Source: Adhaeribacter aquaticus DSM 16391 | GTDB taxonomy: Bacteria > Bacteroidota > Bacteroidia > Cytophagales > Hymenobacteraceae | Length of the DNA stretch: 64,000 nucleotides | Reading direction: 5' to 3' | NCBI RefSeq assembly: GCF_000473365.1 | Contig: NZ_KI421517.1 | Span: 3,366,634-3,430,633, forward strand | Shown: positions 1 through 64,000 of the stretch, piece by piece | How positions within the stretch are numbered: position 1 is the first letter of the stretch | Layout of the letters: each line of letters starts with the position of its first letter | Notes under the pieces: model-generated | Databases searched by the model: none | What the model was told of the DNA's origin: nothing | The model's input: only the letters and a program-made list of their open reading frames with translations | Position numbers and translations under genes: made by a program

Positions 1-2
1 AT

Positions 3-182
3 TATGTAAATATTCTGGAGGAATTAATTGCTGATTGGAAAATTTCCAGTGTTACCGGATTAAACGATGCCGGTGAGAAAGCCCGTGATTATGTTATGGC
101 CTTACCAGATCGTTTAAAGCGCGTGGCAGAACGCATGAAGGTGCCACAATTAGAATACAAATTCCGTTGGATTGAAGGATAA
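3..182 (+). CDS. acyl-ACP desaturase, C-terminal fragment
   Basis: Only the last 59 codons lie in the window; the gene enters from the left edge. The visible tail has the pattern of the C-terminus of the soluble stearoyl-ACP desaturase (FAB2) family: a helix reading ILEELIADWKI, then TGLNDAGEKARDY and a PDRLKRVAERM stretch, and finally a short FRW segment. These diiron enzymes introduce a double bond into ACP-bound saturated acyl chains in the cytosol. The diiron ligands lie upstream of the window and cannot be checked. A strong hairpin terminator follows the stop codon, so this gene ends its transcript. The call rests only on the C-terminal pattern. Confidence 0.7.
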   Translation, partial: YVNILEELIADWKISSVTGLNDAGEKARDYVMALPDRLKRVAERMKVPQLEYKFRWIEG

Positions 183-204
183 AAAAGTATAAGCTAAAAA
201 AACA

Positions 205-244
205 GGAGCCCGTTTATAAATTATAGACGGGCTCCCGTTTTTTT
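205..244 (+). terminator. Rho-independent terminator after the desaturase
   Basis: A 9-bp GC-rich stem (ggagcccgt at 205-213 with acgggctcc at 227-235) has a 13-nt AT loop and is followed by a run of seven T at 238-244. It lies 22 bases after the desaturase stop. Confidence 0.85.
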
Positions 245-367
245 AAGCAAATAGGATAAATTTTACCATACCATAAAAATTAAATACTCGTTTAAACTAA
301 AACTGTTTTTATAAATTTACTTAAACAGTTGTCGGGTTCCCTGGTTAAAACTTAAAACTGAATACGC

Positions 368-1465
368 ATGTCTCTGGGATATCAATTTACCAAATATATA
401 CTGCCCCAAGCTGATAAAAGTGATTTTGAGCGGTTGCTCGAAATTTTTATGCAGCTGGTAACACTTACATCGGGTGATGTGGGCGAAGCACTGGCTTGGA
501 TGAATTCACTGGATAAACAATATAATATAACCGATGATAATTATGGCATGGGTAATTTTATTGAAGATTTAAAAGCCAAAGGCTATATTGATGATGGCGG
601 AGAAAAAGGAGAAATAAAAATTACAGCCAAAAGCGAGCAGAAAATTAGAAAAAGTGCGTTAGAAGAAATCTTTGGTAAACTTAAGAAAGGTGGTAAAGGT
701 AATCATAATACCCCACATACCGGCATTGGCGACGAAAGCTCCACCGATCGGCGTGAATTTCAGTTTGGTGATACTTTAGACCAAATTGAGATGACCGATT
801 CCATCCGCAATGCGCAGCTGAATCATGGGTTAGGGGAATTTTTTTTAACTGAAAAAGATCTGGAAGTAACGGAGCGGGAGCACAAAACGCAAACCTCTAC
901 CGTGTTAATGATAGATATTTCGCATTCCATGATTTTGTACGGCGAAGATCGCATTACACCTGCCAAAAAAGTAGCGATGGCTTTGGCGGAACTGGTAACG
1001 CAGAAGTACCCGAAAGATACCTTGGATATTATAGTTTTTGGCAATGATGCCTGGCAAATTAGCGTAAAGGATTTACCGTATTTAAATGTAGGACCTTACC
1101 ACACCAATACAGTTGCCGGCCTGGAATTAGCCATGGATATTCTGCGGAAGCGGAAAACACCTAATAAACAAATTTTTATGATTACCGATGGTAAGCCAAC
1201 CTGTTTAAAAGAAGGTTTAAAATATTATAAGAACAGCTTTGGCCTGGACCGGAAAGTGGTAAATAAAACCTTAAATCTGGCAGCCCAATGCCGACGCATT
1301 AACATTCCTATTACCACTTTTATGATTGCCTCTGATCCTTACTTGAAACAATTTGTAGATGAGTTTACACAGGTAAATAAAGGGACCGCCTATTATAGTA
1401 GCTTAAAGGGGTTAGGACATTTAATATTTGAAGATTATCGTAGAAACCGCCGTAAATCCTTATAA
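368..1465 (+). CDS. VWA domain protein, partner of the downstream AAA+ ATPase
   Basis: A 365-aa protein without a signal peptide or membrane segment, so probably cytoplasmic. The C-terminal half is a von Willebrand factor A domain: the MIDAS motif DISHS is at residues 183-187 and an ITDGKP loop follows near 270. The N-terminal 150 residues are helical and charged, with a Gly/Lys-rich linker around 105-120. The next gene, 131 bp downstream on the same strand, is a MoxR/Mg-chelatase-like AAA+ ATPase. Such VWA/AAA+ pairs act as chaperone-like systems that insert metals or remodel proteins, and the Mg-chelatase ChlD/ChlI pair is a paralogous example. The client cannot be read from this locus. Confidence 0.8.
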   Translation: MSLGYQFTKYILPQADKSDFERLLEIFMQLVTLTSGDVGEALAWMNSLDKQYNITDDNYGMGNFIEDLKAKGYIDDGGEKGEIKITAKSEQKIRKSALEEIFGKLKKGGKGNHNTPHTGIGDESSTDRREFQFGDTLDQIEMTDSIRNAQLNHGLGEFFLTEKDLEVTEREHKTQTSTVLMIDISHSMILYGEDRITPAKKVAMALAELVTQKYPKDTLDIIVFGNDAWQISVKDLPYLNVGPYHTNTVAGLELAMDILRKRKTPNKQIFMITDGKPTCLKEGLKYYKNSFGLDRKVVNKTLNLAAQCRRINIPITTFMIASDPYLKQFVDEFTQVNKGTAYYSSLKGLGHLIFEDYRRNRRKSL

Positions 1466-1596
1466 GTTAAGATCCGATTTTAAATTATTAGCCTCATGAT
1501 TCCAGCGAAAGAAGCTAACTTCTAATTCAGATTATTTTATTTTTTTTAAATTAATAGCGTAAAGTCTTTACGTAACACCTTTTACATACGAACCAC

Positions 1597-3132
1597 ATGA
1601 GCTATAAGGACCTTTCAATAGAAAACCTTTTACAGATAAATACATTAGGCCAGTTAAAAGCTGCCGGTTACGAATCAAAATCAATCAAACAAGAGCTTCG
1701 GGATAACCTAATAGAAAGACTTCGCAATAAGGAGGAAGTCTTCCCTGGTATTTGGGGATATGAAGAAACCGTAATTCCGGATATGCAACGTGCCATTCTC
1801 TCCATGCACCATATAAACTTGTTAGGGTTGCGGGGGCAGGCTAAAACCCGGATGGCCCGGATGATGGTAGAATTGCTGGATGAGTATATACCGGTAGTGG
1901 CTGGTTCAGAGTTGAATGACGATCCTTTACAACCGCTATCTATATTTGCCCGAAATTTAATCAGTGAACAGGGGGATGAAACACCAATTACCTGGTTGCA
2001 CCGGTTAGAGCGCTATACGGAAAAGTTAGCTACGCCCGATGTTTCGGTAGCCGATTTAATTGGTGACGCGGATCCTATAAAGGCAGCAACTTTAAAATTG
2101 CCGTATTCTGATGAACGGGTTATCCATTTTGGTTTAATACCACGTTCGCACCGCGGGATTTTTGTTATAAATGAATTGCCCGATTTACAAGCTCGTATTC
2201 AAGTGGCATTATTTAATATTTTACAGGAAGGCGATATCCAGATTCGGGGATTTAAAGTGCGTTTACCTTTGGATATTCAATTTGTATTTACAGCTAACCC
2301 GGAAGATTACACGAACCGGGGAAGTATAGTTACCCCGCTGAAAGACCGTATTGATAGCCAGATTATCACCCACTATCCAAAATCAATTGAGATAGGTAAA
2401 AAAATTACCCTGCAAGAAGCAAAGGTTAAGAAAGAGCAGAAACAATTGGTACAAACCAACCAGTTAGTAGCTGATTTAATAGAGCAGGTAGCCATGGAAG
2501 CTCGTGAAAGTGAGTTTGTGGATGCTAAAAGTGGGGTATCGGCCCGGTTAACTATATCGGCATACGAAAGTATGCTTAGCGCAGCAGAACGGCGAGCTTT
2601 AATTAATGGGGAAAGCAATACGTATATCCGGGTTTCGGATTTTCTGGCAGCGGTGCCTGCTGTAACCGGGAAAGTAGAATTAGTTTACGAAGGGGAACAG
2701 GAAGGACCTTCTATTGTGGCACAAAAATTAATGGGAAAAGCCATCCGAACACAATTTCTGAATTATTTTCCAGAGCCAGATAAGCAAAAGAAACTAAAAG
2801 ATAAAAATGCCTACAAATTAATCACGGATTGGTTTGGAGAAGGGCATACCATAGATGTTTTAAACGATATGTCGGTGGCCGATTATAATAAAAATTTGAA
2901 CAGTGTACCCGGATTGGTGGGTTTAGTGGAAAAGTATCATAGCCACAGCGATGATCAAACTAAACTGTTTTTAATGGAATTTTGCTTGCATGGTTTAGCA
3001 GAGCATAGTTTGATTAGCAGGAATAAACTAACGGCGGGCACTCAGTTTAAAGACTTGTTGAGCAGTATGTTTACCATGCCAACCTTTGGGGAAGAAGAGG
3101 ACGACGAGGAGGATGATGCTTACCGAAGCTAG
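1597..3132 (+). CDS. MoxR/Mg-chelatase-like AAA+ ATPase
   Basis: A 511-aa AAA+ protein. A Walker A of the form GLRGQAKT is at residues 77-84. The Walker B strand reads GIFVINELPDL at about 187-197, so the usual DE pair is NE. A sensor-1 Asn lies in FTANPEDYTNRG, followed by PLKDRIDSQI, which resembles the arginine-finger region of Mg-chelatase subunit I. About 200 C-terminal residues form a helical domain ending in a very acidic tail (EEEDDEEDD). It is probably expressed with the VWA gene 131 bp upstream and would drive ATP-dependent remodelling with it. The substrate is unknown. The Asn in Walker B is unusual for this family. Confidence 0.8.
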   Translation: MSYKDLSIENLLQINTLGQLKAAGYESKSIKQELRDNLIERLRNKEEVFPGIWGYEETVIPDMQRAILSMHHINLLGLRGQAKTRMARMMVELLDEYIPVVAGSELNDDPLQPLSIFARNLISEQGDETPITWLHRLERYTEKLATPDVSVADLIGDADPIKAATLKLPYSDERVIHFGLIPRSHRGIFVINELPDLQARIQVALFNILQEGDIQIRGFKVRLPLDIQFVFTANPEDYTNRGSIVTPLKDRIDSQIITHYPKSIEIGKKITLQEAKVKKEQKQLVQTNQLVADLIEQVAMEARESEFVDAKSGVSARLTISAYESMLSAAERRALINGESNTYIRVSDFLAAVPAVTGKVELVYEGEQEGPSIVAQKLMGKAIRTQFLNYFPEPDKQKKLKDKNAYKLITDWFGEGHTIDVLNDMSVADYNKNLNSVPGLVGLVEKYHSHSDDQTKLFLMEFCLHGLAEHSLISRNKLTAGTQFKDLLSSMFTMPTFGEEEDDEEDDAYRS

Positions 3133-3153
3133 AAATAAAGGTAAAAATAAAAG

Positions 3154-3185
3154 AGGTAGCTATCTCGGCTACCCCTTTTATTTTT
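3154..3185 (+). terminator. terminator after the AAA+ ATPase gene
   Basis: The stem ggtagc (3155-3160) and gctacc (3168-3173) is followed by a T-rich tract. It lies just after the ATPase stop codon. Confidence 0.6.
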
Positions 3186-3228
3186 ATAAACTATAGTTCA
3201 AGTAAAATTGAGAATTGAGTTTATAATG

Positions 3229-3262
3229 AAAAGGGGTATCTGGATCACAGATACCCCTTTTT
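3229..3262. terminator. bidirectional terminator between convergent genes
   Basis: A perfect 12-bp inverted repeat (aaaaggggtatc at 3229-3240 with its complement at 3250-3261) has A and T runs on its outer ends, so it can act in both directions. It separates the AAA+ gene from the convergent cyclophilin gene. Confidence 0.8.
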
Positions 3263-3293
3263 AATAATTAATAGTTTAAAAGAGCTAATAAAA

Positions 3294-3755
3294 CTATTCA
3301 GCTTCGTTAACCACAATTTTTTCAATACGGTCACCAGCTTTAATTTGGTCGATAACCTCTAAACCTTCTACAACTTTGCCAAAGCATGTGTGGTTACGGT
3401 CTAAGTGCGCGGTGTTACGACGGCTGTGGCAAATAAAGAATTGCGAACCCCCAGTATTGCGGCCAGCATGAGCCATTGAAAGAACTCCACGGTCATGGAA
3501 TTGGTTACCACCTGTTAATTCGCAGTCAATTTTATAACCAGGACCACCAGTACCCGCCATGCCTTTCGCACCTTCGCGAGAATTTGGACAGCCTCCCTGA
3601 ATTACAAAATCAGGAAGAACCCGGTGAAAAGTTAAACCGTTGTAAAAGCCTTGTTGAGCTAAATCTTTAAAGTTTTTTACTGTATTAGGGGCATCCTGAT
3701 CGTAGAATTCTACTTTCATTACACCTTTCTGGGTATGGATTTCTGCTGTTGACAT
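3294..3755 (-). CDS. cyclophilin-type peptidyl-prolyl cis-trans isomerase
   Basis: A compact 153-aa single-domain cyclophilin that catalyses cis-trans isomerisation of X-Pro bonds. The catalytic arginine is in FHRVLPDF (R45), the substrate-binding Gln is in FVIQGG (Q53), and the core motif GGSQFFI is at about 102-108. His122 (NHTCFG) replaces the tryptophan that confers cyclosporin binding in human CypA, which is common in bacterial members. There is no signal peptide, so it should be cytoplasmic. It is a single gene with its own promoter-like element and terminator. Confidence 0.92.
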   Translation of the reverse strand: MSTAEIHTQKGVMKVEFYDQDAPNTVKNFKDLAQQGFYNGLTFHRVLPDFVIQGGCPNSREGAKGMAGTGGPGYKIDCELTGGNQFHDRGVLSMAHAGRNTGGSQFFICHSRRNTAHLDRNHTCFGKVVEGLEVIDQIKAGDRIEKIVVNEAE

Positions 3756-4060
3756 ATATTAATGTTAATTGTTTACTAATATTGAAGGGCACAAAGTTAA
3801 AATAATTTACTTAAGGCGAAAGTATCACTTACTAGGCAAAAGTATTTTACCCTTTTATTTTGCTTTTAAACAAATTAATGAAAGAATCGGTTCGATTGCG
3901 CTTTCGCTAAAAGTTTATACAAATTAAAAATCACGGTAATTGATATGTACCCTTAAAAGGAGAAAAATAGGATACCTACTAATTCGCACAAGAAATAAAT
4001 TCAAGGTTTAAGTTCCTATGTATAGGATAGAATTTAAGAGATTAAGATTAAGTAAAACGG
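3756..4060. other. intergenic region between rsgA and the cyclophilin gene
   Basis: A 305-bp AT-rich stretch between two minus-strand genes. It contains a -7-like element for the cyclophilin gene (3792-3799). No ORF, RNA or clear repeat was seen in the rest. Confidence 0.5.
3792..3799 (-). promoter_or_regulatory. Bacteroidota -7 element for the cyclophilin gene
   Basis: Read on the minus strand this is TAACTTTG, a perfect match to TAnnTTTG, about 37 bases before the ATG. No clear -33 TTTG is found at the expected distance, so the call is tentative. Confidence 0.35.
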
Positions 4061-4984
4061 CTATTTTCGGTTATCTCCTTCTGCCAGCATGCTTCGGTAG
4101 CTCTCGTATCGGGTAAGTGAAATATTACCGGCTTTTACAGCTGGTATCACCGCACAACCTGGCTCATTTACGTGTCGGCAGTTATTATATTTACAATCAC
4201 TCATTAACTTCCTGATTTCAGGAAAAAAGGAGGCTAATTCATTTTCTTTGATATCTACCAGCCCTAATTCTTTTATACCGGGGGTGTCAATTATATAAGT
4301 AGATGGATTTACTTCATACATTTCTGCAAAAGTGGTGGTATGAACACCTTTGTCGGAATAAGCAGATATCTCGGAGGTTTTAAGGTCCAGATCCGGAACA
4401 AGTAGGTTGATGAGCGTGGATTTGCCAACTCCCGAATGACCAGAGAATAAGCTCTTTTTGTCCTGCATTAATTCTCTGATCAGGTCAATACCAATACCTG
4501 AATGAGCAGAGCAGAAAATACTTGAATAACCAATAGCCTCATACATTTTAGCTACCTTTTGCTGATAGGCCTGATCATCTTCGCTATATAAATCTACCTT
4601 GTTGTAAATAATAGTAACCGGAATATGATAGGCTTCGGCAGTTACTAAAAACCGATCAATAAAACCAAAGGAAGTTCTGGGCGATACTAACGTGGCAACC
4701 AGAAAAGCCTGATCTAAATTAGAGGCTATAATATGGCTATAAGCCGTTTTATGGGTTGATTTTCTAATTATGTAGTTGTCCCGGGGCTCGATATGCGTTA
4801 TTACGGCCGTATTATCTCCTTGTAATTCTGTTTCAAAAATTACCCGGTCACCGACAGCAATAGGATTACTGACCTTGACTCCTTTTATTTTAAATTTTCC
4901 CCGTAATCGGCATTGATGCAATTGTCCGTTTTCATCCCGAACTACATACCACGAACCAGTAGATTTTATAACAATACCTTTCAT
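4061..4984 (-). CDS. rsgA: ribosome small-subunit-dependent GTPase RsgA
   Basis: A 307-aa circularly permuted GTPase that tests maturation of the 30S subunit and releases assembly factors. An N-terminal OB-fold (about 1-70) precedes the G domain, whose motifs run in the permuted order: G4 NKVD at 128-131, G1 GHSGVGKST at 182-190, G3 DTPG at 233-236. The C-terminal zinc site is intact, with C264, C269, H271 and C277. It starts 5 bp after the waaA stop and is therefore probably cotranscribed with it. Confidence 0.95.
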   Translation of the reverse strand: MKGIVIKSTGSWYVVRDENGQLHQCRLRGKFKIKGVKVSNPIAVGDRVIFETELQGDNTAVITHIEPRDNYIIRKSTHKTAYSHIIASNLDQAFLVATLVSPRTSFGFIDRFLVTAEAYHIPVTIIYNKVDLYSEDDQAYQQKVAKMYEAIGYSSIFCSAHSGIGIDLIRELMQDKKSLFSGHSGVGKSTLINLLVPDLDLKTSEISAYSDKGVHTTTFAEMYEVNPSTYIIDTPGIKELGLVDIKENELASFFPEIRKLMSDCKYNNCRHVNEPGCAVIPAVKAGNISLTRYESYRSMLAEGDNRK

Positions 4985-4989
4985 AATTC

Positions 4990-6231
4990 TTAAATCAATG
5001 TTTTTACGTGGTGAAGAATGATGTCGGTTGCACCGGCCTGGTTTTGTACGTAGGTTTTTGCTTTTTCAGAAATAGCCTTTCTTTTTTCCTGATTTTGATA
5101 AATGGGAGTAAATACATCCTCCAATTCCGTGGTTGATTGAATAGGAAAAGCAACACCTAGTTGTACTAAATCTATCGCTTCCTGAAATTTTTGGTATGAA
5201 GGTCCAAAATAAAGAGGCAAACCAAATGTGGCTGCTTCTAAAGTATTATGAAGTCCTTTGCCAAATGCCCCCCCAATATAAGCATAAGTGCCATGGCTAT
5301 AAAGTGACGAAAGCATACCTATGTTATCAATTAATAATACCGGGTAGTTAGCAATATCAGGAGTAAGAGCTTTGGAAAAGCGGATAGCTTTACCCTCCAG
5401 GTGAGAAAGCAGTTGAGTTAATTCCTGTTCATGAATTTCATGGGGCGCAATGATAAATTTAATGGCCCCGGCATATTTTTTAATAAATGGCAGGAGCACT
5501 TCTATGTCATGAGGCCAGCTACTACCTATCACAAATACAGGTTTATCTGCCTTAAAATGCTCTACTAATGAGATAGCTTTAACAGCAGCAGCAGTTTGTA
5601 AAACTCTATCAAAGCGGGTATCTCCGGCTACGGTAACCTGGCTTATACCTGCTGTCTGAAGCAAATCTGCAGATAATTGGTTCTGAGTAAAAATATGGGT
5701 AAATAAATTCAATGTATTCCGGTAAAAGCCCCCGTAAGGCTTAAAAAATATTTGTTCCGGTCTGAATATAGCCGATACTGAAATAACCGGAATATTACGT
5801 TGGTGTAGCTGGTTCAAATAATTAAACCAAAATTCGTATTTAACAAAGATTGCTAAACTAGGTTTAACTAAATTTATAAAGCGTTTGGCATTAGCCGGAT
5901 TATCAAGGGGAAGGTAAAAAATATAGTGTGCGCCCGGGTAATTTTTCCGAATCTCGTAGCCGGAAGGAGAAAAGAAAGTAAGCAAAATTTTATATCCTGG
6001 ATAGGTTGCTGCAAATTTTTCGAGCAAAGGCCGGCCTTGTTCAAACTCGCCGAGCGAAGCGCAATGAAACCAAACTACCGGATCCTGATTCTCCTTAAAG
6101 CTAGCTTCTAATTGTTTAAAAATATTTAGCCTACCCGCTACCATTTTAGCGGCTTTGGCATGAAATGGTGCTATGCCCTTCAGGAGCAAGGAATAAAAAT
6201 TTACCCCAACTTGATATAGTAGTTTAGACAA
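4990..6231 (-). CDS. waaA: 3-deoxy-D-manno-octulosonic acid (Kdo) transferase
   Basis: A 413-aa GT30-family glycosyltransferase that attaches Kdo to lipid A precursors at the inner membrane. The catalytic Glu lies in CASLGEFEQG (E62), and an N-terminal hydrophobic segment (about 8-25) would anchor the protein. The C-terminal half has the nucleotide-sugar-binding landmarks IGSSWPHD, APHEIHE and GGAFGKGLHN. The length is normal for the family. It is followed at 5 bp by rsgA, giving a two-gene unit. Whether it adds one or more Kdo residues cannot be told from sequence. Confidence 0.93.
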   Translation of the reverse strand: MSKLLYQVGVNFYSLLLKGIAPFHAKAAKMVAGRLNIFKQLEASFKENQDPVVWFHCASLGEFEQGRPLLEKFAATYPGYKILLTFFSPSGYEIRKNYPGAHYIFYLPLDNPANAKRFINLVKPSLAIFVKYEFWFNYLNQLHQRNIPVISVSAIFRPEQIFFKPYGGFYRNTLNLFTHIFTQNQLSADLLQTAGISQVTVAGDTRFDRVLQTAAAVKAISLVEHFKADKPVFVIGSSWPHDIEVLLPFIKKYAGAIKFIIAPHEIHEQELTQLLSHLEGKAIRFSKALTPDIANYPVLLIDNIGMLSSLYSHGTYAYIGGAFGKGLHNTLEAATFGLPLYFGPSYQKFQEAIDLVQLGVAFPIQSTTELEDVFTPIYQNQEKRKAISEKAKTYVQNQAGATDIILHHVKTLI

Positions 6232-6300
6232 TCAGCTTACTTTTTGATAAAATTAAGTAAAAATAGAAAGCATTAATAAAAGGAGCACCAATGGTTGTAT

Positions 6301-6819
6301 TTATTCTTTGGTTTTAGAAAAAGAATAGCCAATGCCAACCCCAACACTGGGCAGTACCGGGAGCATGATCTGATGAGTAAATAACGGTTGCAGGTTTACA
6401 TGATAAAAAAGGCCATTATTGTTTTTCGGGTAGTGCTTAAAACCAAAATATAAGGTTACCGGGATAATATAATCTTTGGTGTAGGTGCCCAAGCCTTCAT
6501 TAACCTGCACATTTATATAGTCTTTTAAAGGAACAAAACCAGCAATACCATATTCGAATTTATTGTGGGTTCGGCCCGTATGAGCCCCCAAAAATAAAGG
6601 GAGCGTAGGAATCCGGGAGTCATGATCCCATATATAACCTACTCCACCGCCAACGTGAAAATTAGTCTTCCTTGCAGCAGCAGAACTCTTTTCGTACAAC
6701 AAAGCCGGACCAAATATATTTCTTCCCAGCATTTCAACAAAAATAGTATTTCGGCCTTGGGAAAATACAGGGGAGGAGAGACTAAGAAAAGATAGAAACA
6801 GTAAAATCCGAATAAGCAT
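6301..6819 (-). CDS. secreted protein, probable small outer-membrane beta-barrel
   Basis: A 172-aa protein with a clear Sec signal peptide (MLIRILLFLSFLSLSSPVFS, cleavage near 20). The rest alternates hydrophobic and polar residues with glycine- and aromatic-rich strands (GGGVGYIWDH, VTLYFGFKHY) and ends GVGIGYSFSK, as in small beta-barrels. I do not recognise a named family. It lies 69 bp upstream of waaA on the same strand, so it may belong to the same transcript, but a role in lipopolysaccharide assembly is only a guess from position. Confidence 0.65.
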   Translation of the reverse strand: MLIRILLFLSFLSLSSPVFSQGRNTIFVEMLGRNIFGPALLYEKSSAAARKTNFHVGGGVGYIWDHDSRIPTLPLFLGAHTGRTHNKFEYGIAGFVPLKDYINVQVNEGLGTYTKDYIIPVTLYFGFKHYPKNNNGLFYHVNLQPLFTHQIMLPVLPSVGVGIGYSFSKTKE

Positions 6820-6878
6820 AAAATGAGTGATAATGTGCCAAATCGACGGTTTTTACTAATTTAAATGAATGGAGTAAA

Positions 6879-6916
6879 AATAAAGAAGCCTCCTAACCAG
6901 AGGAGGCTTCTTTATT
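6879..6916. terminator. terminator after the peroxiredoxin gene
   Basis: A perfect 16-bp inverted repeat (6879-6894 with 6901-6916, core gaagcctcct) has a 6-nt loop and flanking A/T runs. It lies 14 bases past the minus-strand peroxiredoxin stop. Confidence 0.85.
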
Positions 6917-6929
6917 AAATTTATATCAA

Positions 6930-7562
6930 TTAGTGATTAGCTAAATAGTTTGATACACCTTCACGTGTAGCTTGCATAGCATCTTTGCCTTGTTCCCAGT
7001 TCGCAGGACAAACTTCACCTTTTTCTTCGAAGTGTTGTAACGCATCTACCATACGTAACGCTTCATCTACGTTACGGCCTAGTGGAAGGTCGTTAACTAA
7101 TTGATGACGAACTATACCGTCTTTATCGATTAAGAATAAGCCACGGTAAGCAGCTGGCTCACCAATAAATTCCATTTCACCAGCTTCGTTGTAAGAATAT
7201 TCTCCGGCTAATACGTCGAAATTAGTAGCAATTGTTTTTGAAGTATCGGCTACTAAAGGGAAAGTAACACCTTGAATTCCACCTTTATCTTTTGGTGTGC
7301 TTAACCAGGCAAAATGAGTAAAGTGAGAATCGATAGAAACCCCCACTACTGCTACATTACGTTTTTCGAAATCTGCTAAACGCTCCTGAAATGCCAGAAT
7401 TTCAGTAGGGCAAACAAAAGTAAAATCGTAAGGCCAGAAAAACAAAACCACGTGTTTGTTACCTAAATATTGATCTAAAGAGAAGTTTTCTTCAAATTCT
7501 TCACCGTTGATAACGGCTGTTGCTTTAAAAGAAGGAGCTTTTTTTCCTACTAATACTGCCAT
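6930..7562 (-). CDS. typical 2-Cys peroxiredoxin (AhpC/TSA family)
   Basis: A 210-aa thiol peroxidase that reduces hydrogen peroxide and organic hydroperoxides in the cytosol. The peroxidatic cysteine is C51 in DFTFVCPTE and the resolving cysteine is C185 in GEVCPANW; the active-site Arg is R140. A GGIQG segment at 94-98 resembles the GGLG motif of over-oxidation-sensitive peroxiredoxins. It lies 36 bp downstream of a Fur/PerR-family regulator on the same strand. A shared transcript and peroxide-responsive control are therefore likely. No AhpF or dedicated reductase gene is nearby. Confidence 0.92.
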   Translation of the reverse strand: MAVLVGKKAPSFKATAVINGEEFEENFSLDQYLGNKHVVLFFWPYDFTFVCPTEILAFQERLADFEKRNVAVVGVSIDSHFTHFAWLSTPKDKGGIQGVTFPLVADTSKTIATNFDVLAGEYSYNEAGEMEFIGEPAAYRGLFLIDKDGIVRHQLVNDLPLGRNVDEALRMVDALQHFEEKGEVCPANWEQGKDAMQATREGVSNYLANH

Positions 7563-7598
7563 AGTTCTATATGCTTTAAGTTTAAAATTTATTATGAA

Positions 7599-8057
7599 TT
7601 AAGAAATAATAACGCTGTCGTTTGGGTTGGTTTTGGATCCTGTTATTTGAACAGAAATGGTACTAACCTTAAAGTTTTGGAAATTCTTTTGCTGAAAATA
7701 GGTCTCCATTAGTTTTTCCAGATCAGGATCAGAAAAATCAATAATTTCTTTAGTGTTGGTGCAGTAAATATGTCCGTGTGCTTTATCCGTTAAATCATAG
7801 CGCCGGCTACCTTCCGAAAGCACTCTTTTAGCTAAGTTAACTTCAACAAAGCTATCCAGCGTTTTATAAACTGTTCCTAATGAAATTCCAGGATTTTCGG
7901 ATTGAAGCTTTTGGTGAACGGCTTCGGCCGATGGATGGTGCGGGTGCAAAGCTTCCAAAGCCTCCAGAATTACAATCCGCTGTTGGGTAGCCTTAAGGCC
8001 TACCGTTATAAGCTGGTTCCGTAATTCCTGTCTTGAAAGAATGTTTTGCTGCATCAA
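7599..8057 (-). CDS. Fur/PerR-family metal-dependent repressor
   Basis: A 152-aa Fur-superfamily regulator: an N-terminal winged helix (about 10-85, with ATQQRIVILEAL and SLGTVYKTLDSF) followed by a dimerisation/metal domain starting at HGHIYC (94-99). It contains a single cysteine (C99). The CxxC structural-zinc pairs of canonical Fur and PerR are absent: HGHIYC is followed by TNTKEIIDF where a second Cys is normal. The downstream peroxiredoxin gene points to a peroxide-responsive PerR role rather than iron control. An inverted-repeat operator overlaps its own probable transcription start, so autorepression is likely. Confidence 0.85.
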   Translation of the reverse strand: MMQQNILSRQELRNQLITVGLKATQQRIVILEALEALHPHHPSAEAVHQKLQSENPGISLGTVYKTLDSFVEVNLAKRVLSEGSRRYDLTDKAHGHIYCTNTKEIIDFSDPDLEKLMETYFQQKNFQNFKVSTISVQITGSKTNPNDSVIIS

Positions 8058-8064
8058 CTTAAAT

Positions 8065-8086
8065 AAGAATATTTCTTAACTAAGAA
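8065..8086. promoter_or_regulatory. putative PerR/Fur operator
   Basis: Two interlocking inverted repeats: AAGAA-TAT-TTCTT at 8065-8077 and TTCTTA-AC-TAAGAA at 8073-8086. They share the central arm and give the spaced pattern AAGAA/TTCTT/AAGAA. The site lies between the promoter's -7 element and the ATG of the Fur-family gene, where bound repressor would block transcription. Confidence 0.55.
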
Positions 8087-8095
8087 ATTTTGCTA

Positions 8096-8127
8096 CAAAG
8101 GTAAGGGCAGATTTTTAAGAAAGCAAA
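8096..8127 (-). promoter_or_regulatory. promoter of the perR-like/peroxiredoxin unit
   Basis: On the minus strand TTTG (8127-8124), a 20-nt spacer and TACCTTTG (8103-8096) match the Bacteroidota promoter TTTG-N19/20-TAnnTTTG. Transcription would begin near 8090, about 33 bases before the ATG. Confidence 0.6.
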
Positions 8128-8180
8128 ACAGAATAATTAAATTAAAGTTAATATTTAAAATGAGGCAGGGTATAGAAATG

Positions 8181-8207
8181 AAAAAGTCCTCTATTCAGAG
8201 GACTTTT
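8181..8207 (-). terminator. terminator overlapping the DUF5606-like gene end
   Basis: A 12-bp inverted repeat aaaaagtcctct / agaggacttttt has a 3-nt loop. The stop codon lies inside it, so the last codons (Lys-Lys-Ser-Ser-Glu) encode one arm of the hairpin. Confidence 0.75.
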
Positions 8208-8694
8208 TAGCTTTCTTAGCTTTTATTTCTGGTTCAGCGGCTACTGGCTCTGTTTCAGCTCCCGGTGCCTCCGCTTCAGCAGTTGTAGTATTTTCAGCTT
8301 CTGTAAAAGGAACAAATTTACTTACTATGTTATACCAGCCTGACAGCTTTTTAATGTCCGACATATATACGCGTTCCCGGTCATAGTTCGGAACAACTGA
8401 TTCCATAAAGGAAGTTAGTTCAGCGTTAGATGATTTATTGGTTATGCTTACCGCTTCCCCATGCTTTTCCCGAATTAGCTCAAAAACGCGAGCCAGCGGA
8501 ATAGTTTCTTCTGAATCGTCCTGGTATATAGAAATTTCGCTTAATAAAGAAATCCGATGTTTGGCCTGGGCAACAAAACGATTTGCTTTTTCATCTAATG
8601 CTTCTACTACAATTCCGTTGCGTGAAGGGCTGATTATGCGGTATAGGCCGCTCATACCCGCAATGGAAGCAATTTCTTTTAAATCAACAGGCAT
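8191..8694 (-). CDS. DUF5606-like conserved protein
   Basis: A 167-aa cytoplasmic protein. Residues 1-130 match the pattern I know for DUF5606 of Bacteroidota: an N-terminal LKEIASIAGMSGLYRII segment, a strand-rich part with GIVVEALDE, then ISIYQDDSEETIPLARVFE. The C-terminal 35 residues are an Ala/Glu/Pro low-complexity tail ending in Lys-rich KKAKKSSE. No function is known for the family. It lies 15 bp after a TonB-C protein gene and downstream of engB, all on one strand, so a three-gene unit is plausible. Confidence 0.7.
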   Translation of the reverse strand: MPVDLKEIASIAGMSGLYRIISPSRNGIVVEALDEKANRFVAQAKHRISLLSEISIYQDDSEETIPLARVFELIREKHGEAVSITNKSSNAELTSFMESVVPNYDRERVYMSDIKKLSGWYNIVSKFVPFTEAENTTTAEAEAPGAETEPVAAEPEIKAKKAKKSSE

Positions 8695-8709
8695 AAATAT
8701 TAGTTAAGG

Positions 8710-9120
8710 TTAAAGTTTAAAGTTAATAGGCAGACTGGTATTTAGGCTATAACCAGGTGCTTTGAATTGTAAAAGTTTTACTAACCGTAAGGCTTCTTCG
8801 CCACAGCCACCGCCTACATTTTTTATAATTTTATGGTTAGCGGTAGAACCATCTTCCTGTAAGGTAAAACTTACGATGCACTGGCCAGAGATACGGTTTC
8901 TTTTGGCCATAGGCGGGTAAACCATTTCTTTGTTTATAAACGCATATAGGGCAGCTTGTCCGCCTTCATAATGTTCGGCTGCGGGTAATACTTTATCGGT
9001 AACAGGAGGGCTCTGAATTTTTACTGTTTGGGCTGCTGTACCAGTTGCCGCCGTTTGAGCTGAGGCAGCTACCGCTACAAAAAATAAAATAGCAAACAAA
9101 GCGGAGATTTTAACTTTCAT
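8710..9120 (-). CDS. periplasmic TonB C-terminal domain protein
   Basis: The start chosen is the ATG at 9120, because it opens directly on a signal peptide (MKVKISALFAILFFVAVAAS, cleavage before AQ); an upstream in-frame ATG would add 12 residues that spoil the signal. The 136-aa product has a short Ala/Thr/Pro linker and then a TonB_C fold (about 50-136, with MVYPPMAKRNRISGQ and FTLQEDGST). It has no permanent N-terminal anchor and no long proline-rich spanner, so it is not a classical energy-coupling TonB. Such stand-alone domains are common in this phylum and their role is unclear. Confidence 0.75.
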   Translation of the reverse strand: MKVKISALFAILFFVAVAASAQTAATGTAAQTVKIQSPPVTDKVLPAAEHYEGGQAALYAFINKEMVYPPMAKRNRISGQCIVSFTLQEDGSTANHKIIKNVGGGCGEEALRLVKLLQFKAPGYSLNTSLPINFKL

Positions 9121-9183
9121 ATTGTTTTTAAGTTTAAACACGTGCATAACGTACAAGCTCCCAATTTTGGTGCCAAATTAATA

Positions 9184-9786
9184 TTATTTCTTCAGATCAG
9201 CATTTACTGATTCAATGAAATCCAAAATTTCATCCCGGCCTTTTTTCTCGGATGAGGAAGTCAGGAATATTGGCGGTAATTCTTCCCAAGATTCCAGCAA
9301 TTTCTTTTTATAAAAAGCTAAATTTTCCTGTGTTTTATTAACTGATTGTTTATCTGCTTTGGTAAAAACTAAAACAAAAGGTATTCCTAAATTGCCCAGA
9401 ACAGTTATAAATTCCAGATCCGATTTTTGTGGTTCATGCCGGGAATCAATAAGTAAAAACACACAAGCCAAATTCTGCCGTTTCTGTAAATAGGCTTTAA
9501 TCATTTTACCCCACTTCTCTCTCGATTCTTTACTTACCTTAGCCCAGCCGTAACCAGGTAAATCTACTAAATACCATTCGTCGTTAATTTTAAAATGGTT
9601 TATTAGTTGTGTTTTTCCCGGAAAAGAAGATGTTTTTGCCAACTTACTTTTACCGGTTATCATATTTATTAAAGATGACTTTCCTACATTTGATCGGCCT
9701 ATGAATGCATACTCAGGTAAGTCCGTTTCCGGACATTTATCTACAGCAGTATTGCTGGCAATAAAAATGGCGTCTTTTATAATCAT
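9184..9786 (-). CDS. engB: ribosome biogenesis GTPase EngB (YihA/YsxC)
   Basis: A 200-aa single-domain GTPase of the TrmE-Era-EngA-EngB group, needed for 50S subunit assembly. It carries G1 GRSNVGKSS (30-38), a [10 protein letters not shown] switch-I region, G3 DLPG (75-78) followed by YGWAKV, and G4 TKAD (142-145). Length and order are typical. It is the first gene of a probable unit with the TonB-C and DUF5606-like genes. Confidence 0.94.
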
Positions 9787-9848
9787 TTATGTAAATGGAA
9801 AGGCTAAAAGTATTACGTTTAAAACAGGCTATACCGTTTCGTAGAGAA

Positions 9849-9856
9849 CAAAGGTA
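9849..9856 (-). promoter_or_regulatory. -7 element upstream of engB
   Basis: TACCTTTG on the minus strand, a perfect TAnnTTTG match about 63 bases before the engB ATG. No convincing -33 element was found. Confidence 0.35.
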
Positions 9857-10017
9857 TACAACCTGGTTCTATTTTTAAGACTTTAAAATTATTTAAATAC
9901 AGTTTACGTAATTGTTGCTACAAGTTTACCTGGTTCAGGAGGCTGCTTAATAGCTGCTTTTTTAGAACTTGACTATGCAAATTTAAAGGATCAGTTTGGA
10001 TACACTTGCTGAAAAGT

Positions 10018-10048
10018 AAAAAGCATTTCCTCCAAGAGAAAATGCTTT
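10018..10048 (-). terminator. terminator after the unknown 343-aa gene
   Basis: The inverted repeat aaagcattt / aaatgcttt lies 34 bases past the minus-strand stop, with an AT-rich 3' side. Confidence 0.55.
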
Positions 10049-10081
10049 CAGTATATGCAGTAGTAAAAAAAGATTGATTCT

Positions 10082-11113
10082 TTATGCTGCCTTGCTTAGC
10101 TGGTAGGTATGGCTACTACCAAATAAAGGCGCTACTTTTTCGCTTAACCGGTATTGTACAAAACTATTTTGTAAATGGGCCGGTAAGCCTGCTACTAATT
10201 CCTGGTACTTTTCTAAACCAATGGCTTTGGCTACATAACCTTCGTGTAAGCCATTTAAGTAGCTTACAATTTCCAGGAGCGATTCATGAAATAGTTTAAA
10301 ATCAATATCTGCTTCAACAAACCGATCTATTTCTTTATTGCTTGCCGAAATCCTTAAGCGACTTAATAAATCAAATAAAGTTGTATAACCCATTCGCCAA
10401 GTTATTTGCTGCCAATGCGTCTTATTCCATTTATCTAAAATCTTGCCGGTTTTAGGGCTTCTCAAGGCACTTTGACTATTATTCTGCACCTGATTCCTAA
10501 TGGTTTGGGCCTGAAGCTTACGGGTAGTCCGCAAAAACTGGCCAATTTGAGCCTGGGCATCAATTTCCTTCTCCGGAATATGTAAACTTGGTTTGTGCCC
10601 GGCCAGAGGCAGGCGGTGCATGGAGAAGTCATTGTATGACCCGGCAGCATAATACCCCACGGCTCTTGGGTAAGCATTCCGAACCACCAGTCGGCCAACT
10701 TCTCGTCTTATTAATTCCGCATGACTGGTTTTGATATTAAGAGTATATAAAAATGCCTGAAGCCCGGCAAATATGGTATAATAAGCTTGGGGGAACGTCC
10801 AATGTAAAGCATGGCGCAAGTAGTCCTCATTGCCCAGTTCGGCGGTAGCTCGTAAAGCATATTCTGTACTCCAACTGGTTACTAATAATTTCCCTACTGC
10901 TTCAAGATCTTTGGTATTTAACTCTGCCTGATGCTCGCGGAAGAAAGTTAAATTATGTAAAGAGATATCATTGCTATGCTGAATATGATAATTGATGGCA
11001 AAAAAATAATTTAAAAATACTTGTGCTGGTATGGATTTTCTCCATACCTCATCCTGTTTAGTTATCTCCTCTGTTAAGAAAGGAATTACAGTTTCGTCCA
11101 CTACCTTTTTCAT
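10082..11113 (-). CDS. unknown cytoplasmic protein, mostly helical
   Basis: A 343-aa protein with no signal peptide or membrane segment. I do not recognise a family with confidence. It is rich in aromatic and basic residues. A segment near 100-125 (AYYTIFAGLQAFLYT) resembles the helix of HEPN-type proteins, and a second Tyr-rich stretch AVGYYAAGSYNDF follows near 155. No catalytic motif stands out. It is transcribed alone from a 353-bp divergent region, with its own terminator. The codon pattern and length support a real gene. Confidence 0.65.
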   Translation of the reverse strand: MKKVVDETVIPFLTEEITKQDEVWRKSIPAQVFLNYFFAINYHIQHSNDISLHNLTFFREHQAELNTKDLEAVGKLLVTSWSTEYALRATAELGNEDYLRHALHWTFPQAYYTIFAGLQAFLYTLNIKTSHAELIRREVGRLVVRNAYPRAVGYYAAGSYNDFSMHRLPLAGHKPSLHIPEKEIDAQAQIGQFLRTTRKLQAQTIRNQVQNNSQSALRSPKTGKILDKWNKTHWQQITWRMGYTTLFDLLSRLRISASNKEIDRFVEADIDFKLFHESLLEIVSYLNGLHEGYVAKAIGLEKYQELVAGLPAHLQNSFVQYRLSEKVAPLFGSSHTYQLSKAA

Positions 11114-11466
11114 ATTAAATAAACAAAAAACACCACTGTTTTAGTTGCAAAATTGATAGAATAAGTAGTGGTATTGATGAAAATAAAAAATTGATAATCA
11201 GTTGGTTAATATGTGTATATGAAATTATTTTAACAAAATTTAGCCGGTATAAAACAAGGTGGAATTAATAAGAAAAAAGCGGAGAATTTTGGTTTTGGAA
11301 CCTATTATTAAGTAAGCCGTGTTAGTAATCACAACGATTTTCCAGGAATCTGATTTTAAACAAATTGTAATTACAGATAAATAAAATCAGGGTATTTGTT
11401 AAATTGTACTTTTTTTTTAATTAAACTTATAAACAATTTATTCCTAAACTGTTACTTTACTAACGA
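11114..11466. other. divergent intergenic region
   Basis: A 353-bp AT-rich region between the unknown 343-aa gene and the porP/sprF-like gene. It should hold both promoters, but no full TTTG-N19-TAnnTTTG match was found. A nine-base T run lies near 11410. No ORF or RNA was seen. Confidence 0.5.
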
Positions 11467-12381
11467 ATGTTAATTTCCAGATTTGTCTTATTACTTGCTT
11501 TTACTTTAGCAAGTACAAGTCTCTTTGCCCAAAGCGATATAACGCTTCATCGTTCTAATTTACCCCGCCTTTACCAGCAAAACTATTTTTATTTGAATCC
11601 GGCTTTTGCTGGTTCTGAAGATATGAGGGAAGCTAATTTTTCACTGCGACAAGCTTCCTTAAACCAAATGAATGCGCCGTTAAGCGGTATTTTAAGTTTT
11701 CATGGCCCATCTGGTGAAAATCATCTTCGCTCTAATTTAGGAATGGTTGTAGCTTTTGAAAGAGGTTTGCCTTTCAGGCGAGGCATTTTTGGGTTAGCTC
11801 ATGCTAAAAGGTTTAAAATAGGAGAGGTGGCTCAGTTAGGAATAGGAGCTCGGTTAAATGCCAAGTACTTGGATATAAACTATGAAGAATGGCGCCAATT
11901 GGACCCGGCTGCTCCTAAAATGGCTGGAAATGATAGTGAGCTACGGCCCGATGTAGATGCCGGGCTTTGGCTAAATGCAGGTAAGTTTTTTGCCGGCAGT
12001 TCTGTTATTAATATTTTAGAACCGACCTTCAATTTAAAAGGAAATGCAACCCGGAAAGATATGCGTGAAATATTAGCTACAGCTGGTTATAAATTCACTT
12101 TTGGAAATAACTTGTTTTTAACTCCTTCTTTCCTGATGCGGAAGCCTTTGATGAGTGGATATAAATCAGAGTTTGATGTTAATACTACTGCCACCCTTAA
12201 AATTTTAACCTTAGGATTGACCTATAGAGGTACCCATGATAAAATAACTCCCTGGACTGGTATGTTGGGTATTCAGATTAATAATAAATTTATGTTGACT
12301 GTAGCTACAGATGTACCTCAATCGCGCTACGAAGGATTTTACCGGAATAATGTGGAGGGTAGCTTAAGAATAAAGTTTTAG
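11467..12381 (+). CDS. PorP/SprF family type IX secretion protein
   Basis: A 304-aa outer-membrane protein with a Sec signal (MLISRFVLLLAFTLASTSLFA). It opens with the family hallmark LYQQNYFYLNPAFAGS (about 34-49), followed by alternating strands typical of a 12-14-strand barrel and a terminal Phe (LRIKF). PorP/SprF proteins work with the type IX secretion system, and paralogues beside large adhesins help anchor or export specific cargo. No large C-terminal-domain cargo gene lies next to this copy, so its partner is unknown. It ends at a shared bidirectional terminator facing prc. Confidence 0.85.
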   Translation: MLISRFVLLLAFTLASTSLFAQSDITLHRSNLPRLYQQNYFYLNPAFAGSEDMREANFSLRQASLNQMNAPLSGILSFHGPSGENHLRSNLGMVVAFERGLPFRRGIFGLAHAKRFKIGEVAQLGIGARLNAKYLDINYEEWRQLDPAAPKMAGNDSELRPDVDAGLWLNAGKFFAGSSVINILEPTFNLKGNATRKDMREILATAGYKFTFGNNLFLTPSFLMRKPLMSGYKSEFDVNTTATLKILTLGLTYRGTHDKITPWTGMLGIQINNKFMLTVATDVPQSRYEGFYRNNVEGSLRIKF

Positions 12382-12383
12382 AT

Positions 12384-12441
12384 TTTAGTATAAAAAAAAA
12401 GCCCTGACTTATCTAAGTCAGTGCTTTTTTTTTATACTAAA
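12384..12441. terminator. bidirectional terminator between porP/sprF-like gene and prc
   Basis: A nearly perfect palindrome: tttagta, nine A, gc, then a ctgactta/taagtcag core and the mirrored arm with nine T. A single mismatch interrupts the arms. It serves both convergent genes. Confidence 0.9.
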
Positions 12442-12447
12442 TTATTT

Positions 12448-14553
12448 TTAGAACTGATCCTTTACAATATTAACCGCTTCGTTTACATAAATATCTTTCT
12501 GGATATTCTTAGCAAACTTATTATAACGACCTGCTGCTAAGGTGTCTTTGGCCTGTGCTAAGTCAACTCGTAGCGGAGAAACAGTTAAACCAGCCATAGA
12601 TTTTTCCAAGGTTTCATATTTCTTGCTTTCATCCCGCGACTTTTTCTGTTCAGCCCGGAAGGTAGTAAGCTTTAAAGACTGACTGCTTTGTTCCATCCGT
12701 TTTCTCATTCTTTCAGCCTGTTGCGTCACCTGCACAAAGCTCGGATGCGTACTTACCCGTTGCTGACTTTTTGCTTTAACAGAAGCTATGTTAAAAGAAG
12801 GGTTCCAAGGCTTGTAATTAGCCGGTTTAATTTCATCCCATGGTAATGGATAGTCCTGGTCTTTTTCACCTTCTTTTAAGAAACTGTAAAAGTCCGGAAG
12901 AATAATATCAGGCGTTACACCCCGTAATTGAGTGGCACCACCATTAATGCGATAGAATTTCTGCGTTGTTAGTTTTAACGACCCAAATGGTTTCATAGAA
13001 GAATATTCTCCGCCTTGTATAGCCTGATCTAAATCAAATACTTGTTGTACTGTGCCTTTACCATAAGTTGGGCTACCGATAATAATGGCTCGTTTGTAAT
13101 CTTGCATAGCTGCTGCCACAATTTCGGAGGCAGACGCACTGAAAGAGTTCACCATCACTACAAGTGGTCCGTCAAATTGTACAGTTGGATCTTTATCTTC
13201 TAAAACCTGTGGTGCGGAACCACTGGTTTCAACTTGCACGATCGGGCCTTTTGGAATAAACAAGCCAGACATTTCTACCGCATCCGATAAGGACCCACCA
13301 CCATTGGTACGTAAATCCAGAATAATACCGGAAGCACCTTCTTGTTTTAATTTTTCTACTTCTTTGCGTACATCTTCACCGCTATTACGGCCACCCCTAC
13401 GGCTAAAGTCGGCATAAAATTTAGGTAACCGGATGTAGCCAATTTTTTTATCACTGTTGATTACAGCTGATTGCGCATAGGTTTCTTCAATGATAACTAC
13501 TTCCCGGATAATTGGAATTACTTTAATAGTACCGTCTGGTTTTTTTACAGTTAAGCGAACTTCAGTACCTTTTTTACCACGAATGAGTTTAATCGCATTA
13601 TCCAATCGCATGCCTTCTACACTAACAGGTTCCTGATTAGCCTGGGCTACCTTGATGATTATATCACCAGCTTTTAATTCGCCTTGGCGGTAAGAAGCAC
13701 TACCTGGTACAATTTCAGCCACTTTAATAAAGCCATCTCTTTCCTGTAACGAAGCACCAATACCTTCCAACCGGCCAGTCATTTCTATATCAAAGGAAGC
13801 TTTATCATCAGGAGCAAAATATTCTGTATGTGGGTCGTAAGTATTAGTAATGGCATTCATGAAAAGCGAAAACTGCTCTTCTTTGCTGTTTTGAGACAAT
13901 CGCTTATAAAAGTCCTCATACGTTTTCAAAACTTTTTTACGAGCTTCAGCTTCCATTTCAGCAAATGATTTGTTTGCATCTTTATTGTCGCCCCGTTCTT
14001 TCGCTTTTTCCTGCATGTCCATCATTTCGGTAAGTTGGCCCAAAGTCTGGTATTTTAAATATTTACGCCAAGCTTCTCTTAAAGCAGCTTTGTCGGTCGG
14101 ACGTGACATTTTATCTGGATCTGTCTCAATAGATTCCTCTTTTTCAAAGTCGAATGGTTTAGCTAAAATTTCTTTATAATAGCCTTCCGTTTCTTTAACT
14201 CTGGTATTAAACAAAAGAGTCGTTTGCTCAAAAAAATCGTGCGAACCTCGTTTCACCTGATCGTCTATATCAGTCTGAAATTTCATTAATTGGGTAATAT
14301 CAGCTTGGGTTAAAAATTTTTTGTTTACGTCCAGGCGCTTTAGGTACAGATCAAAAACTTTCTTTGAAAAGTTATCATCAATTTTTTCAGGCTGAAAGTG
14401 AGCCGTATTAAGTCCTTGCATTACTACCCGAAGCAGCAAACTATTTTTGTCAACAGCTTTTTCGGAGTTCCGGTTGAACTTTAAGGAGGCCAGAACTACC
14501 ACTGCTACCAGGATAGAAATATAAATAGTTATTTTAGATCTTAAAGAAAACAT
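12448..14553 (-). CDS. prc: tail-specific (C-terminal processing) protease Prc
   Basis: A 701-aa S41A serine protease of the Tsp/Prc type, active in the periplasm and anchored by an N-terminal hydrophobic segment (about 9-24). A long helical N-terminal domain (40-240) precedes a PDZ domain with GIGASLQERDG (about 260-350). The catalytic region has SASASE (472-477) and the general-base Lys K499 in PTYGKGTVQ. A C-terminal helical domain (about 570-690) follows, as in E. coli Prc. It degrades or trims proteins with nonpolar C-termini. It is transcribed alone from a good consensus promoter. Confidence 0.93.
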   Translation of the reverse strand: MFSLRSKITIYISILVAVVVLASLKFNRNSEKAVDKNSLLLRVVMQGLNTAHFQPEKIDDNFSKKVFDLYLKRLDVNKKFLTQADITQLMKFQTDIDDQVKRGSHDFFEQTTLLFNTRVKETEGYYKEILAKPFDFEKEESIETDPDKMSRPTDKAALREAWRKYLKYQTLGQLTEMMDMQEKAKERGDNKDANKSFAEMEAEARKKVLKTYEDFYKRLSQNSKEEQFSLFMNAITNTYDPHTEYFAPDDKASFDIEMTGRLEGIGASLQERDGFIKVAEIVPGSASYRQGELKAGDIIIKVAQANQEPVSVEGMRLDNAIKLIRGKKGTEVRLTVKKPDGTIKVIPIIREVVIIEETYAQSAVINSDKKIGYIRLPKFYADFSRRGGRNSGEDVRKEVEKLKQEGASGIILDLRTNGGGSLSDAVEMSGLFIPKGPIVQVETSGSAPQVLEDKDPTVQFDGPLVVMVNSFSASASEIVAAAMQDYKRAIIIGSPTYGKGTVQQVFDLDQAIQGGEYSSMKPFGSLKLTTQKFYRINGGATQLRGVTPDIILPDFYSFLKEGEKDQDYPLPWDEIKPANYKPWNPSFNIASVKAKSQQRVSTHPSFVQVTQQAERMRKRMEQSSQSLKLTTFRAEQKKSRDESKKYETLEKSMAGLTVSPLRVDLAQAKDTLAAGRYNKFAKNIQKDIYVNEAVNIVKDQF

Positions 14554-14587
14554 ACTGTATTGTAATTAATTTGTACCTGTCTATACA

Positions 14588-14617
14588 CAAAATTAGTGCC
14601 TAATATTTAGTGGGCAA
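14588..14617 (-). promoter_or_regulatory. promoter of prc
   Basis: On the minus strand TTG (14617-14615), a 19-nt spacer and TAATTTTG (14595-14588) match the Bacteroidota housekeeping consensus. The predicted start gives a leader of about 30 nt. Confidence 0.6.
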
Positions 14618-14842
14618 CCAATTTGGTTGTACGTGAATTCTTAAACTTTGGGGGAATTATTACATATAATTATGAAGATAATTGCCTTTTTTCTTTATGC
14701 CTTTATACCATTTATTTACAGGTATACAATTAAACGAATTAGTTATTTCTTTGTAGGCAATAACTATAATAAGTTTAGGCGGCATAAGGTAAACAAAAAT
14801 CTTTACTTAATATATAGAACAAACCATATAAAATTAATTGTT

Positions 14843-15526
14843 CTACTGAAAAAGTACCTTTAAAATAGTGGTTTGGGAAACAGCTTGTTTATTTTGATAA
14901 GCAGGTTTCCAGTTGGGGCCTTGTTTTAATAATCTTATTGCTTCTGCATCAAAGGCATTACCTAAGCTTTTTAAAACTTTAATTTGGGAGTAACTGCCAT
15001 CCGGATTAATGGTGAACTGTAATTCTACTATACCTTGTGATTTAGGCTGATTTGCAATAGTTGGGTACCGCAAACTATCTTTTAGGTAAGTTTTATAAGC
15101 CTCCATTCCTACAACGGGCACAGGGGCTGTATAATTATTGTTTGTAGTTTTGGAGTTTTGGTAAGCGGTATTTTTGGCGGCATACCAAACTACAGTACCG
15201 GCAAATATCAATAAAAACAAAATAGCTGTAGTAAGCGCCCAGTTTTTTATGTCTCCTATAGTTCTGTGTTTAATTCGGCGGGTTGTATTTTTATGTAAGT
15301 GCCGGTTTATATCAAAAATAAAAGGTTGGGCTATCTGCTTCGGAATTAAGGATAAGCCATCCATTGCTTCCCGGCACAAGTTGCAATCTATTACATGTTT
15401 TTCTAATTGGTGCATTTGTTCAGGCGGTAATTGGCCTTCCAAGTACCGGTAAATCTGATCCGTTGAGAGATGATTTTCGGTTGGCGTTATGGGAGTTATA
15501 TTAGGAGTGGTCATGATGCTTTTCAA
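14843..15526 (-). CDS. anti-sigma factor fused to a TonB C-terminal domain
   Basis: A 227-aa fusion. Residues 18-60 form a zf-HC2-type anti-sigma zinc motif (H44, C48, C51 in the HxxxCxxC arrangement). A single membrane helix spans about 96-116. A TonB_C domain fills the periplasmic part (about 140-227, with LRYPTIANQPKSQGIVELQF). It overlaps the 3' end of the ECF sigma gene; the ATG at 15514 is an alternative start four codons in. The arrangement suggests that the cytosolic finger holds the sigma factor while the periplasmic TonB_C domain senses or docks with an outer-membrane receptor. The signal is unknown. Confidence 0.8.
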   Translation of the reverse strand: MKSIMTTPNITPITPTENHLSTDQIYRYLEGQLPPEQMHQLEKHVIDCNLCREAMDGLSLIPKQIAQPFIFDINRHLHKNTTRRIKHRTIGDIKNWALTTAILFLLIFAGTVVWYAAKNTAYQNSKTTNNNYTAPVPVVGMEAYKTYLKDSLRYPTIANQPKSQGIVELQFTINPDGSYSQIKVLKSLGNAFDAEAIRLLKQGPNWKPAYQNKQAVSQTTILKVLFQ

Positions 15527-16085
15527 GGTAAATTCGTAAATTCCTTTTCCCGTTCTGAATGTAGCTTTTTACTTTGCTAATGTTATATCCAGTAATTTGC
15601 GCAATCTCCTGATAACATTTCTGTTGGAGGTAAAAGAGCTCCAGGCAAATTCTTTGTTCTTCAGGAATAAGCCTTAAACCAGATTCCAAATGGGTAATTT
15701 TCTCCTCAAAGTCTGATGTTGCTGAGTTATCTAAATCAAAAGAACCTTCAAAGTCTGGTAGCTGGTAAAGTAAAGATTTGTTTTCGCGGCTTTTGCGCCC
15801 CCGTAATTCCATGAGGCAGTAGTTGCGGACTAATACCAGTAACCAGTTTTGAAATTTACTAACTTCCTGGGTTTTTAGCGCCTGCAGGAGCTTCTCAAAA
15901 ATTTGCATAGTGGCATCTTTGGCATCCTCCTCATCTTTTAAATATTTAAGACAAACACCAAATACTAAGTGCGTATATCGTTGGTAAAGCTCACCTACGT
16001 AAGAAACATCTTTTGTTGCCTGATATTTTTTAATCAGTTCCTGATCGGAATACAAAGATTTCTTATTGCTACGCCTGAACAACAT
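15501..16085 (-). CDS. ECF-type RNA polymerase sigma factor
   Basis: A 194-aa sigma-70-family protein. Region 2 spans about 25-95 (LYQRYTHLVFGVCLKYLKDE, then DATMQIFEKL) and region 4 about 130-180 (EEQRICLELFYLQQ, then EIAQITGYNISKVKSYI). No region 1 or 3 is present, as in ECF factors. Its 3' end overlaps the anti-sigma/TonB gene by 14-26 bases, depending on the start chosen, so the two are translationally coupled partners. It is transcribed away from the SusC operon, from the shared 832-bp region. The target promoters are not known. Confidence 0.9.
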   Translation of the reverse strand: MLFRRSNKKSLYSDQELIKKYQATKDVSYVGELYQRYTHLVFGVCLKYLKDEEDAKDATMQIFEKLLQALKTQEVSKFQNWLLVLVRNYCLMELRGRKSRENKSLLYQLPDFEGSFDLDNSATSDFEEKITHLESGLRLIPEEQRICLELFYLQQKCYQEIAQITGYNISKVKSYIQNGKRNLRIYLEKHHDHS

Positions 16086-16917
16086 GCTTTTATCTTAAGG
16101 ATGCAATTTGCTGCCGAATTCCATAATGAAGAACTGATTTTTCTGAATATTTTCAGATTTAGCCCCTGGTAACTAATTTCTTGTTCCTGTCCGCCTAAAG
16201 TTCGTTTAATCCTACTATTTGTGTTCTTTTTTTAATTTCCCGCCTAAACTAGTTATTAAGGTTGACCTTGAAAATCCTTAACTAAGGGTCCTTTAATATA
16301 CAAAGTTCTAATTCAAAATTATTTGTTCGGGTTATTGTATTAGTTATAAGGTTTTTTTAAAAAACACAAAGCGCTCCCAGATTATTGCTTCTAAATCTCT
16401 GGCCGGTATCCAATTTATCCTGCATTTACATTTAGCACATCTTATTAGAATCCTTATCACCTAAATTAAATAAGGTGTTAATAAACATCTGGTTTTTACT
16501 TAAAGTAGCTTAGATGAGTAAGCTTTTGTTTTAATGAGGAAAAAAACAAAGGGTAATAGAGGTAAATCGATCATATTTTAAATTTATCAATCAAAAAATG
16601 AGCGGGAATTTTAGAAAAACTAAAAAAGGCTAGAATACTGCTTTAAATTTTGTCAGTTAAAAAGTAATTATAAAGGAATCTTTGTAATCAAGCCTTACAT
16701 ATTGTTTAACTTTTTGCTCCTGTTGTAAATTTTTCAAAAAAATTGTCTTTATGGTTAAAAAAATTTAACTATGTAAATATAAATCTAACAAATATTTAAC
16801 AATAGGCCTGTTAAAGATTAAAGTTAAACCCGCAGTTTTTTAACCTTAAGAATTTTAGGTTAAAAGTCTTGTACATTATTTATTTTCTAAAACAGTGAGG
16901 ATTTTAAATGAAATTTT
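16086..16917. other. large divergent intergenic region, sigma gene / SusC operon
   Basis: An 832-bp AT-rich region with no credible ORF. It contains a promoter-like pair for SusC at 16743-16773. A TAnnTTTG match on the minus strand at 16314-16321 could serve the sigma gene but has no -33 partner. No RNA or repeat family was recognised. The SusC leader would be long, about 140 nt. Confidence 0.5.
16743..16773 (+). promoter_or_regulatory. candidate promoter of the SusC/SusD operon
   Basis: TTG (16743-16745), a 20-nt spacer and TAACTATG (16766-16773), one mismatch from TAnnTTTG. It lies about 145 bases before the SusC ATG. Confidence 0.4.
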
Positions 16918-19900
16918 ATGAGAAAAATTCTACTTTCTTTTCTCGCTATTTTGTTTGTTACGCAGGCAATAGCGCAAAATTTAAAAGTTACCGGGAAAAT
17001 TTCAGAGGCTGGAGGCGATGGGCTTCCAGGAGTAACGGTGCTTGTAAAAGGTACTAATCTTGGAACAGCTTCTGATGTAGATGGTAATTATACTATCCAG
17101 TGTGCTCCTAATAGTACTTTGGTGTTTTCTTTTATTGGTTATTTAACCAAAGAGGTTTCCGTCGGTAATCAAACTTCCTTAAATGTAGCGTTAGGTTTGG
17201 ATGCTAAACAACTAGGCGAAGTGGTGGTTACAGCATTTGGTATAGAAAGAGAGAAAAAAGCCTTAGGATACACTATTCAGGAAGTAAGTGGTGAAAAGTT
17301 AGCACAGGTAAAATCTGCTAACGTGGCAAATGCGCTTTCTGGCCGGGTAGCCGGGGTGCAGGTTAATAGTAACGGCGGGCCTGGTAGCAGTTCCAATATC
17401 GTAATCCGGGGAATGGGGTCGGTAAGCCGCAATAATCAGCCATTGGTTGTAATAGATGGTGTTCCAATTCAGCAATCAAATTCTAACCGGTATGGGGGAG
17501 GTATTTCAGAGGTAAATCCCGAAAATATTGCCTCTATGTCGGTGTTAAAAGGTCCTAATGCTGCGGCGCTTTATGGTTCCAGGGCAGCGAATGGAGTTAT
17601 TTTAATAACCACTAAAAACGGTGCCGGTACTAAAGGTCTGGGTTTAGAGATAAGTTCCAGCTCTACTTTTGAAAGACCTTTGGTAAAACCAAACTTCCAG
17701 AATATTTATGGAGGTGGTAATGGTAACCGTACCTGGTATACAAACGGAAGAAGCGGTGCAATCACTGATCCGCTTGAAGTTCAGCAATATCGGGCAGCGT
17801 ATGGTGCTAATGCGCCGTTGTCCGGAACGGCTGGTACAGATGAAAGCTGGGGCGCCCCAATGGATGGCCGGCTGGTGCGGCAATGGTATACTGGAACCGG
17901 TGTAGCTCCTTTAACTCCTCATCCTAACAACTGGGAAGAATTCTGGGAAACCGGCAGCACCTACGCCAATAGTGTAGCCCTTACTGGTGGTAATGATAAA
18001 GGTAGCTTCCGGTTATCGCTTGGTCAGTTAGACCAGAAAGGAATCATGTTTAATAATGATTTTAAACGAAACAACATTGAAGTAAATACTACCTATAATA
18101 TAACGCCTAAATTAAAAGCCGTAGTAAGTGGCGAATATGTTAAATCAGGATCTGATAACCGTTCCTACCAATCAGGACAGGAGTTTATCTGGGCACACCG
18201 CAGCATTTCATGGGATCAGTTAAAAAACTGGCGTGATTACGCCGGGGTGCATATTCAACGTCCTGGTGATAATCTTCCTCCAAACTGGCAACATACCTTC
18301 TTTACTAATCCTTTTTACGAGCAGGAATTCTTAACAAATGCCAATGATAAGGATCGGCTGCGTGGTAACATGTCTTTATCTTATGCTTTTACTGATAAAT
18401 TAGGCTTAATGGTTAGAAGTGGTACCGATGTTTGGAGTGATACCCGGATAAATGTAAGCCGCTTTGCCCGGGTTTCGAACGGAAACTTCCGGGCCGGCCA
18501 ATACAGCGAAGAAGTATTACGCAACCAGGAAACCAACCACGACATGATGCTTACTTATAAGCAGGATTTTGGTCAGGACTTTTCTTTTAGCGGACAGGCT
18601 GGTGGTGTATATCGCCAAAATTATTACAAACGCAATTATGCTCAGGTAGATCAGTTGGTAATTGACAGGCTTTATACCTTAAATAACAATGCCAGCCCGA
18701 ACATAAACGCCAGCGAAATCCAGAAATTTAATGTGCAAAGTTTATTTGCTGCGGCACAATTTGGTTTCCGTAACTCCTTATTCTTAGATGTTACCGGCCG
18801 TAACGATTGGTCCAGTACGCTGCCATTAACTAATAATTCTTTCTTCTATCCATCAGTTTCCCTGAGTGGTGTTGTAACGGACTTATTAGGAATCAGGAAC
18901 AACGTGCTGTCTTTCGCAAAAGTCAGGGCAAGCTGGGCACAAGTCGGGAATGATGCCGATCCCTATCAGCTCTACCAATTGTATGACGCCAAATCACCTT
19001 GGAATGGCGCCATCCCAAGCTTTGGTGAAAGTACTGATATAAATAATGCTACTCTAAAACCAGAAATTACTACGGGCCAGGAAGTTGGAGCAGATATCCG
19101 GTTCCTGGGTGGTAGAATTGGCATCGATGCAACATATTATACAAAAAGCACCAAAGACCAGATTCTGGGGGTAGAAATATCTAAAGCAACTGGTTACAAC
19201 CGCCGGTTCCTGAATGCAGGTGAGGTAACTAACAAAGGAGTAGAATTGATGGTAACCGGTACCCCAATTAAGTTAGAAAATGGCTTACAATGGGATGTGG
19301 CTCTAAACTTTGCCCGTAACCGCAGCATGGTGGTTGCCTTAGCAGAAGGTTTAACTACCTATACCTTACACACTACTCGTGGTACATCTTTAGAAGCTCG
19401 GGTTGGCCAGCCTTACGGTACGTTTTATGGTACTGCATTTCAGCGGGCTCCGGACGGACAAGTTATCTATAAAGACGGTTTGCCTCAGGTAGCTACCGGT
19501 CAGGCAGTTTTAGGTAATGTGCAGCCTGATTGGATAGGTGGTTTCTCAAACTCCTTAAGTTTTAAAGGTGTTACTTTAAGCGCTCTGATTGATGTTCGCA
19601 AAGGCGGTGATATTTTTGATGAAGGTACCGGAACAGCTCGTTGGACTGGTCAATACGCAGAAACTGCGATTGGCAGGGAAGAGGGTGTGATTGGTAAAGG
19701 CGTAAAGAATGTTGGAACTGCGGAGGCTCCTGTTTATGTGCCTAACGACGTGATAGCAGATGGAAAGCTTTTCTATAGCTACAACAATCCGCGTACCTAC
19801 CACGAATCCGCCATATTTGATGCTTCTTATGTGAAATTAAGAGAGGTGTCCTTAGGGTATGAGTTGCCATCCTTCTTAAGCAATAAGATTAAAGCACAAT

Positions 19901-20064
19901 CTGCCAGAATAACTTTAGTAGGTCGCAATTTAGCCATCCTGTTCAAAAATACACCTCACATTGATCCGGAAGTAGATGCTAACGGTGGTAATGCACAAGG
20001 TTTTACTTACGGTGTTTTACCTAGCAGCAGAAGTATAGGTGCCAGCTTAAATATTCGTTTCTAA
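16918..20064 (+). CDS. SusC/RagA family TonB-linked outer-membrane transporter
   Basis: A 1048-aa receptor with a Sec signal (MRKILLSFLAILFVTQAIAQ). A carboxypeptidase-regulatory-like domain (about 22-100) is followed by the plug (about 110-230, with SGRVAGVQVNSNGGPGSSSN and VLKGPNAAALYGSRAANGVI) and the 22-strand barrel, ending in aromatic NIRF. There is no STN signalling domain. SusC proteins import substrates in TonB-dependent fashion with a SusD lid. It is the first of five closely spaced plus-strand genes ending with two Tat-exported amino-acid enzymes. That context suggests peptides, amino acids or amines rather than glycans as substrate, and no glycoside hydrolase is nearby. Confidence 0.93.
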   Translation: MRKILLSFLAILFVTQAIAQNLKVTGKISEAGGDGLPGVTVLVKGTNLGTASDVDGNYTIQCAPNSTLVFSFIGYLTKEVSVGNQTSLNVALGLDAKQLGEVVVTAFGIEREKKALGYTIQEVSGEKLAQVKSANVANALSGRVAGVQVNSNGGPGSSSNIVIRGMGSVSRNNQPLVVIDGVPIQQSNSNRYGGGISEVNPENIASMSVLKGPNAAALYGSRAANGVILITTKNGAGTKGLGLEISSSSTFERPLVKPNFQNIYGGGNGNRTWYTNGRSGAITDPLEVQQYRAAYGANAPLSGTAGTDESWGAPMDGRLVRQWYTGTGVAPLTPHPNNWEEFWETGSTYANSVALTGGNDKGSFRLSLGQLDQKGIMFNNDFKRNNIEVNTTYNITPKLKAVVSGEYVKSGSDNRSYQSGQEFIWAHRSISWDQLKNWRDYAGVHIQRPGDNLPPNWQHTFFTNPFYEQEFLTNANDKDRLRGNMSLSYAFTDKLGLMVRSGTDVWSDTRINVSRFARVSNGNFRAGQYSEEVLRNQETNHDMMLTYKQDFGQDFSFSGQAGGVYRQNYYKRNYAQVDQLVIDRLYTLNNNASPNINASEIQKFNVQSLFAAAQFGFRNSLFLDVTGRNDWSSTLPLTNNSFFYPSVSLSGVVTDLLGIRNNVLSFAKVRASWAQVGNDADPYQLYQLYDAKSPWNGAIPSFGESTDINNATLKPEITTGQEVGADIRFLGGRIGIDATYYTKSTKDQILGVEISKATGYNRRFLNAGEVTNKGVELMVTGTPIKLENGLQWDVALNFARNRSMVVALAEGLTTYTLHTTRGTSLEARVGQPYGTFYGTAFQRAPDGQVIYKDGLPQVATGQAVLGNVQPDWIGGFSNSLSFKGVTLSALIDVRKGGDIFDEGTGTARWTGQYAETAIGREEGVIGKGVKNVGTAEAPVYVPNDVIADGKLFYSYNNPRTYHESAIFDASYVKLREVSLGYELPSFLSNKIKAQSARITLVGRNLAILFKNTPHIDPEVDANGGNAQGFTYGVLPSSRSIGASLNIRF

Positions 20065-20105
20065 GCGCAGTTCCTGGTCTATTTTTTAAATTAAGAGACA
20101 CGAAA

Positions 20106-21578
20106 ATGAAGATATATAAAAACATCAAGAAAGCAGTTGTAATTTCTGCCGGGATCTTTGTGGTAAGTTCTTGTACAAAAGATTTCGAGCAAATGAATAT
20201 TAGTCCTAACAAACCTTCAGCCGTTAGTTCGTCGGTTCTGTTGCCAGCCGGTATAGAATCCAGCGTGGACCGGTATTGGGGGCACCGTGCCCGCTTTGAA
20301 CGGATAAACCTGGACGGTGGTATGTTATGGGTGCAATACCTGGCGCGTAATATTTACTCAGATGAGGGTGATAACTACAACATGAGCCCGGCTTATTATA
20401 CCAATAACTGGAAAGGTTTCTATAATGATGCGCTCCTTAACTTCCAGCGGATTATCATTCAGGCGGGAGCTAATGGAGCTGAGCCTAATACTAATTACGA
20501 AGGTATTGGTTTAGTAATGCGTTCGTGGGTGCTTTCCATTCTTACAGATGTTTACGGAGCCATACCTTACAGTGAAGCCTTGCAGGGAACCGCCGGCACG
20601 CCCATTTATACTCCCAAGTATGATTCGCAGGAAGAAGTTTATGCCGGTTTAATCAATGATCTGAAAACGGCTAATGAGAAATTGGTAGTTGGTGGTCCGG
20701 CTGTCTCTGGTGATATCATGTTCAATGGTAATATTCTGCGCTGGAAAAAGTTTGCTAATTCGCTTCGCTTGAAATTGGCAAACCGACAGGCAGCCAAAAA
20801 GCCAAGTGAGTCTCGGGCGGTAATGGCCGAAATAATGGGCGATCCGGCTAAGTATCCGATTTTTACGGGTAATACGGATTATGCCGTGCTTACTAATGCT
20901 AATGGTTTGCCTAGTAATAATGAATGGAACCAGGTAATGGTGCAGGAAAGCCGCACCGACTGGAACCTGAGTAAAACCTTGGTTGATAAGCTAGAGTCGC
21001 TGAATGATCCCCGTTTAACCGTATTTGGTCAGCCGGTAGCAGGTAAATATGTGGGTGTGCCCAATGGCTTGCCAGATGCTATTGCAACTACTTATTTGGC
21101 TGGTAGTGCTAAAATTGGCACTTACTTCTTGCAAACAAGCACGCCAAGTGTGGTGATGAGTTATGCTGAACTGCTGTTTACTTTGGCCGAAGCTGCCCTG
21201 GATGGCGATGTTTCCGGGAGTGCTCAGGAGTTCTACGAAAAAGCTATTGCTGCTTCCTTCACGCAATATGGACTAACTATGCCAGCTACTTACCTGGCTA
21301 CTGCTGGCCCTGCAACTAAAGAAAATATTCTTACTCAAAAATGGATTGCTTTATTTGGCCAGGGTATTGAAGCCTGGACCGAATACAGGCGAACCGGATA
21401 TCCTGTGTTACCACCGGCTGACCCCCGTGCTATATTCATGAATGATGGTGTTATGCCTACCCGCCTGCAGTATCCCTCAACAGAATACTCTTTGAACAGA
21501 CAAAAATTAGATGAGGGTATTAAGTTGAATGGCGGTACCGATAACCTGAAAACTAAAATGTGGTGGGTAGAAAAATAA
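20106..21578 (+). CDS. SusD/RagB-like outer-membrane nutrient-binding lipoprotein
   Basis: A 490-aa lipoprotein with a lipobox ending SAGIFVVSSC (Cys near 23). The helical repeat architecture and motifs such as ALQGTAGTPIYTPKYDSQEE and LTQKWIALFGQGIEAWTEYRRT near the C-terminus match the SusD-like group 2 family (PF12771 type). It should cap the SusC barrel at the cell surface and capture substrate. It lies 41 bp after SusC in the same operon. Confidence 0.9.
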   Translation: MKIYKNIKKAVVISAGIFVVSSCTKDFEQMNISPNKPSAVSSSVLLPAGIESSVDRYWGHRARFERINLDGGMLWVQYLARNIYSDEGDNYNMSPAYYTNNWKGFYNDALLNFQRIIIQAGANGAEPNTNYEGIGLVMRSWVLSILTDVYGAIPYSEALQGTAGTPIYTPKYDSQEEVYAGLINDLKTANEKLVVGGPAVSGDIMFNGNILRWKKFANSLRLKLANRQAAKKPSESRAVMAEIMGDPAKYPIFTGNTDYAVLTNANGLPSNNEWNQVMVQESRTDWNLSKTLVDKLESLNDPRLTVFGQPVAGKYVGVPNGLPDAIATTYLAGSAKIGTYFLQTSTPSVVMSYAELLFTLAEAALDGDVSGSAQEFYEKAIAASFTQYGLTMPATYLATAGPATKENILTQKWIALFGQGIEAWTEYRRTGYPVLPPADPRAIFMNDGVMPTRLQYPSTEYSLNRQKLDEGIKLNGGTDNLKTKMWWVEK

Positions 21579-21609
21579 ATCAGGAATATTCAATTTTAAA
21601 GATAAAAAC

Positions 21610-22056
21610 ATGAAAAATATAGCATCCTATAAAACATTTTTAGTTGCCGCCTTGGCAGTTTTAAGTCTCTCCTTCATGAGTTGTGAGAAAGAAGAAGAAA
21701 TGGTAGTTGACCGGGTGGTTTCTCCGGTGCTGGTTGTTACCAACGGATCAACTTTCTTGCCAGGTGAAGCAGTTAATGTATCGGCAACTTTTTATGAATT
21801 AGATAAAAGCGGCATCTTAAACCATGCTGTCGGCATTGATTCAATCCCGGTTTCTAACCTGGCTGTTACGGTTAGGTTAAATAATAATGTTATTGCCAGC
21901 ATTACTACAGACCAAAAGGGAAAAGCAATTTTAAGTAAAACCTGGTCAGAGTTAGGGGTTGCTACTCCAAAAGCGGGTAACGCCGTTAGCCTGGAGTGGA
22001 GCGGATCTGTTAAAGGGCAAGGTTTTGCTAAATTAATGCGGGTTTCAGTTAAGTAA
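21610..22056 (+). CDS. small surface lipoprotein of the SusCD operon, unknown role
   Basis: A 148-aa lipoprotein: signal LVAALAVLSLSFMSC, then a Glu-rich stretch right after the Cys (EKEEE) resembling a Bacteroidota surface-export signal. The mature part is strand-rich, with VVDRVVSPVLVVTNG and AVTVRLNNNVIASITTD, suggesting an Ig-like sandwich. No family is recognised with confidence. It lies 31 bp after SusD and 25 bp before the flavoprotein gene, so it belongs to the operon and may be an accessory substrate-binding subunit. Confidence 0.75.
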   Translation: MKNIASYKTFLVAALAVLSLSFMSCEKEEEMVVDRVVSPVLVVTNGSTFLPGEAVNVSATFYELDKSGILNHAVGIDSIPVSNLAVTVRLNNNVIASITTDQKGKAILSKTWSELGVATPKAGNAVSLEWSGSVKGQGFAKLMRVSVK

Positions 22057-22081
22057 ATCGCTTTCTTAAACAATTAATTGG

Positions 22082-23212
22082 ATGGATCGTCGTGACTTCT
22101 TATATAAATCCGGTGCATTGGGGCTGGCGCTAGCCATGGGTGCCAGTTCCTGCACGTCGGGTAACAGTATTTACCGGAACATGGAATCATCTGGCACTGC
22201 CCGTAATTTGCCCAGGGTGAAGGTGTCGCTGGATAGGGTGATTAAAGAAACCGTTGGCCTCCGGCCTTACCGGCTTTCAGGGCCTCGTCTGGAGGTGCAA
22301 AAGCTGGGGTCAAAAACCATTGTTCATAATTATGGTCATGGCGGAAGTGGATTTTCTCTTTCCTGGGGGACCGGGAATATAGCTGCCGCAAATGCGGCGG
22401 CTACCGGAGAAAAACAGATTGCTATTATGGGTTGTGGCATTATCGGACTTACCTCGGCCCGGTTGCTGCAAGAAATGGGAAAAGAGGTAACCATTTATGC
22501 AAAAGAATTATGGCCTAAAATTACCTCCAGTATGGCAACCGGTACGTGGTCGCCATCTCATTTGCTCTGCGAAGAAGATCGCATTACACCTCAATTTAAA
22601 AGTACCTGGGAACAAGCTTGCCGTTATTCATTTCAGGCGTATCAGAATTTATTAGGATTAGGCGATTTGGTTACCTGGATTGATAATTATAGTTTATTAT
22701 CCAGTGCATCTGTAAAAGGAGAGGCTCCTGTATTGTCTGTTCCAGGTCAATTGCCGGCCAGAAGGGTTTTATCCCGGCGCGAGCATCCTTTTAAAGCGGA
22801 TGCAGTTACCGTGCAACCTACTATGATGTTCAATATCCCTTCTTATTTGCAAAAGCTCACTAATGACTTTTTTAGTTATGGCGGTAAAATTAAGATCAGG
22901 GAATTTAAAACGTTAGAAGATGTGGATGCATTACCAGAACGTTGTGTGGTTAATTGTACGGGTCTGGGGTCAAAGGCTTTATTTGGTGACGAAGAGTTAA
23001 TGCCTATTTCGGGTCAGCTTTCTTTTTTAATTCCGCAGCCAGAAATAAATTATCGTCTCACTACACCGCATGGGTATATCATTCCGCGAAAAGACGGTAT
23101 TGTATTAGGAGGCAATGCAATTCGGGGCAGTTGGAATACTACCCCCGATCCTAAACAAACGGAAGTAGTGGTAGCGGCTATAAATGAAGCTATGCAGCAA
23201 ATGCGGGGCTAA
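22082..23212 (+). CDS. Tat-exported D-amino-acid-oxidase-type flavoprotein, apparently circularly permuted
   Basis: A 376-aa FAD oxidoreductase of the DAO superfamily. It opens with a twin-arginine signal (MDRRDFLYKS) and a possible lipobox ending ASSC (C24). The segments typical of the C-terminus of D-amino-acid oxidases come first: VGLRPYR at 58-64 (canonical GFRPxR, the substrate-carboxylate Arg) and VHNYGHGGSGFSLSWG at 81-96. The Rossmann motif GCGIIG follows only at 117-122. The protein ends just after the substrate-domain strand GYIIPRKDGIVLGGN (331-345) and a WNTTPD turn, where the canonical enzyme would continue into the segments seen here at the start. It should oxidise an amino acid to an imine plus peroxide outside the cytoplasm; the substrate and its chirality are not proven. 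Confidence 0.85.
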   Translation: MDRRDFLYKSGALGLALAMGASSCTSGNSIYRNMESSGTARNLPRVKVSLDRVIKETVGLRPYRLSGPRLEVQKLGSKTIVHNYGHGGSGFSLSWGTGNIAAANAAATGEKQIAIMGCGIIGLTSARLLQEMGKEVTIYAKELWPKITSSMATGTWSPSHLLCEEDRITPQFKSTWEQACRYSFQAYQNLLGLGDLVTWIDNYSLLSSASVKGEAPVLSVPGQLPARRVLSRREHPFKADAVTVQPTMMFNIPSYLQKLTNDFFSYGGKIKIREFKTLEDVDALPERCVVNCTGLGSKALFGDEELMPISGQLSFLIPQPEINYRLTTPHGYIIPRKDGIVLGGNAIRGSWNTTPDPKQTEVVVAAINEAMQQMRG

Positions 23213-23282
23213 TAATTTGCTACTCCAGTAAAATCAGTTGCTGGGTTTAAAGATAATTCTGCCAACCTTTAAATAGTAACCT

Positions 23283-24617
23283 ATGGCTTTAAATTTTACT
23301 TCCAACAGAAGAGGCTTTGTAAAAAAATTAAGTGGTATAGCCGGGTTGGTTACCTTGCCAACTGGTCTCGCAGCTTTGGGTAAAGAGCAACAGTTGTTTG
23401 CACCTAAAGTAGCACCTGCAGAAGACGTAACCAGTCGGGAAGATTATTGGGGTTTTATTCAACAGGCTTATTCCTCGTCGCCTAATGTGATTAACTTAAA
23501 TAATGGGGGTGTAAGTCCGCAACCAATTGTGGTGCAAAATGCCCTGGATCAGTACAACCGATTAAGTAATGAAGCGCCTTCCTATTATATGTGGCGTACC
23601 TTAGACGAGGGGCGGGAGTCGGTGCGGATAAAACTTGCTGATTTAGCTGGTTGCTCCCCGGAAGAAATTGCTATAAACCGTAATGCCAGTGAAGCGCTGG
23701 AAACGATAATTTTTGGTTTGAATCTCCAGAAGGGAGATGAAGTGGTGTTAACTAAACAAGACTATCCTAATGTGATTAATGCCTGGAAACAGCGGGAGAA
23801 GCGGGAGGGTATTGTTCTTAAATTTATTAACCTTGATTTGCCTATTGAGGATAATCAGCTAATCGTACGAAAATATCAGGAAGCTTTTACCGCTCAAACC
23901 AAGGTGATTATGATTACACACCTGATTAATTGGTCGGGGCAGATTATGCCTGCTGCTTTAATAAGCCGGGCAGCTAAAAAGTTTAATACCGCTATTCAGG
24001 TAGTAATAGATGGCGCGCATTCTTTTGCTCATATAGCCTATAAGATACCTGACCTGGAAGGTGATTATTATGGTACCAGTTTGCATAAATGGTTAAGTTC
24101 GCCTTTTGGTACCGGAATGCTTTATGTAAAGCAATCTCGTATTAAAGAACTCTGGACGCTTTTGGCGGCTGAAGATCCCAATAGCAGCGATATACGCAAG
24201 TTTGAACGTTTGGGTACCCGTTCGTTTCCTACAGAAATGGCCATTGGTCAGGCTATAAATTTTCATAATGCCATTGGTGATGAGCGAAAGCAAAAAAGGC
24301 TTCATTATCTTAAAAACTATTGGGTTGAAAAATGCTTGGATATCCCGGGGTTTACTACCCAAACTTCGTTAAACCCCGAATTTTCCGGTGCCTTGGCTAC
24401 CTTCGCTATTAAAGGAATGTCACCTGGCCAGGTAGCTGCTGAATTATTTAAAAAAGCCAGAATTCATACATCTGCTACTGTGTGGGAAAATATTAGTGGT
24501 GTTCGGGTTACACCCCATGTTTACACTCCTTTAAAAGATTTAGATCGATTGGTAAATACCATTCATCTTATTGCTAAAGAAAATGTAGCGGCCACCTCCC
24601 GTAGTAGTTTGAATTAG
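23283..24617 (+). CDS. Tat-exported class V PLP enzyme, CefD/isopenicillin-N-epimerase-like
   Basis: A 444-aa fold-type I PLP enzyme with an N-terminal twin-arginine signal (SNRRGFVKKLSGIAGL). The PLP-binding Lys is K269 in GTSLHKWLSSPFG and the ring-binding Asp is in VIDGAHSF (D243). The substrate-binding region LNNGGVSPQP (72-81) and the N-terminal layout resemble isopenicillin-N epimerase and related cysteine-desulfurase-fold proteins. It could be an epimerase, an aminotransferase or a lyase; sequence alone does not decide. It lies 70 bp after the flavoprotein gene and is the last gene of the SusC operon. Export through Tat would let it carry bound PLP out. Confidence 0.82.
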   Translation: MALNFTSNRRGFVKKLSGIAGLVTLPTGLAALGKEQQLFAPKVAPAEDVTSREDYWGFIQQAYSSSPNVINLNNGGVSPQPIVVQNALDQYNRLSNEAPSYYMWRTLDEGRESVRIKLADLAGCSPEEIAINRNASEALETIIFGLNLQKGDEVVLTKQDYPNVINAWKQREKREGIVLKFINLDLPIEDNQLIVRKYQEAFTAQTKVIMITHLINWSGQIMPAALISRAAKKFNTAIQVVIDGAHSFAHIAYKIPDLEGDYYGTSLHKWLSSPFGTGMLYVKQSRIKELWTLLAAEDPNSSDIRKFERLGTRSFPTEMAIGQAINFHNAIGDERKQKRLHYLKNYWVEKCLDIPGFTTQTSLNPEFSGALATFAIKGMSPGQVAAELFKKARIHTSATVWENISGVRVTPHVYTPLKDLDRLVNTIHLIAKENVAATSRSSLN

Positions 24618-24720
24618 AAAAAACTGGTAATTTAAAACCCATATTCTCTTGTAATTTTTTCTGGATTTGGGCTAATTGGTGATAGGTAATCCTCTTAAGG
24701 AGAGGAGACATAATTAAATT

Positions 24721-24760
24721 ATTAAAAAGAGGTTTTAGTTAGCTAAAACCTCTTTTTAAT
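24721..24760. terminator. bidirectional terminator between the SusC operon and ridA-like gene
   Basis: A perfect 18-bp inverted repeat (attaaaaagaggttttag and its complement) with a 4-nt loop has A/T runs on both outer sides, placed between convergent genes. Confidence 0.9.
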
Positions 24761-24772
24761 TTCTAATAACTT

Positions 24773-25240
24773 TTATTTTGTTATTGCTATCATGGATATT
24801 TCGATGTTGGCATTACCAGGTAAATTGGCCACCTGAACCGTTTCTCGGGCTGGCGGCTCCGAAACAAAGTATTTGCCATACGTTTCATTTACTTTGGCAA
24901 ATTGGGAGATGTCCTTCACAAATATTGTGGTTTTAACTACGTCTTTAAAATCCAGACCAGCAGCTTTTAATATAGTTTTTAGGTTTTCCATTACCTGCGT
25001 AGTTTCGGTTTCATAACTTTCATTTAGCAGAACTTTTGTTTCCGGGTTAATGCCTAATTGTCCTGAAATAAAAAGCAGGCCATTGGCTATTACGCCCTGG
25101 CTATAAGGGCCGATAGGTTGCGGTGCCTGATCTGACCGAATAATCTTTTTGTTTCGGGAAGTTGGTTTTGCTGGATTTTGAGCGAAAATGGCCGTTGAGT
25201 AAAAACAAATAGCCAACATAGATAAATAAGAATAGCGCAT
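24773..25240 (-). CDS. exported RidA-family enamine/imine deaminase
   Basis: A 155-aa RidA (YjgF/YER057c) protein with a Sec signal peptide (MRYSYLSMLAICFYSTAIFA), so it acts outside the cytoplasm. The domain (about 30-155) has the family landmarks GPYSQGVIANGLLFISGQLG, VVKTTIFVKD and the conserved Arg in PPARETVQV that contacts the substrate carboxylate. RidA hydrolyses reactive imines and enamines to keto acids and ammonia. It faces a cluster that encodes two imine-producing flavin oxidases, which makes a joint role plausible. It is on the opposite strand, so it is not in their operon. Confidence 0.88.
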   Translation of the reverse strand: MRYSYLSMLAICFYSTAIFAQNPAKPTSRNKKIIRSDQAPQPIGPYSQGVIANGLLFISGQLGINPETKVLLNESYETETTQVMENLKTILKAAGLDFKDVVKTTIFVKDISQFAKVNETYGKYFVSEPPARETVQVANLPGNANIEISMIAITK

Positions 25241-25810
25241 AAGGTTTAATAAAATTAAAGGATTAAGAGGTTGGTCTCAGAGGTAAAAAGGTTTAAAAGT
25301 AGATAAGAATGCAATGGGTAGGTGATGGTGATGGTAGGAGTGGTTGGCAGAGGTTAAAAAAGTTTTCCTTATAAAGCTTATTTTAAATGTGCTTCCTTGA
25401 CTTTATAAGGTTACTTACAAAATCAATTTAGTGAAAACTAACCTGAACTTAACAAATTGTCCCGTTTTTTTCTGCTCATTTAACTGCTGTTTGAGAAAAT
25501 AGGTCATTTATTTAAGAGTATTTTATTTATCCAGTGCAGTTTTATCAATAGTTAACTGGTCATTATTATAAAATAAGAAGTAGAAAATTAAAAATTGTAT
25601 AAAATCCTTATTATATCCATTGTTAAATATTTAATCATATTCAATTACTGGGGTAAAAAATGGGCATGCAATGTTCAAATTTGTACACTTTTTTACAAAA
25701 GTGAATACTTTTATAAGTGTAACTTTAAAAATAAGTAAAAGTTTGGTATAAATCATGTAAAAAATATACCTTTAGCCTAGATACTTTGATAAATATTTAA
25801 TTGTATTTAG
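25241..25810. other. intergenic region before the amine oxidase gene
   Basis: A 570-bp AT-rich region between divergent genes. It holds a promoter-like pair at 25742-25774 for the oxidase gene. No ORF, RNA or clear repeat was seen in the rest. Confidence 0.5.
25742..25774 (+). promoter_or_regulatory. candidate promoter of the amine oxidase/aminotransferase pair
   Basis: TTTG (25742-25745), a 21-nt spacer and TACCTTTA (25767-25774), one mismatch from TAnnTTTG. The leader would be about 30 nt. Confidence 0.4.
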
Positions 25811-27403
25811 GTGGAAAAAATATCAAGAAGATCCTTTTTAAATAAAAGTGCTGTATTAGCCGGAACAGCTTATCCGGCATTAATGGCCTTAGGCTTAATG
25901 CCAGCAGCTCCTGCCCATGCCTTCTCTTTAACAGGTACCGGTAAACAAAAACATGTTGTTATTTTAGGTGGAGGCTTAGCCGGGATGACGGCAGCTTACG
26001 AATTAAATAAATTAGGTTATCGTACCACTATATTAGAAGCCCGTAACCGGTCAGGAGGAAGGGTGTTTAGTGTCCGGAAGGGCTCTACAAACCAGGAAGA
26101 AGGTGGACCAATTCTCACGTCTAATTTCGATGAAGGTATGTATTTCAATGCCGGCCCATCCCGGATCCCGCATCACCATAAACTTACCTTGCATTATTGC
26201 CGGGAATTAGGAGTGCCTATTGAAGTTTACAATAACGTAAATGAAAGCACATATTATTTCAGCGAAGGCAAAGGAAGGTTGTCTAACCAGAAAGTTAGGG
26301 CCCGAGAAATTCATAATGATATGCGGGGATATACGAGTGAATTACTGGCCAAAGCATTGGATCAGGACAAACTTGATATGTCCATGAGTAAAGAAGATGG
26401 TGCTAAAGTAATTGAATACCTGCGGGCTGAAGGCGGCCTGGATATTGATAAACTTTATAAAGCATCTGCACGCCGGGGTTATTTGGAGGCGCCCGGAGCT
26501 GGCGAAAAATCAGGTAAACTGGCCGATCCGCATAAGCTAGTGGATATTATACAGTCAGGATTATTGGATCCGGATTTCTATAACGTAGCAGAATATACCT
26601 ATGAACTGCAAATGACTATGTTCCAAGCGGTAGGTGGTATGGATAATATTGCCAAAGCGCTGGAAAAGAAAGTTAGTCCGTCATTAAAATTGGGGGCTGA
26701 AGTAAAGAAAGTGCATAATTTACCGGATGGGGTAAGGGTTATTTATAAAGACAAAACCGGTGAACACGAGCTTCTGGGTGATTTATGTATTTGTACATTG
26801 CCTTTGCCCGTTTTAAGTAACATCGATCACAACTTCTCATCGCCAGTAAGTAAAGCCATTGATTTTGTTCCTTACATTCAAACCGGAAAAATCGGCTTAC
26901 AGTTTAAACGACGTTTCTGGGAAGAAGATGAACATATTTTTGGTGGGATTACCCACACCAATAACGACTTAACTCAAATATTTTATCCATCAAACGGCTA
27001 CCTGGGTAAAAAAGGAGTGCTCATTGGCTGCTACAATTTTAATGATAAAGCTAAAAGAGTAGGCGAAATGTCTATGGCAGAAAGAGAAAAATTTGCCTTA
27101 GAAAAAGGAAGCCTTATTCATCCACAATACAAACAAGAATTCGAAAATTCCTTCTCTGTAAGCTGGCACAAAACCAAATATAATATGGGGGGCTGGGCCG
27201 TTTATAGCAGTGAAGATCGGAAATCGCATTATCCGGCGCTTCTAAAACCAGATAAAAACGTCTACTTCGCCGGAGAACATACCACCTACCTGACTGCCTG
27301 GATGGCTGGCGCTTTTGAATCAGCCAGAAGTGTGGTAACAGCCCTGCACGGGCGGGTTACCGAGCAGTCCGTCCAATATCCTACCACCACCAATAAAGGC
27401 TAA
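25811..27403 (+). CDS. Tat-exported flavin amine oxidase / L-amino-acid oxidase-like protein
   Basis: A 530-aa FAD enzyme of the monoamine-oxidase superfamily. It starts at GTG; the first residues are a textbook twin-arginine signal (ISRRSFLNKSAVLAG) with likely cleavage after PAHA. The FAD dinucleotide motif GGGLAG is at 53-58, with the ribose-binding Glu E76 and GG motif SGGR at 81-84. The C-terminal FAD-contact region reads YFAGEHTTYLTAWMAGAFES. It should oxidatively deaminate an amine or L-amino acid outside the cytoplasm, giving an imine, H2O2 and finally ammonia. A HisC-like aminotransferase gene follows at 53 bp, probably in one transcript. Confidence 0.88.
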   Translation: MEKISRRSFLNKSAVLAGTAYPALMALGLMPAAPAHAFSLTGTGKQKHVVILGGGLAGMTAAYELNKLGYRTTILEARNRSGGRVFSVRKGSTNQEEGGPILTSNFDEGMYFNAGPSRIPHHHKLTLHYCRELGVPIEVYNNVNESTYYFSEGKGRLSNQKVRAREIHNDMRGYTSELLAKALDQDKLDMSMSKEDGAKVIEYLRAEGGLDIDKLYKASARRGYLEAPGAGEKSGKLADPHKLVDIIQSGLLDPDFYNVAEYTYELQMTMFQAVGGMDNIAKALEKKVSPSLKLGAEVKKVHNLPDGVRVIYKDKTGEHELLGDLCICTLPLPVLSNIDHNFSSPVSKAIDFVPYIQTGKIGLQFKRRFWEEDEHIFGGITHTNNDLTQIFYPSNGYLGKKGVLIGCYNFNDKAKRVGEMSMAEREKFALEKGSLIHPQYKQEFENSFSVSWHKTKYNMGGWAVYSSEDRKSHYPALLKPDKNVYFAGEHTTYLTAWMAGAFESARSVVTALHGRVTEQSVQYPTTTNKG

Positions 27404-27456
27404 TAATCAATAACTCAATTTATATCAAACACTTTTACATCTAAACAACTACTACT

Positions 27457-28644
27457 ATGGCATCTTCAATGAACAGACGTAACTGGATAAAATCCAGTGC
27501 GCTATTAGCCGGAGGACTTACTTTATTCTCTGGAGCATCCAATTCTCTCTTGGCTTTGCCTTCCCGTTCTACCCGAAAAAAAATTGCCGAAGCAAGTTAT
27601 AACCTGGCAACTGATGAAAGTGTGGTATTAGCGGCTCCTGCACCGCTAAAAGCTAGATTAAATGCTAATGAAAATCCATTCGGGCCTTCGGCAAAAGCTA
27701 AAAAAGCCGTTATGGAGGCTTTAGATAATAGTTATCAATATCCAAGTGTTTATACACGAGAACTGGTAAACAAAATTGCTGAGCACGAAGGGGTAAAGCC
27801 TGAAAATATTTTAATGGGAGCCGGATCTTCGCCCTTGTTACTGGCCGCTGCCATGTACTACAGCGAGAAAAATGGGTCTAATATTGTTTCCGGCGATCCA
27901 ACTTATGCCAGTTTACCCAGAAGTGCCACAGATTTTAGTACCGTCTGGACCAAAGTGCCGCTTACTGCCGATCATAAGCTAGACCTGGACGCTATGGAAA
28001 AAAAGGTGGATAGCAGCACTTCGTTGATGTACATCTGTAACCCTAATAATCCAACCGGAACAGTTGTAGATACAGCCAAACTAAAGGCGTTTTGTGAGCG
28101 GGTTTCTAAAAAAGTACCTGTTTTTGTAGACGAGGCCTATATCGATTATTTGCCCGATCCGAAGGCTGCTTCTGTAATGGATTGTATTAATAAAGGCCAG
28201 AATGTTATTGTAGCCCGTACCTTCTCTAAACTTTATGGCTTTGCCGGATTGCGGGTGGGTTACTTAGTGGCGCAACCAGAATTAGTAAAAGCTTTAAGTA
28301 ATTACACTGCTGGCGGGTTTAGTATTTCTGCTACCTCTATAATGGCTGCTTTGGCCGCCTATCAGGATAAAGAATTTTTACAGGATGCTTTAAAAAAGAC
28401 CTTGGCTTCTAAAAAGTACTTATATGATGTCCTGAAAAAAGAAGGCTATGAGTATATCCCTTCATCTACCAACTTTGTAATGTTCCCGCTAAAAATGGAT
28501 GGTGAAAAGTTTGTGGCAGAATTAATGAAAAGAGGCGTTGGGGTGCGACAATGGAAGTTCTCTGGTAAAGACTGGTGCCGCATCAGTATAGGCCGAATGG
28601 ACGAGATGGAAGCCTTTGCCGATGCTTTCCGGCAAGTGTCCTAA
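27457..28644 (+). CDS. Tat-exported HisC-like class I/II aminotransferase
   Basis: A 395-aa fold-type I PLP enzyme. The first 35 residues form a twin-arginine signal (MNRRNWIKSSALLAGG). The catalytic core resembles histidinol-phosphate aminotransferase: LNANENPFGPS at 68-78, CNPNNPTG at 194-201, VDEAYIDY at 224-231, PLP Lys K258 in TFSKLYGFAGLRVGY. HisC enzymes are cytoplasmic, so a Tat signal implies a different, extracytoplasmic role, probably on an aromatic or related amino acid. It lies 53 bp after the amine oxidase gene. Without other his genes nearby, histidine synthesis is unlikely. Confidence 0.88.
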   Translation: MASSMNRRNWIKSSALLAGGLTLFSGASNSLLALPSRSTRKKIAEASYNLATDESVVLAAPAPLKARLNANENPFGPSAKAKKAVMEALDNSYQYPSVYTRELVNKIAEHEGVKPENILMGAGSSPLLLAAAMYYSEKNGSNIVSGDPTYASLPRSATDFSTVWTKVPLTADHKLDLDAMEKKVDSSTSLMYICNPNNPTGTVVDTAKLKAFCERVSKKVPVFVDEAYIDYLPDPKAASVMDCINKGQNVIVARTFSKLYGFAGLRVGYLVAQPELVKALSNYTAGGFSISATSIMAALAAYQDKEFLQDALKKTLASKKYLYDVLKKEGYEYIPSSTNFVMFPLKMDGEKFVAELMKRGVGVRQWKFSGKDWCRISIGRMDEMEAFADAFRQVS

Positions 28645-28655
28645 AAAATAACCTG

Positions 28656-28685
28656 CCTCAGGCCGGTTTATGAAGCGGCCTGAGG
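28656..28685 (+). terminator. hairpin between the aminotransferase and Hint genes
   Basis: A perfect 10-bp GC-rich stem (cctcaggccg / cggcctgagg) has a 10-nt loop and begins 11 bases after the aminotransferase stop. Only three T follow, so it may be a weak terminator or an mRNA-stabilising hairpin. An ATG in the loop (28670) is in frame with the Hint gene but is unlikely to be used. Confidence 0.45.
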
Positions 28686-28723
28686 TTTACAAATTGATTT
28701 ATTTACTTAAAAATCTACACCTT

Positions 28724-29719
28724 ATGCGCAAAAGTATATTATCGCTAATGTTTGTTGGAAGTCTTTGTATTTCAGAGGCTAAACCAGTTGATGACTCCCG
28801 GGCTTTAACTTTATCGGAATATCAAAAAGCAAAAAGCTTTTCTATAAAAGATCTTGATAATGAAACTTATGTAAAATTCGAAAATGCATATATTTTAGAT
28901 AGGTATGAAAGCCGGAAACCTTATTTTATTACTGGCGACGATGGATTGAAAAAACGCATAGATCTTTATCGGTTGTTAGCCAAAGATGGCATGCAAGAAT
29001 TAGGTACGATGATTTTCTATACCAACGAAAAAGGAAAACAATACAGGGCATTATTGCCAGGCTTTAAAACGGAAGGCAAAATCTGGGAACAGTATTTTGA
29101 AGACATACATGCCATTGATAAAGAAGAAAAAAACTTTGTTTTGAAACTTTCCTATGTGCTTTCCAAAGAGCTTTCTTTTCAGGAGTACAAAGCTTTAAAC
29201 CAGGGTAAAGACATGAAAGTGGAATCGGCCACCTACGGCAACGATATCTGTTTTCCCGGTGACCAGTTGGTGGCCATGGCAAATGGGCAAAAAAAGTTTT
29301 TGCATCAGGTAAAAGCCGGAGACCAGGTCTTAACCATTGATCCAGAAACTAAAAAAACAACAAAAGTGGAAGTAAAAGGTCTGATAGCCCACGAAGCCAA
29401 AAATTATGCTATTACGCGGCTAGTGGTGGTTTCTGCTACTGAAAAAGCAGGTCAAGAAGGTAAAGAAATAAAATTAACAAGTAAAATATTGGAAGCAACT
29501 CCTAACCACCCCATGCTTACCCAACAAGGTAATCGCAAAATAGGTGAAATTGCAGCTGGGGAGGAGGTGCTTTGCCTGGATAATAAGACTGGTAACTACA
29601 CCGTGCATACGGTATTGCAAAAAATGGAATATGCCGGAGGTGTTCAGAAAGTATATAACATTGATGCCAGTGGCGGTACTACCTTCATGATGAATGATGT
29701 GATGGTAATGCAGAAATAA
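28724..29719 (+). CDS. secreted protein with a C-terminal Hint (hedgehog/intein-like) domain
   Basis: A 331-aa product. The ATG at 28724 was chosen because it opens a signal peptide (MRKSILSLMFVGSLCISEA); an in-frame ATG 54 bases upstream sits inside a hairpin. Residues 25-170 form an unrecognised charged domain. From C176 a Hint fold follows: CFPGDQLVAM at the splice-site position, KAGDQVLTIDPET, then the block-B pattern TPNHPML (T259, H262). The domain ends at the C-terminus with MNDVMVMQK, so there is no C-extein and no terminal His-Asn pair. It may self-cleave before C176 or be a relic fold. No family function is known. Confidence 0.72.
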   Translation: MRKSILSLMFVGSLCISEAKPVDDSRALTLSEYQKAKSFSIKDLDNETYVKFENAYILDRYESRKPYFITGDDGLKKRIDLYRLLAKDGMQELGTMIFYTNEKGKQYRALLPGFKTEGKIWEQYFEDIHAIDKEEKNFVLKLSYVLSKELSFQEYKALNQGKDMKVESATYGNDICFPGDQLVAMANGQKKFLHQVKAGDQVLTIDPETKKTTKVEVKGLIAHEAKNYAITRLVVVSATEKAGQEGKEIKLTSKILEATPNHPMLTQQGNRKIGEIAAGEEVLCLDNKTGNYTVHTVLQKMEYAGGVQKVYNIDASGGTTFMMNDVMVMQK

Positions 29720-29755
29720 ATTTCAGGAAATATGTTTTACTTAAATCCTTAAGAT

Positions 29756-30139
29756 ATGGTAAATGGTACTATTGGTGAAAGATTAAAGACTTTTCGGAAG
29801 TCTAAAAGATTAATTGGTGAAGCATTTGGAGAATTATTAAACCTTGGTAAAGCGGGAGTAGCGCATATAGAAGCCGGACGGCAAAACCTTTCGATAGAGC
29901 AGCTTAAAACTTTAGTGCAGCTGTTCCCGGAGCTTAATGTTTATTGGCTGCTAACCGGCCAAGGAGAGATGTACCTAAAAGACAAACAGGAATTAGAAGA
30001 GGAAGTCATACCTCCTTGGGAGGCGTTAAAAGAGAGCGAACCCAGGTACGAGAAGCTTTTAAAGCAATATTATGAATTACGACGACTGGTAAAAAACCTT
30101 AACCTTGATTTTTCCTTAAATGAATCTGTCAAGGTATAA
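29756..30139 (+). CDS. XRE-family helix-turn-helix regulator
   Basis: A 127-aa protein. An XRE/Cro-type HTH occupies about residues 6-65 (IGERLKTFRKSKRL, GKAGVAHIEAGRQNLSIEQL), followed by the ELNVYWLLTGQGEMY segment usual in Bacteroidota members. The C-terminal 50 residues are charged and probably coiled. It lies 36 bp after the Hint gene on the same strand and may be cotranscribed. Its targets are unknown. Confidence 0.82.
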   Translation: MVNGTIGERLKTFRKSKRLIGEAFGELLNLGKAGVAHIEAGRQNLSIEQLKTLVQLFPELNVYWLLTGQGEMYLKDKQELEEEVIPPWEALKESEPRYEKLLKQYYELRRLVKNLNLDFSLNESVKV

Positions 30140-30796
30140 ATAGGCTTCTTATTAGTAATTAATTCTGTAATTATATCAAACAGCATTCTAATATATTACA
30201 CTTAGATACCTGTTTGAGAAACAATGAAAGGTGAATTTTAGAAACAAAAACGCTGGAATAAAAATATAACAAACTAAACAAAGTCAAAGGTGAAGGTGTG
30301 GAATGCCCAAAATTGTAATTGGGGGTTACACACCTTTTTTTTAAATTTATTTACCTTACTCTATGTATAACTGAACCTGTTAATTACACTTGGTTTGGTT
30401 TTAAACTACAAGAAGTTATGTCATTTTCCTCAATACAAATAATGACGATATATCCTTACAAATTAGCTTTAGTGAAAGTATTTTATCGGTAGGGAATAGC
30501 AGTGATTGTAAAAATATTTATTAATTAATTTATGAAAAGCATGGATTTTATATGAAGTGTAAATTTTTGATTGAGTTTCAGAATATTAACTAATAAATAT
30601 AAATATTTGATTTTAAAGACCTTGTATTGCTATATTTTAAATAGTATTTTTTTAAACTGCTCATTTACAAGCTAAAACCCTTATTTTTTGTATCGTATAA
30701 AGTAATAATTTTACCGGAAATAAAGAACCTGATTAGTATTAAAGTACTATTCAGGCCTGATGAACCAGGTAGTTTACGCTCTTAATACGATATAAC
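30140..30796. other. gene-poor intergenic region with one strong hairpin
   Basis: A 657-bp AT-rich region. It contains the terminator-like hairpin at 30294-30342, 155 bases past the XRE stop. That distance means either a long 3' UTR or a small RNA ending there. Nothing else was recognised. Confidence 0.45.
30294..30342 (+). terminator. Rho-independent terminator with no adjacent gene
   Basis: The outer stem aggtgtg (30294-30300) / cacacct (30329-30335) has an inner cccaa/ttggg stem, followed by eight T. It is a strong terminator in the middle of an apparently empty region. Confidence 0.7.
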
Positions 30797-31480
30797 ATGT
30801 TACTTAAACTTAGCCATTTATTAAATGGTACACTTTTGATAGTAATATTAAGTTGCTTAATGCCCGTAAGTGCTCAAAGCCTTCAGAAACAAGACTGGGC
30901 TATGGGGGAAATTATTTTAAACACTGGTGATACGCTGGTTGGACCAATTTCTTATTACCATAACAAGGATTTGGTTCAGGTTACGTTGGCAGATGGGGAA
31001 ATTCTGATCTATTCACCAGTTAATGTAAAGTGTTTTAAAGTTTTTAACGGAGATAAAGGTATCATTCAAACTTATAAACCCTTTAATTGGTCAGAAGAAG
31101 GTCAGGTAAACTCATATAAAAAGTTAACTTTTTTTGAAGTTCTAGCCGAGGGAAAATATACCTTAATAAACCGATCGGTATTTACAATCAGAAACCTGGA
31201 TCCGGTTCCAGCTTATACTTCTATGGGGAGGTACTACGAACCGTACAAAACGAATGGCGCCTATTATAAAGGAGATACTTACCAGATAGCTAAACTAAAT
31301 CTATTTTATTTGCTTACTCCAGAGAACAATTTTATCCCGCTTAAGAATCCTAAGAAAGATATGGAGAACATATTTCAGGAAAAGGAAGAATCAATGGAGG
31401 CGTATATTAATAAACATAATCTGTCTTATAAGAATCCGGTAGCCTTATTACAAATGGTTCGTTACCTTAATCGGTTATAG
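30797..31480 (+). CDS. unknown secreted protein
   Basis: A 227-aa protein with a Sec signal (LNGTLLIVILSCLMPVSA, cleavage before QS near 27). The mature part begins with a strand-rich stretch (GEIILNTGDTLVGPISYYHN) and carries many Lys and Tyr; the C-terminal 50 residues are helical. No family is recognised with confidence. It is a single gene ending at a bidirectional terminator. Confidence 0.65.
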   Translation: MLLKLSHLLNGTLLIVILSCLMPVSAQSLQKQDWAMGEIILNTGDTLVGPISYYHNKDLVQVTLADGEILIYSPVNVKCFKVFNGDKGIIQTYKPFNWSEEGQVNSYKKLTFFEVLAEGKYTLINRSVFTIRNLDPVPAYTSMGRYYEPYKTNGAYYKGDTYQIAKLNLFYLLTPENNFIPLKNPKKDMENIFQEKEESMEAYINKHNLSYKNPVALLQMVRYLNRL

Positions 31481-31564
31481 GTTTACTTACAATTCTCAAC
31501 TTTTTCAAAATTATAGTTCAAGTTGATTTTTAAATTAATTAACAAGTATTTATAAAGAACAACA

Positions 31565-31610
31565 TAAATAAAAAAAGGGCTGCTAGATTTAGCAGCCCTT
31601 TTTTTATTTA
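31565..31610. terminator. bidirectional terminator
   Basis: A perfect 21-bp inverted repeat with a 4-nt loop (core gggctgcta / tagcagccc) is flanked by seven A and seven T. It separates the unknown secreted-protein gene from the convergent glycine-zipper gene. Confidence 0.92.
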
Positions 31611-31624
31611 TGTCGGATCAACAA

Positions 31625-32335
31625 TTAGCGGTAAATAGATTCACCGTTGCTGTTCCGCCATTCATTCTCTAAATAAGTGGCATCTTCTTCGTTTCTTGGA
31701 GTAACACCCATTACAATGCCTCCTTCTTTTACACCACTTTCATATTCTTTAGCCCGGTCTTCCGGGATACCTGAACCTACTAAAGCGCCCAGTAAACCAC
31801 CAGTTAAACCACCGGCACCGGCACCGGCTAAACCTGCTGCTAACGGACCAGCAATAATTAAACCTAAACCAGGCAAGGCTACCGAAGTACCAATAGCTGC
31901 TACGGCTCCTACAATTGCTCCTAAAGTACCGCCTATTGCTGAACCAGCACCAGCTCCTTCTAAAGCTTTATCGCCAAGGTCTGAATGACCATCATTATCA
32001 CCAAAATGTCTTTTACGGGTTTCGTCAGACATTACCAAATTTACATCGTCTTTAGAATAGCCACGGCTATGCAACGTGTTGTATGCTCTTTCAGCGCTTT
32101 CGCGGTCGCGGAACATACCAGTCATGATGCGGGAACTTCCTGTATTACCCGACATAGAGTTTCCAGACATACCGGTATTCATATCGCTACCGCCCATTGA
32201 ACTGCCTGACATTGAACTTCCTGAAACATTGCTGGTAGATACAATTGGATTGTTTCTATCGTTGTTCATTCCTCCCATATTGGAGTTGTTGTTGTCGAAG
32301 GCATTGCCTGAATTACTACCTGTTATGTTTTCCAT
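31625..32335 (-). CDS. general-stress-type protein with glycine zipper
   Basis: A 236-aa protein. The first 65 residues are low-complexity Gly/Ser/Asn/Met repeats of GSSM and NSMSG type. A GSP17M-like fold follows (about 70-105, MTGMFRDRESAERAYNTL, ending in DVNLVMSDETRK). Residues 120-190 form an Ala/Gly-rich glycine zipper typical of membrane-inserting stress proteins. The C-terminus reads MGVTPRNEEDATYLENEWR. Related proteins are induced by osmotic or general stress, but the molecular role is not known. It is a single gene. Confidence 0.72.
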   Translation of the reverse strand: MENITGSNSGNAFDNNNSNMGGMNNDRNNPIVSTSNVSGSSMSGSSMGGSDMNTGMSGNSMSGNTGSSRIMTGMFRDRESAERAYNTLHSRGYSKDDVNLVMSDETRKRHFGDNDGHSDLGDKALEGAGAGSAIGGTLGAIVGAVAAIGTSVALPGLGLIIAGPLAAGLAGAGAGGLTGGLLGALVGSGIPEDRAKEYESGVKEGGIVMGVTPRNEEDATYLENEWRNSNGESIYR

Positions 32336-32627
32336 AATTTTAGTTTTAGTATTTTGTTAAGAGTTTCTATAATCGGTCGCCTCCGATTTAAAAAGGAGGT
32401 GATTGTGATATAGAAAAATAAACGGGGTGGTAATTAATTAGTTACAAAGACAAATTTTAAACAGTTGTAACTGGTGTTTTTAATTATTAAGATTTTTAAA
32501 AGGAAAGCAAGGTTGTTGAATTTTATATAATTTTAAGTTGAGGAGTTTTAGATAAGGACCCTATTAATAAGTTAAAAACTGAAAAATTGTAAACATTGTG
32601 AAGTTATCAATATTCTAGAAATGAAAT

Positions 32628-33818
32628 TTATTTTCTGAAGTTTTGGCGTCGGCGGGCTATTTCTTTTCTTATTAAGTTAAATTCACGGCTACTTTGCCCG
32701 GCTATGGCCGTGTTTTCTGCTGCCCGTCGTAATAAATAAGGTAAAACGGCCTCCACTGGTCCGTAAGGTACATACTTAGCTACGTTATAACCTGCCTTAG
32801 CTAAGTTGTAAGATAAATTATCACTCATGCCATAAAGTTGTGAAAAGAAAATCCGGGAGTCATTAGGTTTAATCTGGTACCTGGTCATTAAATTTAACAG
32901 GAGGTAACAGCTTTCCTCATTGTGTGTTCCGGCACAAATGGCAATCCGATCAATATGTTCTATACAAAATTGTAAGGCTTCATTAAACAATTTGTCAGTG
33001 GCTTCTTTACTGGGATTTATTGGAGTAGGATAATTATTTTGTTGGGCAACCCGATTCTCCTTTTCCAGGTAAGCTCCTCTTACCAGTTTTGCTCCTAAAT
33101 AATAATGGTTGGCTTTTGCATTTTCCAGATCCCGTTTTATCACGTTTAGCCGGTCGTGGCGGTAAAGTTGGTAGGTATTGTAAACAATAGCTTGTGCTTT
33201 ATTGTACTTAGCCATCATGGTATAAGTCAGGTCATCAATGGTGTTCTGAAACCAACTTTCTTCCGCATCAACCAAAACCCGCACGTTATAAGCATGTGCC
33301 CGTTCGCAGATGATATTCATTCTAACCTTAACACGGTTAAAAGCTTCTTCTTCTTCTGGGGTAAGTGCCTTTTTATCCTGGATTTTCTGTAATAGAGTGC
33401 TATTGGCTATGCCGGTTAATTTAAATACCGAGAATGGGATTGCGTCTGAGGAATGAGCTTTATCAATGGTGGCCAGTATTTCCTGACAGGTGCGGTCAAA
33501 GCTATCTTCATCATTCTCTCCTTCTACCGAATAGTCCAGAATAGTTCCGATTTGAGAATTAGCTAGGTTTTGAATGGTGGTATCACATTCTGCTAAATTT
33601 TCGCCTCCGCAAAATTGTTTGAAAATGGTAGGCTTAATTAAAAATTTTATTGGTAGGCCATATTTAAAGGCTTTCTGAACCAGGCTTCCGCCGGCTTTTA
33701 CCAATAAATTATTATTCATGGTGGCAAACAAACCATACATTTTAAAAAGTTCCTGGTCTGATTTGGATGCAAAAGCAATAGCAGTATCGTCAAAAGAAAC
33801 AGTTTTATCTATAGTCAT
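32628..33818 (-). CDS. proline dehydrogenase family protein
   Basis: A 396-aa FAD-dependent proline dehydrogenase (PRODH barrel) that oxidises proline to pyrroline-5-carboxylate. Family landmarks are LVRGAYLEKEN, the YGMSDNLSYNLAKAGYNVAK region and the terminal YLLRRAAENTAI, which holds the conserved substrate-carboxylate arginines (RR pair). It lacks the P5C dehydrogenase half found in PutA, so it is a stand-alone enzyme of the type common in Bacteroidota. It is divergent from aroB. Confidence 0.9.
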   Translation of the reverse strand: MTIDKTVSFDDTAIAFASKSDQELFKMYGLFATMNNNLLVKAGGSLVQKAFKYGLPIKFLIKPTIFKQFCGGENLAECDTTIQNLANSQIGTILDYSVEGENDEDSFDRTCQEILATIDKAHSSDAIPFSVFKLTGIANSTLLQKIQDKKALTPEEEEAFNRVKVRMNIICERAHAYNVRVLVDAEESWFQNTIDDLTYTMMAKYNKAQAIVYNTYQLYRHDRLNVIKRDLENAKANHYYLGAKLVRGAYLEKENRVAQQNNYPTPINPSKEATDKLFNEALQFCIEHIDRIAICAGTHNEESCYLLLNLMTRYQIKPNDSRIFFSQLYGMSDNLSYNLAKAGYNVAKYVPYGPVEAVLPYLLRRAAENTAIAGQSSREFNLIRKEIARRRQNFRK

Positions 33819-33876
33819 GAAAATATAGAGTAGCTAATAGTTTTAAGAGGTATACTTAATTTGATATTTGGACTAT

Positions 33877-33884
33877 TACGTTTG
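33877..33884 (+). promoter_or_regulatory. -7 element of the aroB-aroA unit
   Basis: TACGTTTG, a perfect TAnnTTTG match, about 82 bases before the aroB start. No -33 element is found at the expected spacing. Confidence 0.4.
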
Positions 33885-33965
33885 GCAGGTAAAATTACGA
33901 TAATGAAAGAAACAAAAATTTTATAAAACTAAATTTTAACTCTAATTTTAAGGCATAATTAAAAT

Positions 33966-35012
33966 TTGCGTCTTTTGTTAGAAAATATTCATATTGGCAA
34001 AGAATCTTTAGCAGCTTTAGCTGACTTTGCCCGGAATAAAGCTTTCGATAAAATAGTAGTACTCACTGATACTAATACCCACATTCACTGTTATCCGGCA
34101 GTTAAGAAAATATTGCCTGAACACCAGGTTATAGTGGTAGAAAGCGGAGAGGTACATAAAAACCTACGTACCTGCGAATTTATCTGGGAACACCTGACGC
34201 GCCTGCAATTAAACCGATGGTCGTTGTTAATAAACCTGGGGGGTGGTGTAATAGGAGATATGGGAGGTTTCTGTGCCGGTGTTTTTAAGCGGGGGATTTC
34301 TTTTGTGCAGGTGCCCACAACTTTGTTATCGCAGGTTGATGCCAGCGTAGGAGGCAAAACAGGTATCGATTTTATGGGTTTTAAAAACCATATTGGTGTT
34401 TTTCAGGAACCCTTAAAAGTTTTTATCAATCCTGAATTTTTACAAACCTTATCTCCGCGCGAAATAAAATCTGGTTATGCCGAGATTATTAAACATTGGC
34501 TAATTGCCAAAAAAGAATCTTTTGAAGTTCAAAAGTATATAGGGCTTTTTACTGAAGATTGGTCTGGCCTGATAGAAGAATCAGTAGCTATAAAGGCTGA
34601 AGTAGTTAAGGCTGATCCGCTGGAAAAAGGCTTGCGCAAAATCTTGAATTTTGGTCATACAGTTGGTCACGCCATTGAAACGTTCTTTCTAAATAAAGAT
34701 GAAAATGCCTTGCTTCACGGCGAAGCTATTGCCGCAGGAATGATCTGTGAAAGTTACCTGTCCCGAAAAAAAGGTTTATTAACTGAGCAGGAGCAAACGG
34801 AAATAGAAAGCTTTATTTTTTCTATTTATGAAAAAGTAGTTATAGCTGGTAAAGATTTACCGGCAATTGCCGATTTGGCCTTACAAGATAAAAAGAATAC
34901 AGGGTCGATTATTAAATGTACCTTACTGGATGGAATTGGAAAAGCAATTTATGACCAACCCATTACTGTAGAAGACATACAGGAGTCCATCCAATATTAT
35001 AGCAGTTTATGA
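33966..35012 (+). CDS. aroB: 3-dehydroquinate synthase
   Basis: A 348-aa NAD-dependent enzyme of the shikimate pathway that converts DAHP to 3-dehydroquinate. The start is TTG: an in-frame stop lies one codon upstream and no earlier ATG exists. The nucleotide-binding segment INLGGGVIGDMGGFCAGVFK, the PTTLLSQVDASVGGKTGID motif and the metal-ligand region NFGHTVGHAIE with later LLHGEAIAAGM are all intact. It overlaps aroA by 4 bases (ATGA), so the two are translationally coupled. Confidence 0.95.
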   Translation: MRLLLENIHIGKESLAALADFARNKAFDKIVVLTDTNTHIHCYPAVKKILPEHQVIVVESGEVHKNLRTCEFIWEHLTRLQLNRWSLLINLGGGVIGDMGGFCAGVFKRGISFVQVPTTLLSQVDASVGGKTGIDFMGFKNHIGVFQEPLKVFINPEFLQTLSPREIKSGYAEIIKHWLIAKKESFEVQKYIGLFTEDWSGLIEESVAIKAEVVKADPLEKGLRKILNFGHTVGHAIETFFLNKDENALLHGEAIAAGMICESYLSRKKGLLTEQEQTEIESFIFSIYEKVVIAGKDLPAIADLALQDKKNTGSIIKCTLLDGIGKAIYDQPITVEDIQESIQYYSSL

Positions 35013-36250
35013 ATTCCAAAAGTTTAGTAGTTTCTCATCCAACCGGTATCCTGAACGGAACGGTAACCTTACCGGCTTCTAAAAGTGAAAGTAACCGGGC
35101 GCTAATCATTGAAGCTTTATCCGGGGCTGGTTCTAAACTAGAAAATCTTTCTGAAGCCAATGATACCCAAGTTATTACCCGATTATTAAATCAGGCTACG
35201 GGTGAATTAAATGCGGAGGATGCCGGAACCGTAATGCGTTTTATGACGGCTTATCTGGCAGTAACCGGTAAGCAGAGTACCATTACCGGAACTCCCCGCA
35301 TGTTGCAGCGGCCCATTGGTATTTTGGTGGATGCTTTACGCCAATTAGGTGCCCAGATAGATTATTTGGGTCAGGAGGGGTATCCGCCTTTAGCTTTCCG
35401 GGGCATAGACAACAATAAAGATTATCCGGCTACCTTGCAGGTGCGGGGCGATATTAGCAGTCAATATATTTCGGCTTTATTAATGGTGGCGCCTTTATTC
35501 CCGAATGGTTTAACTTTAGAGCTTACTGGTAAAGTAGGTTCGCGGCCCTACATCCAGATGACGTTGGCCCTGATGAACCATTTTGGTGCGCAAAGTACCT
35601 TCGAAGGCAATATAATTCAGGTGCCTGCCCAGCAATACGGAAAAGCAATTTATACGATAGAGTCAGATTGGTCGGGTGCTAGTTATTGGTACAGCATGGT
35701 AGCATTGGCTAAAGATGCTCAAGTAGAGCTGAAAGGTCTTCGCCAGCACTCTTTCCAGGGCGATGCCGTTATTGCTCAAATCATGCAGAATATAGGGGTG
35801 CAAACCACCTTTAAGGGAGATGGCGTAGTGCTAACCAAAACACAAAAGATACAAAATTTTGCTTTTGATTTTTCTGATTGTCCTGACTTAGCTCAAACGA
35901 TCGCTGTGATTTGTGCAGTTAAAGGTGTGGAAGCCAATATGAGTGGTCTGGAGAGTTTGCGGATAAAGGAAACCGACCGGATTGCTGCCATACAAAATGA
36001 ACTGCAAAAAATTGGTGGTGATTTTGAAGATGTAGGCGAAGGGGTATTCCGGGTTAAACCAGCTAATCCAATTCAGGAAACACCAATATTCCATACCTAT
36101 GAAGATCATAGAATGGCTATGGCGTTTGCTCCACTTGGTTTATTGCATCCTGTTGTTATTGATGAACCTCATGTGGTACGTAAATCTTACCCAAGGTATT
36201 GGGAAAACTTAACTGCCATGGGCTTTACATTAGAAGAACAAAATAAGTAA
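35009..36250 (+). CDS. aroA: 3-phosphoshikimate 1-carboxyvinyltransferase (EPSP synthase)
   Basis: A 413-aa EPSP synthase that transfers enolpyruvate from PEP to shikimate-3-phosphate. It carries the N-terminal phosphate-binding ASKSESNRALI, the DAGTVMRFMTAYLA segment, RPIGILVDALRQLGA and the C-terminal EDHRMAMAFAPLG. The spacing is that of the shorter, Bacteroidota-type enzyme. It overlaps aroB by 4 bases. Confidence 0.95.
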   Translation: MNSKSLVVSHPTGILNGTVTLPASKSESNRALIIEALSGAGSKLENLSEANDTQVITRLLNQATGELNAEDAGTVMRFMTAYLAVTGKQSTITGTPRMLQRPIGILVDALRQLGAQIDYLGQEGYPPLAFRGIDNNKDYPATLQVRGDISSQYISALLMVAPLFPNGLTLELTGKVGSRPYIQMTLALMNHFGAQSTFEGNIIQVPAQQYGKAIYTIESDWSGASYWYSMVALAKDAQVELKGLRQHSFQGDAVIAQIMQNIGVQTTFKGDGVVLTKTQKIQNFAFDFSDCPDLAQTIAVICAVKGVEANMSGLESLRIKETDRIAAIQNELQKIGGDFEDVGEGVFRVKPANPIQETPIFHTYEDHRMAMAFAPLGLLHPVVIDEPHVVRKSYPRYWENLTAMGFTLEEQNK

Positions 36251-36302
36251 AAGTAGATGCCAGGGGAAATTTCAACCAGTTTCCTCTGGTAGTCTTAATA
36301 CT

Positions 36303-37106
36303 TCAAAGCAATTTCTCTATTTCTTTCCGTAGATTATCTAAATAGGCAGCAGCATATTGTAACCGGCTGCCGTACCAACAAAACATTTCTCCATCTACTA
36401 ATTTGATAATCGCTTCGGGGCAAATTTCCTGAAACTCTTTTATATGCTTTTGGCTAAAGGGATAAGGTTCGGAAGATAATAAAATTACTTTTGGGTTAGC
36501 TGTTTTCAGTTCAACAGCCTGGATAGCTGGGTAACGGCTTAAATGCCCAAATATGTTGTGAAAGCCTGCTTTAGCCAGTATATCTTGGATAAACGTTTGG
36601 CTCCCTATGCTCATATAAGGTTTTCGCCAGATAAAATAAGCAGCCGGAATATTAGCTTGCGGCCTAAGCTGATTAAATCCTCTTTGGATGTTATCTAAAA
36701 TTTTTTTGGCGGCAGGTACAGTATCTGTTACCTGGCCAATCTGCTTAATGGCTTTATAAGCATCCTGCAGGTTGTAAATGTCACTCATCCAAACCGGATA
36801 CCATTTTTGAAGTTCTAAAATTCCTTCCTGATAATTCTCTTCTTTATTACCAATAATCAAATCTGGTTGTAATTGATGAATGAGCTCGAAATGAAAGTTT
36901 TTGGTGCCCCCAATAATGGTTTTAGTTTTTACCTTTTCAGCAGGATAGATGCAAAATTTAGTTACCCCTACAATTCTATCCGATAAGCATAAATCAAATA
37001 ATAGTTCGGTTTGAGAAGGTACTAAGGAAACAATACGCTTGGGTATGGCTGGAGCTAATACCTGGTGCCCCATTTGGTCTATTACTAATGTTTTGATAGC
37101 ATCCAA
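36303..37106 (-). CDS. BtuF-like metal/cobalamin-binding protein without signal peptide
   Basis: A 267-aa helical-backbone metal-receptor protein. The motif RIVSLVPSQTELLFDL (about 24-39) and the LQPDLIIGNKEENYQ strand match the two-lobe BtuF/FhuD fold. The N-terminus begins directly with the fold, without signal peptide or lipobox, so the product appears cytoplasmic, unlike ABC-transporter binding proteins. No permease or ATPase gene is nearby. A role in corrinoid or metal handling is inferred from the fold only. Confidence 0.75.
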   Translation of the reverse strand: MDAIKTLVIDQMGHQVLAPAIPKRIVSLVPSQTELLFDLCLSDRIVGVTKFCIYPAEKVKTKTIIGGTKNFHFELIHQLQPDLIIGNKEENYQEGILELQKWYPVWMSDIYNLQDAYKAIKQIGQVTDTVPAAKKILDNIQRGFNQLRPQANIPAAYFIWRKPYMSIGSQTFIQDILAKAGFHNIFGHLSRYPAIQAVELKTANPKVILLSSEPYPFSQKHIKEFQEICPEAIIKLVDGEMFCWYGSRLQYAAAYLDNLRKEIEKLL

Positions 37107-37129
37107 CGAATTAAAATTTAGTAGGATAA

Positions 37130-37170
37130 AAAAGAAATCCTGTTTAAGAATAACTTTAAACAGGATTTCA
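37130..37170 (-). terminator. terminator after the M42 peptidase gene
   Basis: The inverted repeat gaaatcctgttta / taaacaggatttc (37133-37145 with 37157-37169) is followed on the minus strand by a T run, 16 bases past the peptidase stop. Confidence 0.8.
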
Positions 37171-37185
37171 TTATAGGTTAGTCGT

Positions 37186-38256
37186 TTATTTTAAATAACG
37201 GAAGTCATGACCGGTTTCCAACTGCAATAAGAATTCATAGATAAGTCTTGATACATTATCTACATCTTCTTTATGTACAGTTTCAACAGTGGTATGCATG
37301 TATTTTAAAGGCAGTGAAATCAGGGCAGAAGCAACACCTTCGTTAGAATAAGCAAATGCATCGGTATCAGTACCGGTAGCCCGGGTGGCAGATGCCCGCT
37401 GGAATGGAATCTCTTTTTCCTGTGCAACCCGAATAATCATGTTCAGCAGGTTGTTTTGTACAGCCGGGCCATACGTAACAACCGGGCCTTTGCCGCAGAA
37501 AAGGTCACCACTTACTTTTTTGTCGTACATAGGGGCCTGGGTATCGTGCGTTACATCTGTAATAATAGCCACATTTGGTTTAATGCGCTGCGCTATCATT
37601 TCGGCTCCGCGTAACCCAATTTCTTCCTGTACGGCATTTACAATATATAAGCCGAAGGGTAATTTTTTGCCGTTCTCTTTCAGCATGCGTGCCACTTCCG
37701 CAATCATGTAACCTCCGACCCGGTTATCTAATGCCCGTCCAACCAAATACTTTTCATTCATTTCCATCAACTCATCGTCGAAGGTAATAACCGAACCAAC
37801 ATGGATGCCCATGTCTTCTACTTCCTGCTTGCTGCTGGCGCCACAATCCAGGAAGATCGTTTCAATAGCCGGAGCTTTGTCTTGATCTACTTTACGCACG
37901 TGAATGGCTGGCCACCCAAATATGGCTTTTACCGGGCCTTTGGCTGTATGAATATTTACACGTTTAGAAGGAGCAATCAAAGCATCAGAACCCCCATTGC
38001 GGCGTACATAAATATAACCCTGATCGGTAATGTAATTAACAAACCAGGCAATTTCGTCGGCGTGTGCCTCAATAACTACTTTATATTCAGCCTCCGGATT
38101 AATAACCCCAACTACTGTTCCGTAAGTATCTACAAAGTATTCATCAATATAAGGCTTGATATACTCTAACCAGATTTTCTGGCCTTCCGCCTCAAAACCA
38201 GTAGGAGCGGCCGTGTTCAGATACTTTTCTAAAAATTCAAAAGATTCTTTTCGCAT
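37186..38256 (-). CDS. M42 family metallo-aminopeptidase
   Basis: A 356-aa cytoplasmic peptidase of the M42 (glutamyl aminopeptidase/TET) family, forming large self-compartmentalised particles that trim peptides. Metal ligands appear in EAHADEIAW (H65, D67), GRALDNRVGG, VQEEIGLRGAE and IITDVTHDT. Length and motif order are normal. It is transcribed alone between two minus-strand neighbours. Confidence 0.9.
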   Translation of the reverse strand: MRKESFEFLEKYLNTAAPTGFEAEGQKIWLEYIKPYIDEYFVDTYGTVVGVINPEAEYKVVIEAHADEIAWFVNYITDQGYIYVRRNGGSDALIAPSKRVNIHTAKGPVKAIFGWPAIHVRKVDQDKAPAIETIFLDCGASSKQEVEDMGIHVGSVITFDDELMEMNEKYLVGRALDNRVGGYMIAEVARMLKENGKKLPFGLYIVNAVQEEIGLRGAEMIAQRIKPNVAIITDVTHDTQAPMYDKKVSGDLFCGKGPVVTYGPAVQNNLLNMIIRVAQEKEIPFQRASATRATGTDTDAFAYSNEGVASALISLPLKYMHTTVETVHKEDVDNVSRLIYEFLLQLETGHDFRYLK

Positions 38257-38427
38257 AGTCTCGTTTGCTGCCCATAATATACAGGCATATGGATTTTATT
38301 TATTCGTAAATTTATTTAAAGAACTTGTGGTAATACGCAACTTTATTTAAGATAGCTACACAACTAACCAGAATTTACTGGATACTGGTAATAACTTGGT
38401 AGCCAGATTAAAACCTAAAAGGATTAT

Positions 38428-39987
38428 TTATAATGGAATATTGCCATGCTTTTTGCGGGGTAAATTGACCACTTTATTTTCCAACATTTTAAAAGCTTTA
38501 ATTAATTTTTTACGGGTATCGGCCGGATAAATTACCTCATCTATAAACCCACGATAAGCAGCCCGATAAGGCGTAGCAAACTTTTCCTGGTATTCCTCTA
38601 TCTTTTCCGCCAATGTTGCCTCCGGATTTTGAGCTTCAGCAATATCTTTTTTAAAAATTATTTCAGCGGCTCCTTTAGCTCCCATTACCGCAATTTCGGC
38701 TGTGGGCCAGGCAAAATTCAAATCGGCTCCTATGTGCTTTGAATTCATTACATCATAAGCTCCGCCATAAGCTTTGCGGGTAATTACAGTAATACGAGGA
38801 ACAGTAGCTTCACTAAAGGCATATAATAGTTTAGCTCCGTTGGTAATAATAGCCCGCCATTCCTGGTCGGTGCCCGGTAAAAAGCCCGGAACATCTTCGA
38901 GTACTAACAAAGGAATATTAAAGCAATCGCAAAAACGAACAAACCGGGCGGCTTTGGTGCTGGCATTGATATCAAGTACGCCAGCTAAAACAGCGGGTTG
39001 GTTGCCCACAATCCCAATGCTTCTCCCGGCTAAGCGGGCAAAACCTACCACTATATTCTCGCCAAAATTTTTGTGCACTTCAAAAAATGAATTCTCATCA
39101 ATTATGCCTTCAATTACTTCCCGCATATCGTAAGGTTGATTGGGGTTTTCTGGCAAAATGGTGTTCAAAATATCTCTGGATTCGTCGTTTGTTGTTTCGT
39201 AGGGCAGGAGCGGGGTAGTATCTTCACAGTTTTGCGGAATGTAACTCAATAAGGTTTTAATGTTCTGAATACATTCAACTTCGTTACTACAGGAGAAGTG
39301 GGTAACGCCACTCTTGGTGCTGTGGGTGCTGGCCCCACCTAGTTCTTCTGAAGTTACATTTTCATGCGTAACAGTTTTTACCACGTTGGGTCCGGTTACA
39401 AACATATATGAGGTATTTTCTACCATTAATATAAAATCCGTAATAGCCGGAGAATACACAGCCCCACCGGCACATGGTCCCATAATTGCCGATATCTGTG
39501 GAATAACACCTGAAGCTAATGTGTTGCGGTAAAAGATATCGGCATAGCCACCCAATGAAACTACTCCTTCCTGAATACGGGCTCCTCCCGAATCGTTCAA
39601 ACCAATAATGGGAGCTCCATTTTTCATAGCCAACTCCATTATTTTTACTATTTTTTCAGCATGGGTTTCGGAAAGGGAGCCACCAAAAACGGTAAAATCC
39701 TGAGAAAATACATAAACGAGTCTTCCGTTTATGGTGCCGTACCCGGTAACTACTCCATCGCCTAAATAATGCTGATGTTCTAAGCCAAAATCTTTTGCCC
39801 GGTGCATGACAAACTTGCCAATTTCTTCAAAGGAGTCAGGGTCCAGCAGGAGGTCAATACGTTCCCGGGCGGTAAGTTTACCTTTTTTATGCTGTGCTTC
39901 TATCCGAGCCTGGCCTCCTCCTAATATAGCCTGCGCGTTCTTCTTTTCTAAAATTTCTGTTTTGCTTAACCCTTTAGACTCTGACAT
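38428..39987 (-). CDS. biotin-dependent acyl-CoA carboxylase, carboxyltransferase subunit
   Basis: A 519-aa carboxyltransferase of the propionyl-/methylmalonyl-CoA carboxylase beta type. The N-terminal crotonase-like domain has [20 protein letters not shown] and the oxyanion [11 protein letters not shown]. The C-terminal domain has [16 protein letters not shown] and [12 protein letters not shown]. The usual substrate is propionyl-CoA. The biotin carboxylase and biotin carrier subunits are not adjacent. Methylmalonyl-CoA decarboxylase alpha is an alternative of the same fold. Confidence 0.88.
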
Positions 39988-40071
39988 GTAGTACCTGGTT
40001 GTGGTTAATTTATAGGATATAAATATATAAAAATAGCTATACTAATTTGCAAATTATTACTGGTAGGGCAT

Positions 40072-40102
40072 AAAAAAAGGCTGACTTACAGGTCAGCCTT
40101 TT
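40072..40102 (-). terminator. terminator after clpC
   Basis: An 11-bp stem aaaaggctgac / gtcagcctttt with a 6-nt loop is followed on the minus strand by T residues. Confidence 0.85.
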
Positions 40103-40118
40103 AATTTATTATAGATTA

Positions 40119-42698
40119 TTATTCTCCAGTTTTAGAGTCAGTTGGTTTAGTTTCCGAAGACTCCTCTGGCTGTGGATTAGCATTCCCTCTGTTTTCTGAA
40201 CGGAAAGTTAACTCTTCCTTACCATCTTCGAAATCGGCAATAATAGTATCCCCCTGGCTCACTTGTGCTTTCAGAATTTCTTCCGCAATCGGATCTTCCA
40301 AATACTTCTGGATGGCCCGGTTTAACGGACGAGCACCATATTTTGGATCGTATCCTTTCTCAGCTACAAAATCTTTTGCTTTATCAGTCAATTCAATTCT
40401 GAAGCCAAGGGTTTCCACCCGCTTGAACAGTTTACCCAACGAGATATCGATGATTTTGTGGATATCTTCGCGTTGCAGCGAGTTAAACACTATTACATCA
40501 TCCAGGCGGTTCAGGAACTCTGGCGAGAAAGTTTTACGTAACGCATTCGCGATAGTACCTTTCATAATCTCATCCATGTTATCCTGGCGGGTTTTGGTTG
40601 CAAAACCAACACCTGCTCCAAAGTCTTGTAAATCACGGGCACCAATGTTTGAGGTCATGATAATAATGGTATTCCGGAAATCTACTTTGCGGCCTAAACC
40701 ATCCGTTAAAACACCATCATCCAGTACCTGTAGCAACAGGTTATAAATATCCGGGTGCGCTTTCTCAATTTCATCTAATAAAATTACTGAGTAAGGCTTG
40801 CGACGGATTTTCTCTGTTAATTGACCACCTTCTTCGTAACCAACGTAACCTGGAGGCGCTCCTACTAAACGAGATACGCTAAATTTCTCCATGTATTCAC
40901 TCATATCTATTCTTACTAAAGAATCATCTTTATCGAACAAATAAGTAGCTAATACTTTGGCTAACTCGGTTTTACCTACTCCGGTAGGACCTAAGAATAC
41001 AAACGAACCAATTGGCTTTTTCGGATCTTTCAGACCAACCCTAGTACGCTGAATGGCTTTAACTAATTGCGCAATAGCTTTGTCCTGACCAATAACTTTG
41101 CCTTTCAGCTCATCGCCCATGCTCAGTAATTTCTGACCTTCGTTTTGCGCAACTCGTTTTACCGGAATACCAGTCATCATGGCAATTACTTCAGCCACGT
41201 TTTCTTCTTTCACGGTGTAACGTTTTTTCTTAGTTTCGTCTTCCCAAGCTTTTTTCGCTACATCTAACTGGTCAAGCAATTTCTTTTCTTTATCACGTAA
41301 CTGAGCAGCTTCTTCGTATTTCTGCGATTTAACTACCCGGTTTTTCTCCGTTTTGATATTTTCAATTGACTCTTCCAGTTTCAGGATATCCTCTGGTACC
41401 ACAATATTATTGATGTGTACGCGCGCACCAGCTTCATCCAGAATGTCAATAGCTTTGTCTGGTAAGAAACGGTCGCTCATATACCGGTCAGATAACTTCA
41501 CACATGCTTCTATCGCCTTATCGGTATAGATTACATGGTGGTGATCCTGGTATTTATCTTTAATGTTGTTCAGAATCTGAATGGTTTCTTCCGGTGTGGT
41601 TGGGTCTACCATTACAATCTGGAAACGACGGGCTAAAGCACCATCCTTCTCAATGTACTGACGGTATTCGTCTAAGGTAGTAGCGCCAATGCATTGGATT
41701 TCGCCACGGGCTAAAGCCGGTTTAAACATGTTAGATGCATCCAGTGAGCCAGAAGCGCCGCCAGCACCTACAATGGTATGTAGCTCATCAATGAACAGAA
41801 TAACATCCGGAGATTTCTCCAGTTCGTTCATTACTGCTTTCATACGCTCCTCAAACTGACCACGGTATTTAGTACCAGCTACCAGAGATGCTAAATCTAA
41901 GGTAACAACACGTTTGTTAAATAACACGCGCGATACTTTTTTCTGCACAATGCGCAGTGCTAAACCTTCGGCAATAGCAGTTTTACCAACACCTGGTTCA
42001 CCAATCAGAATCGGGTTGTTTTTCTTACGGCGGCTTAATACCTGAGCCACACGTTCTATTTCTTTTTCCCGGCCAACAATCGGATCCAGTTTATCGTCTT
42101 CGGCTAACTTGGTTAAGTCACGGCCAAAGTTATCTAAAACTGGTGTGCGCGATTTTTCGCCTGGCTTTTTAGCAGTACCACTTCCTTTAGAAGAGCTGGA
42201 GCTGCCAAATAATTTATCGTTGTCGCCATCGTCGTCGGTATCAGACGATGCCATTGGATTATTGTTTTGATAATCCAACGAGTCTCTTATTGCTTCGTAG
42301 TTCACGTTAAATTTGGCTAAAGTTTGAGATGAAATATTATCTTCATCCCGGAGGATGGAGAGCAATAAATGTTCCGTACCGATAATATCACTCTTAAAAA
42401 TCTTCGCCTCCAGGTACGTTATTTTAAGTACTTTTTCAGTTTGCTTTGTAAGCGGAATGCTACCGGTAATGCTGGTATTCTGTGAAGCTGTATTGCGGGT
42501 AGCTTGCTCCAACGCATATTTTAATTCGTCTATTGAAACACCAAGTTTTTTGAGCAAGGTTATAGCCGTACCTTCGCCTTCTCGAATCATGCCTAATAAT
42601 AAGTGTTCTGTACCTATATAGTCATGCCCCAGTCGAATAGCTTCTTCACGGCTAAGAGAAATTACCTCTTTCACTCGGTTTGAAAATTTAGCTTCCAT
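40119..42698 (-). CDS. clpC: Clp protease ATP-binding subunit ClpC
   Basis: An 859-aa HSP100 unfoldase that feeds proteins to ClpP. Two Clp_N repeats occupy about 1-145, followed by a Ser/Gly/Asp-rich linker (150-185). D1 has Walker A GEPGVGKT (233-240), the middle domain a UVR-like region with [15 protein letters not shown], and D2 a second Walker A GPTGVGKT near 580. [11 protein letters not shown] loop in D2 matches the ClpP-contact VGF loop. ClpP and McsB genes are not nearby. It is transcribed alone with its own terminator. Confidence 0.95.
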
Positions 42699-42773
42699 TT
42701 ATATAAAAATATTTAAAAAGTAAGTTTAATGATGGTTGTTGATACAACCGGCCGCTTATTTTAAACAAATTGT

Positions 42774-43403
42774 CTAGGGCAAATGTTCAGTTGGCGGCAA
42801 AGGAACCTCTAAGTAACTTAGGGCTTCCGGGCCTTGCGAAAACAATACATCAATTATACTCAAGTCTGGTACAAATTGTTTGCCAAATACCTGATTATAG
42901 GGTTTGATATCCAAAATGGCAGAATTTAATTTTGGATGTATTTTATTCCGATAGTCAGCCACTTCGGTAGCATATGCAGGCATATACGTATCTGTGAATA
43001 TTACCGGTTTTTTTATATTTAAACATTTCAGGTAAAATCGCAAAAAGGCTAAGTCAAGCTGAAACAGCAAGGGTATTTTCTGTTCATATATTTGCTGTAT
43101 GTAATCGTTGTAATATGTAAAGAACGGTGCACTGCCATAAGCAGAGCAAATACTGCGCCAATGTATATTTACCCAGTTCTGTGAATAATCTATTTCTAAT
43201 TCGGTGATTTTTGTTTTCCGATTTCCTTTCTTTACCGGAATAGCTAAATCTTTTGGCCCATGAGCCGTTAAAATGCGGCACCGGTTCCGGTAACTTTGTT
43301 TAATGTAATGTTCGTGTTGTTCAATTAAAATTTTTTCAGCGTGCAAAACGTGCTGAAAAAAGGTAACACTTGGGTTGTATTGTATTTCAGTTAAAAATAT
43401 CAT
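42774..43403 (-). CDS. WbqC-like family protein
   Basis: A 209-aa protein matching the WbqC-like family: EIQYNPSVTFFQHVLHAEKI at the N-terminus, a central LAIPVKKGNRKTKITELEID and WRSICSAYGSAPFF. Members are found in O-antigen and glycan loci and in many Bacteroidota genomes as single genes; an acyl- or glycan-transfer role has been suggested but not shown generally. It is divergent from the LpxL-like acyltransferase gene. Confidence 0.82.
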   Translation of the reverse strand: MIFLTEIQYNPSVTFFQHVLHAEKILIEQHEHYIKQSYRNRCRILTAHGPKDLAIPVKKGNRKTKITELEIDYSQNWVNIHWRSICSAYGSAPFFTYYNDYIQQIYEQKIPLLFQLDLAFLRFYLKCLNIKKPVIFTDTYMPAYATEVADYRNKIHPKLNSAILDIKPYNQVFGKQFVPDLSIIDVLFSQGPEALSYLEVPLPPTEHLP

Positions 43404-43497
43404 GTAATAAGCGTAGCAAGACTTTCGCTATATTAGCAGCTTTTAATTGAAATCGATATTAATTTATAAAATTCTTTCTTTAGAAGCAAATTTTCTC

Positions 43498-44394
43498 ATG
43501 ATAAAACCTCAGCTGCGCAAGCGCGATTATCCACTTTGGTTTTTGTTGCAGGGCATATCCAGTTTGCCGTTTCCAGTGTTGTACTTTTTTGCAGATATAG
43601 TATATGTGCTTCTATATTATGTAATTGGTTACCGTAAAAAGGTGGTCTATCAAAATTTATACAATTCTTTTCCCCATAAAAAAGAAGCAGAGATCAAAGC
43701 TATTGCCAAACAATTCTATCATAACCTGGCCGATATTATATTTGAAATATTGAAAATTGGAACCATTTCTAAAGCAGGCTTACGGAAACGGGTAAGTTAT
43801 AAAAATCCGGAGCTATTGCGTCCGTTCTTAGATAATGGTCATACTATTATTGCTTTAGGGTCACATGCCTGCAATTGGGAGTGGGGGTTAGCTTCTTCTT
43901 CCTTATTTTATACTGAAGGTGTAGATGGGGTCTATAAACCATTAAATAACCCTTTCTTTGAAGAATACATGCGCTTTCTGCGGAGCAGGATGGGTAGTAC
44001 TCCGGTTAAAATGAAAGAATTACTGCGCCATATGATTCGAAATCGGCAGGAACCACGCATGGTATGCTTGCTTTCCGACCAAATACCACCTAAAGGAGAA
44101 ATCCAGTACTGGACAACTTTTCTGAATCAGGACACTGCCTTTTATGTAGGAGCAGACAAATTGGCCGATTCTTTTAAATACCCCGTCATCTTTATTGCTG
44201 TGGAACGGGTAAGTAGGGGGCATTATATGTTTTCATTTGAGCTCCTGCAGGATCAGGGGGTAACTAAAAAAGAATCTGAATATGCAATAACAGAAGCGTA
44301 TGCCCGCACTTTAGAAAAATGGATAAATAAATACCCGGCGGATTATTTATGGTCGCACCGGCGCTGGAAGCATAACCGGCCTGTAACTATTTAA
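43498..44394 (+). CDS. LpxL/HtrB-like lysophospholipid (lipid A) acyltransferase
   Basis: The ATG at 43498 is preferred over a TTG 51 bases upstream. The resulting 298-aa protein starts just before the family's aromatic membrane helix (LWFLLQGISSLPFPVLYFFA). The catalytic HX4D/E-type motif is GSHACNWEWG, followed by YKPLNNPFFEEYM and LLSDQIPP. It transfers an acyl chain to a lipid A precursor at the inner membrane. Its stop codon overlaps, tail to tail, that of the BamA/TamA-like gene. Confidence 0.88.
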   Translation: MIKPQLRKRDYPLWFLLQGISSLPFPVLYFFADIVYVLLYYVIGYRKKVVYQNLYNSFPHKKEAEIKAIAKQFYHNLADIIFEILKIGTISKAGLRKRVSYKNPELLRPFLDNGHTIIALGSHACNWEWGLASSSLFYTEGVDGVYKPLNNPFFEEYMRFLRSRMGSTPVKMKELLRHMIRNRQEPRMVCLLSDQIPPKGEIQYWTTFLNQDTAFYVGADKLADSFKYPVIFIAVERVSRGHYMFSFELLQDQGVTKKESEYAITEAYARTLEKWINKYPADYLWSHRRWKHNRPVTI

Positions 44395-45800
44395 AAATCT
44401 TTTTGCAGGTTAACAAATACATTATTTTGAACGATGCTGTTCCTGGAAAAATTAATGCGGATAGTTGTGTTCATTAAGGCCACAATGGCTAATCCTACTC
44501 CTGCACTGGAAATACGTTGGTTAGATAGGTTATTATTTATTTCTCTCTGTGCAAAGGGGTTAATTACATAGGCGGCGTCGGCAAAAAAGTTAATATAGGT
44601 AGCTAGTGGCAGCGTATTAAATTGTTTAACTGGAATAAAAGGGGCCGGTATAATTTTGTCAAAAAACTTAAACCGCAGGTCCGCTTTCCCCAAAGCAAAG
44701 GACGTTCCGTTTATTACATATAAATCAAAGCCCCGTAAGAACTCGTCGCTATAACCTAAGCCTCGAATCTGGTTAAAAGGTATATTTCTTGGAAAAGTAA
44801 CCTGCGCTTTACTCATTAACCCATACGACCAGCGATTTGTGATGAGTCGGTAATAAGCACCGCCAATTTTTATTTCTAAACTGTTGTAATTATCATTAGG
44901 TAATAAGCCGCGCCTGCGGATTGATCCTTCAACTACTTCACCTTTCACCGCAAAGTTTACATTGTCCCGGGTGTCGTAAGTATAGAGGTAAGCTAATTGC
45001 ATATACCGCTGCACATTTTTTTGGTTCCGGTGGTAAAATGGGTTTAGTTTCAAAAGTGTATCAGCAATATGGTCATAGGCATAGCTTAGTTCTAACCGAT
45101 GAATGCTGTTAAAAGCCCATCTTTTCCTGATTTGTACCAGGCCTTCAATTTGGGTTTTAATGTCTCTTTCAAGCTTATTGGTAAATAGAAGTTTGTCGTT
45201 GGCGATGTTGTAGGCTACATTTTTAAAACCGCGGTATTTAGCTTGTATAAATAACCCGGTTTGCTGTTTTTTATCTATATAAGGAATATCGTAACTGGCC
45301 TGGAAGCGGTCAGAAAATCCGGTTTCCCCAACCAACCGAAGACGTTCCCGCCTGCCCCGGAAATTAGCGTGGCTGAGAGATGCCCCATAAATAACCCGAT
45401 TCAGGTCCCGGTCCCGGTCGTTCCACCATTCATTAAAATTACGATCCACTAATTTAAACACCACACCTCCCCCAATGTACCAGTTTTCTTTTACCTCTAA
45501 TTGTATGTCCACCTGGTCACCATCAAAGGTTGGTTTTATCCGGGTATAAACAAATAACCTAGTGTTGTATACCCGTTGTCGGTTACGCTCTAATCTGGAT
45601 CTTAGCGTACGGCTGCTAATAGTATCGTTTACCACCAGATCCAGTTCACGTGTTATAATATAATTCTTGGTTTTGCGGTTGCCGGTAATTTCCAGTTTTC
45701 GAATCTGGTAAATAGTATCGGCTACCTGGGCTTTAATTTCTTGCACCGATAAAATCCAAATAAAGGCCAAAGCTGCTAACTTCCAAAATGTTGCTTTCAT
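44391..45800 (-). CDS. BamA/TamA-like outer-membrane protein
   Basis: A 469-aa Omp85-superfamily protein with a Sec signal (LAALAFIWILSVQEIKA). A single POTRA-like domain (about 30-110, IRKLEITGNRKTKNYIITRE) is followed by a barrel of about 350 residues ending in a terminal Phe. It is much shorter than BamA, so it is not the main assembly factor. It may be a TamA-like or lipid/protein-insertion accessory. Its neighbour in convergent orientation is a lipid A acyltransferase, but they are not cotranscribed. Confidence 0.82.
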   Translation of the reverse strand: MKATFWKLAALAFIWILSVQEIKAQVADTIYQIRKLEITGNRKTKNYIITRELDLVVNDTISSRTLRSRLERNRQRVYNTRLFVYTRIKPTFDGDQVDIQLEVKENWYIGGGVVFKLVDRNFNEWWNDRDRDLNRVIYGASLSHANFRGRRERLRLVGETGFSDRFQASYDIPYIDKKQQTGLFIQAKYRGFKNVAYNIANDKLLFTNKLERDIKTQIEGLVQIRKRWAFNSIHRLELSYAYDHIADTLLKLNPFYHRNQKNVQRYMQLAYLYTYDTRDNVNFAVKGEVVEGSIRRRGLLPNDNYNSLEIKIGGAYYRLITNRWSYGLMSKAQVTFPRNIPFNQIRGLGYSDEFLRGFDLYVINGTSFALGKADLRFKFFDKIIPAPFIPVKQFNTLPLATYINFFADAAYVINPFAQREINNNLSNQRISSAGVGLAIVALMNTTIRINFSRNSIVQNNVFVNLQKDF

Positions 45801-45994
45801 CTGGGTTAGAAAATTAAGGCTAGAATCCTATTAGGAACGGCAGGGGAGAAATATTTACCAGGAAAAATATTCCAGGAAAAAAGCTGGGGGAAAAATATAG
45901 TAATCAAAACAAGTAAAATTCTATTCTTTGGGTAGTAAATTAAGGTGTAAGATAAGGAATTAAATTTTATTAATTCTGGCAAGTATTGTTAAAG

Positions 45995-46627
45995 TTATAT
46001 ATAAGCTTCTATATCGCCAGCTCCCTGCCTTACAACCTCGCATTCCCCACTTATACAATCAACGACGGTAGAGGGTATATTATTACCAAATCCACCATCA
46101 ATTACCAGGTCTACTACATTTTTATACTTTTCATAAATTAGCTCAGGATCAGTGGAATATTCAATGATTTCGTCTTCGTCCCTGATGGAAGTAGAGATAA
46201 TAGGGTGACCCAACTCTTTTACCAGTGTGAGCGGAATTTTATGGTCCGGAACCCGGATTCCTACTGTCTTTTTCTTTAGGCCGGCCAGCTTTGGTACTTT
46301 AGAGCTTGCTTCCAAAATAAAGGTAAATGGTCCGGGCAAGGCCTTCTTCATAACCTTATACATAGAAGTAGAAATATTGCGGGCATAATCTGCAATATGC
46401 GTTAAATCTGAACATATAAAGGACAAATTGGCTTTTTCTGGTTTTATGCCTTTTAACATGCATAGCTTTTCAACGGCCCGGGTGTTATGCAAATCGCATC
46501 CCATGCCATAAATAGTATCGGTGGGGTAAATAATAATGCCGCCTTTCTGCAGCACCTCTATTACTTTTAAAATTTTACTTAAAGGCGGATTATCTGGGTG
46601 TATTTTTAAATATTCTGCGGTTGCCAT
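45995..46627 (-). CDS. L-threonylcarbamoyladenylate synthase (Sua5/YciO/YrdC family)
   Basis: A 210-aa YrdC-fold protein. It carries GGIIIYPTDTIYGMGCDL, KGIKPEKANLSFICSDL, and VGIRVPDHKIP with the PIISTS segment for nucleotide and threonine binding. It should make the TC-AMP used for the t6A modification of tRNAs reading ANN codons. The short form lacks the Sua5 C-terminal domain. It is divergent from mltG. A YciO-type paralogue of less certain activity is the alternative. Confidence 0.85.
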   Translation of the reverse strand: MATAEYLKIHPDNPPLSKILKVIEVLQKGGIIIYPTDTIYGMGCDLHNTRAVEKLCMLKGIKPEKANLSFICSDLTHIADYARNISTSMYKVMKKALPGPFTFILEASSKVPKLAGLKKKTVGIRVPDHKIPLTLVKELGHPIISTSIRDEDEIIEYSTDPELIYEKYKNVVDLVIDGGFGNNIPSTVVDCISGECEVVRQGAGDIEAYI

Positions 46628-46755
46628 TGCAATATTTTTATAATGAGGTAGTTTACTTAAACCAGCCTAATAAGGTTCTAATAAATTATCCCGCTTCAAA
46701 GTAAATAATTTTATACGAAAAGCAGTGGGCTTGATATGGATGTGTAATTAGTTAT

Positions 46756-46763
46756 TAATTTTG
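46756..46763 (+). promoter_or_regulatory. -7 element directly before mltG
   Basis: TAATTTTG, a perfect TAnnTTTG, ends 4 bases before the mltG ATG. A TTG at 46731-46733 is 22 nt away, longer than ideal. If used, the transcript would begin at or next to the start codon. Confidence 0.35.
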
Positions 46764-46767
46764 TGGT

Positions 46768-47829
46768 ATGACAACCCAGCCAAAGAAAAGACAAAAGAAA
46801 TCAAACCTCTCACTTAAGATTGTTGCCGTACTCGGATTTTTATTCGTTAGTTTTTCTTATTACGCTTACCAGATAGTTTATACCGGCAATGTAGATACCA
46901 AAGGTAGCCGGGCGTACATCCGGATTCCGAAAGGAGCCACCTTTGAACAGGTAATGGATTCTATAAATAAGGAAAATGTAATTGTAGATAAACTATCATT
47001 CCGGTTTTTAGCTAAGTTGATGGATTACCCGAAATTAATTAAGCCTGGCCATTACGAGTTAAAGAACGGAGCTACCAATTACCAATTGATTTCAGATCTA
47101 CGGGCAGGTCGCCAGTCGCCGGTAAAGCTGACTTTTACTAATGTGCGCCTGAAAAAGGATCTGACCAAAAAGTTAAGCCAGGATATATCTGCGAGCCAAA
47201 CCGAACTGGATTCTCTATTGTCCAGTGAGAAGTATGTAAAAAGCTTAGGTTTTGATACCACTACCATTATGACCATGTTTATTCCGAATACTTACGAAAT
47301 GTATTGGAATACATCGGCTGAAGAATTAATGAAGCGGATGAAAAAAGAGTATGATGCTTTCTGGACCCAGGAGCGGGAAGCAAAAGCTCAGAAATTAGGA
47401 TTGTCTAAAGCAGACGTTTCTACCCTGGCTTCTATTGTACAAGCTGAGCAGGAACAGCACGCTGATGAAAGACGCCGGATTGCCGGGGTTTACTTAAACC
47501 GGCTACGAATCGGAATGCCCTTGCAGGCTGATCCTACCGTAAAATATGCCGTAGGCGATTTTGGTATACGCCGGGTTTTAAATGTGCATTTACAAAAAGA
47601 TTCGCCTTATAATACTTATAAATACAAAGGTTTGCCGCCGGGGCCTATTAATCTGCCATCAATCAATGCTATAGATGCAGTTCTGAATCCAGAGAAGAAT
47701 AACTATATCTATTTCTGTGCCAAAGAAGATTTTTCCGGGTACCACGCCTTTGCCGCAACTGAAGCAGAGCACTTGCAAAATGCTCGCCGGTACCAGGCAG
47801 CCTTAACCCAACGTAATATTATGAAATAA
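46768..47829 (+). CDS. mltG: endolytic murein transglycosylase MltG
   Basis: A 353-aa inner-membrane protein: one N-terminal helix (about 15-35) and a periplasmic YceG-like domain. The catalytic Glu lies in LASIVQAEQ (near residue 220), followed by the hallmark RRIAGVYLNRLRIGMPLQADPTVKYA and the late YNTYKYKGLPPGPI. It cleaves nascent glycan strands and sets their length. It is followed by a thioesterase and a YihY gene on the same strand. Confidence 0.93.
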   Translation: MTTQPKKRQKKSNLSLKIVAVLGFLFVSFSYYAYQIVYTGNVDTKGSRAYIRIPKGATFEQVMDSINKENVIVDKLSFRFLAKLMDYPKLIKPGHYELKNGATNYQLISDLRAGRQSPVKLTFTNVRLKKDLTKKLSQDISASQTELDSLLSSEKYVKSLGFDTTTIMTMFIPNTYEMYWNTSAEELMKRMKKEYDAFWTQEREAKAQKLGLSKADVSTLASIVQAEQEQHADERRRIAGVYLNRLRIGMPLQADPTVKYAVGDFGIRRVLNVHLQKDSPYNTYKYKGLPPGPINLPSINAIDAVLNPEKNNYIYFCAKEDFSGYHAFAATEAEHLQNARRYQAALTQRNIMK

Positions 47830-47920
47830 GCATTGCCAGATTCAAATGCGGGCAAAAATAGGGAAGACAATGTTATTGAATTGCTACTTCCGGTTTTATT
47901 ATAATATTAAACTTTAACTA

Positions 47921-48331
47921 ATGTATCAGAACGAAGTACAGATACGTGTACGATATGCCGAGACTGACCAAATGGGTTATGTGTACTACGGTAATTTTGC
48001 AGCTTATTACGAAGTAGCCCGTACCGAAGCTTTCCGGAGTTTAGGGATTAACTACAAAGAAATGGAAAAGGAAGGGGTAATGATGCCGGTACTGGAGATG
48101 CGGACTAAGTACATGCGCCCGGCCCGGTACGATGATCTTTTAACCATAAAAATGATGTTAAAAAATAAACCTTCCGGGGCCCGTATCTTGTTTGAATATG
48201 AGGTATATAATGAAGCCAGGCAATTATTAAATATAGGGGAAACCACTATGGTTTTTGTAGATATGCAAACTTCCCGGCCCATTGCGATACCAGATTATAT
48301 TATTAATAAACTCGAAAGTTATTACCATTAA
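47921..48331 (+). CDS. hotdog-fold acyl-CoA thioesterase (YbgC/4HBT family)
   Basis: A 136-aa single hotdog domain. The active-site region ETDQMGYVYYGNFAAYYEVAR carries the catalytic Asp, and the later MRPARYDDLLTIKMMLKN is typical of YbgC-type enzymes. It hydrolyses short- or aromatic acyl-CoAs in the cytosol; the substrate cannot be told. Its stop overlaps the next start by one base (TAATG), so it is coupled to the YihY gene. Confidence 0.88.
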   Translation: MYQNEVQIRVRYAETDQMGYVYYGNFAAYYEVARTEAFRSLGINYKEMEKEGVMMPVLEMRTKYMRPARYDDLLTIKMMLKNKPSGARILFEYEVYNEARQLLNIGETTMVFVDMQTSRPIAIPDYIINKLESYYH

Positions 48332-49254
48332 TGAGTTTAACAGATAAGTACGTCAAAAGTCGTAAATCTTACCGTAAGTTTATCCTGTTCCTGAAAAAGT
48401 TTAGTTTAAACAACGGTCAGGCCAATTTATATGATGTTACGGATGTACTTATACATGAATTAAAGTTAGATTCTGTTACCAAGCGGGCTTCGTACATGGC
48501 TTTTAACTTTACGTTATCCATGTTCCCCACCATTATATTCCTCTTTACACTTATTCCGTATATTCCTATCCCGGATTTAAATGTTTCCATCCTTAACTTC
48601 TTGCAGGATTTTATGCCTAAGGAAATGTATGCGGCTACGGCAGGTACTATTGAGGATATAGTAAATATTCCGCGGGGAGGGTTGTTGTCAGTAAACTTTT
48701 TATTTGCACTTATTTTGTCCACTAATGGGATCATGTCCTTGATGGATGCCTTTGATAAAAAGTACCGTACTTTCAGGCAACGAACTTACCTGAAGAAAAG
48801 GCTTATTGCCACGCTGCTAACTTTTGCGCTTTCTTTTATTTTAATTACTGCTATTGCTGCCATTTTCTTTGGTACTTATATACTAGATGTGCTGGTATTT
48901 TATGAAATAGTAACGGAGCGGTTTACTTACGCCTTAATTGTATTGTTAAAATACATAGTGGTCATATTCTTGTTTTTGGTAGCTACTTGTTCTATTTATT
49001 ATTATGTGCCCGCTATTCAGGATAAATGGCCTTTTTTCTCCCTAGGAGCGGTAGTGGCTACTGTTCTAATCTTTTTGGTATCCTGGTTATTCTCGTTATA
49101 CGTCAGTGTTTTTGATACTTATAACCATTTTTACGGATCGATAGGGGCTTTGGTAGGCTTAATGATCTGGTTGGATTTTGTTTCAATGATATTAATATTG
49201 GGTTTTGAAATAAATATTAGCATTGATACGGTAACGAAACGTCTTGAACGTTAA
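48331..49254 (+). CDS. YihY/BrkB family inner-membrane protein
   Basis: A 307-aa membrane protein with about six hydrophobic helices between residues 50 and 300. Family marks include SYMAFNFTLSMFPTIIFLFT, FGTYILDVL and YGSIGALVGLMIWLDF. The family was once called ribonuclease BN in error. Its true function, perhaps transport or envelope integrity, is unsettled. It is translationally coupled to the thioesterase gene. Confidence 0.88.
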   Translation: MSLTDKYVKSRKSYRKFILFLKKFSLNNGQANLYDVTDVLIHELKLDSVTKRASYMAFNFTLSMFPTIIFLFTLIPYIPIPDLNVSILNFLQDFMPKEMYAATAGTIEDIVNIPRGGLLSVNFLFALILSTNGIMSLMDAFDKKYRTFRQRTYLKKRLIATLLTFALSFILITAIAAIFFGTYILDVLVFYEIVTERFTYALIVLLKYIVVIFLFLVATCSIYYYVPAIQDKWPFFSLGAVVATVLIFLVSWLFSLYVSVFDTYNHFYGSIGALVGLMIWLDFVSMILILGFEINISIDTVTKRLER

Positions 49255-49314
49255 TAGGATAGGGTTTTTAGCTGAAATTTATGACAAATAATCAAAAATT
49301 TTATTGCTAAACAT

Positions 49315-49345
49315 TTTGATTATTTAAGTTCATCTTATACTTTTG
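49315..49345 (+). promoter_or_regulatory. consensus promoter of tRNA-Ser
   Basis: TTTG (49315-49318), a 19-nt spacer and TACTTTTG (49338-49345): a full match to the Bacteroidota sigma-A consensus. It ends 9 bases before the mature tRNA. Confidence 0.8.
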
Positions 49346-49354
49346 TACCACCTT

Positions 49355-49439
49355 AGAGAGATGGCAGAGCGGTCGAATGCGGCGGTCTTGAAAACCGTTG
49401 ACTGTAACAGGTCCGGGGGTTCGAATCCCTCTCTCTCTG
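49355..49439 (+). tRNA. tRNA-Ser(UGA)
   Basis: An 85-nt class II tRNA. The acceptor stem is agagaga (49355-49361) with tctctct before the discriminator G. The anticodon loop cttgaaa places TGA at 49389-49391. A long variable arm is present, and the T arm carries ttcgaat. CCA is not encoded. It reads UCA codons and, by wobble, UCN. Confidence 0.95.
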
Positions 49440-49452
49440 CAAGTAAATTGAT

Positions 49453-49487
49453 AAAAGCCCTGTAGGTTAATAACTTACAGGGCTTTT
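49453..49487 (+). terminator. terminator after tRNA-Ser
   Basis: The stem aaaagccctgta... / ...tacagggctttt has one mismatch near the loop and is followed by T residues, 14 bases past the tRNA. Confidence 0.85.
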
Positions 49488-49494
49488 TGTTTAG

Positions 49495-50291
49495 TTTCGG
49501 ACAGATAGTTCTAATCTTTTCTTTTTTGGGAGTTATTGAAGGAAATAGGCCAGCTTATTGAATTAGATGAACCTGTTAAGGTTCTCAAACACTTTGGTAA
49601 TTTTGCAATAGTGGAGTAAGTACCCAAATGGCAGGTTCTGAACTACCGCCTACCTCGAAAGATTTTAATTCCACTTCACTTATAATGGATATTCTGGAAC
49701 GGGTTGTTCGGAAGTTTTCCGGCCATAAATCAGAGAAGGATTTTCCCAAATACGTTATGTTGGCTGATTCCTATAAAGAACAGTATATGCAGCAGGCTTG
49801 AAATGAAGATTTTTTCAAATAATAAAAAAACTCTTGGAATAAACTCCCGCTGCCTCTTAAGTAGTAGGTATTTGGCTAAAATTCAAGTGGGGTAACCAGA
49901 TAATTAGCTATTGGTAAAATGAGGCTTGTAGGTGGCTTTCTTATTTGCACACATTTTGCACAAAAAGTGGCTTCAACCTTTTTACTAAACCAGTTGTAAC
50001 CTGTTTCGATTTCTGAATGCAAACTACTTCATTAACTAATTTTTTAAGGAGATAAAATCTAATACTTGGATATAAGCTGATTAACTATTCACCAAGTTCA
50101 TAAAAAAGCTCCAGAGAACAAACAGGTTAGATAAAAAGAAGCCTTAGTAATAGGGAGCCAAGGATAGTTCTTGAAATATCTATTTAAAAAAGCCTGCCAA
50201 TCATTCGTAGATTTTAATTTAAAAGGTTAATTCTTAATTAATATTTATAGATTATGCGCTTATTTTTATAAACTTGCATTATAAATAGATT
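49495..50291. other. gene-poor region between tRNA-Ser and the efflux operon
   Basis: About 800 bp without a recognisable gene. A 57-codon ORF at 49628-49801 (MAGSELPPTSKDFNSTSL...) has a start, a stop and plausible composition, but no family is recognised; it may be a small gene or a remnant. No copy of the tRNA 3' end, which would mark an integrated element, was found. A 7/8 match to TAnnTTTG (TAAACTTG, about 49 to 20 bases before 50292) may belong to the efflux operon. Confidence 0.4.
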
Positions 50292-50684
50292 ATGTTCAAG
50301 GCAATTAGAAAATCATTTTTCAAATACCTCTGGTTTGTGCTTGCCTTGCACATACTCAATCTTAGTATTGATGCGCCCGACTTTGATCCTGATTCTGTTC
50401 CCGAAAACCTTGAATTCAATGATATTGAAAGCTTGGTGGAGCTGGTTTTGGAAAAAGCTTTGGGTTTTGAAAATGCGGTTGCGGAACAAGATGAACTTGA
50501 CGATCCGGATGGCAACAGTGTCTTACTAAAGAAGGTTGATCTAGACGATTTTCTTTTTCACCATATTTCTTTTAAAACTCCTCCTCAATATAAAGCTTCT
50601 CAGCTTCAGGAAATCACTTATTATACCCTGCCTTTTTACTCCAAAAGGTATTTGGATATCTTCTCCCCTCCACCCGAAGTTTAA
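50292..50684 (+). CDS. small acidic protein at the head of the RND operon
   Basis: A 130-aa protein. A basic, aromatic N-terminus (FKAIRKSFFKYLWFVLALHIL) could be a membrane helix or signal anchor. The rest is very acidic (APDFDPDSVPENLEFNDIES) and ends in Pro-rich PPPEV. No family is recognised. It lies 87 bp before the membrane-fusion gene on the same strand, so it is probably cotranscribed with the efflux pump and may modulate it. Confidence 0.65.
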   Translation: MFKAIRKSFFKYLWFVLALHILNLSIDAPDFDPDSVPENLEFNDIESLVELVLEKALGFENAVAEQDELDDPDGNSVLLKKVDLDDFLFHHISFKTPPQYKASQLQEITYYTLPFYSKRYLDIFSPPPEV

Positions 50685-50771
50685 ACTGATTTTCTAATTG
50701 CCAGCTAGCCTCCGGTCCGAAGGCTAACAGGATTTTTATTTCCTTTTTATTTCAGTTTATCCTTTAAAAAT

Positions 50772-51920
50772 ATGAAAACTTATATTTTTAAACCGGTAGT
50801 TCGCGCTGTTTTAGCGAGCTTGGCCGGTTTATGTTTACTATTGATTACCTCTTGTTCTGCCAATAAGAAAGAAGCTACGCAGGTTAAAGAAAAGTTTCCC
50901 ATTACCCAGCCCTTAGTGCTGGATACTGTTTATACCAAAGAATATGTGGCCGAAATACAGTCCATTCAGAATGTAGAGATCAGGGCCAAAATACCTGGTT
51001 TTATTGAAAAGATCCACGTGGATGAAGGTAAATCGGTACAAGCCGGCCAATTGCTTTTTACCATTAGCAACCATACTTACCGCCAGAATTTACATAAAAC
51101 CAATGCCCAGTTAAAAAGCGCAATTGCCGAAGCTAAGTTTGCCGCAGTAGAGCTTAAAAACACAAAAGAGCTGGTTCGGAAAAATATTGTTTCGAAAACC
51201 GAATTGGAAAAGGCGGAGGCCAAATTAGAAGCCATCCAAGCCAAAATGGAGGAGGCCCGTTCGGCTGTGGCGACGGCAAAATTAAACTTGGAGTTTACTC
51301 AGGTGCGGGCCCCTTTTAGCGGGGGGATAAACCGCATACCCAATAAAAGCGGTAGTTTGGTAGAAGAAGGTTCCTTGTTAACTACCATCTCCAACAACCT
51401 GGAGGTGTTTGCCTATTTCCATGTTTCAGAAAAAGAGTACCTTGATTTTATTGAGAGTAAAGAAATAAATAAAAATAAGGAAGTAACTCTGGTTTTAGCC
51501 AATAACAATGTATTCCCCCAACCAGGTAAAATTGAAACTGTAGAAGGTGAAATAGACCGAAGTACCGGTAACCTGGCTTTTCGCGCCCGTTTTGCTAACC
51601 CGCAACAATTGCTGAAACACGGTTCCAGTGGTAAAATCAGGTTGGAAATCAAGCTGGCAAATGCTTTAATCATACCACAAAAAGCTACCTTCGATATTCA
51701 GGATAAAACCTTTGTGTATGTGGTTGATCATAATAACATTGTGCGGTTACGAACCATTGTGCCTAAGCTTCGCTTACCGCATTTATATGTGGTAGCTTCG
51801 GGTTTATCTCCCCAGGATAAAATCCTGTATGAAGGCCTGCAACGGGTAAAAGAAGGCGAGAAAATTAATACGGAGTTTGTCCCCCAAACCACTATGCCAC
51901 AATTGCTGGCGCAACAATAG
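50772..51920 (+). CDS. RND efflux periplasmic adaptor (membrane fusion lipoprotein)
   Basis: A 382-aa AcrA/MexA-type protein. A lipobox ends LLLITSC (Cys near 29). A barrel-sandwich hybrid half (EIRAKIPGFIEKIHVDEGKS) is followed by an alpha-hairpin of about 70 residues, the second half with VRAPFSGGINRIPNKSG, a beta-barrel and a membrane-proximal domain. It bridges the inner-membrane pump and the outer-membrane channel. It lies 29 bp before the pump gene. Confidence 0.93.
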   Translation: MKTYIFKPVVRAVLASLAGLCLLLITSCSANKKEATQVKEKFPITQPLVLDTVYTKEYVAEIQSIQNVEIRAKIPGFIEKIHVDEGKSVQAGQLLFTISNHTYRQNLHKTNAQLKSAIAEAKFAAVELKNTKELVRKNIVSKTELEKAEAKLEAIQAKMEEARSAVATAKLNLEFTQVRAPFSGGINRIPNKSGSLVEEGSLLTTISNNLEVFAYFHVSEKEYLDFIESKEINKNKEVTLVLANNNVFPQPGKIETVEGEIDRSTGNLAFRARFANPQQLLKHGSSGKIRLEIKLANALIIPQKATFDIQDKTFVYVVDHNNIVRLRTIVPKLRLPHLYVVASGLSPQDKILYEGLQRVKEGEKINTEFVPQTTMPQLLAQQ

Positions 51921-51949
51921 GTATTTTTTCAAGCTAAAACACAGTTAAT

Positions 51950-54900
51950 ATGATAGCCAAATTTATACATAGACCTGTTTTGTCTATGGTAATTTCTACG
52001 ATAATTGTTCTGCTGGGAATATTGTCGTTGCTGAAATTACCTATGACACAATTCCCCAGCATTGCACCTCCCGAAGTAAACGTAACCATTGAATTTACCG
52101 GAGCCAATGCCGAAACTGTTACCAAGGCTGCCCTGGTACCGTTGGAGCGAGCCATTAATGGCGTACCGGGTATGAAATATATGTCTTCCAAAGCCGGAAA
52201 CGATGGGGTAGGGGTAGTGCAGGTAATTTTTGAATCCGGTACCGATCCCGATGTAGCTTCAGTAAATGTGCAAAACCGGGTGTCGGCGGTAATGGGCGAG
52301 TTACCTGCCGAAGTAATTAAAACCGGAGTCAAAATCGCAAAGGAAGAACACGCCATGCTACTGTATGTCAACATCTTTAGCACCGATAGCAAGCTGGAAG
52401 AAAAGTTTCTCTATAATTTTGCCGACATTAACGTACTGTCCGAATTAAAACGTATTGAGGGCGTTGGGTTGGCCGATATTTTAGGGGCGAAAGAATATGC
52501 CATGCGCATCTGGCTTAAGCCCGATAAAATGCTGGCCTATGAAATTTCGACCAATGATATTGTGGACGCTTTGCAAAAACAAAACGTAGAAGCAGCCCCC
52601 GGTAAAGTAGGTGAAAGCTCGGATAAAACAGCCCAGACTTTACAATACGTAATTAAATATACCGGCCGCTATAATACCGAAGAGCAGTACGCCAATATTC
52701 CGATCAAGACTAATGAAGGAGGCGAAATACTGCGCATTAAAGACGTGGCGGATGTAGAATTTGGTACCACTTACTTTGACGTGGAAGCTAAATTAAACGG
52801 GAAACCAGCCGCCGCCCTTGTCCTGAAACAATTACCGGGTTCCAACGCCCGGGAAGTTATAGCCAAGGTGAAGGAAAGAATGGCCGAGCTGAAAGAATCG
52901 GTGTTCTTACAGGGAATGGATTATGAAGTCAGTTATGACATTTCCCGTTTTCTGGATGCTTCCGTCCATGAAGTGATCCGAACGTTGATAGAGGCATTTT
53001 TATTGGTTTCTTTAGTGGTATTTCTCTTTTTACAGGATTTCCGTTCCACGCTTATTCCGGCTATCTCGGTGCCGGTTTCCTTAATAGGTACCTTCTTTTT
53101 CATGAACCTGTTAGGGTTCTCGCTGAACCTGATTACCTTATTTGCTTTGGTGTTAGCCATCGGTATTGTAATAGATGACTCTATCGTGGTTGTGGAAGCG
53201 GTACATGCCAAAATGGAGTCCGGCAAGTATGGTCCGCGTAAGGCCACGGAAATGGCTATGAAAGAAATTGGGGGAGCCATTATGGCCATTACCCTGGTTA
53301 TGTCGGCGGTGTTTATTCCGGCCTCTTTTATGACCGGCCCGGTAGGCATATTTTATAAGCAGTTCTCCCTAACCATGGCTATAGCCATTGTGCTGTCGGG
53401 TATTGGCGCCTTAACGCTTACCCCAGCGCTTTGTGCCTTATTCCTAAAAAACTCGCACCAGCATGCTCCTAAGCAAAATTTACTTACCCGGTTCTTTCGT
53501 GGTTTTAACCATTGGTACCATAACCTGGAAACCAAATACCAGCGCTTATTGCGCCTGATTATTAACCGGAAAATTATCACCTTTTCTATGCTGCTAATAT
53601 TCTGTGCCGGCACGGGCCTTATCAGCCGAATATTACCGGTCGGGTTTATTCCCAACGAAGACCAAGGCATGTTTTACGCCAGCATTACCACGCCGGCCGG
53701 GTCAACCTTAGAACGGACAAAAGCCGTGGTAAATGAAATACAACGGTCCTGCAACGGGATTGAAGCCATTGAATCGGTTTCTACTTTAGCTGGCACCAAT
53801 ATTCTTTCGGATGGTACGGGGGCCACTTACGGTACTGTTTTAATTAATCTGAAAAGCTGGGACCAGCGAGAAGAATCGGTTGATGAGGTGATAGAAAGGC
53901 TTTCTGCTAAGACTCGTCATATTAAAGATGCCTCCATCGAGTTTTTCCCGCCCTCTGCCGTGCCGGGTTACGGTAATTCCAGTGGCATTGAATTACGGCT
54001 CTTGGATAAATCCCGCACCGATGATAATAAAAAGATGGAAACTGTAACGAAGGAGTTCCTGAAGGATTTAGAAGAACGCCCCGAACTGGCCTCGGCTTTC
54101 ACCATTTTTGATGCCAGCTTTCCACAATACCTGTTGCGCCTAGATGAAGATAAAGCGGCTCAAAAAGGTATTTCGGTGGAGAATGCTATGGGTACTTTAC
54201 AAACCATGTTAGGCAGCGAATACGCGACCAACTTCATCAAATACGGGCAAATGTACAAGGTAATGGTGCAATCCTTACCGGAATACAGGGCCAATCCGGA
54301 AGACCTGTTAAAGCTTTATGTGAAAAACGACAACGGGGAAATGGTACCGCTATCAGCTTTTGTAACGCTGGAAAGAACCAATGGAGTAGACCAGGTTACC
54401 CGCTATAACATGTTTCCATCAGCGGAAGTAAACAGCCAGATTGCCGAAGGGTTCAGTAGCAGCAGCGCCATTAAAGCTATCCAGGAAGTAGCTAAAGAAA
54501 AGTTACCTAAAGGTTACGCCATTGATTGGGCCGGTATTACGCGGGACGAGGTATTATCAGGTAACCAAACCATTTATACTTTTATTATATGCTTACTTTT
54601 TGTTTACCTGCTGCTTTCGGCCCAATACGAGAGTTACCTGTTGCCTTTACCGGTAATCCTCTCTTTACCTACCGGGGTATTTGGAGCTTTCTTTTTCCTG
54701 CAGCTATTAGGATTAGAAAACAATATTTATGGCCAGATAGCCCTGGTAATGCTTATTGGCTTGCTGGGTAAAAATGCTATTCTGATTGTAGAGTATGCCA
54801 ATTTAAAACAACAGGAAGGCCGAACCCCTTTTCAGGCCGCGGTAGCGGGAGCCACTGCACGGTTACGCCCTATTTTAATGACCTCCTTTGCCTTTATTGC

Positions 54901-55120
54901 CGGGTTAATTCCCCTTTTATTTGCCTCAGGAGCTGGCGCGGTAGGTAACAAAACCATTGGCGCCGCGGCAGCCGGCGGTATGTTCTTTGGTACTGTATTC
55001 GGAGTAGTCATTATTCCTGGGTTATATGTGGTATTTGCCACCATTGCCGAAAAATACAGGATTCAGGAGGAGGCAGAAGAAGTATCCTTAACAGAAGAAA
55101 TCAAACATGTATCTCATTAG
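51950..55120 (+). CDS. RND multidrug efflux transporter (AcrB/HAE1 type)
   Basis: A 1056-aa proton-driven exporter with twelve membrane helices and two large periplasmic loops. The essential Asp pair in helix 4 is within LAIGIVIDDSIVVVE (near 405). Further marks are the N-terminal FPSIAPPEVNVTIEF and AILIVEYANLKQQEGRTP in helix 10. It exports amphiphilic compounds, antibiotics or dyes; the exact range is not predictable. Its 3' end overlaps the next gene by 14 bases. Confidence 0.95.
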   Translation: MIAKFIHRPVLSMVISTIIVLLGILSLLKLPMTQFPSIAPPEVNVTIEFTGANAETVTKAALVPLERAINGVPGMKYMSSKAGNDGVGVVQVIFESGTDPDVASVNVQNRVSAVMGELPAEVIKTGVKIAKEEHAMLLYVNIFSTDSKLEEKFLYNFADINVLSELKRIEGVGLADILGAKEYAMRIWLKPDKMLAYEISTNDIVDALQKQNVEAAPGKVGESSDKTAQTLQYVIKYTGRYNTEEQYANIPIKTNEGGEILRIKDVADVEFGTTYFDVEAKLNGKPAAALVLKQLPGSNAREVIAKVKERMAELKESVFLQGMDYEVSYDISRFLDASVHEVIRTLIEAFLLVSLVVFLFLQDFRSTLIPAISVPVSLIGTFFFMNLLGFSLNLITLFALVLAIGIVIDDSIVVVEAVHAKMESGKYGPRKATEMAMKEIGGAIMAITLVMSAVFIPASFMTGPVGIFYKQFSLTMAIAIVLSGIGALTLTPALCALFLKNSHQHAPKQNLLTRFFRGFNHWYHNLETKYQRLLRLIINRKIITFSMLLIFCAGTGLISRILPVGFIPNEDQGMFYASITTPAGSTLERTKAVVNEIQRSCNGIEAIESVSTLAGTNILSDGTGATYGTVLINLKSWDQREESVDEVIERLSAKTRHIKDASIEFFPPSAVPGYGNSSGIELRLLDKSRTDDNKKMETVTKEFLKDLEERPELASAFTIFDASFPQYLLRLDEDKAAQKGISVENAMGTLQTMLGSEYATNFIKYGQMYKVMVQSLPEYRANPEDLLKLYVKNDNGEMVPLSAFVTLERTNGVDQVTRYNMFPSAEVNSQIAEGFSSSSAIKAIQEVAKEKLPKGYAIDWAGITRDEVLSGNQTIYTFIICLLFVYLLLSAQYESYLLPLPVILSLPTGVFGAFFFLQLLGLENNIYGQIALVMLIGLLGKNAILIVEYANLKQQEGRTPFQAAVAGATARLRPILMTSFAFIAGLIPLLFASGAGAVGNKTIGAAAAGGMFFGTVFGVVIIPGLYVVFATIAEKYRIQEEAEEVSLTEEIKHVSH

Positions 55121-56546
55121 ATATTCAAGTACCATATTTCTCTTTTTACTAATGTTGCTTGGCGGCTGTAAGCCCTGGCAAAAATTAGAAACAGCAACTC
55201 GTACTTTTATAAGGCCTTTACCAGCCACTTTCCCAGCTTCTTCTGACACTGCGAATGTAGCCCATGTTACCTGGAAAGAAATCATTAAGGATAAAGGTCT
55301 GGCGGCACTGATAGATACAGCTGTTCAGAATAACTGGAATTTGGCTATTGCTTTGCAACGGATTAAAGCTGCCCAATCGGATATTTTTTTTAGCCAGGGA
55401 GTTCTTCGTCCTAAAGTAAATGGTTTAGTAAGTAGTAACCTGAGAAGGTTCGGGTTATACACCATGGATGGAGCCGGTAATAAAACCACGGAAATTTATA
55501 ATGATAGGATAATCCCGGAAGACCTGCCCAATTATTTTGCAGGACTACAAGCCAGCTGGGAAGTGGATATTTGGGGAAAACTGCAAAACCAAAAGAAAGC
55601 AGCTACTGCCCGGTATCTGGCCAGTATAGAAGGAAAGAATTTTATTACTACTAACCTGATTGCCGAGATAGCCAATGCTTATTATGATTTGGTAGCCCTG
55701 GATAATATGTTATTGATCACCGAGGAAACTATTAGCCTGCAGGAACAAGCTTTGGAAATGATTAAAGCTCAGAAAGCGGCGGCGGCGGCCAATGAATTAG
55801 CAGTAAAACAATTTGAAACCCACCTCCATAATTTAAAAGGTTCGCGGCTGGAAATTTTACAGGAAATTAGCTTAAATGAGAACCGCATAAATTTTTTGCT
55901 GGGCCGGTATCCGCAACCAATTTTACGGGATAAAACCATCATTAACCAAGAGCAACCTATAAAGGTAAACATAGGTTTACCAAGTGCTTTACTGCAGAAC
56001 CGGCCGGATATCAAACAGGCAGAATACGAGCTGATCGCAAGTAAAGCGGATGTGCAAGCGGCTAAGGCGATGTTTTTTCCTACTCTAAATCTGAATGGTT
56101 CGGTGGGTTTTCAGGCTTTTAAAACAAGTTTAATGTTTCAAAGTCCGGAGTCATTTGCTTATGGGTTGTTCGGGGATCTGCTTTTTCCTTTCCTGAACAG
56201 AAGCGCTATTAAAGCGAGTTTTATTAAGGCTAATACCAACCAGATTGGTGCTTTGTATAATTACCAACGGGTTATTTTAACGGGCTACCTGGAAGTTTAT
56301 AACCAAATGCTGGTGCTCAAAAATCTACAGGAAATTTATGAAGAAAAAAGCAGGGAAGTAAACGCTGTTAATGAATCCACTGCTATATCCACGGAACTGT
56401 TTAAGCGAGGCCGGGCGAATTATTTAGAGGTATTGATTACCCAGCAAAAAGCAGTACAAGCAAAAATAGATCTGGTTTCAACTAAAAAAAGACAGTTTCA
56501 AACAACCATCAATCTTTACCGGGCTTTAGGCGGAGGTTGGCGGTAG
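55107..56546 (+). CDS. TolC/OprM-like outer-membrane efflux lipoprotein
   Basis: A 479-aa outer-membrane factor of the NodT group. A signal with lipobox LLMLLGGC (Cys near 21) is followed by two OEP repeats with TAVQNNWNLAIALQRIKAAQ and LPSALLQNRPDIKQAEYELIASKA. It forms the trimeric exit duct of the pump. The start overlaps the pump gene by 14 bases, and a long hairpin ends the operon. Confidence 0.93.
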   Translation: MYLIRYSSTIFLFLLMLLGGCKPWQKLETATRTFIRPLPATFPASSDTANVAHVTWKEIIKDKGLAALIDTAVQNNWNLAIALQRIKAAQSDIFFSQGVLRPKVNGLVSSNLRRFGLYTMDGAGNKTTEIYNDRIIPEDLPNYFAGLQASWEVDIWGKLQNQKKAATARYLASIEGKNFITTNLIAEIANAYYDLVALDNMLLITEETISLQEQALEMIKAQKAAAAANELAVKQFETHLHNLKGSRLEILQEISLNENRINFLLGRYPQPILRDKTIINQEQPIKVNIGLPSALLQNRPDIKQAEYELIASKADVQAAKAMFFPTLNLNGSVGFQAFKTSLMFQSPESFAYGLFGDLLFPFLNRSAIKASFIKANTNQIGALYNYQRVILTGYLEVYNQMLVLKNLQEIYEEKSREVNAVNESTAISTELFKRGRANYLEVLITQQKAVQAKIDLVSTKKRQFQTTINLYRALGGGWR

Positions 56547-56562
56547 GTAATAATATTGCCAA

Positions 56563-56628
56563 AATTTAATTCAGGAGAAGAACCTAACGCTATCTAGGTC
56601 TTTCTCCTGAATTAAATTATATTTTTTT
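56563..56628 (+). terminator. terminator of the RND efflux operon
   Basis: A 17-bp perfect inverted repeat (56563-56579 with 56602-56618, core ttcaggagaa) has an inner acct/aggt pair and is followed by seven T at 56622-56628. Confidence 0.88.
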
Positions 56629-56776
56629 GCAGGTCCTGAATTTGTATTTTCCTAAAATATTCTCAATGTTATCAGGTAATTCAAAGAGCCAGTTCCCATC
56701 CTTAGTTTTTGAAAACTTTAAGCACTTTTCATCCTTATATGCTGTATAAAGCAGTACCCATAGAAAGCGCAAACGC

Positions 56777-58051
56777 ATGGAAATAATTGTAATTTTTCTT
56801 TTAACCCTTCTAAACGGGTTCTTTGCTCTATCCGAAATATCCATTATATCGGTAAGGAAAAACAGGATTGAACAAAAAGCCCAGCAAGGCAATAAAAATG
56901 CCCAAAAACTTTTACAGCTCATTCAGGAACCAGAAGATTTTCTATCGGCGGTTCAGGTAGGCATTACTTTAATTGGAATTGTATCGGGTGCTTACGGCGG
57001 GGCAGCTTTGTCTGATGATATGCAAATTTTGTTAAATAATGTACCCTTGCTCGCACCTTACGCCGATACACTGGCCATTATTATTGTTATTGGCTCTATT
57101 ACCTATTTCTCCATCGTCATCGGTGAACTCATTCCCAAAACCCTGGCAATGGGCCATGCCGAAAGTATAGCGCTTGGGGTGGCACCCGTTATTAAAACTT
57201 TTACCAAGCTAACTATGCCCATTGTAAAAGTACTTTCGGTTTCTACCCAAGCAGTTATTAAGCTTTTGGGCATTAAAGAAACAGCAGAAGAAAAGATCTC
57301 AGAAGAGGAGTTGCGACAAATCATTAAAACAGCTGGTAAACAAGGTGTATTACGACGAGATGAAACGGAATTGCACCAAAATATATTCCATTTCTCTGGT
57401 CAGAGGGCCAAGAGCCTGATGACCCACCGTTTAGATACCGAGTGGATTGATTTAAATGAACCTTTTGGTTCTATAAAGGAAAAGATCCGAATTAGTGCTC
57501 ATTCTAAATTTCCGGTTTCCGATGGTGAGTTCAACAATGTTATAGGTGTTTTATCTACCAAAGATTTTTATGAAAATATGATAGAGCAGCAAAAATCTTT
57601 GCTTGAACTGATCAAAAGGCCAATTTTCATTTCCGAAACCATGTTTGCACGCGATGTTTTAGCTTTATTCCGGAAACATAAACAATATTTGGGCATTGTG
57701 GTGGATGAATTTGGGTCAGCTGAAGGCATTATTACCTTACATGATATTTTAGAAGCAATTGTGGGAGATATTCCGGATGTAGATGAGACTGATGAACCCG
57801 AAATAATAAAACGCGAAGACAATTCATATTTGGTTAACGGAAGTATTTTGATTCGGGAATTAAATGAAGCGTTAAAAAAAGACTTGATACCAAAATCTTC
57901 CGAATATACCACCTTAGCTGGGTTTGTGATTTTCTACTTAAGTCGCTTACCCGAAACCGGAGAAAAATTTGAATATAAAGAATACGAAATGGAAATAGTA
58001 GACCGGGATGGTAGTAAAATTGATAAAATAATAATCAAACCACCTGCCTAA
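56777..58051 (+). CDS. CNNM/HlyC-CorC-type transporter-associated protein
   Basis: A 424-aa inner-membrane protein of the hemolysin-C/CorC type. A DUF21 (CNNM) membrane domain (about 1-180, GFFALSEISIISVRKNRI, TLIGIVSGAYGG) is followed by two CBS domains (about 205-330) and a C-terminal CorC_HlyC domain. Members handle Mg2+, Co2+ or other divalent cations; the hemolysin name is historical. It is a single gene downstream of the efflux operon terminator. Confidence 0.9.
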   Translation: MEIIVIFLLTLLNGFFALSEISIISVRKNRIEQKAQQGNKNAQKLLQLIQEPEDFLSAVQVGITLIGIVSGAYGGAALSDDMQILLNNVPLLAPYADTLAIIIVIGSITYFSIVIGELIPKTLAMGHAESIALGVAPVIKTFTKLTMPIVKVLSVSTQAVIKLLGIKETAEEKISEEELRQIIKTAGKQGVLRRDETELHQNIFHFSGQRAKSLMTHRLDTEWIDLNEPFGSIKEKIRISAHSKFPVSDGEFNNVIGVLSTKDFYENMIEQQKSLLELIKRPIFISETMFARDVLALFRKHKQYLGIVVDEFGSAEGIITLHDILEAIVGDIPDVDETDEPEIIKREDNSYLVNGSILIRELNEALKKDLIPKSSEYTTLAGFVIFYLSRLPETGEKFEYKEYEMEIVDRDGSKIDKIIIKPPA

Positions 58052-58608
58052 ATACTCCCGAATGTGCTGGTATGGTTTTGTATCATTTTTTACGCAAAGA
58101 TTAAACGAGCCGACTGCCCTACGTTTAGGGGCATGGGCAATGTTTGGCAATTAGGTCAATGCCGGCATACAAATTGGTACTCTCTGACATGGGCAAATTC
58201 TAAGCGGAAGTTTGGTTTAGTCCGAAAGAAAACAAAGGAAAAATGGTCCGGGGATTTACCAGCACAGCAGCCTTAGAACCCTATTTAGACGAGATTACCC
58301 TTCCCTAATTCTTCACCTAACTCTTGCATCAAATTCTGCTTATTAGTCTTAAACTTTATAAAACCTTTTCAAGCATGCCCAACACTCCTGGTCTTTCCTC
58401 AACAAGTTGTTATGGAGTTTACCACAGGCTGGAATTCAATCCTGCCAATAAATGCCTGAATTAGGCTTGTGGACTAAATGGCTAGGCTAAATATTTTGTT
58501 CATTTAAATGACTTAAACGCTTTACATCTATTTTTTGCCATATCCGTAACTGTTGGTCTTGGCTTGTAAGATTATTTACTTGTATTATTGATCTAATCTC
58601 CTATCAGT
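58052..58608. other. gene-poor region with a possible hairpin
   Basis: A 557-bp region. It contains a tgccc...gggca hairpin about 60 bases after the CNNM gene. Short ORFs in several frames lack family signatures and overlap each other. No full promoter match was seen upstream of the histidine kinase gene. Confidence 0.4.
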
Positions 58609-59679
58609 ATGGATTTAGCTACGTTTAAATTTCTAGCCAACAACAGTAGGCAAGCAATTTTTGTCTATGAAACCGTGGCAAATAAGTTTTCTTATTTCAA
58701 CAGTACTTTTGAAGCTACTTTCAATTTAACCCTAGACGTACCTACTTCCCCGGAATCGCTCTTGCAATTAGTTCACCCAGAAGATAGGCAGTATGTGCTG
58801 GTCATGAGCAAGCTACTCATGAAAGGGGAAGAAAATAAAGACATTGAATTTAGAATAACCTTGCCCGAAAACAAGGAACAATGGGTTTGCCTGACACCCT
58901 TGTTATCAGAGGAAGGGGGCAAGCAAAAGATTATTGGGTACCTGGACGATATAACCGCCCACAAGAAGTACAACGACTACTTAAAGAAGTACGCCAACAA
59001 AAAAAACTCTATTCTGCATATTCTGGCTCATGACTTGGCAGAACCCATGGCCATAATTAACTCCCTTTCTGGTGTATTGTTGGATGATGTTAAAAGCTAC
59101 GGGAATGAAGAAGTAAACCAGGCATTGAACCTGATCGGGAAGACCAGTTCCAACGCGGTTTTGCTAATTAGGGATTTGATTTCGGCGGAATTTTTAGAAA
59201 CAGCCGAAGTCAACGTCATTAAAAGAAGAACCAATTTGGTTGACCGGCTAAAGGAAATAATGCAGCAATACCAGAAATCGGAAAAAGAAATTTCTAAAAC
59301 CTTCTATTTCTTACCTAACCAAAAGGAAATCTACGTCGAAATTGACGATATTAAACTATTACAGGCCATTAATAACCTTATTTCCAATGCTATTAAGTTC
59401 ACGCCAAAGAAGGGCGTGATAAGCGTTAGTTTGGAAGAAAAGGAAGAAACCGTTTTAATTAAAGTAGAAGACAACGGCATTGGCATACCCCAAAAATACC
59501 ACAATGTACTGTTTGATAAGTTTACGAAAGCCAGCAGACCGGGGCTTAACGGTGAGCCTTCCAATGGTCTGGGTATGTCCATAATCAAAATTATTGTGGA
59601 ATGGCATAATGGACAAATCTGGTTTGAAAGTGAAGAAAATAAGGGTACCACCTTTTTTATTGAACTTCCTAAAACTTAA
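58609..59679 (+). CDS. soluble PAS-domain sensor histidine kinase
   Basis: A 356-aa kinase without membrane segments. A PAS-like domain fills about 10-118 (LLQLVHPEDRQYV and IIGYLDDITAHKKYN). The phospho-acceptor His is H141 in HILAHDLAEPM. The ATPase domain (about 235-355) has NLISNAIKFTP (N box), VEDNGIGIP (G1) and GLGMSI (G2). No receptor domain is attached and no response regulator gene is nearby, so it is an orphan. It likely senses a cytosolic ligand or redox state. Confidence 0.92.
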   Translation: MDLATFKFLANNSRQAIFVYETVANKFSYFNSTFEATFNLTLDVPTSPESLLQLVHPEDRQYVLVMSKLLMKGEENKDIEFRITLPENKEQWVCLTPLLSEEGGKQKIIGYLDDITAHKKYNDYLKKYANKKNSILHILAHDLAEPMAIINSLSGVLLDDVKSYGNEEVNQALNLIGKTSSNAVLLIRDLISAEFLETAEVNVIKRRTNLVDRLKEIMQQYQKSEKEISKTFYFLPNQKEIYVEIDDIKLLQAINNLISNAIKFTPKKGVISVSLEEKEETVLIKVEDNGIGIPQKYHNVLFDKFTKASRPGLNGEPSNGLGMSIIKIIVEWHNGQIWFESEENKGTTFFIELPKT

Positions 59680-59711
59680 GTGCAGTTGATTTACTGGCTT
59701 ACGCGGTCTTA

Positions 59712-60128
59712 TTAACCCAATAACCACTCTTTTGCTTCGGTTTGGCTTAGAAATTCTTTTATTTGGAAATCAAATACTAACCCTTGGCTAATTTCATGGG
59801 CAAGATTTCGTACAAGTATTTCCCGTTCCGGATTATTGGTGGCTATTCGGGCTATTTTCTTTAAAGACGTTTTGGAAAGATTGTAAACCAGCTCCACTAT
59901 AGCTGCTTTAAATTCCCTCAGACCAGTTATTTGGAAATTTGGTTTTACTTGTGTTGAATTAATTACCAAATACTTAACGTTGTACTCCCTAATGTATTTT
60001 ACTAGCGTTTCTAATGTCTGAACTACTTCTGGCAGGGAATAATCTTCATGGTTAGGCCACTCTGCCAATAAAATATTGTTTGCCGGTTCGTACTCAAGTA
60101 CTTGTAATTTGTTCTTTAAAATTAACAT
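59712..60128 (-). CDS. STAS/SpoIIAA-like protein, paralogue 1
   Basis: A 138-aa protein. The ATG at 60128 was chosen because it aligns exactly with the start of the paralogue at 60624; an upstream ATG would add seven residues. The pattern is strand-helix-strand (LEYEPANNILLAEWP), a helix with LVKYIREY, the strand VKYLVIN and a terminal AEAKEWLL helix, resembling SpoIIAA-like STAS folds. No phosphorylatable Ser is obvious. It lies 33 bp from the end of an orphan histidine kinase, in convergent orientation. Confidence 0.72.
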   Translation of the reverse strand: MLILKNKLQVLEYEPANNILLAEWPNHEDYSLPEVVQTLETLVKYIREYNVKYLVINSTQVKPNFQITGLREFKAAIVELVYNLSKTSLKKIARIATNNPEREILVRNLAHEISQGLVFDFQIKEFLSQTEAKEWLLG

Positions 60129-60207
60129 TTTCAGGATATTACCAATCAAAGGTAAGTATTTACCTTAGGAAAATCCAGATTTTTAAGTTTGAATAAATTA
60201 TTGATTT

Positions 60208-60624
60208 TTAAGCTTTTAACCAAGCCATTGCTTCGGCTCTGGTATCGAAGTTTTTGCTTTGAATAGCAAATCCGGTCTGCTGTACTATTTCTGCCGCTAC
60301 TTTTTGTGTTTTTGTTTCCCTGTTCTTATCAAGGGCAACTACTCTGGCCGACTTTTGTAAGCGCGTTTTGTTTAAGTTAATCGCAAACTCCATAATAATT
60401 CTTTTGTATTCAGACGAATCTACTAATTCTGGGGAAGAAGTAGCTTTGCCCGCATCAATCAAAAGGCGTTTGACATCGTAATTCCGCACGTAGTCTACTA
60501 AAGTTTGCAAAGATCTTTCTACTTCGTGTAGTAAGTAGCTTTCAATTTGAGGCCAATCTACCGTAAGAATATCGGTAGTAGGCTCGTAATTTAGTACAAT
60601 AAAATTGTTCTGGTATAAGACCAT
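60208..60624 (-). CDS. STAS/SpoIIAA-like protein, paralogue 2
   Basis: A 138-aa protein, exactly the length of its downstream paralogue 79 bp away, with the same layout: LNYEPTTDILTVDWP, LQTLVDYVRNYDVKRLLID, KSARVVAL and a terminal AEAMAWLK helix. The two differ at most positions but share the motif skeleton, so they are an old tandem duplication. Family function is unknown; partner-switching or stress signalling is only a fold-based guess. Confidence 0.72.
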   Translation of the reverse strand: MVLYQNNFIVLNYEPTTDILTVDWPQIESYLLHEVERSLQTLVDYVRNYDVKRLLIDAGKATSSPELVDSSEYKRIIMEFAINLNKTRLQKSARVVALDKNRETKTQKVAAEIVQQTGFAIQSKNFDTRAEAMAWLKA

Positions 60625-60845
60625 TGTGGGATTAGGTATTGAGCCCTTAAAGATATAAAATATTTAGGAATTAACATTTGTGTAATAAGGCTTTAAATGC
60701 CTTGCCATATCGTTTATATGGCAGCTATTGGCATTCTTTCGGAAATTTAAACACGCCTTGAATCCTTAGTAAAACACTTGAAAACAGCTTATTTTTATTG
60801 TGTAAGGTTAGGTTCTACTGGGTTAGGACTTAAAACCAGTATTTA

Positions 60846-61058
60846 TTAGAGTTTACCACAATATTTAACGATAAAAGTACCAAGTTCAAACTTTGCAAAA
60901 GCTACCCGATAAGCTTCTGTAACGGACTGATAAGGCCCTAAAATCTGCCTTTCAAATAAAATGATGAAGGAATTTGGGTATTGGGCGCGGATAGCATCTT
61001 CATTAGTTAAATAATTTAAAAGAGCTGTATTAATGGTATTATTGTGAGCTAGCATCAT
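60846..61058 (-). CDS. small conserved-looking cytoplasmic protein
   Basis: A 70-aa protein. The C-terminal two thirds read as one compact unit: AQYPNSFIILFERQILGPYQ, SVTEAYRVAFAKFELG and TFIVKYCG, a pattern I associate with small DUF5678-like proteins. A second ATG directly follows the first and either could be used. The role is unknown. Confidence 0.5.
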   Translation of the reverse strand: MMLAHNNTINTALLNYLTNEDAIRAQYPNSFIILFERQILGPYQSVTEAYRVAFAKFELGTFIVKYCGKL

Positions 61059-61928
61059 TAAATAGCTAAAGGCTGCAAAAAGGAATATTCCTTTACTGCA
61101 AATCCAATTAATCTTACTAGCTATTGTACCTTCTAAAAGTTATAGAAAATAAAAGGCGGGTTTAATAAATAGATTTTATTTAATAGTACACTTTTTTGAG
61201 GTTATAGGTTCATAATTTTATAATAGACAACCGTTTCGCGGTGCTAAAAGAAGTTGATTGCCTGGTAGTTTAAACGGTTTCCCGAAGCGTTTAGAACTCC
61301 TTCAAGGGCATTTTTTCAGAAATGCTTAACACGTTTCCCCCTTTGCAAGACACCTTAAATTTAGCTTATAAACAGTTTTAACACATATCAACTACAAATG
61401 GCATGGTAGACAACTCCAAAACCCTTTTAAGTAATGATAAACAGGTGTTTAGCCAGCTTTTTAAAGCTTAGTTTTATGGGTTTAAATGGCAGGTTCTATT
61501 ATTTTACCTGTTTCAAGGTATCTGAAACCTGTTCCCTGATAAATTGCTTTTGAGTCTAATCCACATTGGCATTTAGCTTTAATAAGGTTACCCATTTAAT
61601 TGAATAGTTACTTTGGTTTTGCATTCTTACTATACAATTATCAAAACAGGGGTGGCGAGGACTAGTTGTTTAAAATACAAATACTCCTTATTAATCCCTT
61701 CAAGGTATTAATCTCTTCATGGCAAAGGCCTTTTTATAGGCAAATCACCACTTGTATCTTTTATAAGAAAAAATAGAGTCTGCAATTCAAAATTCGTTTT
61801 GTTTGGTAAATCAAGTATTCCTGCCATAATCAGCAGCGGGAATTACGAAGTAAAATAATAAATGATATAAAAATTATTTAATTCTTTATTCCTGCGTATG
61901 TAATAATATAAAATATAATTTTAAAAAT
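61059..61928. other. 870-bp region without recognised genes
   Basis: AT-rich DNA with scattered stops in all frames. No terminator, tRNA or repeat was identified. It may hold small RNAs, but nothing in the sequence supports one specifically. Confidence 0.4.
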
Positions 61929-62216
61929 ATGAGACTCCTCCAGAAATTGTTTAGCCGAAGAAAAGAACTTGACTTTACTCAAAAGAAAGAAACTTTCTTG
62001 GTTTCATTACTTGCAATAGAAGAGAAATACTTTTTGTATTTTAAAGAGAAATCTCAAGAGCTATCCCTGCAAACTCCTGACCGGATTCAAAATTACTATT
62101 CCTTATGCCACGAATTTGAGTATGTTAGATTTGACTATAAATCAAATGCTAATTTGCCCACAAACATTCGCCAAGAATGCGATGCGGCTTACCAAAAGGT
62201 TTGGGGAAACAACTAG
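61929..62216 (+). CDS. small unknown protein
   Basis: A 95-aa charged, mostly helical protein without signal peptide. Basic start RLLQKLFSRRKELDF, then KYFLYFKEKSQELS and CHEFEYVRFDYK. No family is recognised. The coding frame is isolated between two AT-rich gaps, and its composition is consistent with a real gene. Confidence 0.5.
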   Translation: MRLLQKLFSRRKELDFTQKKETFLVSLLAIEEKYFLYFKEKSQELSLQTPDRIQNYYSLCHEFEYVRFDYKSNANLPTNIRQECDAAYQKVWGNN

Positions 62217-62460
62217 CCTTCCTTATTCACCTTAATTAAACCTTATTTTTATTTCTTTACTTTATCGTGGACACTTAAAAAGTAATAAAATTTCATTTTA
62301 AAGAGCTAGCATTATTTTCTTAGGTACTTCTGATTAGAATTAAAACTGGTCTATCTAAATTACAAGGTAACTTACTTTTTCTCCACTCCCCGCTATCCTG
62401 GCAAGGTCGTTTATGTGCTTTAATTAATTTATAATCTCTTTATTTTTTTCCGTAAAAATC

Positions 62461-62841
62461 ATGCAATCCTTAAAATTAGTTCTTAATCCTTTTGCTCCCA
62501 ATTATCAGCAGTTAGGCGATTTGTCAGTGATGGTGCATGCGCCTTATATAAATTCTGGTATGACAATACAAGGAGCCCCAAAATTGGGAGATGTGCTATT
62601 AGACGCCGCTCATCCGGAGGCCCATATCCGGCGGGTTTTAGTTTCTTTTATGGAGGCTAATACACCAGAATATGCATTTGATTTGGAACAGGATAATTCA
62701 CATACAATATGTATCAAGAATCAATATTATGAGGTTACACTAAAAGATATTGGTGAAGAAGAAATACCCCAAATTAAATCCCGGAAATTTCTATATTTTA
62801 TGTTTGATATAGAAAAAGTTGCTCCCCCATCAATGAATTAA
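62461..62841 (+). CDS. small unknown protein
   Basis: A 126-aa cytoplasmic protein. The sequence has a mixed alpha/beta pattern (LKLVLNPFAPNYQQLGDLSV, LVSFMEANTPEYAFDLE, KSRKFLYFMFDIEKVAPP). No family is recognised. The start at 62461 is the first ATG after an in-frame stop region. Confidence 0.55.
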   Translation: MQSLKLVLNPFAPNYQQLGDLSVMVHAPYINSGMTIQGAPKLGDVLLDAAHPEAHIRRVLVSFMEANTPEYAFDLEQDNSHTICIKNQYYEVTLKDIGEEEIPQIKSRKFLYFMFDIEKVAPPSMN

Positions 62842-62892
62842 TTCATTCAACCCCACGTCATTTCAACAATTAAAATTATTTATAAAACTAAT

Positions 62893-63255
62893 ATGAAAGC
62901 CAAGGCCTATTTTTTATCAATTATTTTGGGAGCAATCCTACTTCTAAGTACAACCTCTTTTGCCCAGACCATTGATTCTGCTCAAGCTAAAACTGCAGCA
63001 AAAACTCTACAGGAAAATGAAGATAAACAACGACTGAACGAAGCCGTTGATTTAAGAAGAAGTACCAAAACGGAAGCAAAGACAGCTAGAGCTAATGCCA
63101 GAGAAGCCGATCGGATTGAAGATGATGCTGCTGATGCCGCCAAACAAGCTAAGCTAGCGGCCCGAACAGAAGCCAGGGCACAGAGAACTCGCCATAATGC
63201 TGATAAACAAGCAAAAAAAGCAGAACGAGCCAGTAACAAATCTAATAATAATTAA
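62893..63255 (+). CDS. exported Ala/Lys/Arg-rich coiled protein
   Basis: A 120-aa protein with a Sec signal (AYFLSIILGAILLLSTTSFA). The mature part is almost entirely Ala, Lys, Arg, Glu and Asp, such as TKTEAKTARANAREADRIED and AKQAKLAARTEARAQRTRH, predicting one long charged helix. No family is recognised. It is followed by a hairpin terminator. Confidence 0.65.
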   Translation: MKAKAYFLSIILGAILLLSTTSFAQTIDSAQAKTAAKTLQENEDKQRLNEAVDLRRSTKTEAKTARANAREADRIEDDAADAAKQAKLAARTEARAQRTRHNADKQAKKAERASNKSNNN

Positions 63256-63297
63256 TTCTTTACTTACCAGTAATAATTAAAATAAAACTATGAGCCG

Positions 63298-63321
63298 ATA
63301 GCCCCGTAAAGGGGCTATTTT
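63298..63321 (+). terminator. terminator after the Ala/Lys-rich protein gene
   Basis: The stem atagcccc (63298-63305) / ggggctat (63311-63318) is followed by T residues, 43 bases past the stop. Confidence 0.75.
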
Positions 63322-63358
63322 GCGTATCTATTTTAACCAGCTAAAAATTACCTGAAGT

Positions 63359-63541
63359 ATGAAGAATAATGCTAACAGCAAAAGGGAGCCAGAAAAGTCA
63401 AGGTCCGGCATTAGTATTCCTGCCGCCATCATAACTATTTTGGTGTTTATTTTCTTTCTGGCGTGGTACCTGTTTGCAGAAAAGAAAAGTACAGAAAGGC
63501 ATGCTGCTCCAAATCCTTCCTCACAAGTTGAGAACAAATAG
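63359..63541 (+). CDS. small single-span membrane protein
   Basis: A 60-aa protein. A basic N-terminus precedes one strong membrane helix (about 19-41, ISIPAAIITILVFIFFLAWY), then a polar tail. It has a start, a clear membrane helix and a stop, but no family is recognised. Confidence 0.45.
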   Translation: MKNNANSKREPEKSRSGISIPAAIITILVFIFFLAWYLFAEKKSTERHAAPNPSSQVENK

Positions 63542-63884
63542 TTTTATTTAAGTAATAGTTAAAACTACTCCTAAAAAAAAGCACGTAGGTAAGCGATAGG
63601 TAAGAATTGCAAAAGTTTGAAATACAAGTTTTCCTGATTTGCACTTTATATATAATGATTTGATAAGGCTTTTATTGAGGTCTAATAATATTTTAGGGGA
63701 ATAAGGTAAGCCTGTAATTATATTGGCGAGGCAAAAAATGTTGGTTTTCACGCTCTTGTTTGGGTAACCTTGTACTTTAGATTGTTGCGTATATTACCAT
63801 CTCCAATTCCAGGTTTTGCTATTTCATTTAAGTGTTTTTTAGGAGAATAGTTTTTTGTTGATAACACTATCCTTGTTTTTGAAA
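63542..63884. other. intergenic region near the right edge
   Basis: A 343-bp AT-rich region with no recognised feature. An antisense ORF here lacks supporting signals. Confidence 0.4.
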
Positions 63885-64000
63885 ATGAACTCTGAAAAAG
63901 TTTTTAAAAATATAAAAGCATTAAGCAATGAGTTATATAACCTTACCGCAGAGAGTGAGGCTAATGTAAATGCTATTAAGAATTTATGTTTTCAAATTTT
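63885..64000 (+). CDS. 5' fragment of an unknown gene
   Basis: An ATG-led open frame running off the right edge, starting MNSEKVFKNIKALSNELYNL. It is polar and helical, with no signal peptide. Thirty-eight codons are too few for a family call. Confidence 0.4.
   Translation, partial: MNSEKVFKNIKALSNELYNLTAESEANVNAIKNLCFQI

Follow-up and report, generated by a model that had tools for sequence, protein, structure and literature searches.

D-amino-acid oxidase (DAAO) is a model flavoenzyme that is used in biosensing and for making H2O2 in cells, and the HNYGHGG motif is the signature of the family that it forms with D-aspartate oxidase (DASPO). In the canonical order of this fold (DAO) the FAD-binding GxGxxG motif is followed by the YIIP/GG strand, with the GLRPxR strand and HNYGHGG last. 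In the gene described here the last block, which carries both HNYGHGG and the catalytic arginine of DAAO, has moved to the front of the chain. No report of a permuted DAO was found in the literature covered, which consisted of titles and the starts of abstracts and lay mostly outside the subscription journals. The words "circular permutation" do appear in the text of a paper on the FAD-binding protein LucY, which is reportedly MurB-like and thus of another fold.

The gene lies in a window of 64,000 nucleotides from Adhaeribacter aquaticus DSM 16391 and is read directly from it as an open reading frame of 376 amino acids. From motifs alone, the first-pass annotation had described its product as a circularly permuted flavoprotein of the D-amino-acid-oxidase type, and direct reading of the frame confirmed the positions it gave: VGLRPYR (residues 58-64) and VHNYGHGGSG (81-90) stand ahead of the GxGxxG motif, and the chain terminates at residue 376, shortly after GYIIPRKDGIVLGGN (331-345). 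The features of the gene are as follows.

22082..23212 (+), permuted DAO-type flavoprotein gene (open reading frame; Pfam DAO in two swapped stretches)
22082..22153 (+), predicted twin-arginine signal MDRRDFLYKSGALGLALAMGASSC, residues 1-24, ending at the lipobox-like Cys24 (TIGR01409)
22154..22225 (+), tether between signal and domain, residues 25-48, with a low-confidence start (model pLDDT)
22226..22399 (+), end block of canonical DAOs (GLRPxR strand, HNYGHGG, terminal helix), N-terminal here, residues 49-106 (6rkf, 7ct4, DAO model)
22262..22264 (+), Arg61, equivalent of the substrate-carboxylate arginine (alignments)
22325..22345 (+), HNYGHGG, residues 82-88 (direct reading; kept in the permuted and canonical groups)
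22400..22414 (+), joint of old C-terminus and old N-terminus, residues 107-111 (model helix and strand; family spacing)
22415..23197 (+), FAD-binding Rossmann and substrate domain, the start of canonical DAOs, residues 112-372
22430..22447 (+), GCGIIG (GxGxxG), residues 117-122 (direct reading; family alignment)
23075..23077 (+), Tyr332, equivalent of the YIIP tyrosine (alignments)

The annotation had also considered that a sequencing error might hide a second GxGxxG further upstream. None was found upstream of the domain in the open frame, which begins 4 codons before the first ATG, and eight other genomes carry the same full-length arrangement.

Searched with hmmscan, the protein scored 100.8 bits against the Pfam DAO model (PF01266; cut-off 27.9) in two stretches, the better of which aligned residues 113-373 with model positions 2-299. 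A six-frame search of its own 5.17-Mb genome placed model positions 298-352 in the first part of the gene (E 2.2e-5) and positions 2-312 downstream of them in the same gene (E 1.4e-21); as the latter match runs beyond the stop codon, the value of 299 from hmmscan is the true model end. The score thus lies above the curated cut-off for the DAO superfamily, but the match is not collinear from N- to C-terminus, and the protein was therefore filed as a permuted branch and not as a canonical member. The same swap appeared in phmmer comparisons with PDB sequences: on 6rkf, residues 109-364 aligned with 11-264 and residues 54-102 with 280-331, the second stretch alone giving an E-value of 8.1e-6, and on 7ct4, residues 110-359 aligned with 23-293 and residues 53-102 with 320-369, with an E-value of 4.1e-8 for the front block alone. 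The E-values of the six-frame and phmmer matches rule out chance motifs, and the end-type motifs that had been noticed ahead of GxGxxG are borne out by homology over both blocks.

To place the protein among its relatives, we compared 139 distinct permuted proteins from five phyla with 34 canonical ones. Motif patterns assigned 135 distinct open reading frames to the permuted order and 28 to the canonical order, none being mixed, and sequences that the patterns missed were added by hand (permuted L144, L149, L151 and L160; canonical L197 and L200-L204). L191 is identical to L163 and was counted once, and a truncated canonical frame (L114), a gene with one internal stop (L182) and a frameshifted gene (L194) were left out of all counts. 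With HMM profiles built from these same sequences, already sorted by motif pattern, the canonical profile matched its own 34 sequences in a single stretch each and all 139 permuted proteins in two (132) or three (7) stretches; among the 132, the order was swapped in 131 and collinear in none, and one had overlapping model ranges. Conversely, the unrotated permuted profile matched the 34 canonical proteins in two stretches in 33 cases, all swapped, and in three stretches in one, whereas after rotation it matched all 34, with an unbroken alignment (coverage at least 0.98) for 31 of them and two collinear stretches for the other 3. A profile of 93 permuted proteins matched 17 distinct DAAO/DASPO sequences in the PDB, with E-values of 4.9e-44 (6rkf) and 8.8e-36 (human DAAO, 2du8); the match was split in two for 16 of them and confined to a single partial stretch for 1c0i. 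An unbroken match along the full profile was seen in none of the 58 PDB sequences among the matches listed, which therefore include no solved structure with the permuted order. Both blocks are therefore homologous to the canonical protein and stand in swapped order, as in a circular permutation, and the predicted fold agrees with this wherever it can be tested.

Structure prediction, a check that the annotation had proposed, yielded one confident domain. A first model, built on an alignment of 10 rows, was of poor quality (pLDDT 64) and gave way to one from an 89-row alignment, in which the mean pLDDT was 53 for model residues 1-10 (28-37 of the window protein), 85 for residues 11-20, and between 97 and 99 by blocks of ten for residues 49-106 of the protein. 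The old C-terminal helix spans residues 87-106 in the model and the first Rossmann strand residues 112-116, which bears out the earlier proposal that the old termini are joined at about residues 97-111. The distance from the His of HNYGHGG to GxGxxG is 35 residues in 115 of the 139 permuted proteins (range 34-71). The canonical equivalent, obtained by adding the stretch between that His and the C-terminus to the stretch ahead of GxGxxG, amounts to 32-39 in compact enzymes and has a minimum of 32, a median of 43.5 and a maximum of 114 over all 34, some of whose starts are probably placed too early. The old ends are thus joined almost without a linker, and the core is complete. Enlarged joints of 71 and 49 residues, compared with 35, were seen in two proteins of the Acidobacteriota sample (L156 and L155), indicating that the joint tolerates insertions. 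The new termini fall in the segment that links the GG and GLRPxR strands, with 32-62 residues after the GG column in the permuted proteins and a GG-to-Arg distance of 43-66 in the canonical ones. The canonical chain would accordingly have been opened ahead of the GLRPxR strand and beyond the helix that follows the YIIP/GG strand, the old C-terminal helix passing straight into the first Rossmann strand and the remaining core being left complete. Superposition with Foldseek and VIA-align, both sequential methods, covered residues 109-373 only; homology and model confidence suggest that residues 49-106 occupy the place of the canonical C-terminal strands. A viral fold library gave four matches at E<=0.001, the first being an ordinary phage FAD oxidoreductase, and nothing closer than that. 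Together, these data establish swapped homology, completeness, conserved breakpoints and a single confident predicted domain.

The sequence marks of D-amino-acid and D-aspartate oxidases, namely GxGxxG, HNYGHGG, Arg61 and Tyr332, are all present in the window protein. Arg61, which we take to be R283 of the pig enzyme and R285 of Rhodotorula, falls in a column that is Arg in 138 of 139 permuted proteins (the exception is a gap in a fragment) and in 34 of 34 canonical ones, and the three glycines of GxGxxG are invariant in all 139 and all 34. Tyr332, presumably Y228 in pig and Y223 in Rhodotorula, is kept here and replaced in most of the relatives collected: the column is Tyr in 32/34 canonical and 57/139 permuted proteins, the other permuted proteins having Asn (38), Ser (22), His (8) or other residues (14). 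Because both equivalents are retained, the window enzyme is expected to hold the carboxylate of its substrate in the manner of DAAO. The variable tyrosine column, by contrast, suggests that members may differ in substrate or chemistry, and substrate use has probably diversified over the family. From the residue identities observed we infer a chemistry in which the protein, most likely with FAD bound, would oxidize D-amino acids or similar carboxylates, held by Arg61 and Tyr332, at their alpha-amino or alpha-imino group; the imino acid product would then be hydrolyzed. The permuted branch, which is of the same superfamily with a different chain topology and is predicted to be exported in most members, probably keeps canonical DAO chemistry. 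As the best explanation overall, a natural circular permutant of the DAO fold that is exported by the Tat pathway and likely catalyzes FAD-dependent oxidation of D-amino or imino acids, we would put the probability at roughly 0.82.

The prediction of export rests on the NCBIfam Tat model TIGR01409, which scored 23 bits on the window protein (cut-off 16.7), and Cys24 is invariant in a 10-sequence alignment; Tat export of the protein is therefore predicted, with a probable lipid anchor at Cys24. Upstream of the domain, RRx[FLVMI] occurs in 130/139 permuted proteins, compared with 0/34 canonical proteins in their first 40 residues, although some starts are uncertain, and a loose pattern of RR followed by a lipobox-like Cys was found in 109/135 permuted proteins. 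No signal was found at the likely N-terminus of four permuted proteins (L189, L192, L195 and L196), and L190, of the same clade as signal-less members, has RRDF. The Tat signal that the annotation saw on the new N-terminus is thus upheld for the window protein, but it is not obligatory in the family, and permutation does not require export. A tentative and rather doubtful extension is that, through the permutation itself, a cytosolic DAO became an exported, membrane-tethered surface oxidase of D-amino acids, possibly coupled to the respiratory chain. A canonical DAO starts directly with its first Rossmann strand, and moving the termini to a surface loop would have created a free N-terminus for a signal and a tether; members of several phyla could then oxidize D-amino acids freed from peptidoglycan or peptides at the cell surface, possibly with the respiratory chain and not O2 as acceptor. 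This extension draws on the contrast in RRx[FLVMI] counts and is weakened by the signal-less members.

The genes around the permuted gene include several that would fit amine metabolism outside the cytoplasm.

16918..20064 (+), SusC-type TonB-dependent receptor, upstream, which we take to be SusC from its sequence and its SusD partner
20106..21578 (+), SusD-like lipoprotein (PF12771, E 1.5e-99)
21610..22056 (+), small lipoprotein-like protein, directly upstream of the permuted gene (sequence)
23283..24617 (+), aminotransferase class V protein with a Tat-like start, directly downstream (PF00266, E 8.3e-35)
24773..25240 (-), RidA-family enamine/imine deaminase with a signal-like N-terminus (TIGR00004, above cut-off)
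25811..27403 (+), flavin-containing amine oxidoreductase with a Tat-like start (PF01593, E 1.9e-52)
27457..28644 (+), aminotransferase class I/II protein with a Tat-like start (PF00155, E 2e-56)

The small protein has no Pfam or NCBIfam match at E<=0.001, the best NCBIfam match of the class V aminotransferase is PvdN, far under the cut-off, and the RidA gene is one of three PF01042 matches in the genome. RidA hydrolyzes imines, the product of such oxidases, and might help with this step in some hosts. Beside the oxidase cluster, positions 28670-29719 encode a protein of 349 amino acids that matches the Hint module (PF01079, E 1.3e-10).

Conservation of this neighbourhood was followed in a one-genome-per-species scan with the block junction, which gave at least 551 relatives among at least 598 stretches. 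The best 80 loci were kept (71 Bacteroidota, 5 Acidobacteriota, 3 labelled Alphaproteobacteria and 1 Verrucomicrobiota). In these best 80 of at least 551, SusC homologues lay near the permuted gene in 10 loci, several of them only distant, and relatives of SusD in 4, of the small lipoprotein-like protein in 4, of the class V aminotransferase in 3, of the class I/II aminotransferase in 2 and of the amine oxidoreductase in 1. A RidA-family gene lay directly downstream in all five Larkinella loci, with a relative of the window RidA nearby in 3 further loci. A relative of GH92 glycosidases was found in 18/80 (for example L024:3488-5800; the 12 GH92 loci among the matches listed are all Dyadobacter) and a met-zincin protein in 8/80. 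RidA, SusC/SusD and aminotransferase neighbours thus occur in a minority of these loci; none of the 12 neighbour queries was universal, and the commonest were lineage-specific. The neighbours, although not universal, support a putative role in exported amine or amino-acid oxidation. Other settings were seen too. In two rhizobial plasmids (L192:2488-6714 and L196:2363-6690) a signal-less permuted gene lies on the same strand between genes for an FAD-binding oxidoreductase (berberine-bridge type by Pfam in L192) and a thiamine-pyrophosphate enzyme, possibly as an operon, and in L194 a gene for a thiamine-pyrophosphate-dependent enzyme likewise follows. L045:2507-4978 (Thalassovita, labelled Alphaproteobacteria) has two tandem permuted genes near a SusC/SusD/lipoprotein set resembling that of the window, and may be a mis-binned Bacteroidota contig. 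In Kozakia baliensis (L193:464-5544) the permuted gene is preceded by beta-lactamase-family and alpha/beta hydrolases and followed, 5 bases downstream, by a cytochrome c gene, which hints at a respiratory electron acceptor.

That cytochrome c gene also favors the strongest competing explanation, in which the same permuted fold serves another function, either as a respiratory-chain dehydrogenase or as an oxidase of another amine or imine carboxylate derived, for example, from peptides, opines or cell-wall fragments. The absence of Tyr at the Y228-equivalent position in 82/139 permuted proteins points the same way, as do the met-zincin and GH92 genes as peptide- and glycan-handling neighbours. 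On the other hand, the window protein keeps Arg61, Tyr332 and the FAD motifs, and its closest structural and sequence matches are DAAO and DASPO, not dehydrogenases. We give this alternative a real share of the probability, roughly a third, and consider it well behind oxidation of D-amino or imino acids.

The search of genomes for the same motif order, also proposed by the annotation, revealed that the permutation is not peculiar to the window gene and marks a widespread branch of the family, the 139 proteins described above. Among 98 related genomes, 13 had a match at E<=0.001, of which 9 spanned the whole protein: the window's own, 6 of the 7 others in the genus, and two members of other families of the order (60% and 53% identity). 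The eight genomes other than the window's own thus share the full-length permuted arrangement at 53-76% identity; L010, from one of the same genus (G002), is identical to L023 of Adhaeribacter rhizoryzae. One of the four partial matches, G095 (L018), is a diverged permuted protein. In evenly drawn genomes, junction matches at E<=1e-12 were found in 16/199 of the phylum of an Acidobacteriota centre, 14/289 of the class and 20/398 of the phylum of a Caulobacter centre, and 2/145 of the phylum of a Verrucomicrobiota centre, each count including the centre genome and two of the four samples overlapping. Of 296 evenly drawn Bacteroidota, 271 had some match at E<=0.001; among the matches listed, both blocks occurred without a stop only in G000, G069 and the diverged G238, and the others examined were canonical DAOs or partial flavoprotein matches. 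Fourteen plasmid records matched, and all six that covered at least 80% of the query were permuted (Niveispirillum, Rhizobium, Kozakia, Mesorhizobium, frameshifted, Nonomuraea of the Actinomycetota, and Bradyrhizobium). Four annotated plasmid records label the permuted gene just "FAD-dependent oxidoreductase". In the Mesorhizobium onobrychidis plasmid (L194:3965-5028) it is annotated as two overlapping CDS, and because the frame breaks inside the GxGxxG region, a frameshift seems more likely than a natural split.

A single, early origin of the permuted form is probable and is the simplest reading, because the breakpoints agree across the family. Independent origins, with the clade of L018, L104 and L173 as a separate event, seem to us improbable, if far from negligible. 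In the more careful of two trees, built from 75 rows that were either rotated or canonical, the permuted rows require two changes, one change suffices in only 42% of 200 bootstrap trees, and the very divergent clade in question, whose genomes measure about 1.2-2.5 Mb, has a branch length of 3.4 changes per column. Against this, forcing one permuted clade costs 0.31 log-likelihood units and is not rejected by the AU test (p-AU 0.48), the three proteins share the block order and have similar ends, and it is long branches that meet. The quick tree, whose 90 rows include two outgroups on very long branches that leave the root unfixed, likewise gave two changes and is also compatible with one. Tandem or end-duplicated intermediates, recognized as frames with motifs in both orders, numbered 0 among 163 pattern-classified distinct frames, a count that leaves out loci missed by the patterns and repeat loci.

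A very improbable alternative is that an unrelated N-terminal domain, fused to a truncated DAO, merely looks permuted. The front block is short (58 residues), yet it matches the canonical C-terminal block alone in 7ct4 and 6rkf, and canonical enzymes align collinearly with the rotated profile. A sequencing, assembly or frameshift artefact hiding a canonical gene is practically negligible: nothing at the window points to it, the frameshifted Mesorhizobium relative has its blocks permuted too, separate genes flank the window gene on both sides, and the eight further full-length homologues of the first genome search, with the same order in 139 distinct proteins of five phyla, refute it.

A large natural family of this kind offers a test of which chain connections are important for folding, FAD binding and turnover, and the free N-terminus of the permuted enzyme makes it a scaffold on which tethered or fused oxidases could be built. 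The family may also point to an exported activity, hitherto unrecognized, that oxidizes D-amino or imino acids.

Compared with the D-amino-acid oxidases of known structure (human and pig, 2du8 and 1kif; Rasamsonia, 7ct4; Rhodotorula, 1c0k), the window protein has its two blocks swapped, carries a predicted Tat signal and a probable lipid anchor, and shares 23-25% identity in the aligned part. It differs from the D-aspartate oxidases (human, 6rkf; Cryptococcus, 9vpf) in the same three respects of block order, signal and probable anchor. The canonical-order DAOs of bacteria (for example L105, L119 and L126 of Bacteroidota; L197-L204 of plasmids) have the same motifs and a similar core, with a mean identity of 25% and a maximum of 37% to rotated permuted proteins, but retain the canonical order and, unlike most permuted proteins with the pattern upstream of the domain, lack RRx[FLVMI] in their first 40 residues. 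Glycine oxidase ThiO and related enzymes (1ryi, 4ysh and 3if9) are canonical in order as well, and are less similar to the window protein than DAAO and DASPO are.
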